DNA of 64,000 bases from positions 2,007,001 through 2,071,000 of the forward strand of contig NZ_CP050699.1 in assembly GCF_005116675.2 (NCBI RefSeq). The letters run 5' to 3'. A program made the position numbers and the translations under genes. The DNA is from Desulfosediminicola ganghwensis. Its GTDB lineage: Bacteria; Desulfobacterota; Desulfobulbia; Desulfobulbales; Desulfocapsaceae. Positions 1-64,000 of this stretch are shown here, piece by piece (position 1 is the stretch's first letter; each line of letters opens with the position of its first letter). The notes below the pieces were generated by a model, which did no database searches, was not told the origin of the DNA, and saw only the letters and a program-made list of their open reading frames with translations.

Positions 1-1
1 C

Positions 2-148
2 AATGCATATTTTATCAAGACACGTATTGGCATACGCATACAATCTTCAAAAGAAAATATTTTTTGTGGTGCCAACTGTAACACCCCAAATGAATATAAT
101 TATTGGCATCGCAAGTTTGGCGTTTGCAACCACCATACTAATTACTAA
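2..148 (+). CDS. Partial cassette ORF, C-terminal end of an unknown protein
   Basis: An open frame runs in from the left edge and ends at TAA 146-148, giving 48 residues with no start inside the window. The translated piece contains several Cys and His residues (FCGANC, then VCNHH near the end), which hints at metal binding, but I recognise no family. It lies on the plus strand directly before an attC site, the usual place for the gene of an integron cassette. The upstream part is outside the window. Confidence 0.45.
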   Translation, partial: NAYFIKTRIGIRIQSSKENIFCGANCNTPNEYNYWHRKFGVCNHHTNY

Positions 149-159
149 TAAAATATAAA

Positions 160-216
160 GCATAACAAGGCGTTCCAAGGGACGCGCAAAAGGCGCGCGC
201 CCCTGAACTTCACGTT
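160..216 (+). other. Integron attC recombination site, interrupted at its core by an IS
   Basis: The R'' box GCATAAC starts at 160. It is followed by AAGGCGTTCCAAGGGACGCGC, a short AAAA spacer, and the pairing arm CGCGCGCCCCTGAACTTCACGTT, so the single strand folds into the long imperfect hairpin typical of attC. The core GTT at 214-216 is directly followed by the insertion sequence. Another GTT continues at 2055 on the far side (GTTAAAT), so the original junction was probably ACGTTAAAT. The layout of arms, spacer and core matches short attC sites of about 60 bp. Confidence 0.82.
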
Positions 217-2054
217 GAACCTGTAGAAAAAGGTATTGGTCATAGCAATATCAGGCATTTAGGGTTATATTTAGCTTCATTCGATGGTAATCAACCCCTT
301 AACCCTGCCGAAAGTCGGAAGCCATGGCCAAATACAAGCCGTATTCATACGCTCAGGGGATGTTCATACCAGTATTCTTCAGTGAGCAGATACAAAAAGG
401 GACTTTCGAGTACACCCTGAACTATCTGGTCGATCACGAACTCGACCTTTCCATCTTTGATGCCAGGTTCACCAACGACGAAACTGGTGCCCCAGCCTAT
501 GACCCACGGATCTTGCTGAAGATTATCCTGTTTGCCTATTCACGAGGTATTACTTCTAGTCGTGCAATTTCCGAGTGCTGTGAAAAAAACATCCTTTTCA
601 TGGCCCTTTCAGCCAATACCAGACCCCACTTCACAACAATTGCCAGTTTCGTTTCCAGTATGGACAAAGAGGTTGTCTCTCTCTTTCTTCAAGTACTGCT
701 GATCTGTGACCAGCAGAACCTTATTGGCCGAGAGATGTTTGCTATTGATGGCTGCAAACTCCCAAGCAATGCCTCTAAGGAATGGAGTGGCACCAAAGCC
801 GATTTGACCAAAAAGGTTGAAAAGATAGAGCGAGCTCTGCACAGAATGATCATCCGTCACAAGTCCATGGATCTTGAGAAGATAGAGCCGGAAGTTCGGG
901 ATCATGAAGAGAAATATAAGAAGAAACTACAAAAAAGTGCTGCCAAGATAAGGGATTGGCTGAAAGACCATGATGACCGACGTGGCAGTGGCGGCAAACC
1001 GGTTAAATCAAACATTACCGATAATGACTCTGCCAAGATGGCCACATCGAAAGGGGTAATACAGGGGTATGTCGGTGTTGCCTCAGTGGACAAGAAGCAC
1101 CAAGTCATTGTTGGAGCAGAAGCCTATGGGCAGGGCAGTGAGTCCAATCTCCTTGTACCTTCGCTGAAGTCGATACAGTCTAACTTGGAACAGATAGGCG
1201 ACCAAGATGTATTTGGTAAGGCCAAAGTTGTAGCGGATAGCGGTTATCATTCCGAGAAGAATCTCGAGTACCTCTATACAGAGAATATAGATGGGTATGT
1301 TGCGGATACTCGTTTCCGCAAACGAGATCCTCGCTTTGCCACAGCGGAGCGCTATAAAGATCTCCCCGCTTATCACTTTGCGACCAGGGCCGGTGGAAAG
1401 CGACTCTTTCGGCCTGAACATTTTACTTTCGCTGATGATTTGAGCCACGCTATTTGTCCGGCCGGCAAGAAACTCTACCGCAATGGCTGCAACGCCAAGG
1501 TGAAAGACTATCAGGCCTACAAGTTTAAAGGAGCTAAGCGAGACTGCCTCCCATGTCAATTGCGACGTGAGTGTTTACGAAAGCCAGAGAAAACCGAGGC
1601 CCGTCAGCTAGCTTACTTTCCGGGGAAAAAGCGTAACGGTAATGAGCGATTCACAGAGAAGATGAAACGAAAGATTGATTCAACCATTGGTCGAGCAATC
1701 TATGGCATGCGACTCGCTGTTGGTGAGCCACCCTTTGGCCATATACGGTCAACCATGAAACTTGATCGATTCAGTCTTCGAGGAAAACGAAAAGTGAATG
1801 CGCAGTGGAACCTGTTCTGCATGGTCCATAACCTGAAAAAGATCCACTCGTATGGAGCGGTAGTAGGCAGCTGACAGGTAGATCGTAGAGGAGAATAGTT
1901 CCAAGAATGTTCACAAATGGACTTGAGGGCAAATAGAGCAAGGTAAAGAACAAGTGGAATCGAAATAGGCGGCTAGGAAAGTAGATTTTTGGAACCCTCC
2001 TGAAATCGGTTGAGGGAATCTTCGGGATTTTGAACTGCCTTTTTCTACAGGCTC
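217..2054 (+). mobile_element. IS1182-type insertion sequence inserted in an attC core
   Basis: One transposase gene is bounded by inverted repeats. CCTGTAGAAAAAGG at 220-233 is matched perfectly by its reverse complement at 2038-2051. The match extends outward as GAA (217-219) against CTC (2052-2054), that is GA followed by one mismatch. With these limits the flanks are GTT on both sides (214-216 and 2055-2057), consistent with a 3-bp target duplication (4 bp if CGTT is counted). The element is therefore probably complete. Removing it restores an attC core ACGTTAAAT. Confidence 0.82.
324..1874 (+). CDS. IS1182 family transposase
   Basis: This 516-residue DDE transposase should cut and rejoin the ends of the surrounding element. 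The N-terminal part (about 1-125) resembles the DUF772 region of IS1182/IS5-like enzymes, with PRILLKIILFAYSRG around 61-75. Probable catalytic residues are D142 (FAIDGCKLP), D305 (VVADSGYHS) and E468 (GEPPFGHIR). A probable zinc cluster lies before the last catalytic block (C378, C408, C411, C417). A basic helical insertion (about 160-215) separates the first two catalytic blocks. The frame is intact and of normal length, so the enzyme may be active. The ATG at 324 is the first start after the left end. Confidence 0.9.
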   Translation: MAKYKPYSYAQGMFIPVFFSEQIQKGTFEYTLNYLVDHELDLSIFDARFTNDETGAPAYDPRILLKIILFAYSRGITSSRAISECCEKNILFMALSANTRPHFTTIASFVSSMDKEVVSLFLQVLLICDQQNLIGREMFAIDGCKLPSNASKEWSGTKADLTKKVEKIERALHRMIIRHKSMDLEKIEPEVRDHEEKYKKKLQKSAAKIRDWLKDHDDRRGSGGKPVKSNITDNDSAKMATSKGVIQGYVGVASVDKKHQVIVGAEAYGQGSESNLLVPSLKSIQSNLEQIGDQDVFGKAKVVADSGYHSEKNLEYLYTENIDGYVADTRFRKRDPRFATAERYKDLPAYHFATRAGGKRLFRPEHFTFADDLSHAICPAGKKLYRNGCNAKVKDYQAYKFKGAKRDCLPCQLRRECLRKPEKTEARQLAYFPGKKRNGNERFTEKMKRKIDSTIGRAIYGMRLAVGEPPFGHIRSTMKLDRFSLRGKRKVNAQWNLFCMVHNLKKIHSYGAVVGS

Positions 2055-2087
2055 GTTAAATATTAACAGCTAATTCAGTTATTCGTT

Positions 2088-2519
2088 ATGAAAAAAGTAC
2101 TAATTATAATACCTACTCTATTACTTTTGTCTGGTTGTGCAAGCATGTCTCCAATTGAGAAAGCAAATGAAAGTGAGTCTCATTTTAAAAATGTTGTATA
2201 CAAGGGACAAGATTTCTATCAAAATGAAGATAGTATACCTGGAGAAAAATATAGAATATTTCATCAAGCATCCACTGGGTTTAGCGGGACATCTGGCATT
2301 AGGAGGGCAGCAACTGCTAGAGCAAATGAATTTTGTCAAAATATAGACTCTACAAAAAAAATGCTAACCATTTCCGAACACACTGCGAAGCCTCCATATG
2401 TAATGGGGAACTTCCCTCGAATCGAAATAATATTTGCATGTGTTGATAAAAATCATTCAAATACAATATCAAATTATTATAAAAATGATAAATACGATGA
2501 TTTAAAGAAATTAAAATAA
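2088..2519 (+). CDS. Cassette-encoded lipoprotein of unknown function
   Basis: This 143-residue protein starts with a short basic N-terminus, a hydrophobic stretch and a lipobox LLSG followed by Cys17, so it should be exported and lipid-anchored. The mature part is polar and includes FSGTSGIRRAATARANEFCQ, a loosely conserved style seen in small envelope lipoproteins, but I cannot name a family. The gene is AT-rich compared with the chromosomal genes after 3.7 kb, which fits its place inside an integron cassette. Two further Cys residues (FCQN and IFACVDK) could pair in the periplasm. It has no obvious ribosome site of its own and may use the cassette leader. Confidence 0.72.
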   Translation: MKKVLIIIPTLLLLSGCASMSPIEKANESESHFKNVVYKGQDFYQNEDSIPGEKYRIFHQASTGFSGTSGIRRAATARANEFCQNIDSTKKMLTISEHTAKPPYVMGNFPRIEIIFACVDKNHSNTISNYYKNDKYDDLKKLK

Positions 2520-2590
2520 TTGCTAGACGTTGGGGCTTTAACTAAAAATGAATTCGAAGCAGAAAAAAGAAAAATATTAGAATAAAAATT

Positions 2591-2696
2591 ATTTAACAAA
2601 TCATTAAACGCGGACAACCTTAAGCTCGGGGTAATGAAACGAATTGGCATAATGAAAGCCTTGGTAGATTCATTGTCCATTATCCTAACGTCGGTT
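2591..2696 (+). other. Integron attC site of the lipoprotein cassette
   Basis: The R'' box ATTTAAC (2591-2597) fits RYYYAAC and is followed by AAATCATTAAACGCGGACAA. The returning arm near 2673-2690 carries TTGTCC, complementary to GGACAA, and ends in CCTAACG next to the expected crossover. At about 100 bp it is longer than the first attC. The R' core has one deviating base (AACGTC where AACGTT is expected), so the exact end is uncertain. Confidence 0.6.
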
Positions 2697-2987
2697 GGCT
2701 TAGAGGAAATAGGCAATGGCTTTTGGCGTGTTTACATTCGACAAAACTTTTAGGCTACTTGAACTAAAAAACATATGCTGGGAATGTATGGGTTAGGCTG
2801 ATTGAAGAGGAACAATGTGTAAATGATGATGTGACGCAGCTGTACATATACGTCCAACAATGGGACTGGTAATGACGCGTAATAATTATATGAAAACATA
2901 ACGGATATTTCAATGTGCGTTGTCTTTTTTAAGACAGGCACTCAACTAAACCTGACATTATTGTGTGTACATGAAAAGGAGCGAGAA

Positions 2988-3152
2988 ATGAATGAATTGG
3001 TAAAAATAATATTTGCTATTATCCTTCCACCTCTTGGAGTATTTTTTCAAGTTGGTATAGGGAAACATTTCTGGGTAAATATACTATTGACTTTGCTTGG
3101 ATATATTCCGGGTATAGTTCATGCCGTCTGGGTGGTGGCAAAAAATAAATAG
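2988..3152 (+). CDS. Pmp3/YqaE family small membrane protein
   Basis: This is a 54-residue proteolipid with two hydrophobic helices. The family pattern ILPPLGVFFQVG is at residues 10-21, and the second helix VNILLTLLGYIPGIVHAVWVV follows. Pmp3/YqaE (UPF0057) proteins sit in the cytoplasmic membrane and are linked to membrane potential and stress tolerance. I chose the ATG at 2988 because AAGGAG lies nine bases before it; an in-frame ATG at 2913 would add a hydrophilic tail unlike the family. The gene lies in the accessory zone after the recognised cassettes and may itself be a cassette, but no good attC follows it. Confidence 0.8.
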   Translation: MNELVKIIFAIILPPLGVFFQVGIGKHFWVNILLTLLGYIPGIVHAVWVVAKNK

Positions 3153-3207
3153 CTATATTGTAGAAAAGTCTGAGAATGAAAAAATCACCCATATAACGAT
3201 TCAAGCG

Positions 3208-3243
3208 TAGTTCACCCTTCCTGTGGATTGTGAGGGTGAACTA
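3208..3243 (+). terminator. Perfect 11-bp hairpin after the Pmp3-like gene (terminator or degenerate attC)
   Basis: TAGTTCACCCT (3208-3218) pairs perfectly with AGGGTGAACTA (3233-3243) around a 14-base loop. No U-tract follows, so intrinsic termination is doubtful. The bases just before it (ATAACGATTCAAGCG) resemble an attC left arm, but the matching GTT core is missing. Confidence 0.35.
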
Positions 3244-3273
3244 TGTGTATCAGTCAACAGAAAGGCACCCGCC

Positions 3274-3570
3274 ATGAGACTGGTATGTATAGGTACTGAC
3301 ACGAACCGAATGTGAGAACATCGAAAGCAGTATGGTCAGGATCACCTTGAGTATCTTGAAAAACATTTACAAGAGATTGTTATTGCTGACGGTCCTCGTG
3401 ATGATGATGGTGGTAAATATGTTGGTGGTTTGTGGGTGCTTGAAGTCGAGCATTTTGCAAGAGCTCAGGAACTTGTGGAAAATCATCAGTATTATTAAGC
3501 AGGATTTCGCTCATATTGCCTGAAGGGGTGGGACAAGGCGTTTGCGGAACCAGTGTACTGTATGATTTGA
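3274..3570 (+). pseudogene. YciI-like (YCII domain) pseudogene with two in-frame stops
   Basis: One frame from ATG 3274 keeps the YciI pattern: MRLVCIGTDTNRM, then HLEYLEKHLQEIVIADGP, DDDGGKYVGGLWVLEVEHF, ARAQELVENHQYY and AGFRSYCLKGWDKAFAEP, up to TGA 3568-3570. It is broken by TGA at 3313-3315 and TAA at 3496-3498. The second stop falls where YciI proteins usually have PYxKAG. The homology continues on both sides of each stop, so the gene is decayed rather than short. YCII proteins are small dimeric alpha-beta proteins of uncertain enzymatic role. The neighbouring 63-codon frame at 3332 is only its shadow. Confidence 0.7.
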
Positions 3571-3746
3571 CCCAAAATTGCAATTCTCCGACAGACCCCT
3601 CGTCGGTGTTGCCTCTCAAACAAAAGTAGACACAACAATTTGCAGAGGTGACACCGATATAGGCCAAGTTGATCACAGGTAAACCACTTGTATCCCAGGG
3701 TTGACCGAGCTCTGTAATCTATCATACACACTTTTTAAAGGTTTCC

Positions 3747-4184
3747 ATGAAAATAGCATTAGGTACAGACCACGCAGGATTTCATTTAAAGGAGACTATA
3801 AAGAAATACCTGCTGAACAGCGGATATGAGGTTCATGACTTTGGTGCGCACGATGACAAGTCTTCTGATTATCCGGATTATTGCAGACCTGCAGCGGAGA
3901 GTGTGGCCAGATGCCAGTGTGATCTGGGGATAGTCTTTGGTGGCAGTGGCAACGGTGAGGCAATGGTGGCCAATAAAGTTCAGGGCATACGATGTGGGTT
4001 GTGTTGGAATGTGGAGAGTGCCAGACTGACCAAGGAACATAATAATGCGAATATGATTTCTATTGGCGCTCGTATGGTGGAAGAGGGCGAAGCTATAGAG
4101 ATTGTCAGGACCTGGTTGATTTCGCAATTTCAAGGAGGCAGGCATTTGCTGAGAATAAAGAAAATTGAGTCAGTGAGTCAGTGA
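3747..4184 (+). CDS. rpiB: Ribose-5-phosphate isomerase B family (RpiB/LacAB)
   Basis: This 145-residue enzyme should interconvert ribose 5-phosphate and ribulose 5-phosphate in the non-oxidative pentose phosphate pathway, in the cytoplasm. The family signatures are present: IALGTDHAGFHLKE at the start, DYPDYCRPAAESV, GIVFGGSGNGEAMVANK (anion hole) and NNANMISIGARM. The usual catalytic Cys position is not obvious: the motif reads VFGGSGNGE where many RpiB proteins have CGTGIG, so this is the actinobacterial-like Ser-Gly-Asn form. AAAGG lies six bases before the ATG. The last codons are part of a 23-base palindrome that also covers the stop codon. Confidence 0.88.
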   Translation: MKIALGTDHAGFHLKETIKKYLLNSGYEVHDFGAHDDKSSDYPDYCRPAAESVARCQCDLGIVFGGSGNGEAMVANKVQGIRCGLCWNVESARLTKEHNNANMISIGARMVEEGEAIEIVRTWLISQFQGGRHLLRIKKIESVSQ

Positions 4185-4192
4185 CTCACTGA
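4170..4192. repeat. 23-bp perfect palindrome spanning the rpiB stop codon
   Basis: TCAGTGAGTCA (4170-4180), a central G, then TGACTCACTGA (4182-4192). The second arm begins with the rpiB stop codon. In RNA it can form a nine-pair stem with a five-base loop. There is no U-tract, so it is either a transcript-stabilising hairpin or a protein site rather than a standard terminator. Confidence 0.6.
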
Positions 4193-4677
4193 TATCATGA
4201 TCTCGGAACGGTACCGATATCCGCCAGTCGGGTTGTTGTTCTCAACCTGGGTGGTGTGGCCCATGCTGGATAACAAATCTTTCCTTTTTCAGCCGGGAGA
4301 CAGATTTGTTTTCACCGGGCTGTGTGAAAAAAAATAGTTCCTTCAGTGCAGAAGTAATTTTTTCCCACGTAACCAAGTATTGAGCCTGGCCGGAGTTCAC
4401 AGGGGTAAATCGAATATGGCAAAGCCTGTCTTTTTGTTCCTGTAGACAAAACTCTATTGTGCGACCTTGATAAAAGATGCTAGGATTAGTCTCTATCTAT
4501 TTGAATTCGCATAATATGATGTTGTCATGGCATGAGGTTCAGAGTGTACACTCGCTCCAGTCCCGTGGTTCATAAGGTTCTGCCAGACAGAAATACCATC
4601 GTTAGTCCGAAATTTGTACCAGTTCAGACAAACAATACAATGTTTATGGGAAATGCAGGTTGGAGGGTAAAATACCT
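4193..4677. other. Intergenic region between rpiB and the GST-like gene
   Basis: No gene is supported here. A 46-codon frame from ATG 4197 to TAG 4337 has no ribosome site and no recognisable content. No convincing promoter or terminator was seen apart from the preceding palindrome. Confidence 0.5.
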
Positions 4678-5280
4678 ATGTTCAGGTTGATCTGTGGTAC
4701 CGAGTCCACCTGGTCATTACGGGCTTGGATGTGTGCACATCTGGTGGGGGTTCAGTTTGAAGAACAGGTAATTCAACTGGGTGCTCCCGGTTATAAGGTC
4801 GAGCTACGGAAACATTCTGAGACAGGTTTGGTACCGGTACTTGATACCGTTGAAATACAAATACATGACTCCCTGGCTATTGGTGAGTACCTGAACGAGC
4901 TGTCGGGCGGGATATTGTACCCGGTAGACCGTTGGGAAAGGGCCAGAGCCAGAAGCCTATGTGCTGAACTGCACTCCGGATTTCCTGTTCTCAGAGAGGG
5001 ATGTCCATTTTCTTCCGCAGGTAAGGGGATGATGCGCCAATCAGCAGGGATGGAGCGGGAACTCCTACGACTGGAAGCCATTTTCACCGGGGCCAGATTG
5101 CCATTTATGTTTGACAGGGCCGGTATGGTGGATGTGTTTTATGCTATCATGGCCTATCGACTCGAAGGTTATGATATTTCTCTACCTGGGAAGGCTGGGG
5201 AATATCAGCAGAGTCTGTTGGGCTGGGACATGCTGAAGGCGGCGATAACCAGGGCAAGAGGCTGGGAAAATATGACCTGA
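4678..5280 (+). CDS. Glutathione S-transferase-like protein
   Basis: This 200-residue protein has a thioredoxin-like N-terminal GST domain (about 1-80): it opens LICGTESTWSLRAW, then has LRKHSETGLVPVLD, which gives the cis-Pro position, and IHDSLAIGEYLNE, the Glu/Asp-Ser contact for the gamma-glutamyl group of the thiol ligand. An all-helical C-terminal domain follows. The active residue is probably Ser in the STWS segment. Whether glutathione or another thiol is used cannot be told. GGAGGG lies before the ATG at 4678, which I prefer to the TTG at 4660 inside that ribosome site. The closest named groups are the maleylacetoacetate isomerase/zeta-like GSTs. Confidence 0.75.
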   Translation: MFRLICGTESTWSLRAWMCAHLVGVQFEEQVIQLGAPGYKVELRKHSETGLVPVLDTVEIQIHDSLAIGEYLNELSGGILYPVDRWERARARSLCAELHSGFPVLREGCPFSSAGKGMMRQSAGMERELLRLEAIFTGARLPFMFDRAGMVDVFYAIMAYRLEGYDISLPGKAGEYQQSLLGWDMLKAAITRARGWENMT

Positions 5281-5589
5281 CGGTAGCCCGTTGACAGTCA
5301 GCTTTGTTGGGCTCAAGAGTCACATTAAAGGCAGATTTTTTCCAACAGCAGGTTGGTGGTGACGTTTTTACCAGGGAACAATCATAAGCCTCTGGTACTA
5401 TTTATGAATCTGACAAACGGCAAAAGCCAGCGTAACTTTCTATACATCGTATTGGCGATTTTCATATTGTTCATTTAACTTTCTTTAATGTGCTGTTTCG
5501 CAGAAAACTCATGATGTTTGTAGTAACAGCCGGTAATGCACCCTGATTAAAAGGGTATGGTCCGAAAACACATTTCCCGGGAGGTACCT

Positions 5590-5931
5590 ATGCTGAACGT
5601 TACCGATTTGGCGAGTGAAAAGTTGGTTGAGTATATGCAGGCAAATAATATCAGCTCAAGTTTGCGCGTGTTTATGTCACAGGGCGGTTGTGCAGGACCG
5701 GCTTTGGTTCTGGCGCTCGATGAGATGAAAAAGGAAGATCAGATATTTAATCAGGGCGGGCTTGTTTTTCTGGTTGATAGCAGCCTTCTCGATATGTGCG
5801 GCACAATTACTGTTGATTACATTACTGCTGCATCTCAATCAGGCTTCAGTGTTCGTTCAACCAATCCATTGCCGGGAGGCGGTGGTGGCTGCAACTCCGG
5901 TTCCTGCGGATCTGAAGGGTGTGGTTGTTGA
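5590..5931 (+). CDS. IscA/HesB-like protein with a Cys-Gly rich tail
   Basis: This 113-residue protein has the HesB/IscA beta-rich fold pattern: LNVTDLASEKLVEYMQANN, GGCAGPALVLALDE with the first conserved Cys, VFLVDSSLLDMCG, and VDYITAASQSGFSV. A-type proteins normally end in a CGCG-type motif. Here the end is GGGGGCNSGSC followed by GSEGCGC, four Cys in a glycine tail. It probably binds or delivers an Fe-S cluster or another metal, but this is inferred. The start at 5590 is chosen because CCCGGGAGGT lies just before it. A terminator follows at 5990. It is not next to isc or suf genes. Confidence 0.78.
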   Translation: MLNVTDLASEKLVEYMQANNISSSLRVFMSQGGCAGPALVLALDEMKKEDQIFNQGGLVFLVDSSLLDMCGTITVDYITAASQSGFSVRSTNPLPGGGGGCNSGSCGSEGCGC

Positions 5932-5989
5932 TTTTTGAACGTTAGGCGAATGCGGATTAGCAGGACAACATTTCCTGTATTGACCTAGA

Positions 5990-6031
5990 AGCATCAGGAC
6001 CACCTTACAGGCTGGTTCTGGTGCTTTTTTT
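5990..6031 (+). terminator. Rho-independent terminator after the IscA-like gene
   Basis: AGCATCAGGACCA (5990-6002) pairs with TGGTTCTGGTGCT (6013-6025), with two mismatches, and is followed by a run of T. It is placed to end the IscA-like transcript. Confidence 0.8.
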
Positions 6032-6060
6032 ATGGGCTGGCTGAAAGGGTGAGACACATA

Positions 6061-6951
6061 TCACAGAGTGAGGAGCCCGGTAAATCTTTCATTAAGCGGC
6101 AACAGTAGTGGATTACCTTGAATTACGTCTTTCGGTGTGATCAGTCCAATGGACAAGAAATAAAAAAAGTGTGGTTGAGTTCGTTCGTCAGGTAAATCTG
6201 GTGTCTCGTTCAGCTGGCAAGCAGCGTTTTGCTCATTTTGAGAGCCTGGCTGCCTTCTTTCAAGTTCACGGGCGGATGACAGGGCAGAAGCTATCAGTCC
6301 GGTAGGTACCGAAACAATTCCCAGGCCGACCATCAATACGAAAAAGGTAAAGACCTTACCTCCTGCGGTGATCGGGTAAACATCTCCATAGCCAACTGTG
6401 GTGAGTGTTGCCACAGCCCACCACAAACTATGAAATACAGAGGCAAACTCCTCCGGCTGCGCTTCGTTCTCGAAATAGTAAATCCCAACAGCAGCGAAAA
6501 AAATCGCCATACCAGCTACCACGGAGAAAAGGAGCAGCTCTTCCCTGGCTATTTTCAGGGCACTGTGCAACCGTTGAATAGCCCTGGAGTACCTGAGTAG
6601 CTTGAAGGCGCGAAACAGTCGCATCAGTCGCAGGATTCGTATTGCTCTCAGGTCGACTGTCGTAGCAAAGTAAAAAGGCAGAATAGCGAAAAGATCAATT
6701 AATCCATAAAAGCTGAAAATGAATCGGAGCTTTTTGTCAGCAACATATATTCTTGCCACATATTCTGCGGTAAAAATGAAAATAGTGAACAGCTCAATAA
6801 TTTTCAGTAACTCCCTCGTCTCAGGTGTGATATTAGGGAGTGTTGCTACTGCGAATGAGACGAGCGAGAGGACGATGGTGAACTGGATGAACAGATCAAA
6901 ATTACGACCGTGCCTGGATTCGTTTTCCTCAATAATCTGCTTGAATTTCAT
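6061..6951 (-). CDS. Voltage-gated potassium channel (Kv-like ion transporter)
   Basis: This 296-residue membrane protein has six transmembrane helices plus a pore. The voltage-sensor-like S4 helix carries regularly spaced Arg (LRAIRILRLMRLFRAFKLLR). The pore helix leads into the selectivity filter TLTTVGYGDVYP, the signature of K+ channels. The C-terminal 60 residues are hydrophilic and unlike a TrkA/RCK domain. I place the start at the ATG at 6951 (KFKQIIEENESRHG), because the longer frame back to 7128 adds residues unlike the family; no strong ribosome site distinguishes them. It follows the iron ABC operon on the same strand, about 250 bp later, probably as a separate unit. Confidence 0.85.
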   Translation of the reverse strand: MKFKQIIEENESRHGRNFDLFIQFTIVLSLVSFAVATLPNITPETRELLKIIELFTIFIFTAEYVARIYVADKKLRFIFSFYGLIDLFAILPFYFATTVDLRAIRILRLMRLFRAFKLLRYSRAIQRLHSALKIAREELLLFSVVAGMAIFFAAVGIYYFENEAQPEEFASVFHSLWWAVATLTTVGYGDVYPITAGGKVFTFFVLMVGLGIVSVPTGLIASALSSARELERRQPGSQNEQNAACQLNETPDLPDERTQPHFFYFLSIGLITPKDVIQGNPLLLPLNERFTGLLTL

Positions 6952-7201
6952 GGGGCGGTTTTGGGCTTGCAATGAAAGATGGCGGATGTCCTGGGTGCAG
7001 TGTTGGGTAAAGCGCGTCAAAATATAGTGTTGATTGTGAAAATGCAAGTGATTAACCGCTGCGGGAACGACGAACGGGTCGTCAAGGAGGATTGACAGGC
7101 TATGCCGCCGATAGAAGGTGGTAGGCAACAGGCCGGTTTTCCTGTCAGGAGTTCTGGCCTGTCGAGGTGTTGATATACGATTTTCTCAGGTTCTTATGCG
7201 A

Positions 7202-8266
7202 TTAAAGCTGGCAGGTTTTTGGGAAAACGATCAGGTTGTCAACTTCGGGCTGGATTCCGATCCTTTCTCCAATCCTGTGGTCATGATGGCTGGAAACCAG
7301 TGCCTGGCATTTCTCTCCCGACGCGAGTTGCAACAGGTAGACAATGTTGGGGCCACGAAAGGATTTTTTTAAAATCGTAGCTTTAAGGCAATTATCTTCA
7401 ATATGAAGAATATCCTCAGGGCGGATCAACAGATCAACGCTGCAACCGGGTTCGCAGGGAATAGAGAAATGACCTTCAAGCGGGCCCAATGCTGTTTGAA
7501 TTTTCCCGGTTGAAGTGACTTTGCCGTCTATAAGCGTTCCTTCCCCTACAAACCTGGCCACCTCAAGGCTTGCCGGTTTGTGATAGATTGAGTGGGCATT
7601 ATCCCATTGCTGCATGGTCCCGTCAAAGAGTACCCCTATTTTATCGGCCACCGAAAACGCTTCGTGCTGGTTATGGGTGACAAGCAGTGCGGTTGTCCCA
7701 AGTTTCTTGAGGATATCACGAACTTCAACTGTTAGCCGTTCTCGAAGTAATGCATCAAGATTTGAGAATGGTTCGTCAAGCAGCAGTAATTCCGGTTGTG
7801 GTGCGAGTGCCCGGGCCAGTGCGACGCGCTGTTGCTGGCCGCCAGAGATTTCGTGAGGGTAATTGTTTGCCACCTCTTCGAGTCCGACAAGGGTGAGTAA
7901 TTCACCGACTCGTTTGTGACGTTCATTCCTTGGCATTTTGTTGATGCCGAAGCCGACATTGTCACTGACAGAGAGATGAGGAAACAGAGCATAATCCTGA
8001 AAAACCATACCGATAGAACGATTTTCCGGTGCTTCGTTTCGGGTGCTGCTGGAAACGATTGTGCTGTCAATACAGACAGTACCACTCTGGATTGACTCAA
8101 AACCGGCAATCACGCGTAAGAGTGTTGTTTTGCCGCAGCCACTTGGCCCGAGCAAGCAACCGATCTCACCTTTTTGCAATGAAAAGGAGATATTCCTGGC
8201 AACCTGCTTGTTTCCGAAAGATTTGCAGACCTGTTCCACCGACAGGAGCGGGTGATTGTTTTTCAT
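7202..8266 (-). CDS. fbpC: Ferric iron ABC transporter ATPase FbpC-like
   Basis: This 354-residue ATPase powers the importer made with the two genes before it. It has Walker A LGPSGCGKTTLL, a Q-loop VFQDYALFPHL, the ABC signature ISGGQQQRVALARAL, Walker B LLLLDEPFSNLD and the switch His in LVTHNQHEA. The C-terminal part (about 240-354) is a TOBE-like regulatory domain. The ATG at 8266 is chosen because GGAG lies nine bases before it, and it begins just two bases after the permease stop. Fe(III) as substrate is inferred from the whole operon. Confidence 0.88.
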   Translation of the reverse strand: MKNNHPLLSVEQVCKSFGNKQVARNISFSLQKGEIGCLLGPSGCGKTTLLRVIAGFESIQSGTVCIDSTIVSSSTRNEAPENRSIGMVFQDYALFPHLSVSDNVGFGINKMPRNERHKRVGELLTLVGLEEVANNYPHEISGGQQQRVALARALAPQPELLLLDEPFSNLDALLRERLTVEVRDILKKLGTTALLVTHNQHEAFSVADKIGVLFDGTMQQWDNAHSIYHKPASLEVARFVGEGTLIDGKVTSTGKIQTALGPLEGHFSIPCEPGCSVDLLIRPEDILHIEDNCLKATILKKSFRGPNIVYLLQLASGEKCQALVSSHHDHRIGERIGIQPEVDNLIVFPKTCQL

Positions 8267-8268
8267 AA

Positions 8269-9909
8269 TTACTTCTCCGATTGACGAATGAGCAGTATTA
8301 CCGGGATGATCGAGGCGAAGATCAGATAAAGTGCGGGAAGAGCCGCGCGTTCCCATTCTGCTTCACTGGTCAGTTCATATATTTTCACAGCCAGAGTGTC
8401 CCAGCCGAAAGGTCGGGTCATGAGAGTAATTGGCATCTCCTTGACCACATCGACTATAACCAGAATAAATCCGGTTAGAATTCCTTTTTTCAAGAGGGGG
8501 AGATGGACTGATGAGATAAGTTTCAATCCCCTGATGCCGTATATTGAGGCGGCCTCATCCAGGCTTGGGCTGATGGCCTGCATGGAACTGTCTATGGAGC
8601 CAAATCCAGGGGCCATAAAGCGTATCATATACGCCAGAAGCATTACCAGCAGGGTACCATGCAGGATAGGGCCTGTTTCAATGGTAAACATCACCTCCAT
8701 CAGATTTTGCAGATGATTATCCAGCCAGGCGATTGGCAGAAAAATACCCACCGCAAGCACAGTCCCGGGCAGGGCATAGCCTATGGTAGCGAACTTACAG
8801 AGTAACATGTTTCCTCTGGTTGGTGATGTCCTCTTTACATAGGAGAGCAGCAATGCCGCACTACAGGTAAGCAGAGCGGCGACTATACCAAGCAGTAGAG
8901 TTCGGCTAACCTCAGAGTTGTAATTGGGCAGACTGTTATTACCGGCAGCTTCTATAACCCATATAATCAGTTGCAGAACAGGTAGAATGAAGGCAACGGC
9001 AACGATGAAGAAGCAAAAGAGGGTTGCAGCCACAGCTCTTGCTCCGGTGAGCCTGATCCGGGTCTGGGCGCTGCCCCCTCTGGCACTGCCATGGTAGCGC
9101 ATGCGTGAGCGGTAGAGCGCTTCAACAAGTACCAGCATCATAGCGAACAGGACCAGTATTGAGGCCAGCTGTGCTGCCGCTTGAATGGAAAAGAAACCAA
9201 ACCAGGCCTTGTAGATTGCGGTGGTAAAGGTGTCGAAGTTGAAGATAGAGACGGCGCCAAAGTCAGCAAGCGTTTCCATCAGCACCAGGGCAAGTCCGCT
9301 GGCGATCCAGGGGCGAGCCATGGGCAGGGCGACTCTGAAGAAGGCGGCCCATGGGCTCAGTCCAAGGGTCCTTGCTGCTTCCATCAGCTTATTGCCCTGA
9401 CTCATAAAGGCGGAGCGGCTGAGCAGGTAGACGTATGGATAGAGGGTGAGGCTCATTACCAGTACGATAAATGGCGTTGTTCGTACTTCGATAATTGTTC
9501 GCTCAAAGCCGGGCAGCGTTCTCAGCAGGGTTTGAAAGGGGCCGGTAAAATCCATAACACCCACAAAGATAAAGGCCATGACGTAGGCGGGTATGGCCAT
9601 GGGCAGGGTGAGCGCCCAGGTAAAAAATGAACGCCCGGGAAATGAGCAGGCACCGGTGAGCCAGCCCAGTGAAACTCCGAGCAGGGTGGTGCAGACCATG
9701 ACCCCGCTGCAGAGCCAGAAGGTGTTGGTGAGCAGCGAGGCAAGGACAGTCTGGCCCAGATGGGCCCAGATCTCTTTTTCCGGATGCAGGAGTGAGGCAA
9801 AAATGACTGCGACCGGAACAGCAACAAGAGCGGCCAGAAGGCAGGCAGCAAGCTGCCAGCCGTCCGGCCGGAAGGTATGGAACGTTAAGAGGAGGTGTGG
9901 TTTTGTCAT
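8269..9909 (-). CDS. fbpB: Ferric iron ABC transporter permease FbpB-like
   Basis: This 546-residue permease is a tandem duplication with about twelve transmembrane helices. Each half has a BPD-type coupling loop with the EAA pattern: EAARTLGLSPWAAFFRVALP in the first half and DEAASIYGIRGLKLISSVHLP in the second. This double-length architecture is typical of FbpB/SfuB iron permeases. It sits between the binding-protein gene, whose stop is 11 bp upstream of this start, and the ATPase two bases downstream, so the three genes form one operon. Confidence 0.9.
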   Translation of the reverse strand: MTKPHLLLTFHTFRPDGWQLAACLLAALVAVPVAVIFASLLHPEKEIWAHLGQTVLASLLTNTFWLCSGVMVCTTLLGVSLGWLTGACSFPGRSFFTWALTLPMAIPAYVMAFIFVGVMDFTGPFQTLLRTLPGFERTIIEVRTTPFIVLVMSLTLYPYVYLLSRSAFMSQGNKLMEAARTLGLSPWAAFFRVALPMARPWIASGLALVLMETLADFGAVSIFNFDTFTTAIYKAWFGFFSIQAAAQLASILVLFAMMLVLVEALYRSRMRYHGSARGGSAQTRIRLTGARAVAATLFCFFIVAVAFILPVLQLIIWVIEAAGNNSLPNYNSEVSRTLLLGIVAALLTCSAALLLSYVKRTSPTRGNMLLCKFATIGYALPGTVLAVGIFLPIAWLDNHLQNLMEVMFTIETGPILHGTLLVMLLAYMIRFMAPGFGSIDSSMQAISPSLDEAASIYGIRGLKLISSVHLPLLKKGILTGFILVIVDVVKEMPITLMTRPFGWDTLAVKIYELTSEAEWERAALPALYLIFASIIPVILLIRQSEK

Positions 9910-9920
9910 TACGGATGCGA

Positions 9921-10925
9921 CTATTTATATTGAGCTCTATCCATCAATTTGATCGCATCTGCCTGCAATTCGCCGTAGACAGAAATGTTCAGCGGATTAC
10001 CTTTGAAGCTGCCCCAGCTCTGAACCAGCGGTTCAAGGGCGACAGAATCATTAACAGGATATTCCATGTTCAGGCCGGCAAAATCGGCCTGGGCTTCAGG
10101 GCCGGAAAGCCATTCGAGCAGCTTGATTGCCTCGCCCTTGTTTTTGGCATGGGCGGTGAGGCCAGCGCCACTCACATTCATGTGAACGCCATCTGTTTTC
10201 TGGTTTGGCCAGAATATCGCCAGCGGAAGTTCAGGTTTCTGCTTCATCAGGCGACCGAGGTAATAGGTGTTTACAATTGTCGCGTCACCGATGCCTGCCG
10301 CAACGGCTTCAAGCGCTTTGGTATCGTTGGAAAAAGGTGCAGTAGCCAGGTTGCTTACCCAACCCTCGACAATGGTCTCAGCTTTCTCTTCACCATGGCT
10401 TGCGATAAGGGAGGCTACCAGGGACTGGTTGTAAACTTTTTTCGAGGTACGCAACACCAACCTGCCTTTCCAGTTTTCGTCGGCGAGCCCTTCATAACTT
10501 TGGAGTTTATCGGCAACATCTGCGTTTGTGTTGTAGACGATGGTTCTGGCACGTACGGACAGTCCGAACCATCTGTTTTCAGGATCGCGCAGATTGGCAG
10601 GAACATTACTGTTTAACTCTTCAGACTCCAGAGGCTGGAGTACACCAGAATCTGCAGCCTGCCAGAGGTTGCCGGCATCTACTGTGAGGTAGATATCAGC
10701 AGGCGTTCGCGTCCCTTCGGCTTTAAGCTTTTCCAGCAGAACACCAGCGTCGTCGGTGATATATTTCACCTTTACCCCGGTCTTTTCCGTGTACTTTTCA
10801 AAAATTGGTTTGATCAGGTGTTCATTGCGGGCGGAGTAGACAACGATTTCATCCTGGGCAAGTGCGTTGGCTGCAGGAAGAACCATGCTCATTGCCAAAC
10901 CTGCGAGAAGTGCTTTGATTTTCAT
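9921..10925 (-). CDS. fbpA: Periplasmic ferric iron-binding protein (FbpA/FutA type)
   Basis: This 334-residue solute-binding protein begins with a signal peptide (KIKALLAGLAMSMVLPAANALAQ) that directs it to the periplasm. The mature start DEIVVYSARNEHLIKPIFEKY is the family pattern of Fe(III)-binding proteins of the transferrin-like class. Tyr pairs that usually coordinate iron are visible in NTYYLGRL, and a nearby VYNTNAD segment fits too. AGAGGAT lies six bases before the ATG. The leader (10926-11060) contains the inverted repeat TGTCATTGACA at 11032-11042 on the minus strand, overlapping a possible TTGACA -35 element; no classical Fur box was recognised. Confidence 0.9.
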   Translation of the reverse strand: MKIKALLAGLAMSMVLPAANALAQDEIVVYSARNEHLIKPIFEKYTEKTGVKVKYITDDAGVLLEKLKAEGTRTPADIYLTVDAGNLWQAADSGVLQPLESEELNSNVPANLRDPENRWFGLSVRARTIVYNTNADVADKLQSYEGLADENWKGRLVLRTSKKVYNQSLVASLIASHGEEKAETIVEGWVSNLATAPFSNDTKALEAVAAGIGDATIVNTYYLGRLMKQKPELPLAIFWPNQKTDGVHMNVSGAGLTAHAKNKGEAIKLLEWLSGPEAQADFAGLNMEYPVNDSVALEPLVQSWGSFKGNPLNISVYGELQADAIKLMDRAQYK

Positions 10926-11133
10926 CTGTAATCCTCTTTGGTAGAAAAATGTACAATATGTTAGAGATAGTCAATTAGCCTCTTAGGCTTACATGTTAAA
11001 TTTCGGGGAGACTAAAATATTAAGTATGACCTGTCAATGACAATTTTAAGGGGTACCTAAAAACATATGTGAGAAAGGTGGTCACATTTGTTCGTTATTG
11101 TAGGCATTCCGAATTGTTACAGGTTGTTCTTTT

Positions 11134-11544
11134 TTAGTTACGATTTTTGTCTGGAGGTGGGAGCTGGCCATCTTTTTTGAGCAGCCAGATGCAGATCGGT
11201 ATCAGGGCGAGTTCCATGAAAATATAGAGCACAAACAGTGGTGAGGGGGGGCCATCGATAACTACGCTCAGTATCCTGCCGGCGACGAGTCCCCCACAGA
11301 ATATTGCCAGAATGACGATCCCGATATCACGGTATCTATCAGAAAAAGCAGCATAGAGCCAAAATAGCCCGAGTGCGATGTAGAGCATCATTACCGCTCG
11401 TAAAATATGGGTTTGATCTATACTGGCAGGTTCTGAAGCTGTAGAGAAAGTAGTCAGAAACCAGCTGGGTGAGATGCCGTAGAGCATACCGATGATAAGG
11501 ATGGTACCAAAAGCCAGAATAAGCAGGGCCTTCTTTAATTGCAT
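11134..11544 (-). CDS. DUF4345-like small membrane protein
   Basis: This 136-residue protein has four predicted transmembrane helices, with the pattern ILRAVMMLYIALGLFWLYAAF and CGGLVAGRILSVVIDGPPSPLF that characterises DUF4345 proteins. No function is established. I chose the ATG at 11544 because GAGGAA lies just before it; the longer frame to 11583 would add a non-conserved segment. It stands alone between the iron operon, same strand, and the aldolase gene, opposite strand. Confidence 0.7.
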   Translation of the reverse strand: MQLKKALLILAFGTILIIGMLYGISPSWFLTTFSTASEPASIDQTHILRAVMMLYIALGLFWLYAAFSDRYRDIGIVILAIFCGGLVAGRILSVVIDGPPSPLFVLYIFMELALIPICIWLLKKDGQLPPPDKNRN

Positions 11545-11798
11545 GTGTTCCTCATAGGGGAGAGCGAGGGGGGAGCCAGGCAATCCTTTTTGATTTCAAA
11601 CTTATTATATGCGAGTTCAAATCATTTGCCAAAAAGCCGAACAGAGGCTGGTGTGTTGGGCCTGCTGTTGGCTGCTTGGATGAAGAATGGTGTTGACTAT
11701 TGGGCTGATTTACCAATAATGTGCTGCTCGTTTGTGATGAATTTGTATATCGAGCAAGAGAAGGGAAAGAGTAACAGACACGAGCAAGGACAGATTCA

Positions 11799-12827
11799 AT
11801 GTACAGTTTTAAAAATGATTACAGTGAAGGCGCCCACCCGGAAATTCTCCAAGCTCTGGTCGAGAGCAATCTCAGCCAGGAGGAAGGATATGGGTTGGAC
11901 TGCCATACAGAGCGGGCGATTGCGCTGTTGAGGAATCAGGTAGCGGATGAAAACGCTGATATTCATCTGCTCTCAGGTGGCACCCAGACGAACCTGATCG
12001 CTATCAGCTCATTTCTTCGACCGCATGAGGCGTGTATCTGCGCCAGATCGGGACACATCGCCACCCACGAAACGGGGGCCATTGAGGCGACCGGGCATAA
12101 GCTGCTGGCGGTAGACGCACCGAATGGCAAGCTGACCAGACAGATGATCGAGCCGGTACTTTTTGAACACCACTTTGAGCATATGGTGAAACCGCGGCTG
12201 GTCTATATCTCTAATCCTACTGAGATTGGCACAATTTACTCAAAAAAAGAACTGGCCGAACTGCAGCGTTTCTGTCTGGAAAATGAACTGCTGCTCTATG
12301 TGGATGGTGCCCGTCTGGGTACGGCTCTGGTGGCTGATGGTGGCCTTACCATGGCTGATATGTATCAGTTGACGGACGCCTTTTTTGTAGGTGGCACCAA
12401 GACAGGTGCTTTGCTTGGCGAAGCGCTTGTTGTGCGCAATCCTGATCTTCGCCGCGACCTCCGCTACCTGATCAAGCAACGTGGCGGTTTGCTTGCCAAA
12501 GGCCGGTTGCTTGGCGTCCAGTTTGAGGAGCTGTTTAAAGATAATCTTTACTTTGAACTATCGGCCCACGCCAATGAGATGGCGCAGCTTATGGTACGGG
12601 AGTTGTCTCAGGCTGGTTGCAGGTTCTGGATCGAATCTCCAACCAACCAGATCTTTCCTATTTTCGAGAATAAGGTAATCGACCAGTTGTCCGGGGATTT
12701 TGAGTTTTATGTCTGGGCCAGGATAGATGAGGCAAGTTCTGCAGTGCGCCTGGTGACTTCATGGGCAACTCCGAGGGAAGCTGTCGTCAAATTTATTGAG
12801 GCGTACAGAGAGGCAGTGGCGAATTGA
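11799..12827 (+). CDS. Low-specificity threonine aldolase-like PLP enzyme
   Basis: This 342-residue enzyme belongs to the beta-eliminating lyase/aldolase class (fold type I PLP). The cofactor Lys is in DAFFVGGTKTGALLGEAL, the Asp that contacts the pyridine nitrogen is in LLYVDGARLGTAL, and an SGGTQTNLIAISSF segment binds the phosphate. It should cleave L-threonine or allo-threonine to glycine and acetaldehyde. The start KNDYSEGAHPEIL is that of a shorter LtaE branch rather than the DLRSDT form. AAGGAC precedes the ATG. A seven-base inverted repeat (AAGGTTA/TAACCTT) follows the stop but lacks a U-tract. Confidence 0.83.
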   Translation: MYSFKNDYSEGAHPEILQALVESNLSQEEGYGLDCHTERAIALLRNQVADENADIHLLSGGTQTNLIAISSFLRPHEACICARSGHIATHETGAIEATGHKLLAVDAPNGKLTRQMIEPVLFEHHFEHMVKPRLVYISNPTEIGTIYSKKELAELQRFCLENELLLYVDGARLGTALVADGGLTMADMYQLTDAFFVGGTKTGALLGEALVVRNPDLRRDLRYLIKQRGGLLAKGRLLGVQFEELFKDNLYFELSAHANEMAQLMVRELSQAGCRFWIESPTNQIFPIFENKVIDQLSGDFEFYVWARIDEASSAVRLVTSWATPREAVVKFIEAYREAVAN

Positions 12828-12904
12828 GGAAGTATGTTATTCAAAGGTTATGCCATGATGGGGTAACCTTCACACTCTACTGATTGCTTTATCTGGCCCG
12901 ATTC

Positions 12905-12933
12905 TTGACATCAAGACCCTCCCAAATTAGTTT
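12905..12933 (+). promoter_or_regulatory. Candidate promoter of the first marR gene
   Basis: TTGACA at 12905-12910 is followed after 17 bases by TAGTTT (12928-12933), inside a very AT-rich run (TTTAATATTTAATTATTA) that could hold a MarR site. It lies about 25-55 bp before the gene. Confidence 0.45.
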
Positions 12934-12959
12934 AATATTTAATTATTACTTTTGGGGGG

Positions 12960-13415
12960 ATGATGAAACACAGGGTGAAAGGTAAAAAAGCAGATCTGCA
13001 GACACTAAGCACCTATGTGAAACTGGCCAGAGCCTCGGACACGGTTACCGCCGTCACACACAAACATCTTGCCAGGGAAAATCTTACTATATCGCAGTTT
13101 GGCGTGCTGGAAGCTTTGTACCACCTGGGATCAATGTGCCAGAAAGATGTGGCTCGAAAAATCCTGAAGACCACGGCCAATATTACCACTGTTATCGATA
13201 ATCTGGAAAAACGCGGCTTGGTTGAGAGGGTGCGTAGCACCGAGGATCGCAGATATATCAGCCTGCACATCACTCCCGACGGTGCAGAGTTGGTTGAGAG
13301 GATCTTCCCTGTTCACTTGCGGGGAATCGTCGAGAGTTTCAGGGTATTGACAGCAGAGGAGCAGGCCCAGCTGGCAGAACTTTGCAAAAAACTCGGTCTG
13401 GCGCAAAAGGTGTAA
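12960..13415 (+). CDS. MarR family transcriptional regulator
   Basis: This 151-residue winged-helix protein has the MarR order: a dimerisation helix, then LTISQFGVLEALYHLG, a recognition region DVARKILKTTANITTVIDNLEKRGLVER, the wing RSTEDRRYISLHITPDG with the family D-R motif, and a C-terminal helix. It should repress a nearby gene or its own promoter in response to a small phenolic or oxidative signal. GGGGGG lies just before the start, and ATGATG offers two possible start codons. No clear target gene is adjacent, since the next gene is on the other strand and 190 bp away. Confidence 0.88.
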   Translation: MMKHRVKGKKADLQTLSTYVKLARASDTVTAVTHKHLARENLTISQFGVLEALYHLGSMCQKDVARKILKTTANITTVIDNLEKRGLVERVRSTEDRRYISLHITPDGAELVERIFPVHLRGIVESFRVLTAEEQAQLAELCKKLGLAQKV

Positions 13416-13607
13416 ATCTTCTGTTGCGCTACGGTTCAATGGGATACGGTTGAAATCTTTTCTGGCAAGATAACGTTGTTGCGTTAAAATATTCGGCCTG
13501 GGCCTCGCTGTGTGGCTAAGAGTGCCCCGGCACTGAAGAGAGTAAGGCAGTGAACACATTTCCTTTTCAATTACCGCTCCAGCCAGCGTCATCAGGGCGG
13601 GCCGAGA

Positions 13608-14072
13608 TCAGGTAACCTCAACCTTTACCCCACCGGTGATCTGCTGCAGATAATCGGGGCTCAGGGGCACGCCGGTGGCATTAGTGCCAGCCGCAGGATA
13701 GACAGTTTCATACTTGTCGAGCGATATGTCCAGCAGGATCTCCAGCTCAGCTTCTGCCAGCCCGAACGGGCACACTCCGCCGGGTAGAAATCCCGTAACA
13801 TCATTTGTTTCATCGGCAGTTGCCATCCTGTGTTTGGCGCCGGTTGCCCGCTTGAGTGCTCCGCTGTTAATCTTCTTGTCGCCAGCAGCCACGACCAGCC
13901 TGAAGGTGTTATCTTTCCCTTTGAAAAGGATCGATTTCGCAATCTGGCCAACGGGAACTCCTATCCGTTGGGCAGCCATTTCTGCGGTGGGTGTTGAACC
14001 GGGTTCGAATTCGAGTGCGGCAAGATTATGGTTCTCAAGAAATGCACGTACTTTATCTGGGATATTACTCAT
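13608..14072 (-). CDS. YbaK/EbsC family aminoacyl-tRNA deacylase
   Basis: This 154-residue protein has the YbaK/ProX editing fold: an N-terminal segment with TAEMAAQRIGVPVGQIAKSILFK containing the catalytic Lys region, then RLVVAAGDKKINSGALKRATG, and GFLPGGVCPFGLAEAELEIL with the conserved GG and PFG. Members remove mischarged amino acids, such as Cys or Ala, from tRNA. The C-terminal LSPDYLQQITGGVKVEVT closes the domain. It is a stand-alone gene; the flanking genes are transcribed differently. Confidence 0.87.
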   Translation of the reverse strand: MSNIPDKVRAFLENHNLAALEFEPGSTPTAEMAAQRIGVPVGQIAKSILFKGKDNTFRLVVAAGDKKINSGALKRATGAKHRMATADETNDVTGFLPGGVCPFGLAEAELEILLDISLDKYETVYPAAGTNATGVPLSPDYLQQITGGVKVEVT

Positions 14073-14304
14073 CGCTACTTTTCGTCCTGTGTCAGTTTGC
14101 AGGTAATAATATGAATAATCAAAACTTTAGAGTTTTCAGAGAAGCCCCGGGTCGGCAAGAGAGAAGAGTCTTTGGTCTGAAAGATACTGTTTCTCCCAGG
14201 CTGTGAGGGCGGCGCTGGCTACGACATTATCTCATTATCGTTTCTAAACGTCACTAAGCAGAACCAGAGAGGATGCTGGTTCTGTCCCCTCTGGTTGCAA
14301 CCAA

Positions 14305-15024
14305 TTATTTCACCTTGCTGAGGTGAGCCTTCTGGTTTTCAAGATAGCTGTCGGTAAAGATATAGAAAATCAGAATTGTGGTGACAAAGTTAATGATCAG
14401 CTCAATTGCTTTGGTAATAAATTCTGAAGCCTTGTCGGGTGACACACCGGGCTCGAGAGGCTGGAAAAACATGATCTGAAAGAAGCCTGAGACGATAAAT
14501 GAGAGCATCATCACTATCACAATTTTGTGAACATAGCCTGTGGTATAGCGAAAGCTGGTTGCGATTGCCCCAAGAGTACTTTTGCCATCCAGTACAATGA
14601 GGTAGTCGGCAAATGTTGCCTTAATGGCAATATAGAAGAAGATGAAGGTGCTAAATGACAGGGCAAAGGCGTTTTGCGAAGAAAACTGTTCTCCGGCAAA
14701 AAGCCACGGCATCAAGGGAATAGACAGCAGGAGGTAGAGAAGCAGTATGGCCGGGGTGTACGCTACTCCGGCCAGTAATGCCTGTTGAACCGAGGTTGGC
14801 TGATTATAGCTTCGCGCTGAGATATAGCGGATCAGCGAGGCAGAAATAAAAGCATTGGCCAGAACCTCGGCAAAAAATACCATTAAGGCTCCTGCGGTGC
14901 CGGGCAGCATTGAAGATAAGGTGATCAGAGCTGCGAAGATAAGCGCTGGTGGCAGCACCAGTTGTACGAGATCGGAAATGTTCTCGCTTATAAACGTAAA
15001 AGATTTTTGAAATATGTCTTTCAT
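14305..15024 (-). CDS. Integral membrane protein of unknown function
   Basis: This 239-residue protein has about six hydrophobic segments, starting near residue 20 and ending with IELIINFVTTILIFYIFTDS. The arrangement, with a short amphipathic N-terminus and GAIATSFRYTTGYVHKIVIV before the last pair, resembles the YciC/UPF0259-type stress proteins, but the match is too loose to name. A hairpin with AACCAGAG/CTCTGGTT arms lies near 14267-14295 just beyond its stop. It runs alone, upstream of fmdE on the other strand. Confidence 0.6.
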   Translation of the reverse strand: MKDIFQKSFTFISENISDLVQLVLPPALIFAALITLSSMLPGTAGALMVFFAEVLANAFISASLIRYISARSYNQPTSVQQALLAGVAYTPAILLLYLLLSIPLMPWLFAGEQFSSQNAFALSFSTFIFFYIAIKATFADYLIVLDGKSTLGAIATSFRYTTGYVHKIVIVMMLSFIVSGFFQIMFFQPLEPGVSPDKASEFITKAIELIINFVTTILIFYIFTDSYLENQKAHLSKVK

Positions 15025-15208
15025 GGAATACCGGTTAAAGTCTTGGAGTTAATGTTTCTGGTTGATGGAATATACAGTTATTTGCAGGGACTTCAAACTG
15101 TAACCAGGAAATATTGGCTGCAGTTGAAGGTTTACTCAAAAAACTTCGGCCCTGAAGCTACCTTACGGTATGAAAAATCGGGGCGAATAATCAGGAGGCA
15201 TCGGTATT

Positions 15209-15835
15209 ATGACTATTTTTTCCAAAGAAACCATAGAGGGCCTGATAGCTTTTCATGGCCATTCCTGCCCAGGTTTGGCAATCGGCATTCGGGCAGCGGA
15301 ATATGCCAAAAGAGAATTGCCCAAGGCGGACTCTGCTTCGCTCATCTGTGTTACAGAAACGGATATGTGCGGTGTCGACGCCATCCAGTTTTTATGTGGC
15401 TGCACTTTTGGCAAGGGCAACCTGATCCATCGGGATTATGGAAAAATGGCCTTTACATTCTATGATCGTGAGCAGGGCACGGGCTTTCGTATCGTTTTAA
15501 CTGGTGGTGTGGCCAGCAGCAAGGATAGCCGAAAGAGCGGGAAAGGAAATGTCAGTGAGCTGATGGCAAAAGATAAAGAGGGTACCATTACTGCCGAGGA
15601 AAAAGAGCTTTTAAGCGAGATGCGAGAGATGTCACGGAAGCAGCTGATGGAAGCACCGCTGGATGACCTTTTTACTAAAACAGAGTTGAATGTTCCTCCG
15701 CCGAGCCCTGCCAGGGTGCTTGCAGGACTGGTTTGTGAATCCTGCGGGGAAAAGACCATGGAGTCTCGTACCCGACGTTTTGGTGGGCAAACATTGTGTA
15801 TTCCGTGTTTTGATAAAGTTGAGCAAAAAGTGTGA
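15209..15835 (+). CDS. FmdE family protein with C-terminal zinc ribbon
   Basis: This 208-residue protein has the FmdE core: FHGHSCPGLAIGIRAAEYAKREL at 15-37, then CVTETDMCGVDAIQFLCGCTFGKGNL, and a C-terminal Cys cluster CESCGEKTMESRTRRFGGQTLCIPC that should bind zinc. FmdE was first described with the formylmethanofuran dehydrogenase operon of methanogens, where its function is unclear. Here no such dehydrogenase is present, and it is a solitary gene, as in many sulfate reducers. AGGAGG lies nine bases before the ATG. A bidirectional hairpin terminator follows at 15909. Confidence 0.85.
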   Translation: MTIFSKETIEGLIAFHGHSCPGLAIGIRAAEYAKRELPKADSASLICVTETDMCGVDAIQFLCGCTFGKGNLIHRDYGKMAFTFYDREQGTGFRIVLTGGVASSKDSRKSGKGNVSELMAKDKEGTITAEEKELLSEMREMSRKQLMEAPLDDLFTKTELNVPPPSPARVLAGLVCESCGEKTMESRTRRFGGQTLCIPCFDKVEQKV

Positions 15836-15908
15836 GGGAAGAATTGCCGGAAGTTGAAATGGTTATGATGGGTGCCGGCTCAAACGCCGCCCTTGAGACA
15901 AGATTTCC

Positions 15909-15937
15909 CATGAGCATTGTGCTGTACAATGCTCATG
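15909..15937. terminator. Bidirectional terminator between fmdE-like and clc genes
   Basis: CATGAGCATTGT (15909-15920), loop GCTGT, ACAATGCTCATG (15926-15937): a perfect 12-bp stem between the convergent stop codons. U-rich tracts are weak on both sides. Confidence 0.65.
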
Positions 15938-15948
15938 AGAAATTCGGG

Positions 15949-18048
15949 TTAGTTGCTGTTGCCGTACTTGCCGGGGAGCGGGCAACTGTTCATTACATCT
16001 TTAAGTACCTTGATATCACTGACCTTGCCGTAGACTGTAACCACATCACCAGCTTCCAGGCGGGTTGAACCGCGGGGAATGATAATTTTGCCACCGCGCT
16101 TGATGGATACGAGGTTGACCGTATCCGGTATCTGCATCTCTTTCACCATGGCTTTATTGCAGTTGTCGCTATCTGTGAGTACGAACTCGGCAAAGCTGTT
16201 ATCAGGTGATTTTCTCAGCTCGACCTGATCGTCGATTATCTGGCCTCTTTGCTTACGCATAACACCGACATCATAGGCGCGAAGAATGTCACTTCTGCTG
16301 ATGAGACCTGCAAGACGCCCGGAGGTGCCGCGGCGAACCACCGGCAGGCGTGCCAGATCCCGTGGTGACATCTTCTGGATGGCGACCCAGATTGGCTCAT
16401 CGGGAAAAACCGTAATCGGGTCTTCCACGGCTACATCGGCTACCTTCATCTTTGTGGAGGAGAAATCATCTTTCATCTGGGCCCGGTCGATATCCTGAAG
16501 AGTGACGATACCCCAGACCTTGCCGCCATCCTTCATTACCGGAAAGCCATGCAGGTTGGTCTCCTGAAACAGAGCCATAAGATCCGACAATGATTGATCT
16601 TTGTGGATGGTCACGGGTGTAGTCTTCATGACTTCACTGACCCGCACACCCTGCATGATATCCATATCCCGGCCTTCTGCAAAACGAACACCACGTTTTG
16701 CGAGCTTGAGGGTGTATATCGATTCAGGATGCAGCCACTGGGCAAAGAAGGTGGCTGTGACACCTGCAACCATCAGGGGCAGGATCATGAAGTAATCGTT
16801 ACTCATCTCAAAGACAATGAGCATGGCTGTAAGCGGGGCCCGGGCAGTAGCGGAAAAAAGGGCTGCCATGCCGACCAGGGCAAAAGCGGCGGGGCTGCTG
16901 ACGATATCCGGGAAATAGTTGTTGAAAAGATGTCCCATGGCTCCACCCAGCATCGCACCAATGAAAAGGGATGGAGCGAAGACACCGCCGGAGTTGCCGG
17001 AGCCGAGTGTAAATGAAGTGGCAAGGGGTTTAAGGAAGATGAGCAGTACCAGTACCCAGAGTGTCGCTTTCCCCTGGATAGCGACTTCAATGAAGGGAAA
17101 GCCGGAGCCGTACATATGCGGGATAACTGCACCGGAGCCGCCATGTGCTCCACCGGTCATGGGCTCGGCGACACCAGGCAGGTGCATATAGGCAAAACCG
17201 AGAATACCGAGAAAGACAGCTCCAACTGCGGGCTTGAGCAGTTGGGGAAAATCCCAGCCATCAAAGACATTCTCACTGAAGTTGAGCATCCTGATGAACA
17301 TGATGCCGATGACGGCGGCGGAGAGTCCCAGCAGCAGATAGAACACCAACTCAAGTGGTGAGTTCATGGTGTAGATCGGTACCTCGAAGGCGACCCTGTT
17401 GCCGAAGAAAAACTGGCTGACGATGGAGGCCGAAACTGCGGCGATTACCACGTTGCCGAAATGGCGTACCTGTAATCCGCACATCAGTACCTCGATGGCG
17501 AACGCGACTCCGGCAATGGGCGCATTGAAGGTTGCCGCGATACCGGCAGCAGCACCGCAGGCCACAAGATTTTTGATCCGCTCGTCAGAGAGTCTGAGAA
17601 TCTGGCCAAGGCTGGAGCCCAGCGCAGAACCGACCTGAACAATAGGCCCTTCTCGGCCGGCTGACCCGCCTGTACCAATGCAGAGTGCGGATGCTGCGAT
17701 CTTGGCCGCTGCCACTCGAGGCCGTATCCGGCCGCCACGCAGGATGAGCGCCTGCATAACCTCAGGTACGCCATGGCCCTTCGCTTCCTGTGCGAACATT
17801 ATCAGCGGGCCGACTAACAGGCCGCCAATAATCGGCACCACCAGGTAGACCCACTTCCCGAGAATGGGGATTGCCGAGGAAAGCCCACTGTAGGAAATAT
17901 ACTGGATAAAATGGATGAGTTTAATGAAAAGAACCGCGGCCAAACCGGTACATGCACCGACCAGCACGGAGAGGATAAGCAGCAACAGCCCTTCAGGCGG
18001 AGCTAACCTATCGAGATAGGAACTGAGAGGATTACGTTTCGGTGTCAT
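15949..18048 (-). CDS. ClC-type chloride channel/antiporter with CBS pair and TrkA-C domain
   Basis: This 699-residue membrane protein has a ClC core (about 1-450) with the three anion-site motifs: GSAGREGPIVQVGS with the gating Glu, GSGNSGGVFAPSLF, and an N-terminal GKGHGVPEV-like segment (EAKGHGVPEVMQAL). Keeping the gating Glu is compatible with either a channel or a Cl-/H+ exchanger. Two CBS motifs follow (about 470-590; VSEVMKTTPVTIHKDQS and VADVAVEDPITVFPDEPI), then a RCK/TrkA-C domain (about 600-690; AMVKEMQIPDTVNLVSIKRG) that may bind a ligand. Its start codon overlaps the stop of a small upstream frame by four bases (ATGA). Confidence 0.92.
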   Translation of the reverse strand: MTPKRNPLSSYLDRLAPPEGLLLLILSVLVGACTGLAAVLFIKLIHFIQYISYSGLSSAIPILGKWVYLVVPIIGGLLVGPLIMFAQEAKGHGVPEVMQALILRGGRIRPRVAAAKIAASALCIGTGGSAGREGPIVQVGSALGSSLGQILRLSDERIKNLVACGAAAGIAATFNAPIAGVAFAIEVLMCGLQVRHFGNVVIAAVSASIVSQFFFGNRVAFEVPIYTMNSPLELVFYLLLGLSAAVIGIMFIRMLNFSENVFDGWDFPQLLKPAVGAVFLGILGFAYMHLPGVAEPMTGGAHGGSGAVIPHMYGSGFPFIEVAIQGKATLWVLVLLIFLKPLATSFTLGSGNSGGVFAPSLFIGAMLGGAMGHLFNNYFPDIVSSPAAFALVGMAALFSATARAPLTAMLIVFEMSNDYFMILPLMVAGVTATFFAQWLHPESIYTLKLAKRGVRFAEGRDMDIMQGVRVSEVMKTTPVTIHKDQSLSDLMALFQETNLHGFPVMKDGGKVWGIVTLQDIDRAQMKDDFSSTKMKVADVAVEDPITVFPDEPIWVAIQKMSPRDLARLPVVRRGTSGRLAGLISRSDILRAYDVGVMRKQRGQIIDDQVELRKSPDNSFAEFVLTDSDNCNKAMVKEMQIPDTVNLVSIKRGGKIIIPRGSTRLEAGDVVTVYGKVSDIKVLKDVMNSCPLPGKYGNSN

Positions 18049-18233
18049 GCAAAGGCCGTACGGCGGTAAAGACTGTCCTGGAGAGTGCGGAAAGCCGGGC
18101 TGACACTGCCTGAAGCCGAGTCGATTACCGGTTCGCCGCTATCGGGTCCTGTTGCAACAGCAACAGCGACACCATTACGATGCAATGCCAGGTACAATGC
18201 GTCGTCGCGGTATCGCCAGTACATTCTACACAA
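18045..18233 (-). CDS. Possible 59-62 residue leader peptide or small protein before clc
   Basis: A short frame starts at TTG 18233 or ATG 18224 and ends in TGA overlapping the clc start (ATGA). Such overlap suggests translational coupling, so the frame may be real, but it has no recognisable family and no strong ribosome site. The sequence is rich in Arg, Tyr and Ala, with VAVAVATGPDSGEPVIDSAS in the middle. Confidence 0.3.
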   Translation of the reverse strand: MCRMYWRYRDDALYLALHRNGVAVAVATGPDSGEPVIDSASGSVSPAFRTLQDSLYRRTAFA

Positions 18234-18375
18234 ACAAAAAAACCAGTATCATCTTTCAATGACGTGACATTTTTCTACTTCGTTCACCGCTGAGATTCAA
18301 GAATTATTTTGGGTTAGGCCCGGTTATTTCATTATTTACTGTATCACCCAATATGCGGGTATCGAGAAAAATCTC

Positions 18376-19467
18376 TTAGAATTTAGTAGCAATACGAGCC
18401 TCCTGGCGCATGGCCATGTCAAGGATGACCAGCGCCGACATGGATTCGATGATAGCCACTGCCCGTGGAACCACGCATGGGTCGTGACGGCCCTTGGCCT
18501 CCAGGGTGGCTGGTTCGCCCTGAAAATTAACGGTGTCCTGGGGGAGGGAAATAGTTGCCGGTGGCTTGAAGGCGATCCTGAAAAAGATCGGCTCTCCGTT
18601 GGATATGCCGCCCTGGATACCGCCGGAGTTGTTGGTGGCTGTACCGAGTATATTGCCCTTTTTGATGAACGGGTCATTATGTACCGAGCCGCGCAGTCTG
18701 CTGCCGCTGAAACCTGAGCCAATCTCAAAGCCTTTAGTCGCGGGTATGGCGAGCATCGCCTGAGCCAGTTTGGCTTCCAGTTTCTCGTAGGTCGGTTCAC
18801 CGAGGCCGGCGGGAACGTTACGGATAACGCAGGAGACGGTTCCCCCTATGGAATCACCCGCATCTTTGAGTTCTACGATGAGTTTTTCCATTTCTATAGC
18901 AGCATTTTTGTCCGGACAGCGAACCCGTGTTTCATCGACCCACTCACGGCTGATTGTCAGGTGGTCCGGTTCGCGGGAATTGATGTTACCGACACTCCCA
19001 ACCCAGGCAACAATTTCAATGCCATATTTCAGACGCAGTATTTTATCGGCAACGGCTCCTGCTGCCACGGTACCGATAGTCTCTCTGGCGCTGGAGCGCC
19101 CGCCGCCGGAAGAGGCACGAATACCATATTTCATCTGGTAGGTATAATCGGCATGGGATGGACGGGGGATGGCAGCCATCTCTCCATAATCACCTGGCCT
19201 CTGGTCGCGATTCGCCACTTGCAGCGCAATAGGAGTACCCAGGGTCTTGCCGTTTTCTGTACCGGAGAGGATTGTCACCCGATCCTGTTCCTGCCTGTCC
19301 GTGGAAAGAGAGGACTGGCCGGGACGTCTTCTGTCAAGTTGGGGCTGGATGTCAGCTTCTACCAGGTCCAAGCCCGGAGGGCAACCGTCTATGACCACAC
19401 CCACGGCTTTACAGTGGGATTCGCCAAAGGTACTGACACGATAAATTGTTCCAAAATTACTCGACAT
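18376..19467 (-). CDS. aroC: Chorismate synthase
   Basis: This 363-residue enzyme makes chorismate from EPSP, the last common step to aromatic amino acids; it needs reduced FMN. The family signatures are intact: [19 protein letters not shown] near the start (residues 14-33), [22 protein letters not shown] around 130-150, and [14 protein letters not shown] near the end. Full length fits the family. It lies alone on the minus strand with about 400 bp of noncoding DNA upstream. Confidence 0.97.
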
Positions 19468-19873
19468 AATATTTGATTAGCCTCTTTTGGTGATGGAGAG
19501 TGAAAATTGAATTTGGTAACTGTATGAAATTACTTGCCTGTATTGGATAACAATGACCATACAACACTGATTTGTAAAGACTCCTGCAGGACTTCCCTCG
19601 ATCAAGGCTGTGTCGCCATTTGCTGAACGGCTTAAATTTTGGTACATATCAGGCCGGTAGCTCCTCTTTAGGAGGTTGGGCATTACTCCCCGATAGCGTT
19701 ATTTATTATCTGACAGTTCACTGTTCAATGCACAAAGATGGTGATAGGTAACATGGGAGTTTTATGATTTGCGTCAGGTTGTTGATAGGGACGTGTTAAT
19801 TTTTTTCGTCGGCAGGTGAAGGCTTGGAGTTCCGGCTTATTTCCGCTGCCTCCGGATGTGATAACAGTTTTTT
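19468..19873. other. Divergent intergenic region aroC / bax-like gene
   Basis: Nothing certain was seen. A minus-strand frame of 68 codons at 19477-19683 has no ribosome site and no family likeness, so it is taken as the aroC leader. Confidence 0.5.
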
Positions 19874-20803
19874 ATGAACATGAAAGTAGACCGTTGGTTG
19901 TTTTTTCCTCTGTATACGATCTTCTCAGTACTCTTTTGTCTGGTTGTATATCATTGTCTGGTGCCGGAATTACGTGAAGGCGGCAGATTCGATGGGAGTG
20001 GGCACACTGTCTTTACCATCGACGGTGCCGAGGGGTTTGCCCTTCTGCTCGATGAGTATGAAAGTAGCTTGCTGGAAGTCCGGGAGAGTGCGGATGTAAA
20101 ATCCCTTTATCCGGAAAATTTACCCCATGACCTTCATGCATTACCGATACCCGAGAAAACGTCGATCTTCATCTCTCTGGTGTTGCCCAGCGTTTTGCGT
20201 GTAAATGCGGAGATCGCCGAAACGCGGAACGAGGTGGTCCGGCTTATTACCAAAAAAGAGAACTTTCAGCGTCTGACAGCTAAAGAGGAGTGGTGGTTGA
20301 ACAGAGTTGCCCGGTCTTATGGCTGCAGACCGGATGATACAACTCAGCTCATGATGCGTGTGGATGAGGTCCCGCCAGCTTTGGCCCTGGCCCAGGCAAT
20401 TACCGAATCGGGGTGGGGGACTTCGCGCTTTGCCCGTGAAGGAAATGCCCTTTATGGACTTCATATGCCGAGCAAAAGTGATGGTAACTACATAGTCTCC
20501 CGGAAGGGTAATGTGAAAGTGGCGGCATTTGACTCCGTCTACGAGGCGACCAGGAGTTATATGCATAGCCTTAACAGGGTATATGCCTACAGTGAATTTC
20601 GCGCCCAGAGGGCGGCTATGAGGGAAAAAGGACAGGCTGTCACGGGTCATGATCTCGCTGTCAATCTCTATTCATACTCGGAGTTGGGCGACAGGTATAT
20701 CAGGGATTTGCAGTTCCTGATTAAGCAGTATCAGCTTGAAGAGCTGAATAAGACGGTATTGTTACCAGAAAAACGTGAAAACAGGGTCCGCTTTTCCCGG
20801 TAG
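19874..20803 (+). CDS. Bax-like glucosaminidase, membrane anchored
   Basis: This 309-residue protein starts with a single membrane segment (LFFPLYTIFSVLFCLVVYHCL) and has a C-terminal glucosaminidase domain (about 160-300) facing the periplasm. The domain begins with PPALALAQAITESGWGTSRFA, containing the catalytic Glu of this fold, followed by GNALYGLHM, VAAFDSVYEATRSYMHSLNR and YSYSELGDRYIRDLQFLI, all as in E. coli Bax. It should cut the glycan strands of peptidoglycan. The region between (about 40-150) is unassigned. Its stop is only four bases from the converging nudC stop. Confidence 0.85.
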   Translation: MNMKVDRWLFFPLYTIFSVLFCLVVYHCLVPELREGGRFDGSGHTVFTIDGAEGFALLLDEYESSLLEVRESADVKSLYPENLPHDLHALPIPEKTSIFISLVLPSVLRVNAEIAETRNEVVRLITKKENFQRLTAKEEWWLNRVARSYGCRPDDTTQLMMRVDEVPPALALAQAITESGWGTSRFAREGNALYGLHMPSKSDGNYIVSRKGNVKVAAFDSVYEATRSYMHSLNRVYAYSEFRAQRAAMREKGQAVTGHDLAVNLYSYSELGDRYIRDLQFLIKQYQLEELNKTVLLPEKRENRVRFSR

Positions 20804-20807
20804 CGGA

Positions 20808-21650
20808 TTATTTTGCCAGAGACTGCAGGAAAAGTTCAATCAGATGTCTTGAAATGCTGATTCTGGAGGGCAGTTGTGGCAGGTTGTCTGGCGTAAACCA
20901 GGCGGCGTCTTCAAGTTCATCACCGTCCGGCTGCAGTTCACCGCTGGCGTATCTGGCACTGAAACCTACCATCAGGGAGTGGGGAAAGGGCCAGGACTGG
21001 CTGTTAATGTACCGGATGTCGGTTACTTCAATTCTGGTCTCTTCATACACTTCTCTTTTGACAGCTTCCTCCAGGGTTTCACCCGGCTCCACATAACCGG
21101 CCAGTACACTATACATGCCATTGGGAAAGTGGGGAGAGCGACCAAGCAGGATTTCATCGCCCCGAACCACCGACATGATCACCGCCGGCGACAAACGCGG
21201 GTAGTTGAAATAGCCACAGCCAGGGCACCTGCACAGCAGGTCGTGCTTATCCTCCACCATCTCCGATCCGCATCTGCCGCAGAATCGGTGATCCCGGCGC
21301 CAGCGCAGTACCTGGCTGGCTCTGCCGGCGATGGTCCAGTGGTCACTGCCAATGTGGCCGTGGGCAGCTCTCATCGTTACTCCGTTCAAGGGTAAAGAAA
21401 CAACAGCTGACGGATCAAGCTCGATGACCATGCAGGGGACACCATCATAGACACCAATACACCGGCTATACTTGATTTGCTCGGCATCGACAGGCGGCTC
21501 CTGAGCGAAGGGTACAACAGAACCCTGAGAGTTCCCCTCCAGGTAGAGAGTGCCCTTTTGCAAGATAAACCAGAACATTGGCCCGGCAGCAGCAGTCGTT
21601 TGCCTGCAATGCGGTTGAAAGGGTTTTTGAAGGGAGAACAGATCAGACAC
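20808..21650 (-). CDS. nudC: NADH pyrophosphatase NudC
   Basis: This 280-residue Nudix enzyme hydrolyses NADH (and NAD-capped RNA in E. coli) to NMNH and AMP. It has the zinc ribbon CGRCGSEMVEDKHDLLCRCPGC, the Nudix box GYVEPGETLEEAVKREVYEE around 175-197, and just after it the NudC-specific SQSWPFPHSLMVGF array. Full length fits the family. The start is GTG at 21650. It converges with the bax-like gene, with no room for a terminator between them. Confidence 0.93.
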   Translation of the reverse strand: MSDLFSLQKPFQPHCRQTTAAAGPMFWFILQKGTLYLEGNSQGSVVPFAQEPPVDAEQIKYSRCIGVYDGVPCMVIELDPSAVVSLPLNGVTMRAAHGHIGSDHWTIAGRASQVLRWRRDHRFCGRCGSEMVEDKHDLLCRCPGCGYFNYPRLSPAVIMSVVRGDEILLGRSPHFPNGMYSVLAGYVEPGETLEEAVKREVYEETRIEVTDIRYINSQSWPFPHSLMVGFSARYASGELQPDGDELEDAAWFTPDNLPQLPSRISISRHLIELFLQSLAK

Positions 21651-21730
21651 GTGTTTCGTCAGGCCTTGAGGATGATGTGCGATGATTATACCCGCCCGGT
21701 TCAGCTAGTGAAAGGTGCCGGGCGATGTTG

Positions 21731-22585
21731 CTATTCGTAGCTGTAAAGTGTTGGCTTTGGCCAATTGGTAGTGAAACCGAGATCCTGGAGAATTGCTATA
21801 GCGCGATCCATATTTACGTGGATGTTGCCAAGACCGTGCGAGTCATCACCCGGCACGACTGATATCCCCATGTCGCGGGCTTTTTGCAGAATTGAGCCGG
21901 TTATATATGGTTCTTCAGCTCCCTTGAGCAACGATCTGAGGTTTAAATCCATTATCAGGTCGTGTTTTTTAATCACTTCCAGGTTTCGCTCAACGCGTTC
22001 GTTTATTTCCGGTTTAAGCAGACGTGACTTGTAGTCGGCATCAAAAATTCGAATCAGGTCGAAGTGACCCACCACCGCTGGTCGCAATCGCTCGAGCATC
22101 TCGTGCTGAATATCGAAATAACGGCAATACATTTTGTCGTAACCGCCTACGGCGTCGGCAGTCTCGTCGTACTGTTCTTTGGAGTAGTCAAAGCCTAGAT
22201 CGTCAACGAAATGCACTGAACCGACCAGATAATCAGGTTGATATTTTTCTATCAAACTTGGGATGAACGTATCGTAACCGCTGTAGGTTTCGATTTCCAT
22301 GGCTGCGAAAATCTGCAACTGTCCAGCATACTTTTCCTGAAGCCTTTTGCATTCGCCCATGTAACGGCCGAATCGTTCCAGCAGAAATTCCGGGGTGAGA
22401 CCAGCGGCTTTCTGGTCTGGATAGAGCAGCTCTTCGGTGCGGCCGGGGACGTGCTCGGTAATGCCAACCCAGGCGAAGCCGTGCTTGATATACGAGGTGA
22501 TTATTTCTTCCAGGGTGTCTGTCGCGTGGTGGCAAAATTGCCCACTGTGACCGCCATGGACCGATACATACTGCGCTGTACTCAT
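21731..22585 (-). CDS. PHP-domain phosphatase (histidinol-phosphatase type)
   Basis: This 284-residue protein has the PHP metal-binding pattern: VSVHGGHSGQFCHHA (first His pair), GFAWVGITEHVPGR (third block), the Glu in FAAMEIETYSGYDTFIP, VGSVHFVDDLGFDYS with His, VVGHFDLIRIFD, and a final GDDSHGLGNIHVN. These residues place it with HisK/HisJ-like histidinol-phosphate phosphatases, so it may complete histidine synthesis, although no other his gene is here. The ATG at 22585 is chosen over the frame start at 22741, which would add a non-conserved segment. It lies after the PhnP-like gene on the same strand. Confidence 0.85.
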   Translation of the reverse strand: MSTAQYVSVHGGHSGQFCHHATDTLEEIITSYIKHGFAWVGITEHVPGRTEELLYPDQKAAGLTPEFLLERFGRYMGECKRLQEKYAGQLQIFAAMEIETYSGYDTFIPSLIEKYQPDYLVGSVHFVDDLGFDYSKEQYDETADAVGGYDKMYCRYFDIQHEMLERLRPAVVGHFDLIRIFDADYKSRLLKPEINERVERNLEVIKKHDLIMDLNLRSLLKGAEEPYITGSILQKARDMGISVVPGDDSHGLGNIHVNMDRAIAILQDLGFTTNWPKPTLYSYE

Positions 22586-22819
22586 GTCTGATAAACCTTT
22601 GGGTGGATAAGCATTGCACACTTTTTTCAAAAACACTGCGAAATACCTTAAACATCTTTTCTCGGCAGGCAGAAAAAAGAGTTGTGCCAATAAAGGGAAA
22701 GAATTGGTTTGTTTTTTACCAAAACCGCAAGAAATCCACAAGTAAGCTTTTGGATCGCCTGGGGACGTGCAAAATATCAGGGAGATGTGGTTTGTTAAAA
22801 AAGGTAGTTATTTGAGCTT

Positions 22820-23578
22820 TTATAGCGATAGCGTCATAAAATCCCGGGCTACATGGACATTTTCCGGCAATGCGTCGGGGTTTTTCCTGAGCCAGAGATC
22901 CAGAGTGTGATCGATGTGGGCCAGGTAGGTCTGGTAGGGGCCGACATTTTCATGTATGGCTAAAGCCGCGTTGATATCGTTATGGCTTTGATGAGCCTGC
23001 TCCAATGGCGGGAAGGTACAGTCTAAGATGATAATTTCAGGCTGGAAGCTCTGCAGGAATTGAACTGTCTCTGTAGGTAAACCGCTTGTGTCCGCTAGCC
23101 AGGCGAGGCGGGCGTCGGCTGTGGAAAGGCAAAAGCCGAGGGATGGCCTGGAGTGATTGAGCGCAACAGTGGTAACTTCAAGATCAGCTATCCTGACAGT
23201 TTCGAATGGTTGCAAAGTCCGGGAAAAATCAAAGATGCCGTTATGTTTGTGCAGGTCGGCACAGCCGTCGGGATCATCGGGGCCAAGTACCGCTATCTGC
23301 TCATCTCTCACCCCCCAGCGCATCGGGAAGAGCCCCATCACGTGGTCGATGTGATAATGACTCAGCAGGATTGCGTCGATTTGGTCGGCCGGGCAGATCT
23401 CGCCAAGATAAGGGATGCCGGCGTCGATGAGTATGGTCTGCCCTCCGGTGTTGATGCGGGCGCAGAGCGAGCCCCGTTTCAGTTCCGGGTTGTTGCGGCT
23501 GTCGCTGCAGACTTGGCAGTCACACCCATATACGGGTATTCCTGCACAGTTTCCGGTCCCTAGAAAGGCAAGTTGCAT
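22820..23578 (-). CDS. Metallo-beta-lactamase fold hydrolase, PhnP-like
   Basis: This 252-residue MBL protein starts LAFLGTGNCAGIPVYGCDCQVC, a layout of glycines and three early cysteines shared with PhnP (phosphoribosyl cyclic phosphate phosphodiesterase), whose cysteines bind an extra zinc. The MBL motif is LLSHYHIDHVMGLFPM; later ligands are in LNHSRPSLGF, LADTSG and LAHIDHTLDLW. No phn genes are nearby, so its substrate is unknown here. It is followed, on the same strand and about 230 bp away, by the PHP phosphatase. Confidence 0.82.
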   Translation of the reverse strand: MQLAFLGTGNCAGIPVYGCDCQVCSDSRNNPELKRGSLCARINTGGQTILIDAGIPYLGEICPADQIDAILLSHYHIDHVMGLFPMRWGVRDEQIAVLGPDDPDGCADLHKHNGIFDFSRTLQPFETVRIADLEVTTVALNHSRPSLGFCLSTADARLAWLADTSGLPTETVQFLQSFQPEIIILDCTFPPLEQAHQSHNDINAALAIHENVGPYQTYLAHIDHTLDLWLRKNPDALPENVHVARDFMTLSL

Positions 23579-23652
23579 GGTGCTGTCTCCTGGTAGCTTT
23601 TTCCGGCTGGCATTACTGCGGGTTTAATAAGGAGGCACGCCTTGTGCAATCC

Positions 23653-24990
23653 TCAAAGTTGTCTCCACCATGAGTCCTGGAATTCGGTAAAAGTCATCCC
23701 TGTATTTTCATAGAGGGCCTGCTCGAATTTTTTTCCCCCGGCCATGGAATGCAGGATAGCCCGCAGAGTGACAATTGTATAACGGTCGATCAGGTAATCA
23801 GTCGCTGAAAGAGCCAGCCCATAGGCGAGCGCCGCCTGTTTTGAGCCTTTGATCGTTTCGTTGAGTTCCGCCAGCTCCGGAGCAGTTTTTGACCAGTCTC
23901 CGGTCTGTTTTTGCCCCCTGATCGCACCAAGTATAACCTGTAATCTCTTTTGACTCGAGAGTGAAAGATATTGAGCAAGCCCCTCATTGAGCCACCAGGG
24001 GCAGCGGTAGGCCATGGCGTCGTAAAGCAGGGCGTGGGTATACTCATGGGTGATGATTTCTGCTGTTTGTTCAGGCTCATCGCTCTGGAGCGGCAAGCTG
24101 ATTCTGCCCTCGTAGACTCCACCAGACCAGGCGGGGACCCCATTTTCAGTTTGGAATGTTTCTGAATTGACCAGATAAACTGTGATTTGCCGCTTGGGAT
24201 AAAAATCCAATTCAAGGCCGACATGGTACCAGGCGTCTTCGAGCATTCTCCAGATACTGTTGATTTGTTCGCGTGCTATGTCATCTCCGGCGTTTAAACG
24301 AAATACCTGGCTTATCTGGGTTACGCCGTTATTTTCAGACTGCTCTTTTGCCTTGAGCTGGGTCAGCCGTAGGGTAAGGTCCCTGCGGTCGGGCTGCAAG
24401 GCGATAGCAATTTCGAGATAATCTATAGCATCTTCCAGTGAACCGCTGAGGTAGTGTATCTGGGCCAGGGTCTCGGCATAATGTGGGTTAATGCTATCCA
24501 GAGCATAGGCGCGGGAAAATGTCGTTACTGCTTCTTCGTACAGCGACTGCTCGAGATAAATTCTGCCCAACTCTGCATAAAGGGTCGGGTCTTCATCATT
24601 GTAAGAGACAGCCTGTTCAAACAGTTCCTGGGCTTCAAGCAGATTGGTGTTTTCAAAAGCATTGCGTCCGAGCTGGCGGAAGGCGTGGGCGATATAATAC
24701 TGTATACCTGAGCGATCTCCCCGGTCTTCATATTCCGAGATGAGGAGGTTGATTGCACATTGCCAGTCAGCTCTCTTGAGGCAGTCGGCACCTTCATGAC
24801 TCATGGAGACTGTCGGCAGTTTGGCGGCAGCCCTGGGCAATGCCGGGGAGGAGAGAGTAAACAGCAGGATGGTACAGATAGCCGTGAGACGGTGCGTTGA
24901 AAAGGGTGCAGAGGACCACCCGACCTGTGTCAATCGGGTCGGCAGCGAAAAGAGAAATTTCAGTAACTCATGGCGGGTATTGTTGTGCAT
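23653..24990 (-). CDS. TPR protein with peptidase MA-like metalloprotease domain
   Basis: This 445-residue exported protein has a hydrophobic signal segment around 35-55 (TAICTILLFTLSSPALPRAAA), then about four TPR-like repeats (about 65-200; e.g. LYAELGRIYLEQSLYEEAVTTFSRAY). The C-terminal part is a gluzincin domain with HEYTHALLYDAM and, about 15 residues on, NEGLAQYLS, giving the HExxH and the downstream Glu zinc ligand. It should act in the periplasm, perhaps anchored by its N-terminus. Family members of this TPR plus peptidase type are common in Desulfobacterota, but no substrate is known. Confidence 0.85.
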   Translation of the reverse strand: MHNNTRHELLKFLFSLPTRLTQVGWSSAPFSTHRLTAICTILLFTLSSPALPRAAAKLPTVSMSHEGADCLKRADWQCAINLLISEYEDRGDRSGIQYYIAHAFRQLGRNAFENTNLLEAQELFEQAVSYNDEDPTLYAELGRIYLEQSLYEEAVTTFSRAYALDSINPHYAETLAQIHYLSGSLEDAIDYLEIAIALQPDRRDLTLRLTQLKAKEQSENNGVTQISQVFRLNAGDDIAREQINSIWRMLEDAWYHVGLELDFYPKRQITVYLVNSETFQTENGVPAWSGGVYEGRISLPLQSDEPEQTAEIITHEYTHALLYDAMAYRCPWWLNEGLAQYLSLSSQKRLQVILGAIRGQKQTGDWSKTAPELAELNETIKGSKQAALAYGLALSATDYLIDRYTIVTLRAILHSMAGGKKFEQALYENTGMTFTEFQDSWWRQL

Positions 24991-25123
24991 GTACTTGTCC
25001 CTGACTAAGTAATCATGTCACATACGTAGAACAGCTTTGAGAGGATGTAAATGGAAAAATATCTTTTCAGGGTGCTTGTAGAAAGGGGAAATGAGGGAAA
25101 ATAGAGCAGTTACCCGCAATAAA

Positions 25124-25161
25124 AAAAACGGGAACCTGGAAAGATCCTGGTTCCCGTTTTT
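25124..25161. terminator. Bidirectional terminator after accAD
   Basis: AAAAACGGGAACC (25124-25136) pairs with GGTTCCCGTTTTT (25149-25161), with a further GG/CC pairing inside. T-runs lie on both strands, so it can end the accC-accAD transcript. Confidence 0.88.
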
Positions 25162-25198
25162 GGTGAAAAAAGAGACTATTGCCCCGGAGGGCGGTTCA

Positions 25199-27472
25199 TC
25201 ATCTATAGTAAAGATGCGGACTGCCCATGGTTTGCAGTGCCTTGTGCAGATTACGACGGAACTCGCGACGATCCCAGATACCCTGAATGTGGCCGCGGCG
25301 CAGCGCGTTTCTGGCCGAGTGGTAATCGGGCGGAATATCGATTCCGGTGGTTTCCCTGATAACCCGCGGGCCGGCAAACCCTACCCGGCTTGAGCGAATT
25401 GCGAATTGGTAGGGGGAGCAGCCGAGAAACGATGCAACCGGGCCGGCGTAACTGTTGTTGTCGTAAACAACGATGTACAGGCCACCCGAATCGATGTATT
25501 CACGCACTGCCACGGTACACTTCGGCATCTGCACGACACCAAGGGTTCCCTCCTGAATACGGATTCCGCCGGTGGTGTGTACATAGGCAAGCAGTGGTCG
25601 TTTCTTACGCTTGGCGATGGCACAGGCCTGCACGAATTTCTCGCCTTCAGCGCTACCCACGGTACCGTTTCTGAAATCGGAGTAGAGCATGGTGGTGACG
25701 ATTTTGATATCGTTCACCTTGGCGTGAAAGGTGAGGTTTCCTGCCTTGTAGCCGGTCTTCTTCTTACTGGCGTTCAACCTGTCGGCGAAGCCGGTGTAGT
25801 CAAGCGGGTTGCCGGAAGCAAGGCCTGAGTTGAAGAAGCGGATGGTGCCTGCATCGAAGATGTTTTTCAGGTACCACTGGTACTCCAGCGGAAAGTGGTG
25901 TCCGCAGGTCTCGCAGACACCGCCAAACTCGCCATAAAGATCAGGAATCCAGAGATCCTTGCAACCGTGTTTGTCTGCATTGGGACAACTCACGGTGCGG
26001 TCCTCGTTGGCAAGCGGACTGGTGTAGGTATCCGTCAGTTCCAGCGGGTCGCTCAGGGGACGTTCAGCGTCACCGTTGCCGTTGGTTGGAGTATAGGTCA
26101 AAAGCCTGGTTGGCTTTTTGCCGGATTTTTTGGAGATGAGGTTTATCATCGTGGAAACCGGTTCGGTCAATCGTTTGAGCATTACCGAACCTTCGCCGGA
26201 TACGTCCTGAATCACATTGCCAACCTGTTTCTTGTGATTTTTCAGGATGTCGTAACGGATTTTATAGTAGGCTTTTTCCGAAGCAACCCGGGCGAGGGTA
26301 TATAGGCTGAGGGATGAATCGGGCGAACCTGTATAACCATTTCTGGCCATGGTAAGATACTTTTTTGAGCGCAGCGCAAGAAGACGTTTGGTCTCTTCGC
26401 GGTTGAGCTCCCAGTTGACCAGCACCTGGTCTTCAGCATCCTTACCGGTTTTTTTTCGCCTGACTTCCCAGGATCGGAACGCCTTAAAGCTTTTGGTCTC
26501 CAGCACGACATGATCGGTAGCTCTGATCATCTCGTTGCGAAGGGTGGCAAAAAAGGCGAAGTCGTCGCGACGTGCGCCAAGCTGCGGTTCCTGAATAACC
26601 CTGTCTATAGTGCCTTGTTTTATATTGTCGAAAGCGGTGAGGCGCAAACGATCTGCACACACCTCAATCAGTTCTTTAGGTACTTTGGAGCCTTCGCGAA
26701 TACGTCCTTCAATGGCCGCGGCACCCTCTGGAGAGATAACCGAGTAGTAGCCGTGACTTGCCATCAGTCGGTAATCGGAGAGGCCGATTGCTTCTGCACC
26801 GCCGGAACCACCTTCCGAGATCATGGAGATCACAGGAATGCGGAGCTTGGACATAGCGTAGATATTGCGCGCGATCTGCTGGGCGGCGCCGGGGTATTCC
26901 TCTACCGGGTAGGATCCCGGGGTGAAAATGTAGCTATGGATCGGAATACCTTCAGTTTCCGCAACCTTCATGAAACGCATAGCTTTCTCGTTCCCTTCAG
27001 GTTTACAGGAGCCACCGTTGCGGAACTCCTCGCCGTGACCGCTCTCCTGGCCGATAACCATGACCGTGGAGGTGTGGGTCTTGTTCTTGATCCGGCGAAC
27101 GAGGGTTGCCTTGGCGCAAATCATCGCCGGGTCGACGTTGGCGTCTTCTTCACCACCGAGTTCGGTGTAGTCCTCGTAGACATTTTCGAGGATGTCTTTA
27201 AGGCTGAAACGCTGGATTGAGCGGACGATGCGCACTCGTTCCATAGGGGTGAGATGTTCCTCGGCCCTTTCCTCAAGAAAACTGATCGACTCGTTGAGCT
27301 TGCGAATCTCTCCCAGGAGTTCTTCCTCGGTGTGGTCGTAGAGTGTCTGCTTCAGTTGATCGCAGGTCTCCTTGAACCCCTCCAGGTTCCCCCAGTTATT
27401 GTAATCTTTAATCTGGAGCAGGTAATTGACCCGTTCTTCGATTTTCAGAAGTTTTTTTAGTAATTCGTTCAT
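25199..27472 (-). CDS. accAD: Acetyl-CoA carboxylase carboxyltransferase, AccA-AccD fusion
   Basis: This 757-residue protein joins both carboxyltransferase halves. The N-terminal part (about 1-370) is AccA-like: HLTPMERVRIVRS, EGIPIHSYIFTPGSYP, ISEGGSGGAEAIGLSDYRLM and YSVISPEGAAAI. A linker region (about 370-490) follows. The C-terminal part (about 490-757) is AccD-like, with a zinc finger (CPNADKHGCKDLW and CETCGHHF), EGEKFVQACAIAKRKKRPLL, GGIRIQEGTLGVVQMPK and GFAGPRVIRETTG. Usually these are separate genes. It should transfer carboxyl from biotin to acetyl-CoA to make malonyl-CoA. It starts 25 bp after accC. Confidence 0.93.
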   Translation of the reverse strand: MNELLKKLLKIEERVNYLLQIKDYNNWGNLEGFKETCDQLKQTLYDHTEEELLGEIRKLNESISFLEERAEEHLTPMERVRIVRSIQRFSLKDILENVYEDYTELGGEEDANVDPAMICAKATLVRRIKNKTHTSTVMVIGQESGHGEEFRNGGSCKPEGNEKAMRFMKVAETEGIPIHSYIFTPGSYPVEEYPGAAQQIARNIYAMSKLRIPVISMISEGGSGGAEAIGLSDYRLMASHGYYSVISPEGAAAIEGRIREGSKVPKELIEVCADRLRLTAFDNIKQGTIDRVIQEPQLGARRDDFAFFATLRNEMIRATDHVVLETKSFKAFRSWEVRRKKTGKDAEDQVLVNWELNREETKRLLALRSKKYLTMARNGYTGSPDSSLSLYTLARVASEKAYYKIRYDILKNHKKQVGNVIQDVSGEGSVMLKRLTEPVSTMINLISKKSGKKPTRLLTYTPTNGNGDAERPLSDPLELTDTYTSPLANEDRTVSCPNADKHGCKDLWIPDLYGEFGGVCETCGHHFPLEYQWYLKNIFDAGTIRFFNSGLASGNPLDYTGFADRLNASKKKTGYKAGNLTFHAKVNDIKIVTTMLYSDFRNGTVGSAEGEKFVQACAIAKRKKRPLLAYVHTTGGIRIQEGTLGVVQMPKCTVAVREYIDSGGLYIVVYDNNSYAGPVASFLGCSPYQFAIRSSRVGFAGPRVIRETTGIDIPPDYHSARNALRRGHIQGIWDRREFRRNLHKALQTMGSPHLYYR

Positions 27473-27497
27473 ATATGTGTTCCGTCTGTTCTCATCT

Positions 27498-28901
27498 CTA
27501 GAAGGCCAGCAGACGATCCAGGTTGTTTTTCAGGTATTCCAGATTGGTAATGATCGGGCTTCCGCTGGAATCTTCACCCCTGATAACCGTCTCGTCGATG
27601 AACTGTGCGGCGCGCGCCTTAGCCTCATCCATATCTTTGCCCCAGACCAGCGCCAGCGCCAGGTTCGGATCAAAATCACTTGGAATTGGGTATGCCCTGT
27701 CGGTGGGAACGTGGCTGTATACCACTGACCATTCATGAGCCGGGAAACTGAACTCGTTAATGGTTCCGATCCATGGGGCAAAGCCGCGACGGGTGTCCTC
27801 GGCAACGATACGAAGCTCGATTGAAGCACCTTTAAACTCGATGGCGTTCTGCTTGTAGCCGGTTTTCTCACCAAGGGCCAGTCGGATCTGTTCCCGGATA
27901 AGATTAGGCTGCTCGCCATTAAGATAGGAAATGCGCGCTGAAATATCGTTTTCTACCTGGATGCGGGTGTTCACCTCCAGCAGGTAGGGCTGACCGGATC
28001 TGGTGACAATCCATTCCCAGGTGCCGACGTTGTCATATTTGACGTGGTTGGCCAGTTTAAGAGAATACTCGACGATTTTATCGAGAACTTTCTTTTCGTC
28101 AAAATCGTAATCGAAACAGGACTGGCAAAAACCAGGCGCTGCCTCGACGCGTTTCTGACGACCGGTGGACTGGATTGTACAGTTACGGGAGCTGAAGTGG
28201 ATCCGTTCACCATGACGGGAACAGACAAGTTGCACCTCTAAGTGGTTAAAATCCCTGATACATTGTTCAATCAGTACACCGCCGTCGCCGAACTGACGCT
28301 TGGCGTAGTTCTGCAGCTGGCGGTAAACACGACGAAACGTCTCAATTTCTGTAACTTCCTCGATGCCCATGCCGCCACCGCCTGCTGCGGCTTTGACCAG
28401 GATCGAAGGAGACTGGATGCCCTGGGCGAGCTGGTCTTCGAGCAGACGCTGGGCTATCTCTTCGGCCTCCATCTCATTATAAATGGGGGCGTCTGTGCCG
28501 GGAATGGTGGGGATGCCAAGGCCGTTGGCAACCTTTTTAGTGTTGATCTTGTCACCCAGGTCCTTGATTACATTCCAGTTGGGGCCAATAAAGGTCAGCG
28601 CCCGATCACGCTTGGTTGCCCGGCGGGCAAAGCGGTAATCTTCTGAAAAAAATCCATAACCTGGATGGATGGCTGTTGCTCCGCAATAATCTGCCACCGC
28701 CAGTATGTCGTTGGGGTCAGTATAACTGGTTATACGCCAGGCATTCTGATCCGGGCCACTGGTGATGTTACGCTGCACATGCTCGGAGTCTTTATCGGCC
28801 TCGGTATACACTACTGCATAATCGAGTCCGAGGTCTATGCAGGCGTTCATGATGCGGATGGCGATCTCGCCACGGTTTGCAATGAGTACCTTTCCTTCCA
28901 A
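27498..28901 (-). CDS. accC: Biotin carboxylase subunit of acetyl-CoA carboxylase
   Basis: This 467-residue ATP-grasp enzyme carboxylates biotin on its carrier protein. It starts VLIANRGEIAIRIMNACIDLG, then has HPGYGFFSEDYRFA, the glycine-rich loop ILVKAAAGGGGMGIEEV, FNHLEVQLVCSRHG with the HxEVQ motif, and EVNTRIQVENDISARI near the active site, as in biotin carboxylases. The start is a TTG (28901) with AGAGGAT before it. It runs into accAD as one operon. No biotin carrier (accB) gene is in the window, so the carrier must be encoded elsewhere. Confidence 0.93.
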   Translation of the reverse strand: MEGKVLIANRGEIAIRIMNACIDLGLDYAVVYTEADKDSEHVQRNITSGPDQNAWRITSYTDPNDILAVADYCGATAIHPGYGFFSEDYRFARRATKRDRALTFIGPNWNVIKDLGDKINTKKVANGLGIPTIPGTDAPIYNEMEAEEIAQRLLEDQLAQGIQSPSILVKAAAGGGGMGIEEVTEIETFRRVYRQLQNYAKRQFGDGGVLIEQCIRDFNHLEVQLVCSRHGERIHFSSRNCTIQSTGRQKRVEAAPGFCQSCFDYDFDEKKVLDKIVEYSLKLANHVKYDNVGTWEWIVTRSGQPYLLEVNTRIQVENDISARISYLNGEQPNLIREQIRLALGEKTGYKQNAIEFKGASIELRIVAEDTRRGFAPWIGTINEFSFPAHEWSVVYSHVPTDRAYPIPSDFDPNLALALVWGKDMDEAKARAAQFIDETVIRGEDSSGSPIITNLEYLKNNLDRLLAF

Positions 28902-29327
28902 ACTGTATCCTCTGTTTTCCGAATTTATGTTGTGATTGATTGGCGTTAGCCAATGCCGAAGGCGCAGTTCTCCCTACTCTTTTTCTCTCTAAGCGCCTTG
29001 GAAATGGAAAATTACAGCAATATAGTAACCTAACTGCGATTAGAAAAGCAAAAATGTTCAATTCTTTGGCGCCACTCATCGAACGAGGCACGTTTAGCGC
29101 AGATTTCTCTTTTCTACTTGACAAGAGTTTTGAATCCCCATACAGACTATGAGTGGGAGTCTGTGTATAATAATTACAGCTACCGTTGATTTTTTTACCT
29201 TCGTAGCAATCTTCTGTGTATACAGCGCAGTAGGCACTCGTTACCCAGAATTTTGATCGGGGCCTTTTAAGGTTGTTAGACTAGAGGTTGTTTTGGCTTT
29301 AAAAGGGAATTTCTTTTACTCAAAATA
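28902..29327. other. Divergent promoter region accC / corC-like
   Basis: No gene is supported. On the plus strand TTGACA (29118-29123) stands 17 bases before TACAGA (29141-29146), a candidate promoter for corC-lnt with a long leader. No clear minus-strand promoter was singled out. Confidence 0.45.
29118..29146 (+). promoter_or_regulatory. Candidate promoter for the corC-lnt operon
   Basis: Perfect -35 hexamer TTGACA, 17-base spacer, weak -10 TACAGA. It lies about 180 bp before the corC-like start. Confidence 0.35.
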
Positions 29328-30209
29328 ATGAACACGGAAAACGAATCTGACCAGGAGGAGCCTGAAGAACGAAAAGGCTTTCTCAGACAATTGCTGTCCA
29401 AAGTACCTTTCGGGCGGCCGGAAACCACCCAGGATTTAGAAAACGAAATTCTCGAACTGCTGGAAGAGGGCGAGGAACACGGGCTTATATCCAGTCTTGA
29501 GGAGAAGATGATTAACTCCATCTTCGACTTTCGAGACACTCTTGCAGCTGAGATTATGACCCCGGCTGCCGAGGTCGTGAGTATTGAGGCATCAATGCCC
29601 ATGGCCGATATCATCAATTTGGTCATAGAAAATGGTTTTACCCGAATACCCGTGTATCAGGACAATCCGGATCGGGTTGTCGGCGTGCTGCATGCCAAGG
29701 ATCTGCTGAGGGTTTGCGCACACCTCTCCAATAAGCCGGTGGTGCTGGATGATGTGCTCCGTCCCATCTACTTCGTGACCGAGAACAAACCGATTGTCGA
29801 CCTTCTCAAAGAATTCCAGATGCGCAAAAATCATATGGCCATGGTCACCGATGAGTTCGGAACTGTGCGTGGCCTGATTACGCTGGAAGATATTCTGGAG
29901 GAGATTGTTGGCGAGATCGACGACGAATATGACGAAGAACAGGATGTCATCGAGCGCCTCGAAGATGGTGCAATTGTCGTTCATGCGCGCCTCGATATTG
30001 AAAAGATCGAGGAATTTTTCGATGCTGAACTGCCTGAAGGGCCGTTTGAGTCAGTTGGTGGCCTTGTTATTCATCTTCTCGGCAGGCTCGGGAAGACCGG
30101 CGACGTAATGACTGTCGGCGGCTTGAAGCTCGAGGTGAAAAGCGCCTCCTCCCGTCACATCAAGATGGTCAGAATTGAACGTATACCCGACGGGGATAAA
30201 GACGAATGA
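29328..30209 (+). CDS. CorC/HlyC family CBS protein
   Basis: This 293-residue cytoplasmic protein has an acidic N-terminus, then MLISS-like helices (EEKMINSIFDFRDTLAAEIMTP), two CBS motifs (about 70-190; GFTRIPVYQDNPDRVVGVLHAKDLL and MAMVTDEFGTVRGLITLEDILE) and a C-terminal CorC_HlyC domain (DGAIVVHARLDIEKIEEFFDAEL). Proteins of this type are linked to Mg2+/Co2+ efflux or membrane function, as in YbeX. It lacks the membrane domain of the larger members. Its last four bases overlap the start of lnt, the classic ybeX-lnt pairing, so the two are co-translated. Confidence 0.9.
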   Translation: MNTENESDQEEPEERKGFLRQLLSKVPFGRPETTQDLENEILELLEEGEEHGLISSLEEKMINSIFDFRDTLAAEIMTPAAEVVSIEASMPMADIINLVIENGFTRIPVYQDNPDRVVGVLHAKDLLRVCAHLSNKPVVLDDVLRPIYFVTENKPIVDLLKEFQMRKNHMAMVTDEFGTVRGLITLEDILEEIVGEIDDEYDEEQDVIERLEDGAIVVHARLDIEKIEEFFDAELPEGPFESVGGLVIHLLGRLGKTGDVMTVGGLKLEVKSASSRHIKMVRIERIPDGDKDE

Positions 30210-31807
30210 CAGCTCCCAGGCGGGTCTGGCCGCTATTTTCATCACTGCTTACGCCGGTGTTGCTCTGGTGTGCGTATCCCGGAGGTGGGGAAATCTGGCA
30301 GTTGCTCTTCGTTGCCCTGATTCCTTTTCTTCACGCTTTGCCGCTGATGAGTGGCAGGCGTGCTCTCGTTTGTGGCTTTCTGGTAGGGGTGCTGCATTAT
30401 CTGCTGGTGCTTTACTGGATTACCACGGTGGTTGGCCGTTACGGTGGGCTGCCGCTCCCGATTACCATTCTGGCCTTGGTACTGCTTGCTTCGTTTATGG
30501 CCAGTTATACGGCAATATTTGCCGTGCTGGCCAGGGCCATGCTCGTTAGAGCCTCCCTGCTCGCCTCCCTGCTTGTTATTCCCGCAATATGGGTCGGTCT
30601 GGATTGGCTCAAGAGCTGGCTTTTCAGTGGCTTTCCCTGGATGGATATAGGGTATGCCCTGGCAGGGGAGCCCTTGTTGATTCAGTCGGCAGATGTGTTC
30701 GGCCATAGCGGTCTTTCCTATCTGCTGGTGCTGATCAATGTGTTGCTGGTGCTGGTTATATATAATTTACGGTACCTGCGGGCTGTACTGCCGCTGGTGG
30801 TGTTGGTCGGCGTGCTGGCAGGTGGAGCCGGTTTTTATTCCGTAGAGCGTTGGGACGAGGTTTCTGCCCGGCTAACTGATCCGAATACCCCGAAAACAGT
30901 CATGGGGATTGTACAGGGCAATATCGATCAAAGTGAAAAGTGGTCGAAGGACAACCAGCAGCGAACAACAGATATTTATATAGAAAACTCTCTTCGGTTG
31001 AGAACGGATGAGGGGGCTGCAAAACGTCCCGAGCTGGTGGTCTGGCCGGAGACTGCGCTTCCCTATTATCCTCAGACCTACCAGGATATAGGAACGCTCA
31101 CAGGTTTCGTAGAGTCCCGGCAGATGGCTGTATTGACCGGTGCCCCCTGGTTCGAACTGAGAGATCGGGCAACCCGTGATATTCGCTACTTTAACAGCGC
31201 CCAGCTGGTTCAACCTGGCATAGGGTTTTCCGATTATTATCATAAAAGCCATCTGGTGCCGTTTGGCGAATATGTGCCGATGAAACGTTTTCTGCCGTTT
31301 CTGGAACCGCTGGTGGAATCGGTCGGTGATTTCAGCGCAGGCCAGGTGGAAGAGCCAATGGTCTGGAACGAGTCCCGTATCGGGGTGCTGATCTGCTTTG
31401 AGTCCATCTTCGCCGATATCGGCAGGGCTTGGGTAAAAAGTGGTGCCAACGTTCTGGTAAATTTGACCAATGACGCCTGGTATGGTAAATCCAGTGCCCC
31501 ACACCATAGTATGGCGATGACAGTTTTTCGCGCAGTGGAAACCCGTCGTAGCGTTGTTCGGGCGGCAAATACCGGTATATCAGGCTTTATTGATCCCCGG
31601 GGCCAGGTTGATGAACCATCAGCTATATTCACCCTTTGGGCCCACGCCGAAGAGGTGGCGCTGCTGGAAGGCGAGACAGTTTTTGTTCGCTGGGGATATT
31701 TTTTCGCACCCGTATGTCTGATCCTGGGCGTCCTGATCGGAGGTCTCTATGCAGGATTGCCTTCGGGGAGAATTCGCCAGGGCAGAGATTATGTGATACG
31801 CGGTTAA
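30206..31807 (+). CDS. lnt: Apolipoprotein N-acyltransferase
   Basis: This 533-residue inner-membrane enzyme adds the third acyl chain to the N-terminal Cys of lipoproteins. The N-terminal half has about six transmembrane segments. The C-terminal half is a nitrilase-like domain with the catalytic triad: Glu in VVWPETALPYYPQTY, Lys in YYHKSHLVPFGEYVP, and Cys in IGVLICFESIFADIGR. It ends with one more hydrophobic segment. It is fully intact and overlaps the corC-like gene by four bases. Confidence 0.94.
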   Translation: MTAPRRVWPLFSSLLTPVLLWCAYPGGGEIWQLLFVALIPFLHALPLMSGRRALVCGFLVGVLHYLLVLYWITTVVGRYGGLPLPITILALVLLASFMASYTAIFAVLARAMLVRASLLASLLVIPAIWVGLDWLKSWLFSGFPWMDIGYALAGEPLLIQSADVFGHSGLSYLLVLINVLLVLVIYNLRYLRAVLPLVVLVGVLAGGAGFYSVERWDEVSARLTDPNTPKTVMGIVQGNIDQSEKWSKDNQQRTTDIYIENSLRLRTDEGAAKRPELVVWPETALPYYPQTYQDIGTLTGFVESRQMAVLTGAPWFELRDRATRDIRYFNSAQLVQPGIGFSDYYHKSHLVPFGEYVPMKRFLPFLEPLVESVGDFSAGQVEEPMVWNESRIGVLICFESIFADIGRAWVKSGANVLVNLTNDAWYGKSSAPHHSMAMTVFRAVETRRSVVRAANTGISGFIDPRGQVDEPSAIFTLWAHAEEVALLEGETVFVRWGYFFAPVCLILGVLIGGLYAGLPSGRIRQGRDYVIRG

Positions 31808-31899
31808 CGAACCGCAGAACATTGCGTATAATAAGGATGAACTCTGCGATGTATTGTGCATTGCAGTAATACAATAATTTACACGTTTGGATAGGAAAT

Positions 31900-33010
31900 A
31901 TGTCTATTGAAACAGGTGCTGGTGTTTCCAAGCAGATCATTACAGATCTCAAAGGCCGTCTCCTGGCCTTGAAGGAGCATCTTTGACTTACCTCGCAAAA
32001 GAGAAGAACTGGAAAAGCTGGAACGACTGACCATGGCGCCGGACTTCTGGAATGAGGCTGCTGTAGCCCAGAAAGTCCAGAAAGAGCATGGCCAGCTCCA
32101 GGATATTATTAAAGCCTGGGATGATCGCTGGGAGGAGTTGGAAGAAATCGAACTTCTCCTGGAAATGGCCACTGAAGAGGGTGATGCCGAATCGGAAGTT
32201 GAGGTCGCTGAAAGGCTCCGCGAAATGCAGGATGAAATTGCTGTTGCGGAGGTGGAGTGTATGTTCAGCGGTGAGCATGATGGCAATAACGCCATAGTTT
32301 CCATTCATGCCGGTGCCGGTGGTACTGAGGCACAGGACTGGGTGGATATCATGCTGCGCATGTACCTGCGCTGGGCTGAGGATAAAGGTATCAAAACTGA
32401 TATTCTCGATTATCTGCCTGGTGATGAAGCTGGCGTGAAGGGTGTGACTATCATGTTCCAAGGGCGCAATGCCTATGGCTATCTGCGCTCTGAACTTGGC
32501 ATTCACAGGCTGGTGCGGATTTCACCGTTTGACTCCAGCGGCAGGCGCCACACCTCCTTCGCCTCGGTAATGGTCATGCCCGAACTGGATGACAGTGTCG
32601 ACGTGAATATCGAGGATAAGGATCTGCGCGTTGACACCTACCGGGCAAGCGGTGCCGGAGGTCAGCATGTGAACAAGACCGACTCCGCTATTCGCCTGAC
32701 CCATTTGCCCACCGGTGTCGTAGTGCAATGCCAGAACGAACGCAGTCAGCATCGCAACAAGGATATGGCCATGAAAATGCTGGCGGCACGGCTTTATGAG
32801 CTTGAGAAGCAGAAGCAGGCCGAAGCCCAGGAAGGTTTGAGCGGCGACAAGAAGGATATTGCCTGGGGCAGCCAGATCCGATCCTATGTCCTGCAACCGT
32901 ACCGGATGATCAAAGATCACAGAACCGAGCATGAAACAGGTAATGTGGACGCGGTTCTCGATGGCAATATTGATCAGTTCATTAAGGCCTATCTGCTCTG
33001 GAAGAAGTAG
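31900..33010 (+). CDS. prfB: Peptide chain release factor 2 with programmed +1 frameshift
   Basis: This 369-residue factor reads UGA and UAA stops. Zero-frame translation starts at ATG 31900 and meets TGA at 31984-31986 (codon 29). CTTTGAC at 31981-31987 is the standard slip site: the ribosome moves +1 and continues as DLPRKREELEKLERL. Three bases before CTT stands AAGGAG (31972-31977), a Shine-Dalgarno-like stimulator at the usual distance. Downstream are the SPF-type anticodon motif (RISPFDSSGRRH) and the catalytic GGQ (SGAGGQHVNKTDSAIRLTH). Reading from 32033 alone would miss the N-terminus. It is about 90 bp after lnt. Confidence 0.95.
31972..31987 (+). promoter_or_regulatory. prfB programmed frameshift signal
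   Basis: AAGGAG, three bases, then CTTTGAC. Low RF2 levels slow decoding of the TGA and let the ribosome slip into the +1 frame, so RF2 controls its own synthesis. The layout matches the E. coli site. Confidence 0.93.
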
Positions 33011-33165
33011 GAGCCGTTTGAGAAATACATTTTAGTCCTAAGCTGTTGAAGTCAAATTGATGCTCGTACTGTTCGTTAAAGGTATTGTTTCGCTTAATTT
33101 GTCTTCAGCGGCCCGATCTGAAAGAAAATCATATTTCTCCATCGGTCTCCTGAGTTTTTTGTCAT

Positions 33166-34473
33166 TTGAGGTGTAGCATCAGTACAGGTAACAGCAATAA
33201 CGCGCAGGCTGGGGAAAAAAGTTCGCGCTGCGCCAGGTGTGGGGCTTGCACCGTAGTTTGCCCCGTTTACAGGGCCAGTGGTGGCAAAGAATATTACTCC
33301 GGCCGCGGCAAAAAATATCTGCTCGAAGTAATGGGGGAGGAAACTCCCTCTCCCGTTTTCGAAGATATTTTTTCCAAATGTCTTCTTTGCGGGGCCTGTG
33401 TCGCAGCCTGTCCACGTGGGGTGGACGTGGTTGAAGAGGTGCGCGATGCCAGGAGTGACTTCACCAGAGGCTATGGCGAACATGGCTACCAGAAATTTCT
33501 GGCGGCTAAGGTGCTCGAAAAGCCTGAACTGCTCGGCGTCGTCCGTAGATTTGGCAGATCCTTTCACTCCCTTCTCAGTACAACTCTCCCCGCCGATAGT
33601 GGCTTACGGGTCAAGTTGGCCATGTTTGGCGGCGAACCCGTTTCTTTCGCCAATGAAAAAATAGCATCTTCCGCAGCTCCCATATCGACCAGTACCGGTA
33701 TCGGTGAGCAACTGATCTATTTTCCCGGTTGCAGTGCAAGGTATCTCGCCCCGGAAGTTCTCGATGCGAGCCGTGAGCTGCTCGGCTCCCTCGGCTTTTC
33801 TGTCCATATTCCTGCAGGGCTGGTCTGTTGCGGGTTGGCCATCGATTCTATTGGTGAGCGGGAAAAAGCACGGCAACTGGCTAAAAAAAATATCGAAGCG
33901 CTGGAGCAACAGAACGGTAGGATCGTGGTCAGTTGCGGCTCCTGTTACGCTCATTTGCTGAGGTATAAGCAGCTGTTGGCAGGAGATAGCCCCTGGGCAG
34001 ACCGTGCTGAAGAAGTCGCTGGGCGACTGGTGGAGCTGAGCCGGCTTCTTGACCTGACACTGGCGGAAAAGGGCCTGACATCAGAAAAAGATTCACCCGG
34101 ACGTGTAGCGTCAAAAAAGAATCTGCGCGTTTTTTATCATGACCCCTGTCATTTGCGAAACGAGCTGGATATCACCCGGGAGCCCCGTAATGTTCTAAAA
34201 CGCTTCTCAGCCCGGGTTGAACTTCTGGAATTGGCAGACGGGCCTCAGTGCTGTGGACAGGGAGGGTTGTTTCATCTGGGAGCGCCGGAACTCTCTGCGA
34301 CTATTCGCGATGACCTGACGGTGAAAGTACTGGCCATGGAGCCGGACATCATCACCAGCAGCTGTTCCGGTTGCCTGATGCAGTGGAAATCTGCGCTGGC
34401 CGCAGCCTCTGTGGAATTACCGGTGCTGCATCTCTCAGAGCTTGTCTCGATGCTTTCTGGTCAGAAAGCTTGA
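33166..34473 (+). CDS. (Fe-S)-binding heterodisulfide reductase/GlcF-like protein
   Basis: This 435-residue protein has two [4Fe-4S] ferredoxin motifs near the start (CARCGACTVVCPVY and CLLCGACVAACPRGVD) and two CCG domains: FPGCSARYLAPEVLD to LVCCGLAI and SCGSCYAHL, then YHDPCHLRNELD to GPQCCGQGGLFHLG and SSCSGCLMQW. This is the architecture of GlcF/LldE/HdrD proteins, which pass electrons from a flavoprotein dehydrogenase to quinone or disulfide. No flavoprotein partner is next to it. The start is uncertain; TTG 33166 is used because no ATG lies in frame, and GAGGTG lies at 33168. Confidence 0.85.
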   Translation: MRCSISTGNSNNAQAGEKSSRCARCGACTVVCPVYRASGGKEYYSGRGKKYLLEVMGEETPSPVFEDIFSKCLLCGACVAACPRGVDVVEEVRDARSDFTRGYGEHGYQKFLAAKVLEKPELLGVVRRFGRSFHSLLSTTLPADSGLRVKLAMFGGEPVSFANEKIASSAAPISTSTGIGEQLIYFPGCSARYLAPEVLDASRELLGSLGFSVHIPAGLVCCGLAIDSIGEREKARQLAKKNIEALEQQNGRIVVSCGSCYAHLLRYKQLLAGDSPWADRAEEVAGRLVELSRLLDLTLAEKGLTSEKDSPGRVASKKNLRVFYHDPCHLRNELDITREPRNVLKRFSARVELLELADGPQCCGQGGLFHLGAPELSATIRDDLTVKVLAMEPDIITSSCSGCLMQWKSALAAASVELPVLHLSELVSMLSGQKA

Positions 34474-34577
34474 GCGGCCCGAATATCCCCTGGGCCATAT
34501 GCGCCATCCCGCTTCAATTTCAATGATCGGAGCGCGCGGGGAGTCTATCCTGATAATTATCTCCATTTAAAAAAAAG

Positions 34578-34615
34578 AAATACGCAGGCGCCTACTCATC
34601 CGGGCCTGCGTATTT
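34578..34615. terminator. Terminator between the Fe-S protein and the small membrane protein gene
   Basis: AAATACGCAGGC (34578-34589) pairs with GCCTGCGTATTT (34604-34615). An A-rich run precedes it, so the U-tract is on the minus strand and it best serves the small gene at 34654. Confidence 0.75.
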
Positions 34616-34653
34616 GTGCCGGTATTGACCGGCCAACCTGATACTGCTCTGTA

Positions 34654-34848
34654 TTAGTCGCCAACGGCAACTGCCATTTTAGCTCGAGCTAGAGGCGCAT
34701 CTCCAAAGACTTCATGGGATCTCATGGAGCGCCCTTGTTTAAGGAGTTTAACAATGGGCCAGACGGCAAGAACAGTCAGAGGAAGAATGATTTGTAAGAC
34801 AACGGGAAGGAACCAGAGTATTACGATGATTTCGGCTGGAAAATTCAT
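34654..34848 (-). CDS. Small membrane protein of unknown function
   Basis: This 64-residue protein has one long hydrophobic stretch (IIVILWFLPVVLQIILPLTVLAV) and then a basic-to-polar tail with KLLKQGRSMRSHEVFGD. AGGAGGTG lies six bases before ATG 34848, a very strong ribosome site, and a terminator follows the stop, so the gene is likely real despite its size. I do not recognise the family. It stands beyond the end of ald on the same strand. Confidence 0.62.
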   Translation of the reverse strand: MNFPAEIIVILWFLPVVLQIILPLTVLAVWPIVKLLKQGRSMRSHEVFGDAPLARAKMAVAVGD

Positions 34849-35087
34849 ACTACACCTCCTGTCAAGCACTTGATCTTGTGCTGAATTGATTGGCTTTGGT
34901 ATGGGTGATCCGGAATCACAACGGGACTTCTCGTTTCGTATAGGTACAGTGTACGGGGTGCTCCTGACAAAATCCCCCCCACACAGTGGTTATGCAGCCT
35001 GTGAAAGTGGTTGAATACTCTGATTGCACAAGCTTACCGTTATGCAAGTATTCGGCAAGATAGTAGATTTTAAAAGTCGCAGTACCT

Positions 35088-35120
35088 AAAAAAAAAATGC
35101 AACCCGAAGGCTGCATTTTT
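35088..35120 (-). terminator. Rho-independent terminator of ald
   Basis: On the minus strand AATGCAGCC, a TTCG tetraloop, then GGTTGCATT and a run of T. The stem has a single G-T wobble. It lies about 65 bp after the ald stop. Confidence 0.92.
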
Positions 35121-35186
35121 GAAGGAGAGGTGGTTCGAAGATAAGTATCGCCCTGATCTTCGAACCGGCGAAAGGTCTCGTTCGTT

Positions 35187-36302
35187 TTAACCGAGAATTT
35201 CCTCAACTGGGGTGTAGTTGAGATTAAAGGCTTCGGCTACAGCCTTACAGGTGACCTTGCCGCGAACAACGTTGAGGCCTGGAGTGATCTCAGCATTGTC
35301 CTTGCAAGCCTGCTTCCAGCCCTTGTTGGCGATCTGAACCGCATAAGGGAGCGTGGCATTGGTGAGTGCGAGGGTGGAGGTTTTGGCGTAGGCACCGGGC
35401 ATATTGGCTACGCAGTAATGGACGATGCCGTCCACCTCGTAGGTCGGTTCAGCATGGGTTGTTGCTTTTGAGGTCTCGAAACAACCACCCTGATCGATTG
35501 CTACATCCACCATTACTGAGCCTTTTTTCATAACCTGGAGCATGTCACGGGTGACCAGTTTGGGAGCCTTGGCGCCGGGAATAAGCACTGCACCGATGAC
35601 CAGGTCTGCTTCAGCCAGCAGTTCGCGGAGTTTGGGCGTGCTGCTCATTACCGGGATGCAGTTGGCAGGCATGATGTCGCTCAGATAGCGGAGGCGGTCG
35701 AGATTGGTATCGAGCAGGTACACTTTTGCTCCAAGACCACAGGCCATCTTGGCTGCGTTGATACCGACAATACCACCGCCGATGACGACAACGGTGGCCG
35801 GCTCTACGCCGGGAACACCGCCAAGCAGAACACCGCGACCACCGTTCGGCATGGCAAGATGGTTTGCACCCTGCAGGGTTGCCATACGACCGGCCACTTC
35901 ACTCATCGGGGTAAGCAGGGGCAGGGAACCGTCGGCTTTCTGAATGGTCTCATAGGCAATGTTGATAGAGTTGGCATTCATGAGCGCATGGGTCTGCTGC
36001 TCATCTGCAGCCAGATGCAGGTAGGTAAAGACGATCTGGCCGTCACGAATCAGCTCATACTCGGAGGGCTGAGGTTCCTTGACGTGCATGACCATGTCAG
36101 AGCTCTGATAAATTTCTGCGGGGGTGTTGACAATTTTTGCTCCTGCAGCGACATATCTCTCGTTGGGAAAACCGCTTCCGACACCAGCGTTGTTCTCTAC
36201 GAGAACCTCATGGTTGTTGGCCACCATAACCTCAACGCCTGCCGGAGTCATTGCAACACGATTCTCCAGTACTTTGATTTCCTTTAGAATTCCAACAATC
36301 AT
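35187..36302 (-). CDS. ald: Alanine dehydrogenase
   Basis: This 371-residue enzyme makes pyruvate, NH4+ and NADH from L-alanine, or the reverse. The signatures are there: VGILKEIKVLENRVAMTPAG at the start with the substrate Arg, VMHVKEPQPSEYELI with Lys, VVIGGGIVGINAAKMACGLGA for NAD binding, and VDVAIDQGGCFETSKATTHAEP with His/Asp near the active site. The ATG at 36302 is chosen because AAGGAG lies ten bases before it. An Lrp-type regulator stands just upstream on the same strand, which fits alanine-responsive control. Confidence 0.95.
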   Translation of the reverse strand: MIVGILKEIKVLENRVAMTPAGVEVMVANNHEVLVENNAGVGSGFPNERYVAAGAKIVNTPAEIYQSSDMVMHVKEPQPSEYELIRDGQIVFTYLHLAADEQQTHALMNANSINIAYETIQKADGSLPLLTPMSEVAGRMATLQGANHLAMPNGGRGVLLGGVPGVEPATVVVIGGGIVGINAAKMACGLGAKVYLLDTNLDRLRYLSDIMPANCIPVMSSTPKLRELLAEADLVIGAVLIPGAKAPKLVTRDMLQVMKKGSVMVDVAIDQGGCFETSKATTHAEPTYEVDGIVHYCVANMPGAYAKTSTLALTNATLPYAVQIANKGWKQACKDNAEITPGLNVVRGKVTCKAVAEAFNLNYTPVEEILG

Positions 36303-36383
36303 GGCATTACTCCTTGAAAGTAATAATGAAAAAATGTTCCCGGTATGATCCCGCCCGGAGGAGAGGAGAAAGGGCGAAACCAC

Positions 36384-36398
36384 ACCAGGAATCCTGGT
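36384..36398. promoter_or_regulatory. 15-bp palindrome between lrp-like gene and ald
   Basis: ACCAGGA, one central base, TCCTGGT. It lies 82-96 bp before ald and just after the lrp-like stop. It may be an Lrp operator or an RNA hairpin; no U-tract follows on the minus strand. Confidence 0.45.
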
Positions 36399-36406
36399 AC
36401 CACTAT

Positions 36407-36850
36407 TTAAAGGATATATGGAACCTTCAGGTTATATCCTTCGTACACGACAAAACTCTCAACAGTCTGAACATCATCTATCTTTGTTACCTGGCTGGTG
36501 ACGAATTCGAGCAAGTTATATTCTTCATTAAGCAGTACCTGCAGAATGATATCGTATCTGCCTGTAACAATTCCTGCTGAAACCACGCCTTTGAGCTGGC
36601 TGAATTCCTGAGCCTTTTTCTGGAGCTCCATGCTTTTGAGTTTTACCCCAAGGTAGAGCAGGTTATGACCGGGCAGGGCGTCTACCCGGATATTGCCGGA
36701 TATATCGAGGAGACCTTCTTCAATCAGCTTATTGACCCGACTGCGTACGGTATTCTCAGTGATGGAAAGATCAGTAGCGATCAGCTTGAAAGATTTACGG
36801 CCATCTTTGAGGTGTCGGATTATCTCGATGTTTGTCGCATCAAGTTTCAT
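36407..36850 (-). CDS. Lrp/AsnC family regulator
   Basis: This 147-residue protein has a helix-turn-helix at the N-terminus (about 1-50; LDATNIEIIRHLKDGRKSFKLIATDLSITENTVRSRVNKL) and an RAM/AsnC effector-binding domain (about 60-140), as in Lrp. The ligand is probably an amino acid. It is one gene upstream of ald on the same strand, so alanine is the most likely signal and ald the most likely target, both inferred. ATG 36850 is chosen because AAAGGA precedes it; the extended frame to 36907 has no family likeness. Confidence 0.9.
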   Translation of the reverse strand: MKLDATNIEIIRHLKDGRKSFKLIATDLSITENTVRSRVNKLIEEGLLDISGNIRVDALPGHNLLYLGVKLKSMELQKKAQEFSQLKGVVSAGIVTGRYDIILQVLLNEEYNLLEFVTSQVTKIDDVQTVESFVVYEGYNLKVPYIL

Positions 36851-37174
36851 GGTGATCGTGTCCTTTATTATTACATTTATTCTGACCGGTATGTGCTTGC
36901 GCATCAAAAATCAGATATAGCTCCGATTGAGTATAATGTCAAAATAAAAGATCAATAATTGTAAAAACATAAATTTGGAATTTCCAATATTCGGATTACC
37001 TCATGCGTAAAAGGCTCGGGCACGTGTGGGAAAGATCTGGCTTTTCACTGCCCCTATACTATGAGATCAGGTTTTTTAAGGAGTCTATCGGGCGTAATAC
37101 ACCAGACTTTCGTTGAGGAGCAGTTAAGGGGGCACGCGCATTGTACTACGGATACTGCTTTGACCAATCTGTTG

Positions 37175-37390
37175 TCAGCTGCATTTCTCCTGCCCGGCCG
37201 GTCTTTTTACAGCCTCGGACGGCAGCAGTTGGCTGCATGAGCAGGCAGAAGCGGGGTCGCCGGTTTTATGGCATATGGCGGTGAGCGGGTGTTTGCGGGT
37301 ACCGGCACGTTGCTTGGAAAAATTAATAATCAGTCCGGAGCATATAATAACCGTCAGGCTGATAATAAAAAGCAGAATAAACGTGGTCAT
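37175..37390 (-). CDS. nqrM: NqrM-like (DUF539) small membrane protein
   Basis: This 71-residue protein has one N-terminal membrane helix (TTFILLFIISLTVIICSGLIIN) and a Cys-containing tail (AICHKTGDPASACSCSQ). Its place right after nqrF, 22 bp on the same strand, and its shape match NqrM, a factor needed to insert the Fe site between NqrD and NqrE during Na+-NQR assembly. The usual GSCGGL motif is not recognisable, so the link rests on shape and position. Confidence 0.65.
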   Translation of the reverse strand: MTTFILLFIISLTVIICSGLIINFSKQRAGTRKHPLTAICHKTGDPASACSCSQLLPSEAVKRPAGQEKCS

Positions 37391-37412
37391 AATTCAGATT
37401 CCATCATAGCGG

Positions 37413-38636
37413 TTAGCCGCCGAAATCATCAAATTTAATGTTTTCTCCCTCGACTCCGAGATCTTCAAGCATATTGATCACGGCGGCATTCATCATCGGC
37501 GGTCCGCAAATATAGTAGTGTATATCTTCAGGAGCCGGGTGGTCTTTGAGGTACTTTTCGTACAGTACATTGTGGATAAAGCCCACATCACCCTGCCATT
37601 TATCTTCGGGCAGCGGGTCGGAGAGCGCAAGGTGAAAGGAAAAATTATCGTTGTTTTTTTCTATCTCATAGAAATCCTCAAGGTAGAAACATTCCTTGAG
37701 GCTGCGTCCACCATACCAGTATGAGACTTTGCGATTGGTGTGGTGGGTCTTAAACAGATCGAAGACATGACTGCGGAGAGGGGCCATGCCCGCGCCGCCA
37801 CCGATAATGATGACTTCTGATTGGGATTCATCCATAAAGAATTCACCAAAAGGACCGGAGATGGTTACCTCGTCACCGGCCTTGAGGTTGAATATATACG
37901 AGCTCACCTGACCCGGGGGAATGTCTTTCTTTGCTCCCGGCGGTGGACTGGCAATCCGCACGTTCAGCTTGATAACCCCTCTTTCACCGGGATAGTTGGC
38001 CATGGAGTAAGCCCTGGTAACCGGGGTATGGACATGGGACTTGTACTGGAACATCTGAAATTTGGTCCAGTCGCTCAGATATGATTCACCAATATCAAAG
38101 CTGGCGTAGGAGAGTGTATGCGGCGGTACTTCGATCTGGATATAGCCTCCGGCCTTGAAATCGACATTTTCGCCGGGGGGCAGTTCCAGTATCAGCTCCT
38201 TTATGAAAGTGGCAACGTTCTCATTTGAAACGACTTTACATTGCCATTTCCTGGCATCAAGCATGGAATTCGGCACTTCGATTTTCAAATCACGCTTCAC
38301 TGGCACCTGGCAGGAGAGGCGCATCCCTTCGCGTTCTTCCCGTCGGTTGATCTTTCCTTTCTCTGTAGGAAGAATGGCGCCACCGCCTTCAGAGATAATG
38401 CATCGACACTGACCGCAGGTGCCACCGCCACCACAGGCAGAGGAGAGAATGATGCCGTTGTCGGCCAGGGTTGTGAGCAGTTTTCCTCCGGGTTTACCGG
38501 TAACAACCTTGTCCTCGTTTATGATGATGTTGATATCACCGCTGGGCAGCAGGGTTTTCTTGGTAATAACGATAAGCGTCACAAGTACCAGCTGGATGCC
38601 GAGAAAACAGAGTACGGCATAAAGAATCTCATTCAT
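37413..38636 (-). CDS. nqrF: Na+-translocating NADH:quinone reductase subunit F
   Basis: This 407-residue subunit takes electrons from NADH into the complex. It has an N-terminal membrane helix ([21 protein letters not shown]), a [2Fe-2S] ferredoxin domain with C68, C74, C77 and C109, then FAD- and NAD-binding domains: [13 protein letters not shown] for FAD and [20 protein letters not shown] for NADH. The C-terminal [21 protein letters not shown] closes the reductase. It is the last core gene of the nqr operon and is followed by the nqrM-like gene. There is a 134-bp gap between it and nqrE. Confidence 0.96.
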
Positions 38637-38770
38637 ATTCTGCCTCCTATACCATGAACATAAGCATCATTTACAAAATGAAATGGCAGAACCGACGAGA
38701 CATTGCTACTGGCTTTGTGCTGTGAAGGAGAGTCATTTTTGCACATAAATCTGCTCATGAGAAGTTCTGG

Positions 38771-39379
38771 TTAGAGTTGCATTCCTGCAAGGCCCATAAA
38801 CGCAATGGCCATCAAACCTGCGGTGATAAAGGTCATCCCAAGGCCTTTCAGACCTGCGGGCGGGTCGGCATACTCACTGCGTTCACGAATTCCTGCCAGT
38901 ACTACCACCGCCAGAAAAAAACCTGCTCCTGCGCCAATGCCGTAAGCGACGCTTTCACCAAAGGTGTAATCACGTTCGACCATGAAGAGTGAAGCACCGA
39001 GAATGGCGCAGTTGACGGTAAGCAGCGGCAGGAAGATGCCAAGGGTGTTGTAGAGTGCCGGTAAAAAACGGTCGAGCACCATTTCTAGTATCTGCACCAC
39101 TGCGGCGATGATGGCGATGTAGGTGAGTAATCCCAGAAAGGTGAGGTCGATATCGGGTTGTCCGGCCCATGACAGGGCTCCTGGCTTGAGCAGAGTCGAG
39201 AGCACCAGGTTATTCAGGGGCACCGTGATGATCTGCAAAAAAAGAACAGCCGACCCGAGACCTATGGCGGTTTTTACCTGCTTGGAGATAGCAAGGAAGG
39301 TACACATGCCGAGGAAAAAGCTGAGCGGCAGGTTCTCAAGAAAGACTGAGCGGAAAATTATATCGAGATAGTGGCCCAT
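38771..39379 (-). CDS. nqrE: Na+-translocating NADH:quinone reductase subunit E
   Basis: This 202-residue subunit has six transmembrane helices. In V. cholerae NqrD and NqrE hold the Fe site between them and form the ion path. The pattern [19 protein letters not shown], with its Cys, is near the start, and [26 protein letters not shown] is the matching half. The start ATG overlaps the nqrD stop by one base (TAATG). Confidence 0.96.
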
Positions 39380-40002
39380 TATTCAGTCTCCTGTTGATCC
39401 GGCAATGCTGTACGCACTGCCCAGATGATCAGTGCGACAAGGAAGAAAGCGCTGGCCGGCAGTACCAGCAGGCCGTTCGGGATATACCAGCCGCCATTGC
39501 TCACTGTTCTCATAATCTCGTAGCCGAACACCGAGCCGGACCCAAAAAGCTCGCGTATAAAGGCCACCAAGATCAGGATAAAGCTGTAGCCCAGCCCGTT
39601 GCCGACACCGTCCAGGAAAGAGGCCACCGGCGGATTGCTCATGGCGAACCCTTCAGCCCGACCCATGATGATGCAGTTGGTGATGATCAGCCCGACATAG
39701 ATTGAAAGCTGTTTCGAGAGTTCGAAGACAAACGCTTTCAGGATCTGATCGACCAGTATAACCAGAGTGGCTATAACGGTGATCTGGATGCCGATACGAA
39801 CCGAGTTCGGGATCTGGAAGCGCACTATGGAGATCGTCAGACTGGAGAAAGCAGTAACAAAGATTACACAGACCGACATCACGAAGGCGGTGGCCATCTG
39901 GCCGGTTACCGCCAACGCCGAACAGATACCGAGAATCAGCAGGGCGATAGGGTTACGCTTGAATATGGGAAATACGACCAGTTCGAGTTTTGATTCAGCC
40001 AT
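39379..40002 (-). CDS. nqrD: Na+-translocating NADH:quinone reductase subunit D
   Basis: This 207-residue, six-helix subunit is homologous to NqrE with inverted topology. [17 protein letters not shown] at the start carries one Fe-ligand Cys, and [19 protein letters not shown] the second. Its start overlaps the nqrC stop by eight bases, and it overlaps nqrE at TAATG. Confidence 0.96.
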
Positions 40003-40777
40003 TTGAATTGTCCTTTTTCTTCAGTTGGCTCAAAAATGGTTGGAAACCGTGATCTCCGAACCAGAATTTCAACAGATCCGAAACACCGTTGGAGGTGAGG
40101 GTGGCGCCGGAAAGGCCATCGATCTCATAGGCAGCATCGGCTGAAGTCTCGTCGATAGTGCCTTTGATGACTCTGATTGCAACATCTTCATCCTTGTACA
40201 CCTTTTTCCCACCCCAGCGTTGCTGCCATCGGGGGTTTGAAACTTCGCCGCCCAGTCCCGGCGTCTCACCATGCTCATAGAAGGAGACTCCGCGGATAGT
40301 GTTCAGGTCGCTGTCTATGGCCACATAGGCATACATGGTGGACCAGAGCCCCTTACCCCGCACGGGCAACACTATCTGGGAGATGGCGTCGTTGTCCTTT
40401 ATCACATAGACCAGGGAAATTTTTTCCTGGCGGCCAAGCTTGGCGAGATCTGCGTCGGGCTCAATCGGTCGGCCCAGATCGTTTGAAAGAGCGGCTCTTC
40501 GCTGGTTGTAGTTTTTGGGATCAAGCTGGTCTGCTTCAACAAACTCGCCGCTTTCAAGATCGACCAGCCGGGTCTCAACGTTGGCAAAGAGTTGGTCTAT
40601 CGACTTCCCTTCCTCGAAGAGGCCCGCCGCATAAAGGATGTTTTTCTGGCGATCGAGCTGACGGTTGGCTTCCTGTCTGGGGCGCAACCCCACTGCCGCT
40701 CCTGCCACCAGGGCAGAACAGGCGAAGGCCAGGATAAGAACCGAATAAAATGGTTTGGCGGCTCGTATGTCAACCAT
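39995..40777 (-). CDS. nqrC: Na+-translocating NADH:quinone reductase subunit C
   Basis: This 260-residue subunit has one N-terminal helix and a periplasmic FMN domain. FMN is covalently attached to Thr226 in the motif [13 protein letters not shown], the sequence used by the flavin transferase ApbE. The gene for that enzyme is upstream in the same operon. The ATG at 40777 is chosen because GAGGAGGAGG precedes it; the earlier frame overlaps nqrB. Its start overlaps the nqrB stop by eight bases. Confidence 0.95.
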
Positions 40778-41978
40778 GGCGGAGCCTCCTCCTCTTGATG
40801 TTGGCTTGCAGTACGAAATAATCAAAGAGCGGCGCAAAGACATTGCCCAGGATAATCGCCAGCATTGTCCCCTCTGGGTAGGCAGGGTTGGCAACGCGAA
40901 TCAGTATGCAGAGGATACCGACCAGCCCGCCATAGAGCCATTGGCCGGTATTGGTGTGGGCCGCAGATACCGGGTCGGTGGCCATAAACACCATGCCGAA
41001 GGCGAAACTGCCCATCACCAGATGATAGTAAGGCGGGAGTGAATAGAGGGCATTAGCCGGACTATTATGGAACGAGAGCAGCACCGAGGCGATTATGCCA
41101 CCGATCAGCATTGAGACAATGATCCTCCATGAAGCCACCCTGGTTACCAGCAGGATAACGGCCCCGAAAAGACAGGCGATGGCAGAGGTCTCACCCATGG
41201 AACCCGGAATATTGCCCATGAACATCTGCAGCCAGTCGATACCCATGGCCGAGGCGGGGGTGCCGGGTGCGGCAGCAGCGGCAGCGCCGAGGGGGGTCGC
41301 ACCGGTGACGCCATCCACGGCGGTCCAGACCGCGTCGCCTGAGATCTGGGCCGGGTAGGCAAAATAGATAAAGGCGCGGGAGGCGAGGGCCGGGTTCATG
41401 AAGTTGCGACCCACCCCGCCGAATACCTCTTTGGCAAACACCAGCCCGAAGGTGATGCCTGTGGCCACCTGCCAGAGCGGGATGGTGGGCGGCAGTATCA
41501 AGGTGTAGAGCAGGCCGGTAACTAAAAACGCTTCTGAAAATTCATGGCCGCGGATAATGTTGAAGATACCCTCGACAATTGAGCCGACCACCATGGTGAC
41601 GACATATATGGGCAGGAAGTAAAGAGCGCCATGAGCCAGGTTGGAGAAGGTGCTGGCAGGGTCGCAGCCGATCCCGGCCATCATTGCCCCCCGCCAGCCT
41701 TCAGGTGCCGCCAGGCCCAGCGAGGCGATTGCCTGGTTAGCCTGGTATCCTGTGTTCCAGAGCGCCATGATGACGCAGGGAAACAGCGCGACCAGCACCG
41801 TGGTCATGATCCTCTTCAGGTCCATTCCGTCCCGGACGTGGGGGGCGTTCCTGGTGGTAGTGTTGCTGCCGAAGAGAAAAGAGTCGAACGCTTCATAGAG
41901 CGGATACCAGCGGGCAAAACGTGCGCCCGGCTCGAAGTGTTGTCCCAACTCTTCCATTTTCTTGCTGAGTTTATTCAT
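40770..41978 (-). CDS. nqrB: Na+-translocating NADH:quinone reductase subunit B
   Basis: This 402-residue subunit has about ten transmembrane helices and is the main Na+-translocating part. The covalent FMN site is Thr228 in DGVTGATPLG. The sequence EVFGGVGRNFMNPALASRAF before it is also characteristic of the family. The enzyme moves Na+ out as NADH is oxidised and ubi- or menaquinone is reduced. It follows nqrA by 28 bp. Confidence 0.96.
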   Translation of the reverse strand: MNKLSKKMEELGQHFEPGARFARWYPLYEAFDSFLFGSNTTTRNAPHVRDGMDLKRIMTTVLVALFPCVIMALWNTGYQANQAIASLGLAAPEGWRGAMMAGIGCDPASTFSNLAHGALYFLPIYVVTMVVGSIVEGIFNIIRGHEFSEAFLVTGLLYTLILPPTIPLWQVATGITFGLVFAKEVFGGVGRNFMNPALASRAFIYFAYPAQISGDAVWTAVDGVTGATPLGAAAAAAPGTPASAMGIDWLQMFMGNIPGSMGETSAIACLFGAVILLVTRVASWRIIVSMLIGGIIASVLLSFHNSPANALYSLPPYYHLVMGSFAFGMVFMATDPVSAAHTNTGQWLYGGLVGILCILIRVANPAYPEGTMLAIILGNVFAPLFDYFVLQANIKRRRLRHG

Positions 41979-42006
41979 GTCTGCTCTTTATGATTGTCTG
42001 TTGTTC

Positions 42007-43356
42007 TCAGCCTTCGATTTCAATTGTGGTCAATACCTGGCGGAGGTTGGTACCGAACTCATTTTTTCCGGGACAGACAAAACTACATGGGGCTACGTCC
42101 TCCTCGATGAGTTCGAGGCACCCGAGCGCCTTCGACTTTTCTGTATCGCCCACCAGCAGGGCGCGCATCAGATAGGTGGGGATGATGTCCAGGGGCATCA
42201 CGTCTTCATAAGTGCCTAAAGGATAAATAGCCCTATGGCCACCCCAGACGGCGGTGTTCATGTCTAGCTTCAGCAACTTGTTCATGGCGGAGGTGAAAAC
42301 GGGTTTGACCGAAAATTTAGTGGCACCCGGCAGTGCCCAGTTGAGCAGGCTTCTGCCGCTGTTATCGGGCAATACGCTTACCTGATTGTGATACCGGCCG
42401 AGGTAGGCGTGGTGCTCATTGACGTTGCGGCCGCTGAGCACAGAGCCTGAAATGATGCGCATTGTGTCATTTCTCAATTCTCCGGCGCAGAGATCGTGCA
42501 GGTTTGTACCTAACCGTGTGGTTACAAGTGACGGATTCCTCACTCCAGGTCCGGCGAGTGAGATGGTACGTTCCGTCATCAACGTGCCGGTCCGAAACAG
42601 GTAGCCGATAGCGATGACATCCTGATAGCCGATGTGCCAGACGGTTTTTTTCTCATGGACCGGATCGATGAAATGGATATGGGTGGAAGCCAGTCCTGCA
42701 GGGTGGGGTCCTGTGAAGGTCCAGTAATTGAAGTTTTCTTGCTTTTCACCGATGCCGAGTTCACGGTCTGCTGAGCAGTAGTGAACCGGCACTTCCAACA
42801 GCCGGTCGAGCAGATCAAGGCCCATTTTGTAATCCTCGGCATGGGCCGAAATGATGAGTTCCGGTGGTGGTGCCAAAGGCTCGCTATCGATTGCGGTGAT
42901 AAAAAGGGAAGCGGGCAGGGTATCAATTTCAGGGATTTTGCCGTAGGGCCTGGTACGGAAGGATGCCCAGAGCCCTGATTCGGCAAGAACTTCCCTGATG
43001 GCCTCTGCCGAGAGGTTTTCCACGGGCTGGCCAGGGTTATCCATGAACGATATCGCCTCATCGCCCATCAGTTCGATCACCAGGGATTCGAATTTCCTTT
43101 TGGCTCCGCGATTTATAGCCACCACTTTGCCGCAGCCGGGTGCTACATACCTTTGTCCCTGTGATTTCTTGTTGGTGAAAAGCAGTTGCCCGGTTTTAAC
43201 CATGTCGCCGACCTGCACCTCCATGGTCGGCTTCATGCCAACGCTGTCGTCTCCTATCAGGGCAACACGGCGGCTTTCTGCTCCTTTGCGGATTGTGGGC
43301 TCCGGGGCACCGCTGATGGGTAGGTTGAGTCCTTTTTTGATGATTATATGTTCCAT
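42007..43356 (-). CDS. nqrA: Na+-translocating NADH:quinone reductase subunit A
   Basis: This 449-residue subunit lies on the cytoplasmic side of the complex and helps bind quinone. It starts IIIKKGLNLPISGAPE, as all NqrA proteins do, and contains VALIGDDSVGMKPTMEVQVGD, GPHPAGLASTHIHFIDPV and GRNVNEHHAYLGRYHNQVSV. The ATG at 43356 is chosen over the frame start at 43503, which lies inside apbE; the start overlaps the apbE stop (TGATATG). Confidence 0.95.
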   Translation of the reverse strand: MEHIIIKKGLNLPISGAPEPTIRKGAESRRVALIGDDSVGMKPTMEVQVGDMVKTGQLLFTNKKSQGQRYVAPGCGKVVAINRGAKRKFESLVIELMGDEAISFMDNPGQPVENLSAEAIREVLAESGLWASFRTRPYGKIPEIDTLPASLFITAIDSEPLAPPPELIISAHAEDYKMGLDLLDRLLEVPVHYCSADRELGIGEKQENFNYWTFTGPHPAGLASTHIHFIDPVHEKKTVWHIGYQDVIAIGYLFRTGTLMTERTISLAGPGVRNPSLVTTRLGTNLHDLCAGELRNDTMRIISGSVLSGRNVNEHHAYLGRYHNQVSVLPDNSGRSLLNWALPGATKFSVKPVFTSAMNKLLKLDMNTAVWGGHRAIYPLGTYEDVMPLDIIPTYLMRALLVGDTEKSKALGCLELIEEDVAPCSFVCPGKNEFGTNLRQVLTTIEIEG

Positions 43357-43357
43357 A

Positions 43358-44362
43358 TCAGCTGAAAAATCCTGAAGAGTGAGAGTTTCTCTGCTGCTTA
43401 TCGATGAGATATCCTTCACAGCCGTCAAGCGATTCCAGTAGCTCCAGCCCTGTATCACGACCAAGAGCCATGACTGCGGTGGCGAGACCGTCTGCGAGGC
43501 CAACCGTCGGGGCCGTGATGGTGCAGCTGGCCAGGTCCGGAGAAGAAAAACCGGTCCGGGGATCTAATATATGATGATTGCGAAAATCAGCGGTGTAGGG
43601 TTGGAAGTAATCTCCGGAGGTGGCCACCGCCCGGTTGATCACCTTCACTGAAACGGGCTCCATTGGTTGCTCTATCCTTGGGTTACGTATGCCGATTCTC
43701 CAGGGGCTGCCGTCCGGTTTGGCGCCGGCCACCATCAGGTCGCCACCGGCATCTACACAGACATTGTGAAATCCGGCCGCTTTTAAAGCCGCCACCCCCT
43801 GATCGACGATATATCCTTTGCCTATGCCATCCAGGGTGATCCCCATGCCGGTTTTCTGGAATTGTACAGATGAGGCGTTTGCTGCCAGGTAGCGATACCC
43901 CGTTGCTGTCCTGGCCTGGGTGATGGCTCCGCTACTATCGGCATATTTGCCTGCAAATTCAGAGTGAGCATTCATCACCGGCAGAATCGTCACGTCAAAA
44001 GCACCGTCGCTTCGTTCACTGAGGCCAGCCGAGAGGCCAAGCAGTTCGAGCAAATCCTTGTCGGGGCTGTCGAGACGGCCAGTGGAATTCAGGGTAGCCA
44101 CCTGGCTGGTCGGCATATGCCGGCTCAGTATTGCCTCAAGCCCTTTCATCCTGCTTATGGTCCGATCAATGGCAGCCTCACAGGCATCACGGTCTTTCCC
44201 GTAAACGGTCAGGTTGAGATAGGTACCCATGATCGGCTGACTGCGCCTGGCGACCTGGAGCCTGGCATCTCCGGTAAACAGCCCAAGCTGCCAACACCCA
44301 CCCGCTGCGCCGGCGACGGCGACTATTTGCAGGAAAGTCCGCCTGGTTATCTTTTTTTTCAT
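43358..44362 (-). CDS. apbE: FAD:protein FMN transferase ApbE, exported
   Basis: This 334-residue enzyme attaches FMN to Thr in proteins such as NqrB and NqrC, from FAD and Mg2+. It begins with a twin-arginine signal (KKITRRTFLQIVAVAGAAGG) that ends at a Cys, so it is probably a Tat-exported lipoprotein that acts on the periplasmic side. Family motifs: LDGIGKGYIVDQGVAALKAAG, VDAGGDLMVAGAKPDG, and the region around AVATSGDYFQPYT. It is the first gene of the nqr operon and overlaps nqrA, so the modifying enzyme and its targets are made together. Confidence 0.94.
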   Translation of the reverse strand: MKKKITRRTFLQIVAVAGAAGGCWQLGLFTGDARLQVARRSQPIMGTYLNLTVYGKDRDACEAAIDRTISRMKGLEAILSRHMPTSQVATLNSTGRLDSPDKDLLELLGLSAGLSERSDGAFDVTILPVMNAHSEFAGKYADSSGAITQARTATGYRYLAANASSVQFQKTGMGITLDGIGKGYIVDQGVAALKAAGFHNVCVDAGGDLMVAGAKPDGSPWRIGIRNPRIEQPMEPVSVKVINRAVATSGDYFQPYTADFRNHHILDPRTGFSSPDLASCTITAPTVGLADGLATAVMALGRDTGLELLESLDGCEGYLIDKQQRNSHSSGFFS

Positions 44363-44741
44363 TCTTCCTCACCTGTTTTTTTCAACATTTTCATGGGCGC
44401 AGTGCACAGCTTTGATGAGCGCTGCTATGAATGAAATCAAATGTGTTGAGGGGGTGCCCAATGGTTTGAATGGGCTGACAAAATTTGCTGACTCATCGAA
44501 ATATTAAAAAAAAATATAATAAACTATAACGGGAATGCGAAAGTGAATCAATCTCATTTGGGAATAAGATTGGTAATCTTTTGTATCTGAAAATCTTTGA
44601 GAAAACCCATATCTGCAGTTTAGCATGATTTTACCGCAAAGTTTCAAGAATTATCCGGTGTATAATTTAAGACGTAGGGCAAGAAATGGTTGGGAACGCA
44701 GGGGCTGCAGGAGTATCTGACTTTTCGCTGAGGTGATTCCG
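44363..44741. other. Divergent intergenic region apbE-nqr / HerA-like gene
   Basis: It is AT-rich, with a long A-run around 44506-44520. A TATAAT at 44661-44666 on the plus strand could be the -10 of the HerA-like gene, but no good -35 stands before it. No gene is supported. Confidence 0.4.
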
Positions 44742-47213
44742 ATGGCTGGAGATATTATTAATTCAGGCAAAGTTTCAGGCAAAAAAAAGAGCTATGAAAA
44801 ACTGGGACTGTTCTATCTGGGCCGGGAAATTGGTGACAATGGAGAAACAATCGCCCCTATGCTGCTCAGGAGTCGTGACCTTACCACCCATGGCGTGATT
44901 ATAGGCATGACGGGAAGCGGCAAAACAGGTCTTGGAATTGGATTGATAGAAGAGGCGATAATGGATGGGATTCCCTCTATTATCATTGATCCCAAGGGTG
45001 ACATGGGAAACCTGTTGCTGACATTTCCTGATTTACAGGCCCAGGATTTTCAGCCGTGGCTGGAACAGTCGGAAGCATCCCGGAAAGGGCTCATCCTTGA
45101 ACAGTATGCGCAGAAAACCGCTGCACAATGGCGGGACGGTCTTGCAGCATGGGATCAGAAGCCCGATAGAATCCGAACTCTTGCCCGACAAGCAGAGATA
45201 ACCATATATACCCCTGGTGGAGGTGGTGGCGTGCCGGTTTCTGTGTTGGCAGGCTTTGCCGCACCAGCCCCCGATCCGGCGGCTGATCCCGATACCTTGA
45301 ACGATCTTGTTACCTCAGCTGTTTCAGGATTGCTGGCACTATTGCAGATTGACGCCGACCCGATGCAGAGCAGGGAACATATCCTGCTCAGTTCGATCTT
45401 GCTGCACTACTGGCAGAAGGGGAATGGGGTGGATATGGAGGCATTGATCGGTGCCATAGTCAGCCCGCCGATCGAAAAGATTGGCGCTTTTGCCCTGGAG
45501 ACATATTACAAACAGTCCGATCGTATGCAGCTTGCCATGCGCCTGAACAGCATCCTGGCAAGCCCCTCTTTTGCAGGTTGGGTGAAAGGAGAGCCGCTGG
45601 ATATCCAGCGTATTCTTTACACCGATGATGGCAGGCCCAAAACCGCAATATTTTCGATTTCTCACCTGACCGATAGCGAACGGATGTTTTTTGTCACCTT
45701 GCTGTTGAACAGGTTTGTCGGCTGGATGAGAATGCAGCGAGGGAGTTCATCTTTGAAAATGTTACTTTACATGGATGAAATTTATGGATTTTTTCCTCCA
45801 ACCGCTAATCCTCCATCGAAAAAGCCCATGTTGCTTATCCTCAAGCAGGCAAGGGCCTTTGGCTGTGGAGTGGTGCTCTCAACCCAGAACCCGGTAGATC
45901 TCGATTATCGGGGGCTCTCGAACATGGGCAGTTGGTTTATCGGCAGGCTGCAGACAGATCAGGATCGGAAAAAAGTTGCGGGTGGCATCGCTGGAGCGAG
46001 CGATGGCCGATTCACTGCCAGGGATGTTGAGCTGCTCCTGGCAAAAATGAAGGGTAGGCAGTTCCTGCTGAATTCAGCCAATCTGGATGAGCCAATGGCC
46101 TTTGAGACCCGGTGGGTTATGTCCTTTTTAAAAGGCCCGCTTACCTCAAAAGAGATCGAACAGCTGATGGCGGACAAGGTGACGGTGGCTAGAGAACTTC
46201 AAGGTAATTCGATCACTTCCGGGGAGGAGGGCATGGCCCGGTCTGCACCAGGACCGGCCATGGCGGAAAGCAGCGCACCGATTCTGGCAGGCCAGATAGA
46301 GCAGCGTTATTACCTGCCTGCTGCTCCAGGAGAAAAATGCGTGTTGCAGCCTGCGATTGCAGCACGTTGCAAGGTACGCTTTTTTAACGCCAGCAGAAAT
46401 ATCAATGAGACTAGGCTGGTGCAGCGCTACTATCCACTAGGGGGGACTGCAGAAAATTTCCCAGGTCTGGCTGAGATTACCTGGTCGGAGGCTGAAGAAC
46501 TTCCTTTCGCACTGGAGGAATGCTTTGTCTCGGCCCCCTCAGGTTACGGATATGCTGCAATACCTGCCGAAATCTGCGCGGTTCAAAATCTGCGAGCTGC
46601 AGAAAAAAGTTTTGCCGATGCCCTCTACAGAACCGAACGGCTAGAGCTTTTCAGGGTGAAATCTCTGAAGCTGGAATCGGTACCCCATGAAACACTGACG
46701 GATTTTAAAGTCCGGCTTCGCGACCTGTTACGGGAGAACAAGGATGAAGCGGTTGATAAACTGCGGGCAAAATATGACCTCAGGCAGCAGCGTCTGCATA
46801 AAAAAATTCAGCAAGCCCATGAACGTCTGCAGCAGGAAGAGGCCGAGGTGCGAACGAAAACGACAGACACTATTCTCTCTTTCGGGGTGGCGGTGGTCGG
46901 AGCACTTTTCGGGCGCCGGTCGGCCGGCAGCGGTACCTCGGGGTTTGCGACCGGTATGCGGAAAGCGGGGAGGGTGTTTACAGAAAAAGACGATGCCAGA
47001 AGGGTGCGACAGGAACTTGGGCAGCTTCAGAGTGAGTTGGAGCTGTTGGCAGGGGAGCTGGAGCAGGAGATAGACGCACTGGGAAGTTCATTTTCAGTTG
47101 AAAATTATCAGATCGAGACGTTTACCATCAATCCGCGAAGAAAAGATATATTTGATGTGAACTGTTTCCTGGTGTGGGAGCTTGCAGAGGTTGGAGACAT
47201 ATTGCCAAGCTAA
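44742..47213 (+). CDS. HerA-like ATPase with C-terminal coiled-coil and glycine-rich segment
   Basis: This 823-residue protein has a HerA/DUF87-type RecA ATPase (about 45-480): Walker A GMTGSGKT at 55-62, Walker B LLYMDEI around 341-347, and STQNPVDLDYRGLSNMG, a sensor region as in HerA. The C-terminal part is different: a basic-acidic coiled coil (about 665-720, LRAKYDLRQQRLHKKIQQAH), a glycine-rich hydrophobic stretch (ILSFGVAVVGALFGRRSAGSG), then a second coiled coil. The role is unknown; the family appears as a lone gene in many bacteria. GAGGTG lies before ATG 44742. It is not paired with NurA, the usual HerA partner. Confidence 0.8.
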   Translation: MAGDIINSGKVSGKKKSYEKLGLFYLGREIGDNGETIAPMLLRSRDLTTHGVIIGMTGSGKTGLGIGLIEEAIMDGIPSIIIDPKGDMGNLLLTFPDLQAQDFQPWLEQSEASRKGLILEQYAQKTAAQWRDGLAAWDQKPDRIRTLARQAEITIYTPGGGGGVPVSVLAGFAAPAPDPAADPDTLNDLVTSAVSGLLALLQIDADPMQSREHILLSSILLHYWQKGNGVDMEALIGAIVSPPIEKIGAFALETYYKQSDRMQLAMRLNSILASPSFAGWVKGEPLDIQRILYTDDGRPKTAIFSISHLTDSERMFFVTLLLNRFVGWMRMQRGSSSLKMLLYMDEIYGFFPPTANPPSKKPMLLILKQARAFGCGVVLSTQNPVDLDYRGLSNMGSWFIGRLQTDQDRKKVAGGIAGASDGRFTARDVELLLAKMKGRQFLLNSANLDEPMAFETRWVMSFLKGPLTSKEIEQLMADKVTVARELQGNSITSGEEGMARSAPGPAMAESSAPILAGQIEQRYYLPAAPGEKCVLQPAIAARCKVRFFNASRNINETRLVQRYYPLGGTAENFPGLAEITWSEAEELPFALEECFVSAPSGYGYAAIPAEICAVQNLRAAEKSFADALYRTERLELFRVKSLKLESVPHETLTDFKVRLRDLLRENKDEAVDKLRAKYDLRQQRLHKKIQQAHERLQQEEAEVRTKTTDTILSFGVAVVGALFGRRSAGSGTSGFATGMRKAGRVFTEKDDARRVRQELGQLQSELELLAGELEQEIDALGSSFSVENYQIETFTINPRRKDIFDVNCFLVWELAEVGDILPS

Positions 47214-47556
47214 TGACGAAGCAACAAATTGTAGAGACTAGGCAAGAAATGACTTTTTGTCAAAGTGAAAATGAGAAGGAGTTGCTGAAAACAGAATTGT
47301 TGAAAAAAGTGCGGATTAGGGTGGAAATTATTAGGTGTTGGTGGTATGCCGATGAGAAGAAGAGCATCCCCATGATTTCAGCATATTACATGGGATGAAG
47401 AGAGCACCGGAGTGGAGAGGAAAAGAGCTATGAGAACGAGTAGTTCAGCTGTTTTCAAGCTGACTCTCCTGTCTGGAATTCAGCGTCTGTTCCATTGCCG
47501 GAATGGAACGGTCGTCTGCAACAATTAAATGCAGAATGCCAACCACACAGTGAGCC
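47214..47556. other. Intergenic region after the HerA-like gene
   Basis: A 61-codon frame starts at ATG 47213, overlapping the HerA-like stop (TAATG), and runs to 47398; no ribosome site or family was seen, so it is not called. A palindrome GTTCCATT-GCCGG-AATGGAAC at 47489-47509 lies 50-70 bp before the next gene and may be an operator. Confidence 0.45.
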
Positions 47557-47889
47557 ATGAAAGACCCCATCTATCCCGACAGAACACAGTATGAAGTTTC
47601 TCAGTGCTATCCAGAGGTTATGTCGGCCTTGAAAGATCTCAGCACCAAAGTCCGCAATTGCGGACCACTGGAAGAGAAGACAACACATCTTATCCAGCTG
47701 GCTGCTGCTGCGGCAAATGGATCTGAGGCAACGGTTCATTCACACGCCAGGAGAGCGATGAGAGCAGGCGCAAGCAGTTATGAAATTTACCATGCCTTGA
47801 TGCTGCTGCTGCCTATCTGTGGTTATCCGATAACCATGGAGGCGATATCCTGGTGTCGTGATATCCTCGAAGGGGAATGCGGCGAGTAA
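47557..47889 (+). CDS. Carboxymuconolactone decarboxylase (AhpD fold) family protein
   Basis: This 110-residue helical protein fits the CMD/AhpD fold: CYPEVMSALKDLSTKV, EKTTHLIQLAAAAANGSEATVHSHARRAMRAGASSYEIYHAL and a last helix ending in CRDILEGE. In AhpD-type members a CxxC pair follows the alanine-rich helix; here that place reads NGSEATVH, so both cysteines are absent. This suggests a non-redox member, such as a gamma-CMD-like protein. A conserved His remains in VHSHARRA. It is a single gene with no partner nearby. Confidence 0.8.
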   Translation: MKDPIYPDRTQYEVSQCYPEVMSALKDLSTKVRNCGPLEEKTTHLIQLAAAAANGSEATVHSHARRAMRAGASSYEIYHALMLLLPICGYPITMEAISWCRDILEGECGE

Positions 47890-48016
47890 TCGCCGCACCG
47901 GGACAAACATAAAGTTCTTGTAAGTATTTATTTTTAGCTGCTTCGGTGTCCTGGTTTGTGGTTTGCCGGTTCAAATTGTTTTTTGCGCCTGTCATTTGAT
48001 ATGTGGGGCTGGCCGA

Positions 48017-48667
48017 TTAGCGGATGCTGAGATTGTGGAGTTCGTTGTGGTCATCTCCTTCTATCGGGAAATGGTGTGCAAGTATCTCTCCTACACGTTC
48101 GATCGCTCTGCACAGGCTTTCGCAGCGGCAGTTCGTCCTGATGCCGTGAGTCAGTTCTTCTACTATTTCAAGCCATTGGTCGGGGGCAATTTTTTCGTTG
48201 ATGCCCCTGTCGCCCAAAACCCATACTTTATGCTCAAAAACTGAGATGAATATCAGGATACCGTTCTCAGCCCTGGTGCGATAAAGTCCCTCCTCATAAA
48301 AAGATGTTATCGCCGCCTCTGCCACCTCCTCTTCGACCTGGTCACTGTTCAGGAAGAAACGCTTTAGCCACAGGAGGTGGGTAACAAGAGCCCGGGCGGG
48401 GAGGTAAAGCACCGCAAAAATTGCCAGAAAAAGGTACATGTTTTCGGGTCCAAGCCAGAGGTAGTTGCCGATAAGAGAGGTTAGCAGTAAAGCCACAGGA
48501 AGAGTGATAATGGCGCCGCCTGAAGCACAGGCCAGCGGGTAGTGGTGGCTGGCTGAGACTATCATGGGTACGATCTCACCCGAGGTTTGGAGTTCGGCCG
48601 CATGAACTGCCTTGCTGACCAGCTGTTGTTCTTCTGGTGTGAGAAACGATTCGGCAAGATTTTTCAT
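48017..48667 (-). CDS. TPM-domain membrane protein
   Basis: This 216-residue protein has an N-terminal TPM-like part (FLTPEEQQLVSKAVHAAELQTSGEIVPMIV), two hydrophobic helices (about 60-110) and a cytoplasmic tail (VWVLGDRGINEKIAPDQWLEIVEELTHGIR) that recalls the second half of TPM. The family is linked to photosystem repair and envelope functions in different organisms, without a clear bacterial role. Its start codon is one base past the stop of the longer TPM gene, so the two are coupled. GGAGGATGG lies before ATG 48667. Confidence 0.82.
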   Translation of the reverse strand: MKNLAESFLTPEEQQLVSKAVHAAELQTSGEIVPMIVSASHHYPLACASGGAIITLPVALLLTSLIGNYLWLGPENMYLFLAIFAVLYLPARALVTHLLWLKRFFLNSDQVEEEVAEAAITSFYEEGLYRTRAENGILIFISVFEHKVWVLGDRGINEKIAPDQWLEIVEELTHGIRTNCRCESLCRAIERVGEILAHHFPIEGDDHNELHNLSIR

Positions 48668-48668
48668 A

Positions 48669-49604
48669 TCACCATCCTCCTGAGGCACCGCCTCCGCCGA
48701 AACCGCCCCCTCCGCCGCCAAATCCTCCTCCGAAGCCACCCCCCAAACCTCCGCTGCCGTAACCACCGTAGTGACGGCCGCTCCCGCGGTGAATGGTCCT
48801 GGAGTTTAATGAAGAGGCAGCAAAGGCAGAGGCGATCAACCCTCCGACCGCGCCAGCGGGTACCAGGACAGCAAGAAGCAGCCATTTCGCGCCAAGGATG
48901 AAATAGCCAAGAACCGGTGCGGCAACTCCGCCGATGGCAGCCGCCAGCGCTTTGTGTTTGCCGAACGCTTTTCCGATAAAGAGCAGAACGGCCATCAGCA
49001 TAATGGGAAATGTCTCAAGGCCGACCTGATTTTGGCTGGCTTGATTTTCCGGGGCGGAAAACTCACCCCGGACAACATCCATCATGGCATTGACGCCATT
49101 AATTACCCCCTGGTCGAAGTCGCCACGCTTGAACAAGGGAGCAATGATCTCCCGGATTATTCTGCCCGAAGTGAGGTCGGTGAGTGTGGGCTCGAGGCCG
49201 TACCCAACTTCTATTCTGATTTTTCGATCATTTTGGGCAATGAGCAGGATGGCTCCGTTGTCCAGATCGGCCTGGCCTATCCGCCAGTTTTCTGCAACCC
49301 TGATCGAAAAATCCTCCAGCGAATCACCTTCAAGACTCTCTATGGTAAGGACTACCAGTTGGGTCGACTGTTCATCCTCAAATGTTTTCAGGGAATTTTC
49401 GAGCTGACTCACAGTGGCAGGATTCAGCATCTTCGCGTAATCATTGATCCTGGCCGTAAGAGGGGGGACTTCGAGGGCCCCCGCTGACGGCGCTTGCAGT
49501 CCGAGTACCGCAATGATGGTTATTGACAGAGCCATGCCGGAGGCGGCTCTACAGATACGAAGACCATGAACATATAGAGAATTACAGCAATCGGCAAAAG
49601 ACAT
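48669..49604 (-). CDS. TPM-domain protein with Gly-rich C-terminus (YgcG type)
   Basis: This 311-residue exported protein starts with a signal-like segment (about 20-45), then a TPM domain (about 45-180): LTARINDYAKMLNPATVSQLE, QSTQLVVLTIESLEGDSLEDFSIRVAENW, NGAILLIAQNDRKIRIEVGYGLE. Two hydrophobic helices follow, and the end is a glycine stretch with repeated GGGFGG units. YgcG proteins with this layout are thought to be membrane-anchored. It is the middle gene of a lemA-TPM-TPM cluster. Confidence 0.87.
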   Translation of the reverse strand: MSFADCCNSLYVHGLRICRAASGMALSITIIAVLGLQAPSAGALEVPPLTARINDYAKMLNPATVSQLENSLKTFEDEQSTQLVVLTIESLEGDSLEDFSIRVAENWRIGQADLDNGAILLIAQNDRKIRIEVGYGLEPTLTDLTSGRIIREIIAPLFKRGDFDQGVINGVNAMMDVVRGEFSAPENQASQNQVGLETFPIMLMAVLLFIGKAFGKHKALAAAIGGVAAPVLGYFILGAKWLLLAVLVPAGAVGGLIASAFAASSLNSRTIHRGSGRHYGGYGSGGLGGGFGGGFGGGGGGFGGGGASGGW

Positions 49605-49629
49605 TGCTCTTCTCCCAAAAATGTACCGG

Positions 49630-50241
49630 TTAAAATTTCACTTCCGGCACCTGTTTTGCTGCTTCGTCCGCTTTGAAGTATTCCTTGCGGTCCAGGTGGA
49701 GCAGGATGTTGTTGGTCAGGCTCTGGGGAAACTTGCGAATAGCGGCGTTGAACACCTCCACTGCCTGGTTATAGCGTTGACGAGCAACGTTTATCCGGTT
49801 TTCAGTACCTTCCAGCTGATTTTGCAGATCGAGAAAATTCTGGTTGGCTTTAAGATCCGGGTAGCGCTCAACCACCACCATGAGTCTGGAAAGAGCAGAA
49901 TTGAGTCCTCCCTGTGCCTCCTGGAATTGCTGCATTTTGGCGGCGTCTCCCAGGTCGGAGGTGTTGAGCTGTATGGAAGATGCCTTGGCCCTGGCGTTGA
50001 CCACCGCTTCCAGTGTCTCTTTCTCATGGGCTGCATAGCCCTTTACTGTTTCAACGAGATTGGGGATCAGATCACCCCTTCGCTGCAGGGTAGCTTCGAT
50101 ATCAGCCCAGGCTTTGAAAACAGATTCCTCCTTTATCTGCAGATCATTATAGCCACAGGAGCTGAGTATAAACGCGGTGAGAGCCAGTGCGCTCAGCCAG
50201 TTGAGTTTTTGAAAAAATCTAACTGGGGCAGGGCGGGTCAT
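49630..50241 (-). CDS. LemA family lipoprotein
   Basis: This 203-residue protein has a signal peptide ending in a lipobox ([10 protein letters not shown]), so it should be a lipoprotein. The LemA core contains [83 protein letters not shown] and [20 protein letters not shown] 50241 is chosen because GGAGG lies six bases before it. LemA genes commonly stand before TPM genes, as here. The function is unsettled; a link with membrane quality control has been suggested. Confidence 0.9.
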
Positions 50242-50387
50242 GGGAACCTCCATAATCGGTATGGATTTGCAAAACACTCAGAGTCTGTATGTTCTTCAAG
50301 GTTTGTGCCTGACAAAAAATATCCTATATGGTCTTTGCTCTGTTGTCCATCCCCATCGTGCTGTTTCTCCATAATTAATGAAAGTCG

Positions 50388-50437
50388 TTGACAAGATAAA
50401 GTTTAGCGCCTAGATATTTGCCTAGTTAAATATCTAG
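50388..50437 (+). promoter_or_regulatory. Promoter and MarR operator of the RND operon
   Basis: TTGACA (50388-50393), 17-base spacer, TAGATA (50411-50416) form a good sigma-70 promoter. CTAGATATTT (50410-50419) and AAATATCTAG (50428-50437) are perfect inverted arms separated by eight bases, so the palindrome covers the -10 element. This fits repression by the MarR protein encoded 10 bp further on. GAGGAA then serves as ribosome site. Confidence 0.75.
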
Positions 50438-50446
50438 AGGAAATTT

Positions 50447-50896
50447 ATGGATAAATTACAAGAGAATGCATTAGGTCGCCTGTTGTACCTGTCTGCCATG
50501 TCGTTCAGGAACTATCTCGAAAACCACTTGAAACCATACGACCTGACGGCGGAACAGTTTCATGTGATGAAGTGCCTGATCGAGGAAGATGGCGTAACAC
50601 AGAGTCGTCTTTGTACTTCGACCTACAAGAGCCCGGCCAATGTGACCAGGATTCTTGACAGGCTGGAGAAAAAGCGATGCCTCGAACGACGGAATAATCC
50701 TGGCGACAGACGATCGAGCCTGGTGCATCTTACCGGGCAGGGAGGGCTTCTCATGGCAAAGATCAAGGAGGAGCTTGCCGATTGTGAGGCGAAGGTAACA
50801 ACTGGTTTGAGCCCTCAGGAGGTGCAGGTAATTAAAGATGGGCTGAAGATCATCCGCTACAATATGGAACAAAGTATGGGGGAACAGGCGAAATGA
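50447..50896 (+). CDS. MarR family regulator of the RND operon
   Basis: This 149-residue MarR protein has the normal winged helix: LTAEQFHVMKCLIEEDGVTQSRLC, TYKSPANVTRILDRLEKKRCLERRNNPGDRRSSLVHLT with the conserved D-R wing pair, and a C-terminal dimer helix. It is the first gene of a five-part unit (operator, regulator, adaptor, pump, channel), with its stop overlapping the next start by four bases. Autorepression at the palindrome upstream and release by a pumped compound are inferred. Confidence 0.92.
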   Translation: MDKLQENALGRLLYLSAMSFRNYLENHLKPYDLTAEQFHVMKCLIEEDGVTQSRLCTSTYKSPANVTRILDRLEKKRCLERRNNPGDRRSSLVHLTGQGGLLMAKIKEELADCEAKVTTGLSPQEVQVIKDGLKIIRYNMEQSMGEQAK

Positions 50897-51975
50897 GAGA
50901 GGGGAAAAAGGGCAGTATTCTCGTGTTGTTTGTATTAGGAGTATTTTGCGGAGTTGTATTCTTAAGCGGCATGGTGGCAGCTCAGGGACCACCGCCTGCA
51001 CGGGTTATTGTCAGCAAGGTCGTGGAAGAAGAGGTCTCCCAGAGTCGCTCGGTGATCGGCATTCTCTACTATGAGCGGACCAGTGACATTTCTACCGAGG
51101 TGGCCGGCCTGGTAGAGGTAGTGCGTGTGAACCAGGGTGATCATGTGAATGTGGGGGATGTGCTGGTTGAGCTTAATACCGAGATTCTCGATCAGGAGAT
51201 AGTCTTGACGAAAACTCGTATCGCCCAGGCGGAACTTCGTATCGTCAACACCAGGAAAAACTTCAATCGCCTGCAGAATCTGTTCGACAACAAGGGGGTC
51301 AGCGAGAAGGATTTCGATGATGCGCTTTACGCCTATCAGGACGCCCAGAAAGAAAAGCAAGCCAATCAGGATAACCTGAAAAAACTGCTGATCCAGAAAA
51401 AAAGAAGCGTTATCACTGCTCCTTTTGCCGGTATTATTCTCGCCAAAAATGTGGACTCAGGTGCCTGGGTCCAGCAGGGCAAGCAGTTGGTGAGCCTCGG
51501 TTCTATAAATGATCTGTATGTACGGGCACCTATCTCGGAAGCGCTGTTGCAATACATCCGAATGGGTGAGGAGGTGCCGGTGATCATAACCGCTTTTGGT
51601 GAAGAAAAGAGCGGTAAGGTGGTTGATATTGATCCGGTGGCCGATGTGAAGACCAAAAATGTCTTCTTAAAGATCAAGATCGATCCGTTGCCGCTGGTCG
51701 CTCAGAACATGTCTGCTACGGTTCACGTTCCTGCCAGCCCCAAAACGCAACTGCGGATATTGCCGAGAGCGGCGATTATCAAAAATCAGGGCAAAGATTT
51801 CATCTTTACCATCAAAGAAGGGAAGGCCTCCATCCTGCCGGTTCATGTCGTTAGTTTTATGGGGGAAAAAGTTGCGGTGGATAACCCGTATATCGTGGTG
51901 GGAATGGACGTGGTGGTAGAAGGTAATGAGCGTCTCCGCCCTGATCAGCCGGTTATGATTGCGGGAGAGAGATAA
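50893..51975 (+). CDS. RND efflux periplasmic adaptor (membrane fusion protein)
   Basis: This 360-residue exported protein connects the inner-membrane pump to the outer channel. It has a signal segment (about 10-30), a lipoyl/barrel half (LVEVVRVNQGDHVNVGDVLVELN), a coiled-coil hairpin (about 100-165), the matching lipoyl half (SVITAPFAGIILAKNVDSGAWVQQGKQLVSL) and a beta-barrel (RAPISEALLQYIRMGEEVPVII). A MarR regulator precedes it and the pump follows at TAATG. Substrate is unknown. Confidence 0.93.
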   Translation: MREGKKGSILVLFVLGVFCGVVFLSGMVAAQGPPPARVIVSKVVEEEVSQSRSVIGILYYERTSDISTEVAGLVEVVRVNQGDHVNVGDVLVELNTEILDQEIVLTKTRIAQAELRIVNTRKNFNRLQNLFDNKGVSEKDFDDALYAYQDAQKEKQANQDNLKKLLIQKKRSVITAPFAGIILAKNVDSGAWVQQGKQLVSLGSINDLYVRAPISEALLQYIRMGEEVPVIITAFGEEKSGKVVDIDPVADVKTKNVFLKIKIDPLPLVAQNMSATVHVPASPKTQLRILPRAAIIKNQGKDFIFTIKEGKASILPVHVVSFMGEKVAVDNPYIVVGMDVVVEGNERLRPDQPVMIAGER

Positions 51976-54900
51976 TGAACATCGTCGAATACGCTCTGAA
52001 AAAACCGGTGAGTGTGGCGGTGGGAGTTATCCTGGTGGCCACCTTTGGCCTGCTCGGTCTGCAAAAGTTGCCGGTACAGCTCACTCCGGATGTTGAGACG
52101 CCCCAGATTACTGTACAGACAACCTGGGCCGGCGCGACCCCTTACGAGATTGAGAAGGATATCATCGAGATACAGGAAGAGGCTCTGAAAGGGCTGCAGG
52201 GGCTCACGGAGATGGAGAGTTCCAGTTACAATAACTTCGGTGAGATTACTCTCTCGTTCGGAATCGGAACCGAACTGGATGATGCGCTGCTCAGAGTCTC
52301 AAACAAAATGAACGAGGTGTCCGGCTATCCCGATTCGGCGGATAAGCCGAAGATCGAGGCTGCCGGTGCTAACAGTTCGCCGGTTATCTGGTCCATGCTC
52401 AAGACCCGCGAAGATAACCCTAACCATATCAACACCTATCGCACCTACTTCGAAGACAATGTGCGCCAGCATATCGAGCGTGTGCCGGGAGTTGGTTCGT
52501 TGCTGGTTTTTGGCGGTACAGAGGCAGAAATGCATGTCACTCTCGATATGACCGAGATGGCACGGTACAACATCTCCATAAATCAGATCAGCTCTGTTTT
52601 GAAAAATGCCAATGCCACCACCTCGGCGGGTGTGCTTGGTATTGGCCGCAAAAACTATCGCATCAGAACCATGGGGCAGTTTCAGTCCCCGGAAGATGTA
52701 ATGGATGTGGTGGTGTTTGATGATGGTATCAAGCGTGTCTACCTGCGGGATATTGCCAAGGTTGATCCCGGCTATGATGAGGAGACCGGGGCTGTATTCC
52801 ATAACGGTACCCAGGTTATTGTTATCGGTATCCGCAAGGAACCGGGTGCCAACGTATTGGAGATGACCGAGCGTGTGGAACAGGAAGTGGAGCGGCTTAA
52901 CAGTGGCCTGCTTGGTGATAAACAACTCTACATCGATATGGTCTATGACCAGCGACCATATATCAACACCGCTATAGATCTGGTGAAGACCAATGTGATG
53001 CTCGGTGGCCTTTTGGCTATTCTCGTGCTCCTCACTTTTCTCCGCAGCCTTCGTTCCACCATTACCACCGCGGTGGCTATCCCGGTCTCCGTGGTGGGCA
53101 GTTTTATCTTTTTGTGGGTGAGCGGCAGGAGCCTGAACGTGGTGAGTCTGGCCGGTATCTCTTTTGCGGTGGGCATGTTGGTGGATAACTCCATCGTCGT
53201 GCTGGAGAATATTGACCGCCACCGAAAGATGGGCAAAGATGCATTTACCGCCGCGCTGGACGGTGCCAATGAGGTGTGGGGTGCGGTTTTCGCTTCCACC
53301 GCCACCACGGTGGCGGTGTTTCTGCCGGTGGTATTCATGCAGGAGGAGGCCGGTCAGCTCTTTCGCGATATCGCCATAGCCATCACCTTCTCAATCATGC
53401 TGAGTCTGGTGGTGTCTGTTACCGTTATCCCGACCTTGATCAATATTTTCTATAGAAACAGAAAAGAAAAAGAGAAGACCTGGCTGCAGAGATCCACTGT
53501 GGGGCCGGTGATAGCTGACGGTTTGATGTGGTTCTCAAACCTCTGTTTAAAAAACGTCTTCACCAGACTTGCATCGGTATTGGTTTTCACCTTGCTTTCC
53601 GTGGTGCTGATCGTGAGCCTCAAGCCCAGTGCAGAGTATCTGCCCCTGGGCAATCGTAACCTTATTCTGAATATTCTTATCCCGCCCCCGGGGTACTCGG
53701 TCGACAAGCTCAAGGAGATAGGCGGTTACATCTTCGAGAGTTCAGAGCCCTATTTCAAGGAAGACGACCGGGAAGGGTTTCCCCAGATCAAACAGATGTT
53801 TTATGTCGGCTCGGACCGTTTCACCCTATTTGGTGGTATCTCGACCCATGAGACCCGTGCAGCTGAGTTGATTCCCCTGTTTTCACGAATCATGAACACA
53901 ATCCCCGGTTTTTTCGGGGTCTCCCTGCAGGCTGGTATTTTCGAGAGCGGGCTTGGCGAGGGCAGAACGGTTGAGGTCAATATTTCCGGCGAGAACATTG
54001 ACCAGATAGCGGGCTCCGCCCTGATGCTTTACGGGGCAACCATGCAGACCATACCAGGTTCCCAAGTGCGGCCGGTGCCATCTTTTGAGACCAGCTACCC
54101 TGAGATCAGGGTTATTGGTAATAAAGAAAAACTTGCGGCTAACGGGCTTACTGAAAGAGACCTGGGCGTCTATATCGATACCCTGATGGATGGTCGCAAG
54201 GTGGATGATTACCGCCCGGAAGGTGTGAAGCAGATCGATCTGGTGGTCAAAGGCAGTGATGAGATTTACGATACACCGGAGCGTATTTTAAGGGCGACCA
54301 TTGTCAACAGCTATGGCAACCTTATCCACGTCGGCGATGTGGCGAGTCTCGAGTATAGTCAGGGCATGCCCCAGATCAATCATCTGGAGCGTAAGCGAAC
54401 CATCACCCTGCAGGTGACTCCACCCAAGGATCTGCCCATCCAGACGGCCATGGAGACTATTGAAAACAATCTGATCAAACCGATGCAGGAAGAGGGCAAA
54501 TTGGCCGGACTGGATATCACCATCGGCGGTAATGCCGATAAATTGCAGGAGACAGGGGAGGCGTTGAAGTGGAACCTGTTGCTGGCTCTGCTGATCACCT
54601 ACCTGCTGATGGCGGCGTTGTTTGAGAATTTTCTCTATCCACTGATCATCCTGTTCAGTGTGCCCCTGGCAGCAGCGGGTGGGTTTGTCGGGCTTGTTGC
54701 CGTAAACGCTTTTGTGGCACCACAGGCCTTTGATATCCTGGCTATGCTTGGATTTATCATCCTTATCGGTACAGTGGTCAATAACGCTATCCTGATTGTT
54801 CACCAATCGTTGAACAACGTTCGCTATAACGGTCTGGTCGGCATGGAGGCAGTTTCCGATGCGGTGCGGACCCGTATCCGGCCCATTTTCATGAGTGCCA

Positions 54901-55088
54901 CCACCAGCCTTTTAGCCATGACCCCGCTGGTGCTTTCCACCGGCTCGGGTAGTGAGTTGTACCGCGGCCTGGGTTCCATCCTGTTGGGAGGACTGGCCCT
55001 GTCAACGCTGTTCACGCTTTTTGTCATTCCATCACTTCTCATATTCGTCATAGGTTTTGAAAGGAGCAGAGTCAATGAAGAGAGTTAG
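51975..55088 (+). CDS. RND family efflux pump inner-membrane transporter
   Basis: This 1037-residue pump has twelve helices and two large periplasmic loops. Near residue 400 the proton-relay motif reads GMLVDNSIVVLENIDRHRKMGK, with one Asp where AcrB-type pumps have two, as in the broader HAE group. Other marks: MNIVEYALKKPVSVAVGVILV at the start, TGAVFHNGTQVIVIGIRKEPGANVLEM in the first porter region, and FILIGTVVNNAILIVHQSLN in the second half. Full length is intact. Its 14 final bases overlap the TolC start region. Confidence 0.94.
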   Translation: MNIVEYALKKPVSVAVGVILVATFGLLGLQKLPVQLTPDVETPQITVQTTWAGATPYEIEKDIIEIQEEALKGLQGLTEMESSSYNNFGEITLSFGIGTELDDALLRVSNKMNEVSGYPDSADKPKIEAAGANSSPVIWSMLKTREDNPNHINTYRTYFEDNVRQHIERVPGVGSLLVFGGTEAEMHVTLDMTEMARYNISINQISSVLKNANATTSAGVLGIGRKNYRIRTMGQFQSPEDVMDVVVFDDGIKRVYLRDIAKVDPGYDEETGAVFHNGTQVIVIGIRKEPGANVLEMTERVEQEVERLNSGLLGDKQLYIDMVYDQRPYINTAIDLVKTNVMLGGLLAILVLLTFLRSLRSTITTAVAIPVSVVGSFIFLWVSGRSLNVVSLAGISFAVGMLVDNSIVVLENIDRHRKMGKDAFTAALDGANEVWGAVFASTATTVAVFLPVVFMQEEAGQLFRDIAIAITFSIMLSLVVSVTVIPTLINIFYRNRKEKEKTWLQRSTVGPVIADGLMWFSNLCLKNVFTRLASVLVFTLLSVVLIVSLKPSAEYLPLGNRNLILNILIPPPGYSVDKLKEIGGYIFESSEPYFKEDDREGFPQIKQMFYVGSDRFTLFGGISTHETRAAELIPLFSRIMNTIPGFFGVSLQAGIFESGLGEGRTVEVNISGENIDQIAGSALMLYGATMQTIPGSQVRPVPSFETSYPEIRVIGNKEKLAANGLTERDLGVYIDTLMDGRKVDDYRPEGVKQIDLVVKGSDEIYDTPERILRATIVNSYGNLIHVGDVASLEYSQGMPQINHLERKRTITLQVTPPKDLPIQTAMETIENNLIKPMQEEGKLAGLDITIGGNADKLQETGEALKWNLLLALLITYLLMAALFENFLYPLIILFSVPLAAAGGFVGLVAVNAFVAPQAFDILAMLGFIILIGTVVNNAILIVHQSLNNVRYNGLVGMEAVSDAVRTRIRPIFMSATTSLLAMTPLVLSTGSGSELYRGLGSILLGGLALSTLFTLFVIPSLLIFVIGFERSRVNEES

Positions 55089-56337
55089 TCTGGTCACCGC
55101 AACGTTTGTCGGTTGTCTCGCGGGCGCAGTTGCTGCGCAGGCGATGGATCTCACGGCAATGCAGAATGCCGCGGTGGATAATCGTGCGGTGGTGCAGCGC
55201 TTTATAAGCAATGTGGAGAGCAGCGAGCAGGATGTTGCCCTGGCGAAAGGGCCCTACTATCCGTCTGTGGATCTCTCCTATATCACTAATACGCTCGATG
55301 AAGCGAGCGATTTTGAGAATTCTGAGAACAGTGTGGCTGAAGCCACGGTGAGCTGGAATATGTTCTCAGGATTTCGGGATAAATATAACCTGCTTACGGC
55401 CCGGCAACTCCAGGAGGTGGAAGAGTACCGCCTGCAAGGCATCAAGCAGGATCTCAGGCTGGTGGTCGCTCTCAGTTATCTCGGGGTTTATGACAGTCTG
55501 GCCAACCTGAAGGTGACTGAAGATGCAGTCCGCACCCTTGAGCGGGTCTACCGGGATGGTGAGAATCGATATGAAGTGGGGCTGATCGGTAAAAATGATC
55601 TGCTCAAATTCAGGGTCGACTACGATAACGCCGATATTAATATGAAAGCGGCCCGGGCCCGCCTTGATAAGAGTGTCAACTCTCTTGCGCGGGAGATCGG
55701 GGTCGGGGTGACTCTGGAAGATTTGCGTTTTGAAGAATTTTCCATATTGCCGAACGAGCTTGATGAGATGGAATACCTGCAGAGGATGCTTGTCTCGCGT
55801 AGCGAAATCCTTGCCCTGGAAGGGGTGATAGCCGCCAGTGAGTCCCAGGTGCGGGCAAGTTACGCGGATTATTATCCCAGCGTGGATCTGGTGGGCAGTT
55901 ACAGTCGCTACGACGACAACTACTTCAACGGCGCCGGTGATGAAGAAGATGACGAGTTGCGCGCCAGTCTGGTTCTCTCCATGAATATTTTTCGTGGCTT
56001 TACCAAAGAGGCCCAGACCAGCAAGGCCAAGCTGGAAAAGCGCGGCAATCAGTTTGAGTTGCAGGAGTTGCAGGAGACTCTCACAAATGATCTGCACAAT
56101 CTCTTCATTGATTACCGGGTAAGCCTGGAGAACGTGGAGGTTGCCAGAAGGTCAATTGAGCAGGCAGAGGAAAACCTGCGAATCACCCAACTGAAATATG
56201 ATGAGGGACTGGAGCGTGAGTCCGATCTGCTGGATGCCATCGCCAGTCTCTCCCGGGCCCAGGCCAACGAGGTGGCGGTTATCCGCACTGTGTATAGTAA
56301 TTATTTCCAGATTCAGAGGATGGTCGCCGGCTTTTAA
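55075..56337 (+). CDS. TolC family outer-membrane efflux channel
   Basis: This 420-residue protein has a signal peptide (VSLVTATFVGCLAGAVAAQAM) and the two-fold TolC repeat: a helical part, EVGLIGKNDLLKFRVDYDNADINMKAARARLDKSVNSLARE and a second copy with YDEGLERESDLLDAIASLSRAQANEVAVIRTVYS. The channel crosses the outer membrane and periplasm and joins the adaptor and pump made by the genes before it. The start at 55075 is chosen because AAAGGAG lies in front of it; the upstream M at 55057 is in the pump gene. A terminator stands at 56602. Confidence 0.92.
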   Translation: MKRVSLVTATFVGCLAGAVAAQAMDLTAMQNAAVDNRAVVQRFISNVESSEQDVALAKGPYYPSVDLSYITNTLDEASDFENSENSVAEATVSWNMFSGFRDKYNLLTARQLQEVEEYRLQGIKQDLRLVVALSYLGVYDSLANLKVTEDAVRTLERVYRDGENRYEVGLIGKNDLLKFRVDYDNADINMKAARARLDKSVNSLAREIGVGVTLEDLRFEEFSILPNELDEMEYLQRMLVSRSEILALEGVIAASESQVRASYADYYPSVDLVGSYSRYDDNYFNGAGDEEDDELRASLVLSMNIFRGFTKEAQTSKAKLEKRGNQFELQELQETLTNDLHNLFIDYRVSLENVEVARRSIEQAEENLRITQLKYDEGLERESDLLDAIASLSRAQANEVAVIRTVYSNYFQIQRMVAGF

Positions 56338-56713
56338 CCTGAATATTACCTCGGTCATGCAACGCCATCTTCTCCAGTGTTTTGCCTTGAGCATAGGCTC
56401 ATTGTAAAAAACGTCGAATATGACGCCGCCTGAACCGATGGGATCTCTGGCAGGATATTGAAGTTCGTCGAGACCTCTGGGATTTGCCTATGTGAGTAGA
56501 GTGAATCCCAATCCTCTTTGAATAGCAGCCTGTCTCAATTCATTTTATTATAGTGTATGAATTAGCTGCGCTTTTTGGTAGCTTTTGGGTTGTGCCTTAT
56601 TCGTTCCCCGTCCTTTGCCATTTAGCAGAGGGCGGGGTTGTTTTTTGGCGGAGAGTATTTCCATTTCGGCTTCCGCTTTGTTTTCCTCTACCAGCCTTTT
56701 AAATTGGTACTTT
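56338..56713. other. Intergenic region after the RND operon
   Basis: It contains a terminator at 56602-56645 and nothing else that I can support. A candidate start of the MFS gene at 56585 would lie before the terminator and is therefore not preferred. Confidence 0.5.
56602..56645 (+). terminator. Terminator of the RND operon
   Basis: CCCCGTCCTTTGC pairs with GCAGAGGGCGGGG with two mismatches, and TTGTTTTTT follows. It lies about 265 bp after the tolC-like stop. Confidence 0.7.
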
Positions 56714-57913
56714 ATGGAACGTAGTACACTCATAACCCTGCTTCTCACAATTTTCATCGCTCTACTGGGGATTGGAGTCATCATTCCGGTTATGCCTGTT
56801 CTAGCCGAAAGCCTCGGTGCCGGCGGTGTGGCGTTGGGGATGATTATCGCTGCGTTTTCCATCGTACGTGGGCTCGCCCAGCCAGTGGTGGGCAACCTTT
56901 CCGACATCCTGGGCAGAAAATGGTTCATGGTAGCCGGGCTCTTTATCTATGGTCTGGTGGGACTCCTGATCCCCCATGCGACAAGTGTCAATGACCTGAT
57001 CATAATCAGGGGATTTCAGGGACTCGGTTCGGCAATGATCGTACCTATTGCCCTGGCTTATGTGAGTATACTTGCCCCGGCCGGACAAGAGGGGCGTTAT
57101 ATGGGGTATCTCAATATCGCCATGTTCTGCGGCATAGGATGTGGGCCGGTATTTGGCGGGCTGTTCATGGATACGCTGGGATTGGCTTCTGCCTTCTATG
57201 CCATGGCAATTCTCTCTTTTGCCGCCTTTGTGCTGGTGGTTTTCAATATGCCGGCCTACCTCCCACGAAAGGGTGTGGAGGCGGCAGGGTTGTTGCCCAG
57301 TCTGGTCAGGATGGCCCGTCGCAGGAGAACCGTCGGTATCCTCCTGGCCAGGTACGCCACCATGATCGTCATGGTACCCACCATGGCATTTCTCCCTTTG
57401 CTGATGATGCAGTGGGAAAGCCATGTGACGGGAACTCAGGTGGGATTGGTCATTGCCGCGCGGACCCTGGTAAACGCCGTTCTTCAGGTACCGTTCGGCA
57501 AGTTGGTTGACACCTGTAACAAAATAACACTGCTTGTTATCGGCACTCTGTCCATGGGTGTCTCTCTAGCTTTTGTCCCGCATGGTTCGAGTGTTATCGA
57601 AATGATTATTCTCTATGCAATTCTCGGTATAGGGGAGGCCCTTATCTGGCCGGTTTTGGGAGCATATGCATCGGAGGAGGGCCGAACGCATTTCGGACAT
57701 GGAACCATGATGGGAGTATACAGCCTGGCCATGAGCGGAGGTGTTTTTACCGGTGCAATGCTGGCTGGCTATTCAACAGATAATATGGGGATGAGTTGGG
57801 CCTACTATCTTACTGCGCTTGCGGTTTGTCTGATCACAATCTTTGCTGCTTATATGATATATCTGGGTGAGCAGGCGGACAAAGCCGGAAACGTACAGTC
57901 AGACAGGCGATGA
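56714..57913 (+). CDS. MFS transporter
   Basis: This 399-residue protein has twelve predicted helices. The MFS motif between helices 2 and 3 is GNLSDILGRKWFMVAGL, and LGIGVIIPVMPVLAESLG starts helix 1, like drug and sugar exporters. The central loop is short and basic (LVRMARRRRTVG). The substrate is unknown. The start at 56714 is chosen because the longer frame (from 56585) begins in the terminator stem and adds a non-family segment. It follows the RND operon but has its own transcription unit. Confidence 0.87.
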   Translation: MERSTLITLLLTIFIALLGIGVIIPVMPVLAESLGAGGVALGMIIAAFSIVRGLAQPVVGNLSDILGRKWFMVAGLFIYGLVGLLIPHATSVNDLIIIRGFQGLGSAMIVPIALAYVSILAPAGQEGRYMGYLNIAMFCGIGCGPVFGGLFMDTLGLASAFYAMAILSFAAFVLVVFNMPAYLPRKGVEAAGLLPSLVRMARRRRTVGILLARYATMIVMVPTMAFLPLLMMQWESHVTGTQVGLVIAARTLVNAVLQVPFGKLVDTCNKITLLVIGTLSMGVSLAFVPHGSSVIEMIILYAILGIGEALIWPVLGAYASEEGRTHFGHGTMMGVYSLAMSGGVFTGAMLAGYSTDNMGMSWAYYLTALAVCLITIFAAYMIYLGEQADKAGNVQSDRR

Positions 57914-58249
57914 GTACGAATCTGATTGTGGTTGCGCATATCAATCTTCATTTGGTTCGAAATGAAAGGGTTGTTGATCTTGATTGTTGAGTCATCCGGT
58001 TCACCCTGTTTATCTCATTCTATGCTGAAATTTCAACCGGCCCATGTGATTGACTCTCACATCTGCCTCAGAGCTGGTGGCGCTACCCCAAAAAACGCAT
58101 AATTATGTCAAAAATTTTCAATGCGTTGGATACTCCCCTGGTGTAAAGTGAGACTTGCCTGACGCATTTCTGGTGCTTTTCTTGCGGGTTGCGCCTAGGG
58201 TAGCGGATAGAGCAGAAGAGGAGACAAATAATCCAGTGAGAGGATACTG
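57914..58249. other. Intergenic region before the DUF2059 gene
   Basis: No gene or promoter can be supported. AGAGGAT lies right before the next start codon. Confidence 0.5.
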
Positions 58250-58747
58250 ATGATAAAGCGTGTTCTGGCGGTGCTGGTGGTGCTGATGTTTTCAAGTTGC
58301 CCCTGTTGGGCGAGTGATGAGAAGGCAGAAGATATCCTTAAGTTGCTCGTTATTACCGGATCGCTGGAGCAGGCTAAAGATATAGTGATCTATCTGGCCC
58401 AAGCTGAACTGGCGGCCGTGAGTGAAAGTGACGATGATATCTCAAAGCAGGCAATTGCCATTATAGAAGAAGAAACAGTCAAAATCCTGACCGGGCAATT
58501 TGCTGCCGGTTCAGCGCTTGTGAGCGAATTGGTGAATATATATGCGGAATATTTCAGTCACGATGAGATATTGCAGATCATCGCATTTTATGAATCAGGG
58601 GTGGGTTCGAAGATGATTGCCAGCATGCCGCAGATTATGGAAAAATCAATGCTTGCCGGCCAGATGATGGGCAATAGTATTACACCTCTGTTGAGAGATA
58701 ATATCCTGTCAAGGTTACAGCAGGAAGGTATTGAAGTACCCCGCTAA
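58250..58747 (+). CDS. DUF2059 family exported protein
   Basis: This 165-residue protein has a signal peptide (IKRVLAVLVVLMFSSCPCWAS) and a helical mature part. SALVSELVNIYAEYFSHDEILQIIAFYESGVGSKMIASMPQIM is the conserved core of DUF2059. No function is established; in other bacteria such proteins are found in the periplasm. AGAGGAT lies six bases before the ATG. It converges with the HD-GYP gene, with 26 bp between the stops. Confidence 0.85.
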   Translation: MIKRVLAVLVVLMFSSCPCWASDEKAEDILKLLVITGSLEQAKDIVIYLAQAELAAVSESDDDISKQAIAIIEEETVKILTGQFAAGSALVSELVNIYAEYFSHDEILQIIAFYESGVGSKMIASMPQIMEKSMLAGQMMGNSITPLLRDNILSRLQQEGIEVPR

Positions 58748-58773
58748 TTATTGCTGTATTGTAGGGTTCCGCC

Positions 58774-59988
58774 TTAAAAAACGGTGGCGGTTGTCTGGCA
58801 CTGATTGAGATTTTTCTCGATAATTTTGAACAGCTCCGGATCTATGTTGTGCAGGCTCACCTCCTTTTTAAGGACCATCAGGATATCATAGGGGGCCAGC
58901 GGAGGACGATAGGGTCTTCGCTGAGCAAGTGCCTGGTAAATATCAGATATGCAGACAATTCGTGCCTCTATGCTGAGCTCATCGGCGGTTTTTTTGAACG
59001 GGTAACCGCTTCCGTTCAGCTTTTCATGATGATCTGCTGCCCAGCTGGTAATTTGATCAAAGCCTTTAATTCTTTTCAGGATCATGAAGGTGACATAGCT
59101 GTGCTGGCGCATAACCGAGAGAAATTCACCATCCAGGCCGCCGGGATAGTCAAGAATTTTATCGGGAACCTGGAGTTTACCCAGATCATGCAGCAGACCG
59201 GCGATTTCAAGCGAGATGACAGTTTCATCAGGAAGACCGCAGCACTGGCCGATATAGGCAGCAAGTCGGGAGACCCCAAGAGAATGCTCTGCGGTGAAAC
59301 TACTTTTAGCATCAACAATTTCAGCAAATATTGCAGCCATTTTCCTGAGCTGGTTCTCATCGAGCCAGATATCATCCGGTTCAATAATCTGCTGTGAGAG
59401 ATAATCGCGAAGATGTTCTATCTCTTGAGTTATCCAGAACGATTCTCTCTCAGAGGCGGCAAGAACCACATCCACAAGCTCCGGCTTGAAGTGTGAACCT
59501 CTCAGAAACTTGATATTCTTACAAACCCTGTCGCGACAAGAGAGCTTGTTGGTGAAAGGTTCCATGAAGGAAATAGCATCAATCCTGTCGGTGAGATAAA
59601 TTAAATTGGCGTAGGTCTTAATATTCTCATCAATGGGTAAGTCTTTCAACTCATCCCATCGGGTGTGGTGATACAGGATGATATCCGCGAATCCCTCCAA
59701 CGGTTCAAACCGCCTTAACCGTTCGGCACCTATGAGGCAATGGATATTGGCGTTTACCCATTCGAGTTCAGTGACCAGATGGTTGTGGACCTGGCTCGAT
59801 GATACTCCGCAATCATGGAGCAGGCCGAGGCGATACAGCTTTAAATGTAATTGCGGATCGGAGCTCATCAGTTTGGCACATTCCATGGCCATGAACCCTA
59901 CCCGCTTCCCATGGTGAAGTTCATCAACACCTACCAGATCTATAGTATCTGAAAGGGCATGGACCAATTGTCCGAAATCTATTCTCAT
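58774..59988 (-). CDS. HD-GYP domain protein, tandem HD
   Basis: This 404-residue protein has an N-terminal degenerate HD domain (about 1-180; GLLHDCGVSSSQVHN) and a C-terminal HD-GYP domain (about 210-390) with AEHSLGVSRLAAYIG, GLLHDLGKLQVPDKILD (HD pair), HSYVTFMILKRIKG, WAADHHEKLNGSGYPFK (GYP motif) and RIVCISDIYQALAQRRPYRPPL. HD-GYP enzymes usually hydrolyse cyclic di-GMP to GMP. No receiver domain is attached. The start is taken at ATG 59988; the frame goes on to ATG 60033, and neither has a strong ribosome site. Confidence 0.86.
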   Translation of the reverse strand: MRIDFGQLVHALSDTIDLVGVDELHHGKRVGFMAMECAKLMSSDPQLHLKLYRLGLLHDCGVSSSQVHNHLVTELEWVNANIHCLIGAERLRRFEPLEGFADIILYHHTRWDELKDLPIDENIKTYANLIYLTDRIDAISFMEPFTNKLSCRDRVCKNIKFLRGSHFKPELVDVVLAASERESFWITQEIEHLRDYLSQQIIEPDDIWLDENQLRKMAAIFAEIVDAKSSFTAEHSLGVSRLAAYIGQCCGLPDETVISLEIAGLLHDLGKLQVPDKILDYPGGLDGEFLSVMRQHSYVTFMILKRIKGFDQITSWAADHHEKLNGSGYPFKKTADELSIEARIVCISDIYQALAQRRPYRPPLAPYDILMVLKKEVSLHNIDPELFKIIEKNLNQCQTTATVF

Positions 59989-60469
59989 GTTGGGGCCTAT
60001 TGGTGATATTGATCCGTTACGATCCTGACGCATTAATACATCATGTCTTCCTGGCCAGTTGATGTGTCAGGTCGCTCTAGTATTATAGCATTCTCCAAGT
60101 CGAGATTAGCAACATAAAGATGGGGTGAGATCGAGATGAAGACGGAACCCCAATTTGACGCTGAGCATTTTGAATCAGAAGTGCATGTTGTGCAAGTATA
60201 TGAAACTGCACAACAATATTGGTTTTTATGTGGAAGGTGAGATTTTGTTTTCTATGGTGTTAATCTTCTGTGATTGTACCGTCAAATCTCCGTGAATATT
60301 TTAATTGTTATTGCCGGGATGGTGATAACATACTAGATTCACGGCTAAAAGTATGATTACCGTTGTCAGGATATAGTCAGCTCAATCCCTCGTACGCACT
60401 GTACTTCGAGCTGGCTGAAAAACGGCCTCATTTCCCATTGGAAAGAAAACGCGAATTTTGGAGGAGACG
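59989..60469. other. Intergenic region with small inverted repeats
   Basis: No gene is supported. CAGCTC ... GAGCTG inverted arms stand around 60379-60414, about 60 bp before the next start. The low-GC stretch near 60290-60320 may hold a promoter for 60470, but no clear hexamers stand out. Confidence 0.4.
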
Positions 60470-61084
60470 ATGACAAGAGCTGTTGATCTGTCACACGTGG
60501 TGTTTATTGACTTACTGCAGAATCTGGTTGATACATCAGGCATCAAGGTGGCTAAAGGCAACCTCATGCGCATTGCCATGAAGGCCGGCCAGCAAGTTGA
60601 GCCGAGAGAGTATGAATCATTTGAGAAGTTGGTCGAGGCAATGGAAAATGGTGACACACCATTGTCAGCAATTGAAGGGAATGCAACTTACCTCGGTGAT
60701 GGGCTGTTTGGGCTGAAGTTGTGCCCTTTCGACAAGCTTGCACAAGATTATAAGAGCTATTTTGATAAGGAACCGGCTGGGTTGAAAGATCTAACCATTG
60801 AATTCAACACAGAGAATACCATGGCCAAAGAAATGAAAATAGGCCTGGGAGCGGGTGCAGGTCCTTTCTGTATTTTCCACCAGCCCATGAGGAGTCAGGC
60901 TGGGACAAATATCATCGTAGCTGGTAAATCGGTGGAGATCATCCAGCTTGCCTGCAGAAGCAGCAATGGTGAAAAGGCCTTTGCCCAGATCCTTATTTCA
61001 GAATATGGGTGTGATAAGGATAAAGTACTGAGCGTAATGGACAGTTACACCTGCTGCTACGGTATTCGTATAAAGGGTTCCTGA
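60470..61084 (+). CDS. Protein of unknown function, 204 residues, Cys-containing
   Basis: I do not recognise the family with certainty. The protein is soluble and mixed alpha-beta. Notable parts: LCPFDKLAQDYKSYFDKEP in the middle, GAGAGPFCIFHQPMRSQAGTNIIV in the second half, and YTCCYGIRIKG at the end. The C-P-F, F-C-I-F-H and T-C-C-Y groups could bind a metal or cofactor. GGAGGAG lies directly before ATG 60470, which is why the TTG at 60458 is not used. It is followed by the selenoprotein gene on the other strand. Confidence 0.7.
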   Translation: MTRAVDLSHVVFIDLLQNLVDTSGIKVAKGNLMRIAMKAGQQVEPREYESFEKLVEAMENGDTPLSAIEGNATYLGDGLFGLKLCPFDKLAQDYKSYFDKEPAGLKDLTIEFNTENTMAKEMKIGLGAGAGPFCIFHQPMRSQAGTNIIVAGKSVEIIQLACRSSNGEKAFAQILISEYGCDKDKVLSVMDSYTCCYGIRIKGS

Positions 61085-61133
61085 TTCAACGAACAGGCGG
61101 TGCCTGTATTGACCGTTGGCTACTCAGGCGATT

Positions 61134-61751
61134 CTATCTGCGGAGCACCCCGTGCTGCAGCATGAGTCCCTGCAAGTTGCTATAGGCCTGGGCACCGACA
61201 AGTAAGGTGCTACCGAAAGTAAACGTAGGCACCGCAGTTATCTGCTGCTGGCGGGAGGCTTCCCAGTCCTCATCAACGGCGGTTGCGTAGCTTCTTGTGC
61301 GCAGTACCTCACTGGCCTCTTCGATGGGCAGATTACATGACTTGGCAAGGTCCAGGAGAACGTGCTGTTTGGCGAGGTTGCGCCCATCTGCAAAATATGC
61401 CTTAAAGGCTGCGAGGTGAAACTCCTCGCCCCGCCCGTTTTTCTCAGCCCATAGCCCAAGTTCCTGGGCGAGCCTCGAGTTGTAGGTTTTTGTTCGGTTG
61501 CCGAAAGGCAGCCCCAGCTGGTTTGCTGTGAGTCTCAGTTGGGTAACCATGCGATCAATCTGATCACTTCCGGTTTTAAAGAGTTCTTCCAGCAGTATAC
61601 CTTCATCAGGGGTCTCGGGATGCAGTGGAAAAGCGCGCCAGCGGATTTCGATCTGGTACTCATGTTTCAGTTGCTCAACACTTCCAGTGATGAAGTAGCA
61701 GTATGGTCAGACGTAGTCTGAGAATATCTGAAGAAGGGGTGGCATTGTCAT
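61134..61751 (-). CDS. DsbA/FrnE-family thioredoxin-fold oxidoreductase with predicted selenocysteine
   Basis: This 205-residue protein is read through an in-frame TGA at 61707-61709. From ATG 61751 it gives LLQIFSDYV, the codon U15, then PYCYF, so the CxxC site of the DsbA/FrnE fold becomes U-P-Y-C (15-18). Then EIRWRAFPLHPETPDEG, RLAQELGLWAEKNGRGEEFHLAAFKAYF and the cis-Pro loop TAVPTFTFGSTLLVGAQ (Pro175) follow as in the family. A frame starting at 61550 would lack the whole active site, so the TGA is best read as Sec. A hairpin lies 7-35 bases after it. The redox partner and substrate are unknown. Confidence 0.85.
61672..61700 (-). promoter_or_regulatory. Candidate bacterial SECIS hairpin after the UGA
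   Basis: On the minus strand TGCT-ACTTC, loop ATCACTG, GAAGT-GTTG-AGCA: a five-pair upper stem and a four-pair lower stem with a four-base bulge. It begins seven bases after the UGA, and its loop lies about 16-22 bases from the UGA, the usual position for SelB recognition. The pairing was done by eye. Confidence 0.6.
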
Positions 61752-61787
61752 GGGGGTCTCTCAGCAATGTTCAGGAACGAAAACGCT

Positions 61788-62108
61788 TTACTCTTTTTGG
61801 GGTTTAACACTTCCCGGCTTGCCATTGACTACACGGCCGCAGCGACTGCAGTTTAGTATCAGCCGGGCATTGGCATAGCCGGCACCATATTCAGCTCCCA
61901 TGGTACCCACGCTGCCGCATAAGTCACAACGAGCAGGCATGGTGCTATTGTTGATGCGAATACCAATATAACCGCCAATCAGGGCGATGAGTGCAAATCC
62001 GGCGAGTGAAACCTTTTCGAATTCGGCCAGGTACAGGATGGCGAGTAAAAGCGCCAGGGCGGCAGCAGCGAGTCGTAACCAATAGAGTCGGATAAGGTTG
62101 ATATGCAT
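61788..62108 (-). CDS. Small membrane protein with C-terminal zinc ribbon
   Basis: This 106-residue protein has two hydrophobic helices at the N-terminus (LRLAAAALALLLAILYLAEF and SLAGFALIALIGGYIGIRI) and a zinc ribbon at the C-terminus: CDLCGSVGTMG and LILNCSRCGRVV. No family name could be given. ATG 62108 is chosen because the longer frame adds an unconserved segment. It is 36 bp from the selenoprotein start and may share its transcript. Confidence 0.65.
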   Translation of the reverse strand: MHINLIRLYWLRLAAAALALLLAILYLAEFEKVSLAGFALIALIGGYIGIRINNSTMPARCDLCGSVGTMGAEYGAGYANARLILNCSRCGRVVNGKPGSVKPQKE

Positions 62109-62310
62109 AATTGTATAATCTGTATGAGGATAGCAGGTTAAACCGTTCCTGGAGTGAATCCGGGCTACCTGTGGATCGTCTTTTACCGAGCGGATTATCC
62201 TTACACAGACCACTGCATTGTTCAAGATGTAACTTGGAGCATCTGCAATTGCGTTAACTTAGAGTCGGCACCTGGACAGCAAGGCTGGTGTACAGTGAGA
62301 AATACCGGGA

Positions 62311-62345
62311 AATGTCACCGGGGAGTAGAGTACCCCGGTGACATT
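62311..62345. terminator. Strong hairpin terminator with T-run on the plus strand
   Basis: AATGTCACCGGGG (62311-62323), nine-base loop, CCCCGGTGACATT (62333-62345): a perfect 13-bp stem followed by seven T on the plus strand. On the minus strand it stands after the zinc-ribbon gene at 62393 and has only a short TTT tail. No plus-strand gene lies just before it. Confidence 0.8.
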
Positions 62346-62392
62346 TTTTTCATCTATCAGAAAACGATGGGTTCAGCATAAAGTTTCTGCCA

Positions 62393-62569
62393 TCAGTCTT
62401 CGTATCCTTTCCCTGCACAGGTAGGGCAGTTTTCCTCAGGAGTACAGCGAATATCGTCGGCCTCATCGCCCATCTGGCCTCCACGCCATTCTGAATCCGC
62501 TTCACATACTCCCTCTATAACTTTTTTCCCCTGGCAGGTTGGGCATACTTTTCGTGTTTCTTCAGACAT
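62393..62569 (-). CDS. 58-residue zinc-ribbon protein (DnaJ-type CxxCxGxG ends)
   Basis: This small protein is below common size cut-offs but is well supported. AAAGGAG lies eight bases before ATG 62569. The sequence has two treble-clef-like pairs: CPTCQGKK near the start and CPTCAGKGYED at the end, each like the DnaJ central zinc motif, and a middle part with C22 and C42. It should bind one or two zinc ions. Similar CPTCxGKG peptides in other genomes are of unknown function. A terminator hairpin follows the stop at 62311. Confidence 0.75.
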   Translation of the reverse strand: MSEETRKVCPTCQGKKVIEGVCEADSEWRGGQMGDEADDIRCTPEENCPTCAGKGYED

Positions 62570-62688
62570 GATCTACTCCTTTAGGAAAATAGAGTTCATG
62601 GATAATTACCATCTGTTTACGCTTATGGTAATTGCAACTCAATTGACTGCTTTGATTATGGAATCAGCGATCTGTTGAAATCTTCTGA

Positions 62689-62871
62689 CTATTCCTCATC
62701 GACAAAATAATCTTTCAACTTCTCAAGCAGAGACTCCGGGAGTTCCTGCCTGTACATAAACGCATCGGCTTCCTCGCCTGTGATCTGCTGCTTGATTTCC
62801 AGCGGCAGCGCACGGAGTGCGGCAACACGTTCAGGATCAGGTTTCGTTTTTTTTATTTCAGGGCTCTTCAC
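62689..62871 (-). CDS. Small hypothetical protein
   Basis: This 60-residue protein is charged and helical, with PDPERVAALRALPLEIKQQIT and LPESLLEKLKDYFVDEE. GGAAGAG lies before a GTG at 62871, which I prefer as start. An ATG at 62919 would add 16 residues including a Cys. I do not recognise it. The frame is clean and the composition protein-like, so it is probably real. Confidence 0.55.
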   Translation of the reverse strand: MKSPEIKKTKPDPERVAALRALPLEIKQQITGEEADAFMYRQELPESLLEKLKDYFVDEE

Positions 62872-63071
62872 AACTTCTCTTCCTGGATAGCAATGTGACA
62901 GGAATTGGATACTCTTCATCCGGATTATATTACCTGCCACTCTTTAAGTTTTCTTCCGGGCTCATCTTCTGTCAATGGTTAAAGATGACAATACATAGTA
63001 TTAATAACTATTATCATCGGAAAAGCCAGAAGAAAATTTATCGACGCAGTAAAAAATTGTAAGAGGATCGT

Positions 63072-63572
63072 TTAGATGAAGCGGTGGTCAGATTTTTTGC
63101 GAGCTACATCCTCTTCAGAATGGTTCATCCAGCCGCTTTCAGCATTTTCTACATGATCAAATGCAGGAATGTAGGGTTTGATGTCAATGAGGGGGGTGTT
63201 GTCTAAAATATCTACTCCGAGAATATTCAGAAAGTTATTCTGAACGGAAGTCATCTGTACCAGGGATAGTCCAAGGTGATTCGGGCGTAACGGTGAACGG
63301 GTTGAGTACACTCCACGTCGGACAGTATCCATAAAAGGGATCACGGAGAGTTCAGTTCGGGTTGCTTTATGGAACAGGTAAATCAGGTAAATGTGGCTGA
63401 AGCCTTCCAGGTCGGCAAGGCCACCGGCATATTCATTGAAAATTTCTACCCGTCCTTCTGTTTCGGCCGCACCCTTGGGCTGAATGGGCATATCGGCCAG
63501 ATTGGTGTATGGGGAGTGAATAGTGCCAATCGGCTTAATGGAAGAAAAATCTGAATTACTATCTGTTTTCAT
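63072..63572 (-). CDS. tRNA m6t6A37 methyltransferase TrmO/TsaA-like
   Basis: This 166-residue protein has the TsaA/TrmO barrel pattern: KPIGTIHSPYTNLADMPIQP, ETEGRVEIFNEYAGGLADLEGFSHIYLIYLFH, RRGVYSTRSPLRPNHLGLSLVQM and DNTPLIDIKPYIPAFDHVEN. TrmO adds a methyl group to the N6 of t6A37 in tRNA, using SAM. It lacks the C-terminal extension of the E. coli enzyme, as in the short archaeal/Desulfobacterota type. The ATG at 63572 is preferred to the frame start at 63623, which adds a non-family segment. Confidence 0.86.
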   Translation of the reverse strand: MKTDSNSDFSSIKPIGTIHSPYTNLADMPIQPKGAAETEGRVEIFNEYAGGLADLEGFSHIYLIYLFHKATRTELSVIPFMDTVRRGVYSTRSPLRPNHLGLSLVQMTSVQNNFLNILGVDILDNTPLIDIKPYIPAFDHVENAESGWMNHSEEDVARKKSDHRFI

Positions 63573-63692
63573 AGCCTTGATATTCCAATAGAAGTGATTC
63601 TGCTCCGTTGCTAACGCTGACACCGGAGTCGCCTGACAGAGGGAAAATCCGGTTTTCTCAAAAGAGATTCGGGATGCTCCTGGTAAGATAGC

Positions 63693-63721
63693 AAAAAGCC
63701 CGGTTCTTAACCGGGCTTTTT
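63693..63721. terminator. Bidirectional terminator between enolase and trmO-like genes
   Basis: AAAAAGCCCGGTT, loop CTT, AACCGGGCTTTTT. The stem is perfect and both strands carry T-runs. It ends the enolase transcript. Confidence 0.93.
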
Positions 63722-63743
63722 GTATATATTGATGAAATATTTT

Positions 63744-64000
<257 letters not shown>

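Follow-up and report, generated by a model that had tools for sequence, protein, structure and literature searches.

A DsbA/FrnE-like gene of Desulfosediminicola ganghwensis is interrupted by an in-frame UGA at its presumed active site, and the question is whether this codon is read as selenocysteine (Sec) or marks a damaged cysteine gene. The gene lies in a stretch of 64,000 nucleotides, referred to as the window. The original prediction, made from the letters of the window, saw in it a thiol oxidoreductase with Sec as nucleophile and a hairpin for Sec insertion directly behind the UGA. In the window alone, a loose motif screen gives dozens of in-frame TGA codons whose flanks are open and whose surroundings loosely resemble a redox motif. 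Since such geometry arises commonly by chance, relatives were needed to decide on the UGA.

Reading frame and protein

An ATG at position 61751 on the reverse strand is in frame with the TGA at 61709-61707 and with the downstream part of the gene, as had been predicted. Read-through yields a product of 205 residues with a single internal UGA, at codon 15, and a TAG stop (Table 1). The mechanical list of open reading frames contained only a piece of 138 codons from the ATG at 61550, with which the active site is lost. Initiation at this ATG, 3' of the UGA, was ruled out, because the relatives conserve the N-terminal strand and the active site.

Table 1 Features of the predicted Sec-containing DsbA/FrnE-like gene, in window positions
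Feature	Position	Strand	Remarks
Sec-containing DsbA/FrnE-like gene	61134..61751	-	205 codons including the UGA, then TAG stop
UGA codon for the predicted Sec15, opening the UPYC active site	61707..61709	-	
Cys18 codon, presumed resolving Cys of UxxC	61698..61700	-	Fourth residue of the motif; Cys in 102/102 loci
Pro175 codon of the conserved V-P loop	61227..61229	-	Invariant in the 15-row alignment; aligned with the VP of FrnE
Conserved SECIS-like hairpin	61674..61694	-	nt 16-36 counted from the U of the UGA; loop nt 24-28 (UGGAA)

The protein matched the Pfam family DSBA (PF01323) over residues 7-195 with 108.9 bits, against a gathering cut-off of 25.6 (E 3.6e-31). A match to the NCBIfam family NF041057 was far under its cut-off and was disregarded. 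In a phmmer comparison with FrnE of D. radiodurans (E 3.9e-16) the UGA stood opposite the first Cys of CPWC, and in an alignment of 15 rows it occupied the first-Cys position of CxxC; both alignments thus agree with the predicted site U-P-Y-C. V174, P175 and C18 were invariant in the 15 rows, and the V-P loop at Pro175 is presumably the cis-Pro loop of the thioredoxin fold. An N-terminal signal peptide was not recognized by eye in the protein, and the window protein lacks a C-terminal CX4C motif. The host genome, one contig of 5,653,142 bases, contained at E <= 0.001 a single match to the protein, which was the gene itself with one TGA inside.

Directly upstream of the Sec gene, at 61788-62105 on the reverse strand, a small protein is encoded that has, by eye, a hydrophobic stretch and a zinc-ribbon-like CxxC...CxxC part; it had no Pfam match. 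Before the Sec gene of D. flagellatus, too, a protein is encoded whose C-terminal end is very similar. On the other side, a gene of about 200 codons at 60458-61084 on the forward strand is convergent with the Sec gene and carries several Cys close to its end; its product had no Pfam match at E 0.001.

UGA and cysteine among the relatives

In whole-genome searches, 60 of 257 genomes from the class had matches, as had 79 of 395 genomes drawn from the phylum; both counts include the own genome. For the comparison 103 loci were assembled, the window's own included. They comprised all 10 relatives from a scan of one genome per species, which had been searched with six peptides, all from the part after the UGA; 64 of 65 rows from the class, the own locus among them; and 29 further rows from the phylum, the best-scoring of 81, so that the loci used are mostly best-scoring rows. 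One locus from a metagenome-assembled genome (L018) did not cover the site and was dropped. It has kept the middle of the gene and lost the Sec site and the usual C-terminal part, and is either degraded or misassembled.

At the site, the 102 remaining loci presented UGA in 91 cases, Cys in 11 and no other residue in any. Thus the comparison with FrnE/DsbA proteins that had been proposed as a check on the gene found either Cys or Sec at exactly this residue. The UGA-bearing relatives come from many families of the phylum. No further stop occurred within the match in 99 loci; the other three had one each, between residues 188 and 191 in matches 195-205 residues long and so near the C-terminal end. 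Among the other 51 of the 81 phylum rows, 38 contained one TGA by the count of the search tool and 13 contained no TGA. Of these 13, two were partial matches not spanning the site, and the remaining 11 are likely Cys genes. As dS was saturated, dN/dS was dropped and differences were counted by codon position instead: against the relative L028 there were 56, 44 and 130 at positions one, two and three, and the bias towards the third position was seen against all five relatives compared. One scan of viral contigs with the D. flagellatus protein (L009) revealed no viral relative.

A conserved hairpin downstream of the UGA

The RNA behind the UGA was compared in two alignments, one of 66 of the 91 Sec rows (after removal of 10 duplicate rows of 42 nt and of 15 divergent ones) and one of 8 of the 11 Cys rows (three distant ones were left out). 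In the Sec rows a small hairpin stood out in which nucleotides 16-23 pair with 29-36, with 20 and 32 left out; the alignment is free of gaps there. It has 7 counted pairs with one U-U mismatch between them, and its loop begins after a distance of 20 nt and lies 21-25 nt after the UGA. Pair 21-31 was UA in 58 and CG in 8 of the 66 sequences and broken in none, the window sequence being one of the CG cases; pair 22-30 was AU in 65 and GC in one. On the protein tree, pair 21-31 switched at least 8 times among the 81 Sec rows showing either of its two states.

Over the whole alignment 95.0% of the cells were paired, compared to a mean of 93.2% after shuffling, and none of 500 shuffles reached this value. 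The count of 9 cells with changes at both partners and the covariation score of 0.099 were likewise out of reach for all 500. Two pairs are changed on both sides, a number as high in 59 of 500 shuffles, and four further pair types occur, as many as all 500 attained; two of the five covariation measures therefore do not exceed the shuffles. Sliding the partners by +3 gave a higher covariation score (0.159), yet only 59.3% of the cells were then paired. The RNAalifold consensus recovered 5 of the conserved pairs at an energy of only -0.57. Of 76 main-group Sec genes, 75 had the upper stem in their local 21-nt minimum-energy fold, compared to none of 11 Cys genes, and in the eight nearest Cys genes the pairs 19-33, 21-31 and 22-30 each form in only two. 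By these alignments, compensatory changes maintain the hairpin in the Sec genes, and the Cys genes have lost it.

The 15 divergent Sec genes were considered separately. Four of them (L073-L076) form this upper stem out of quite different letters, while the other 11 do not: the stem was absent from the local folds of L077 and of a group of ten rows with the motif UPFCWLAEPA. The latter (L078-L084, L086, L087 and L089) form a second, distant Sec DsbA-like group with different local RNA folds 3' of the UGA.

The published model of the bacterial SECIS element, in the part of its description available (PMC13188914), has an apical loop of 3-9 nt, an upper stem of 4-16 bp, a G in the first two loop positions, 16-37 nt from the UGA to the loop and a minimum free energy of -7.5 kcal/mol or lower, and a subset of elements deviates from it. 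The conserved hairpin lies within the ranges for loop (5 nt, or 3 nt if U24-A28 pairs) and stem (7 pairs), has its G at loop position 2, and agrees with the model in its spacing of 20 nt. Its energy, in contrast, amounts to -4.7 kcal/mol for the 21 nt alone and -6.1 in a context of 37 nt, both short of the bound; with a further helix counted, 57 nt reach -7.7. Because of this energy, the element is described here as working like a bacterial SECIS and is not filed under the model. Around the gene, no known SECIS family of Rfam was matched.

Decoding machinery in the genome

Sec insertion by this route depends on genes outside the window, and the original prediction had proposed a search of the genome for selA, selB, selC and selD. 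Three of the four were present: tRNA-Sec (selC, 75.4 bits, anticodon TCA), selB (384.7 bits) and two selD genes over the cut-off (L091 and L092), both with a single in-frame UGA in the N-terminal region. For selA, there was neither a TIGR00474 match nor a PF03841 match over the cut-off in the genome sequence searched, which is partly masked as N. SepSecS and PSTK, which would stand for an archaeal-type Sec synthesis in place of selA, were not found in the genome either.

selA was matched in 72 of 93 genomes of the family; the genus has three genomes besides this one, and two of them are among the 72. In two relatives (L133 and L134) a 16S rRNA gene adjoins selA in divergent orientation; in another (L135) parts of 5S and 23S lie beyond a masked stretch adjoining selA. 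In many drafts no more than a few hundred bases separate selA from the end of a contig. The matching place in the own genome was reached via the gene two places downstream of selA, and there the match to the selA-neighbour gene breaks off 8 bases from a stretch of N. Since the syntenic place of selA runs into this masked stretch, absence is indistinguishable from concealment. The missing selA match is the chief finding against a Sec reading, and true absence was weighed; the masked stretch may account for the missing match, and, judged from gene order, selA is probably present and hidden there.

Alternative readings of the UGA

A Cys gene that a nonsense mutation has degraded, or a sequencing error has split, would yield the 138-codon downstream part or nothing at all. 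This is how the locus appears in the mechanical list, whose only frame is the 138-residue one from ATG 61550, and the missing selA match in the assembly sequence searched fits to it. The orthologues refute it. A chance lesion does not account for 91 of 102 loci, from many families, sharing a UGA at this very codon, with Cys as the one other state, nor for matches that are free of further stops in 99 loci and otherwise stopped once, close to the end; the random stops of a decaying gene were not encountered. The residues N-terminal to the UGA are conserved, and the conservation of the site together with the divergence at third codon positions speaks against pseudogene and sequencing error alike, so we give this explanation a negligible chance. 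Hardly better placed, and in our estimation extremely improbable, is a reading of the UGA as something other than Sec, by genome-wide reassignment to Trp or Cys or by near-cognate suppression. The frame by itself demands read-through alone, which such decoding would also provide, but the genome encodes a tRNA-Sec with anticodon TCA, selB and two selD genes that carry UGA codons themselves, the alternative residue at the site is Cys and not Trp, and the downstream hairpin is kept in the genes with UGA and not in those with Cys.

It is a different matter whether Sec is inserted with the aid of the hairpin originally predicted, whose loop lies about 16-22 nt behind the UGA. This hairpin is indeed the minimum-energy fold of the own sequence and, in a 37-nt context, at -6.5 kcal/mol lies 0.4 kcal/mol ahead of the conserved hairpin with its basal helix (-6.1). 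Against it, 169 of 200 shuffles of the 53 nt from 61712 to 61660 folded at least as well (z +0.94), and among the 66 distinct relatives 74.9% of its cells were paired (74.8 on average in shuffles) and its covariation score did not differ from the mean of the shuffles, whereas for the conserved hairpin neither the paired percentage nor the covariation score was reached by any of the 500 shuffles. As the SECIS element it was ruled out on these comparative grounds, and we regard a role for it as very unlikely. Of the prediction that a SECIS element follows directly on the UGA, the position behind the codon and a hairpin covarying in the Sec genes have stood; the element is another one, with its loop further downstream.

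The preferred reading is the decoding of the UGA as Sec. The gene product is almost certainly a single-domain thiol-disulfide oxidoreductase of the DsbA/FrnE type, its UGA being decoded by way of SelB, tRNA-Sec and the SECIS-like hairpin. The idea of a Sec-dependent thiol oxidoreductase has thereby gained support from the UGA and Cys relatives, from the hairpin and from selB and selC, while Sec insertion and activity are predicted from the genome.

Sec and Cys in the history of the family

A tree of 101 rows, built by a quick method without L086, which was too short, demands at least three changes between Sec and Cys. Most of the rows used have the Sec state. Of the Cys proteins, six form a clade and two a pair, both placed amid Sec rows; the three others are very distant and lie away from the rest. 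Three pairs of loci had identical proteins, and the protein of D. flagellatus is identical to that of a genome classed in the same genus. Three genomes (G117, G156 and G158) each contain a Sec copy and a Cys copy. Tentatively, and with rather less than even confidence, these rows may be seen as a phylum-wide clade in which the FrnE-type enzyme usually carries Sec and only in a minority Cys, and in which a minimal, low-energy SECIS, short of the published energy bound, is kept by synonymous or conservative codon changes. The coexistence of Sec and Cys copies in at least three genomes would make a direct test of the contribution of Sec possible. With its relatives the locus makes up a clean collection of Sec and Cys forms, in part from one and the same genome, useful for asking what Sec does in FrnE-type enzymes; the hairpin, supported by covariation and not by energy, can serve to calibrate SECIS prediction.

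Structure, function and known relatives

The AlphaFold2 model, calculated from 15 sequences, had a pLDDT of 94.4. Its best match in the PDB was FrnE (5coh; Z 27.8, 202 residues, 1.9 A, 29% identity). The next structure matches were to SCO1869 and, lower down, to HCCA isomerase, kappa GST and DsbM. In the mechanism we propose, SelB and tRNA-Sec would decode the in-frame UGA as Sec, aided by the small SECIS-like hairpin 20 nt 3' of it. Sec15 would act as the attacking selenolate and Cys18 as the resolving thiol, and the catalytic cycle would pass through a Sec-Cys selenylsulfide. The protein is probably cytosolic, since by eye a signal peptide is not apparent. By analogy to the role proposed for FrnE of D. 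radiodurans it may serve as a disulfide reductase, and as the protein has no C-terminal CX4C, its regeneration would need an outside reductant.

The FrnE group is the one classified as COG2761. Enzymes of this kind with Sec are known, as the original prediction stated: UxxC forms of DsbA-like proteins have been in print since 2005, when 9 sequences of COG2761 were described from the Sargasso Sea (PMC1088965, in the part available). As far as the accessible text of the later reports goes, 63 sequences of 'DsbA 1' (pfam01323, UxxC) followed from the GOS data (PMC2398784), a 'DsbA-like protein form 1' (PF01323, UxxC) is named in PMC13188914, and a DsbA-like selenoprotein is listed for several anaerobes (PMC1794560). 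Set side by side by description in these texts, the published proteins have in common with the window gene PF01323, the UxxC motif and a predicted bacterial SECIS after the UGA. The host itself is rich in selenoproteins. According to the available part of the deep-Sep paper (PMC12013277), D. ganghwensis IMCC35004 has 40 known selenoprotein genes and D. flagellatus 43, sets which exceed the largest bacterial one previously known; a Sec enzyme is therefore to be expected here rather than surprising. Supplementary lists aside, DsbA is unnamed in the main text of that paper as available, and a literature search on selenoproteins of Desulfosediminicola and of the FrnE and DsbA type, over the text accessible, did not find the gene named in print.

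The closest characterized counterpart is FrnE of D. radiodurans (DR_0659, PDB 5cnw/5coh). FrnE proteins are described, in the accessible portion of PMC8945050, as predicted to be cytoplasmic, with a disulfide reductase role proposed for DR_0659. The window protein shares with it the full-length fold, the position of the CP(W/F)C site and the V-P loop. The two differ in the active site, where FrnE has the two Cys of a CxxC and the window protein has Sec in the place of the first, and in the C-terminal CX4C of FrnE, which the window protein lacks. This motif is not universal, as FrnE of S. roseofulvus is also without it (PMC8945050, same portion). From sequence and model, the window protein would thus be expected to work like FrnE, as its Sec variant.
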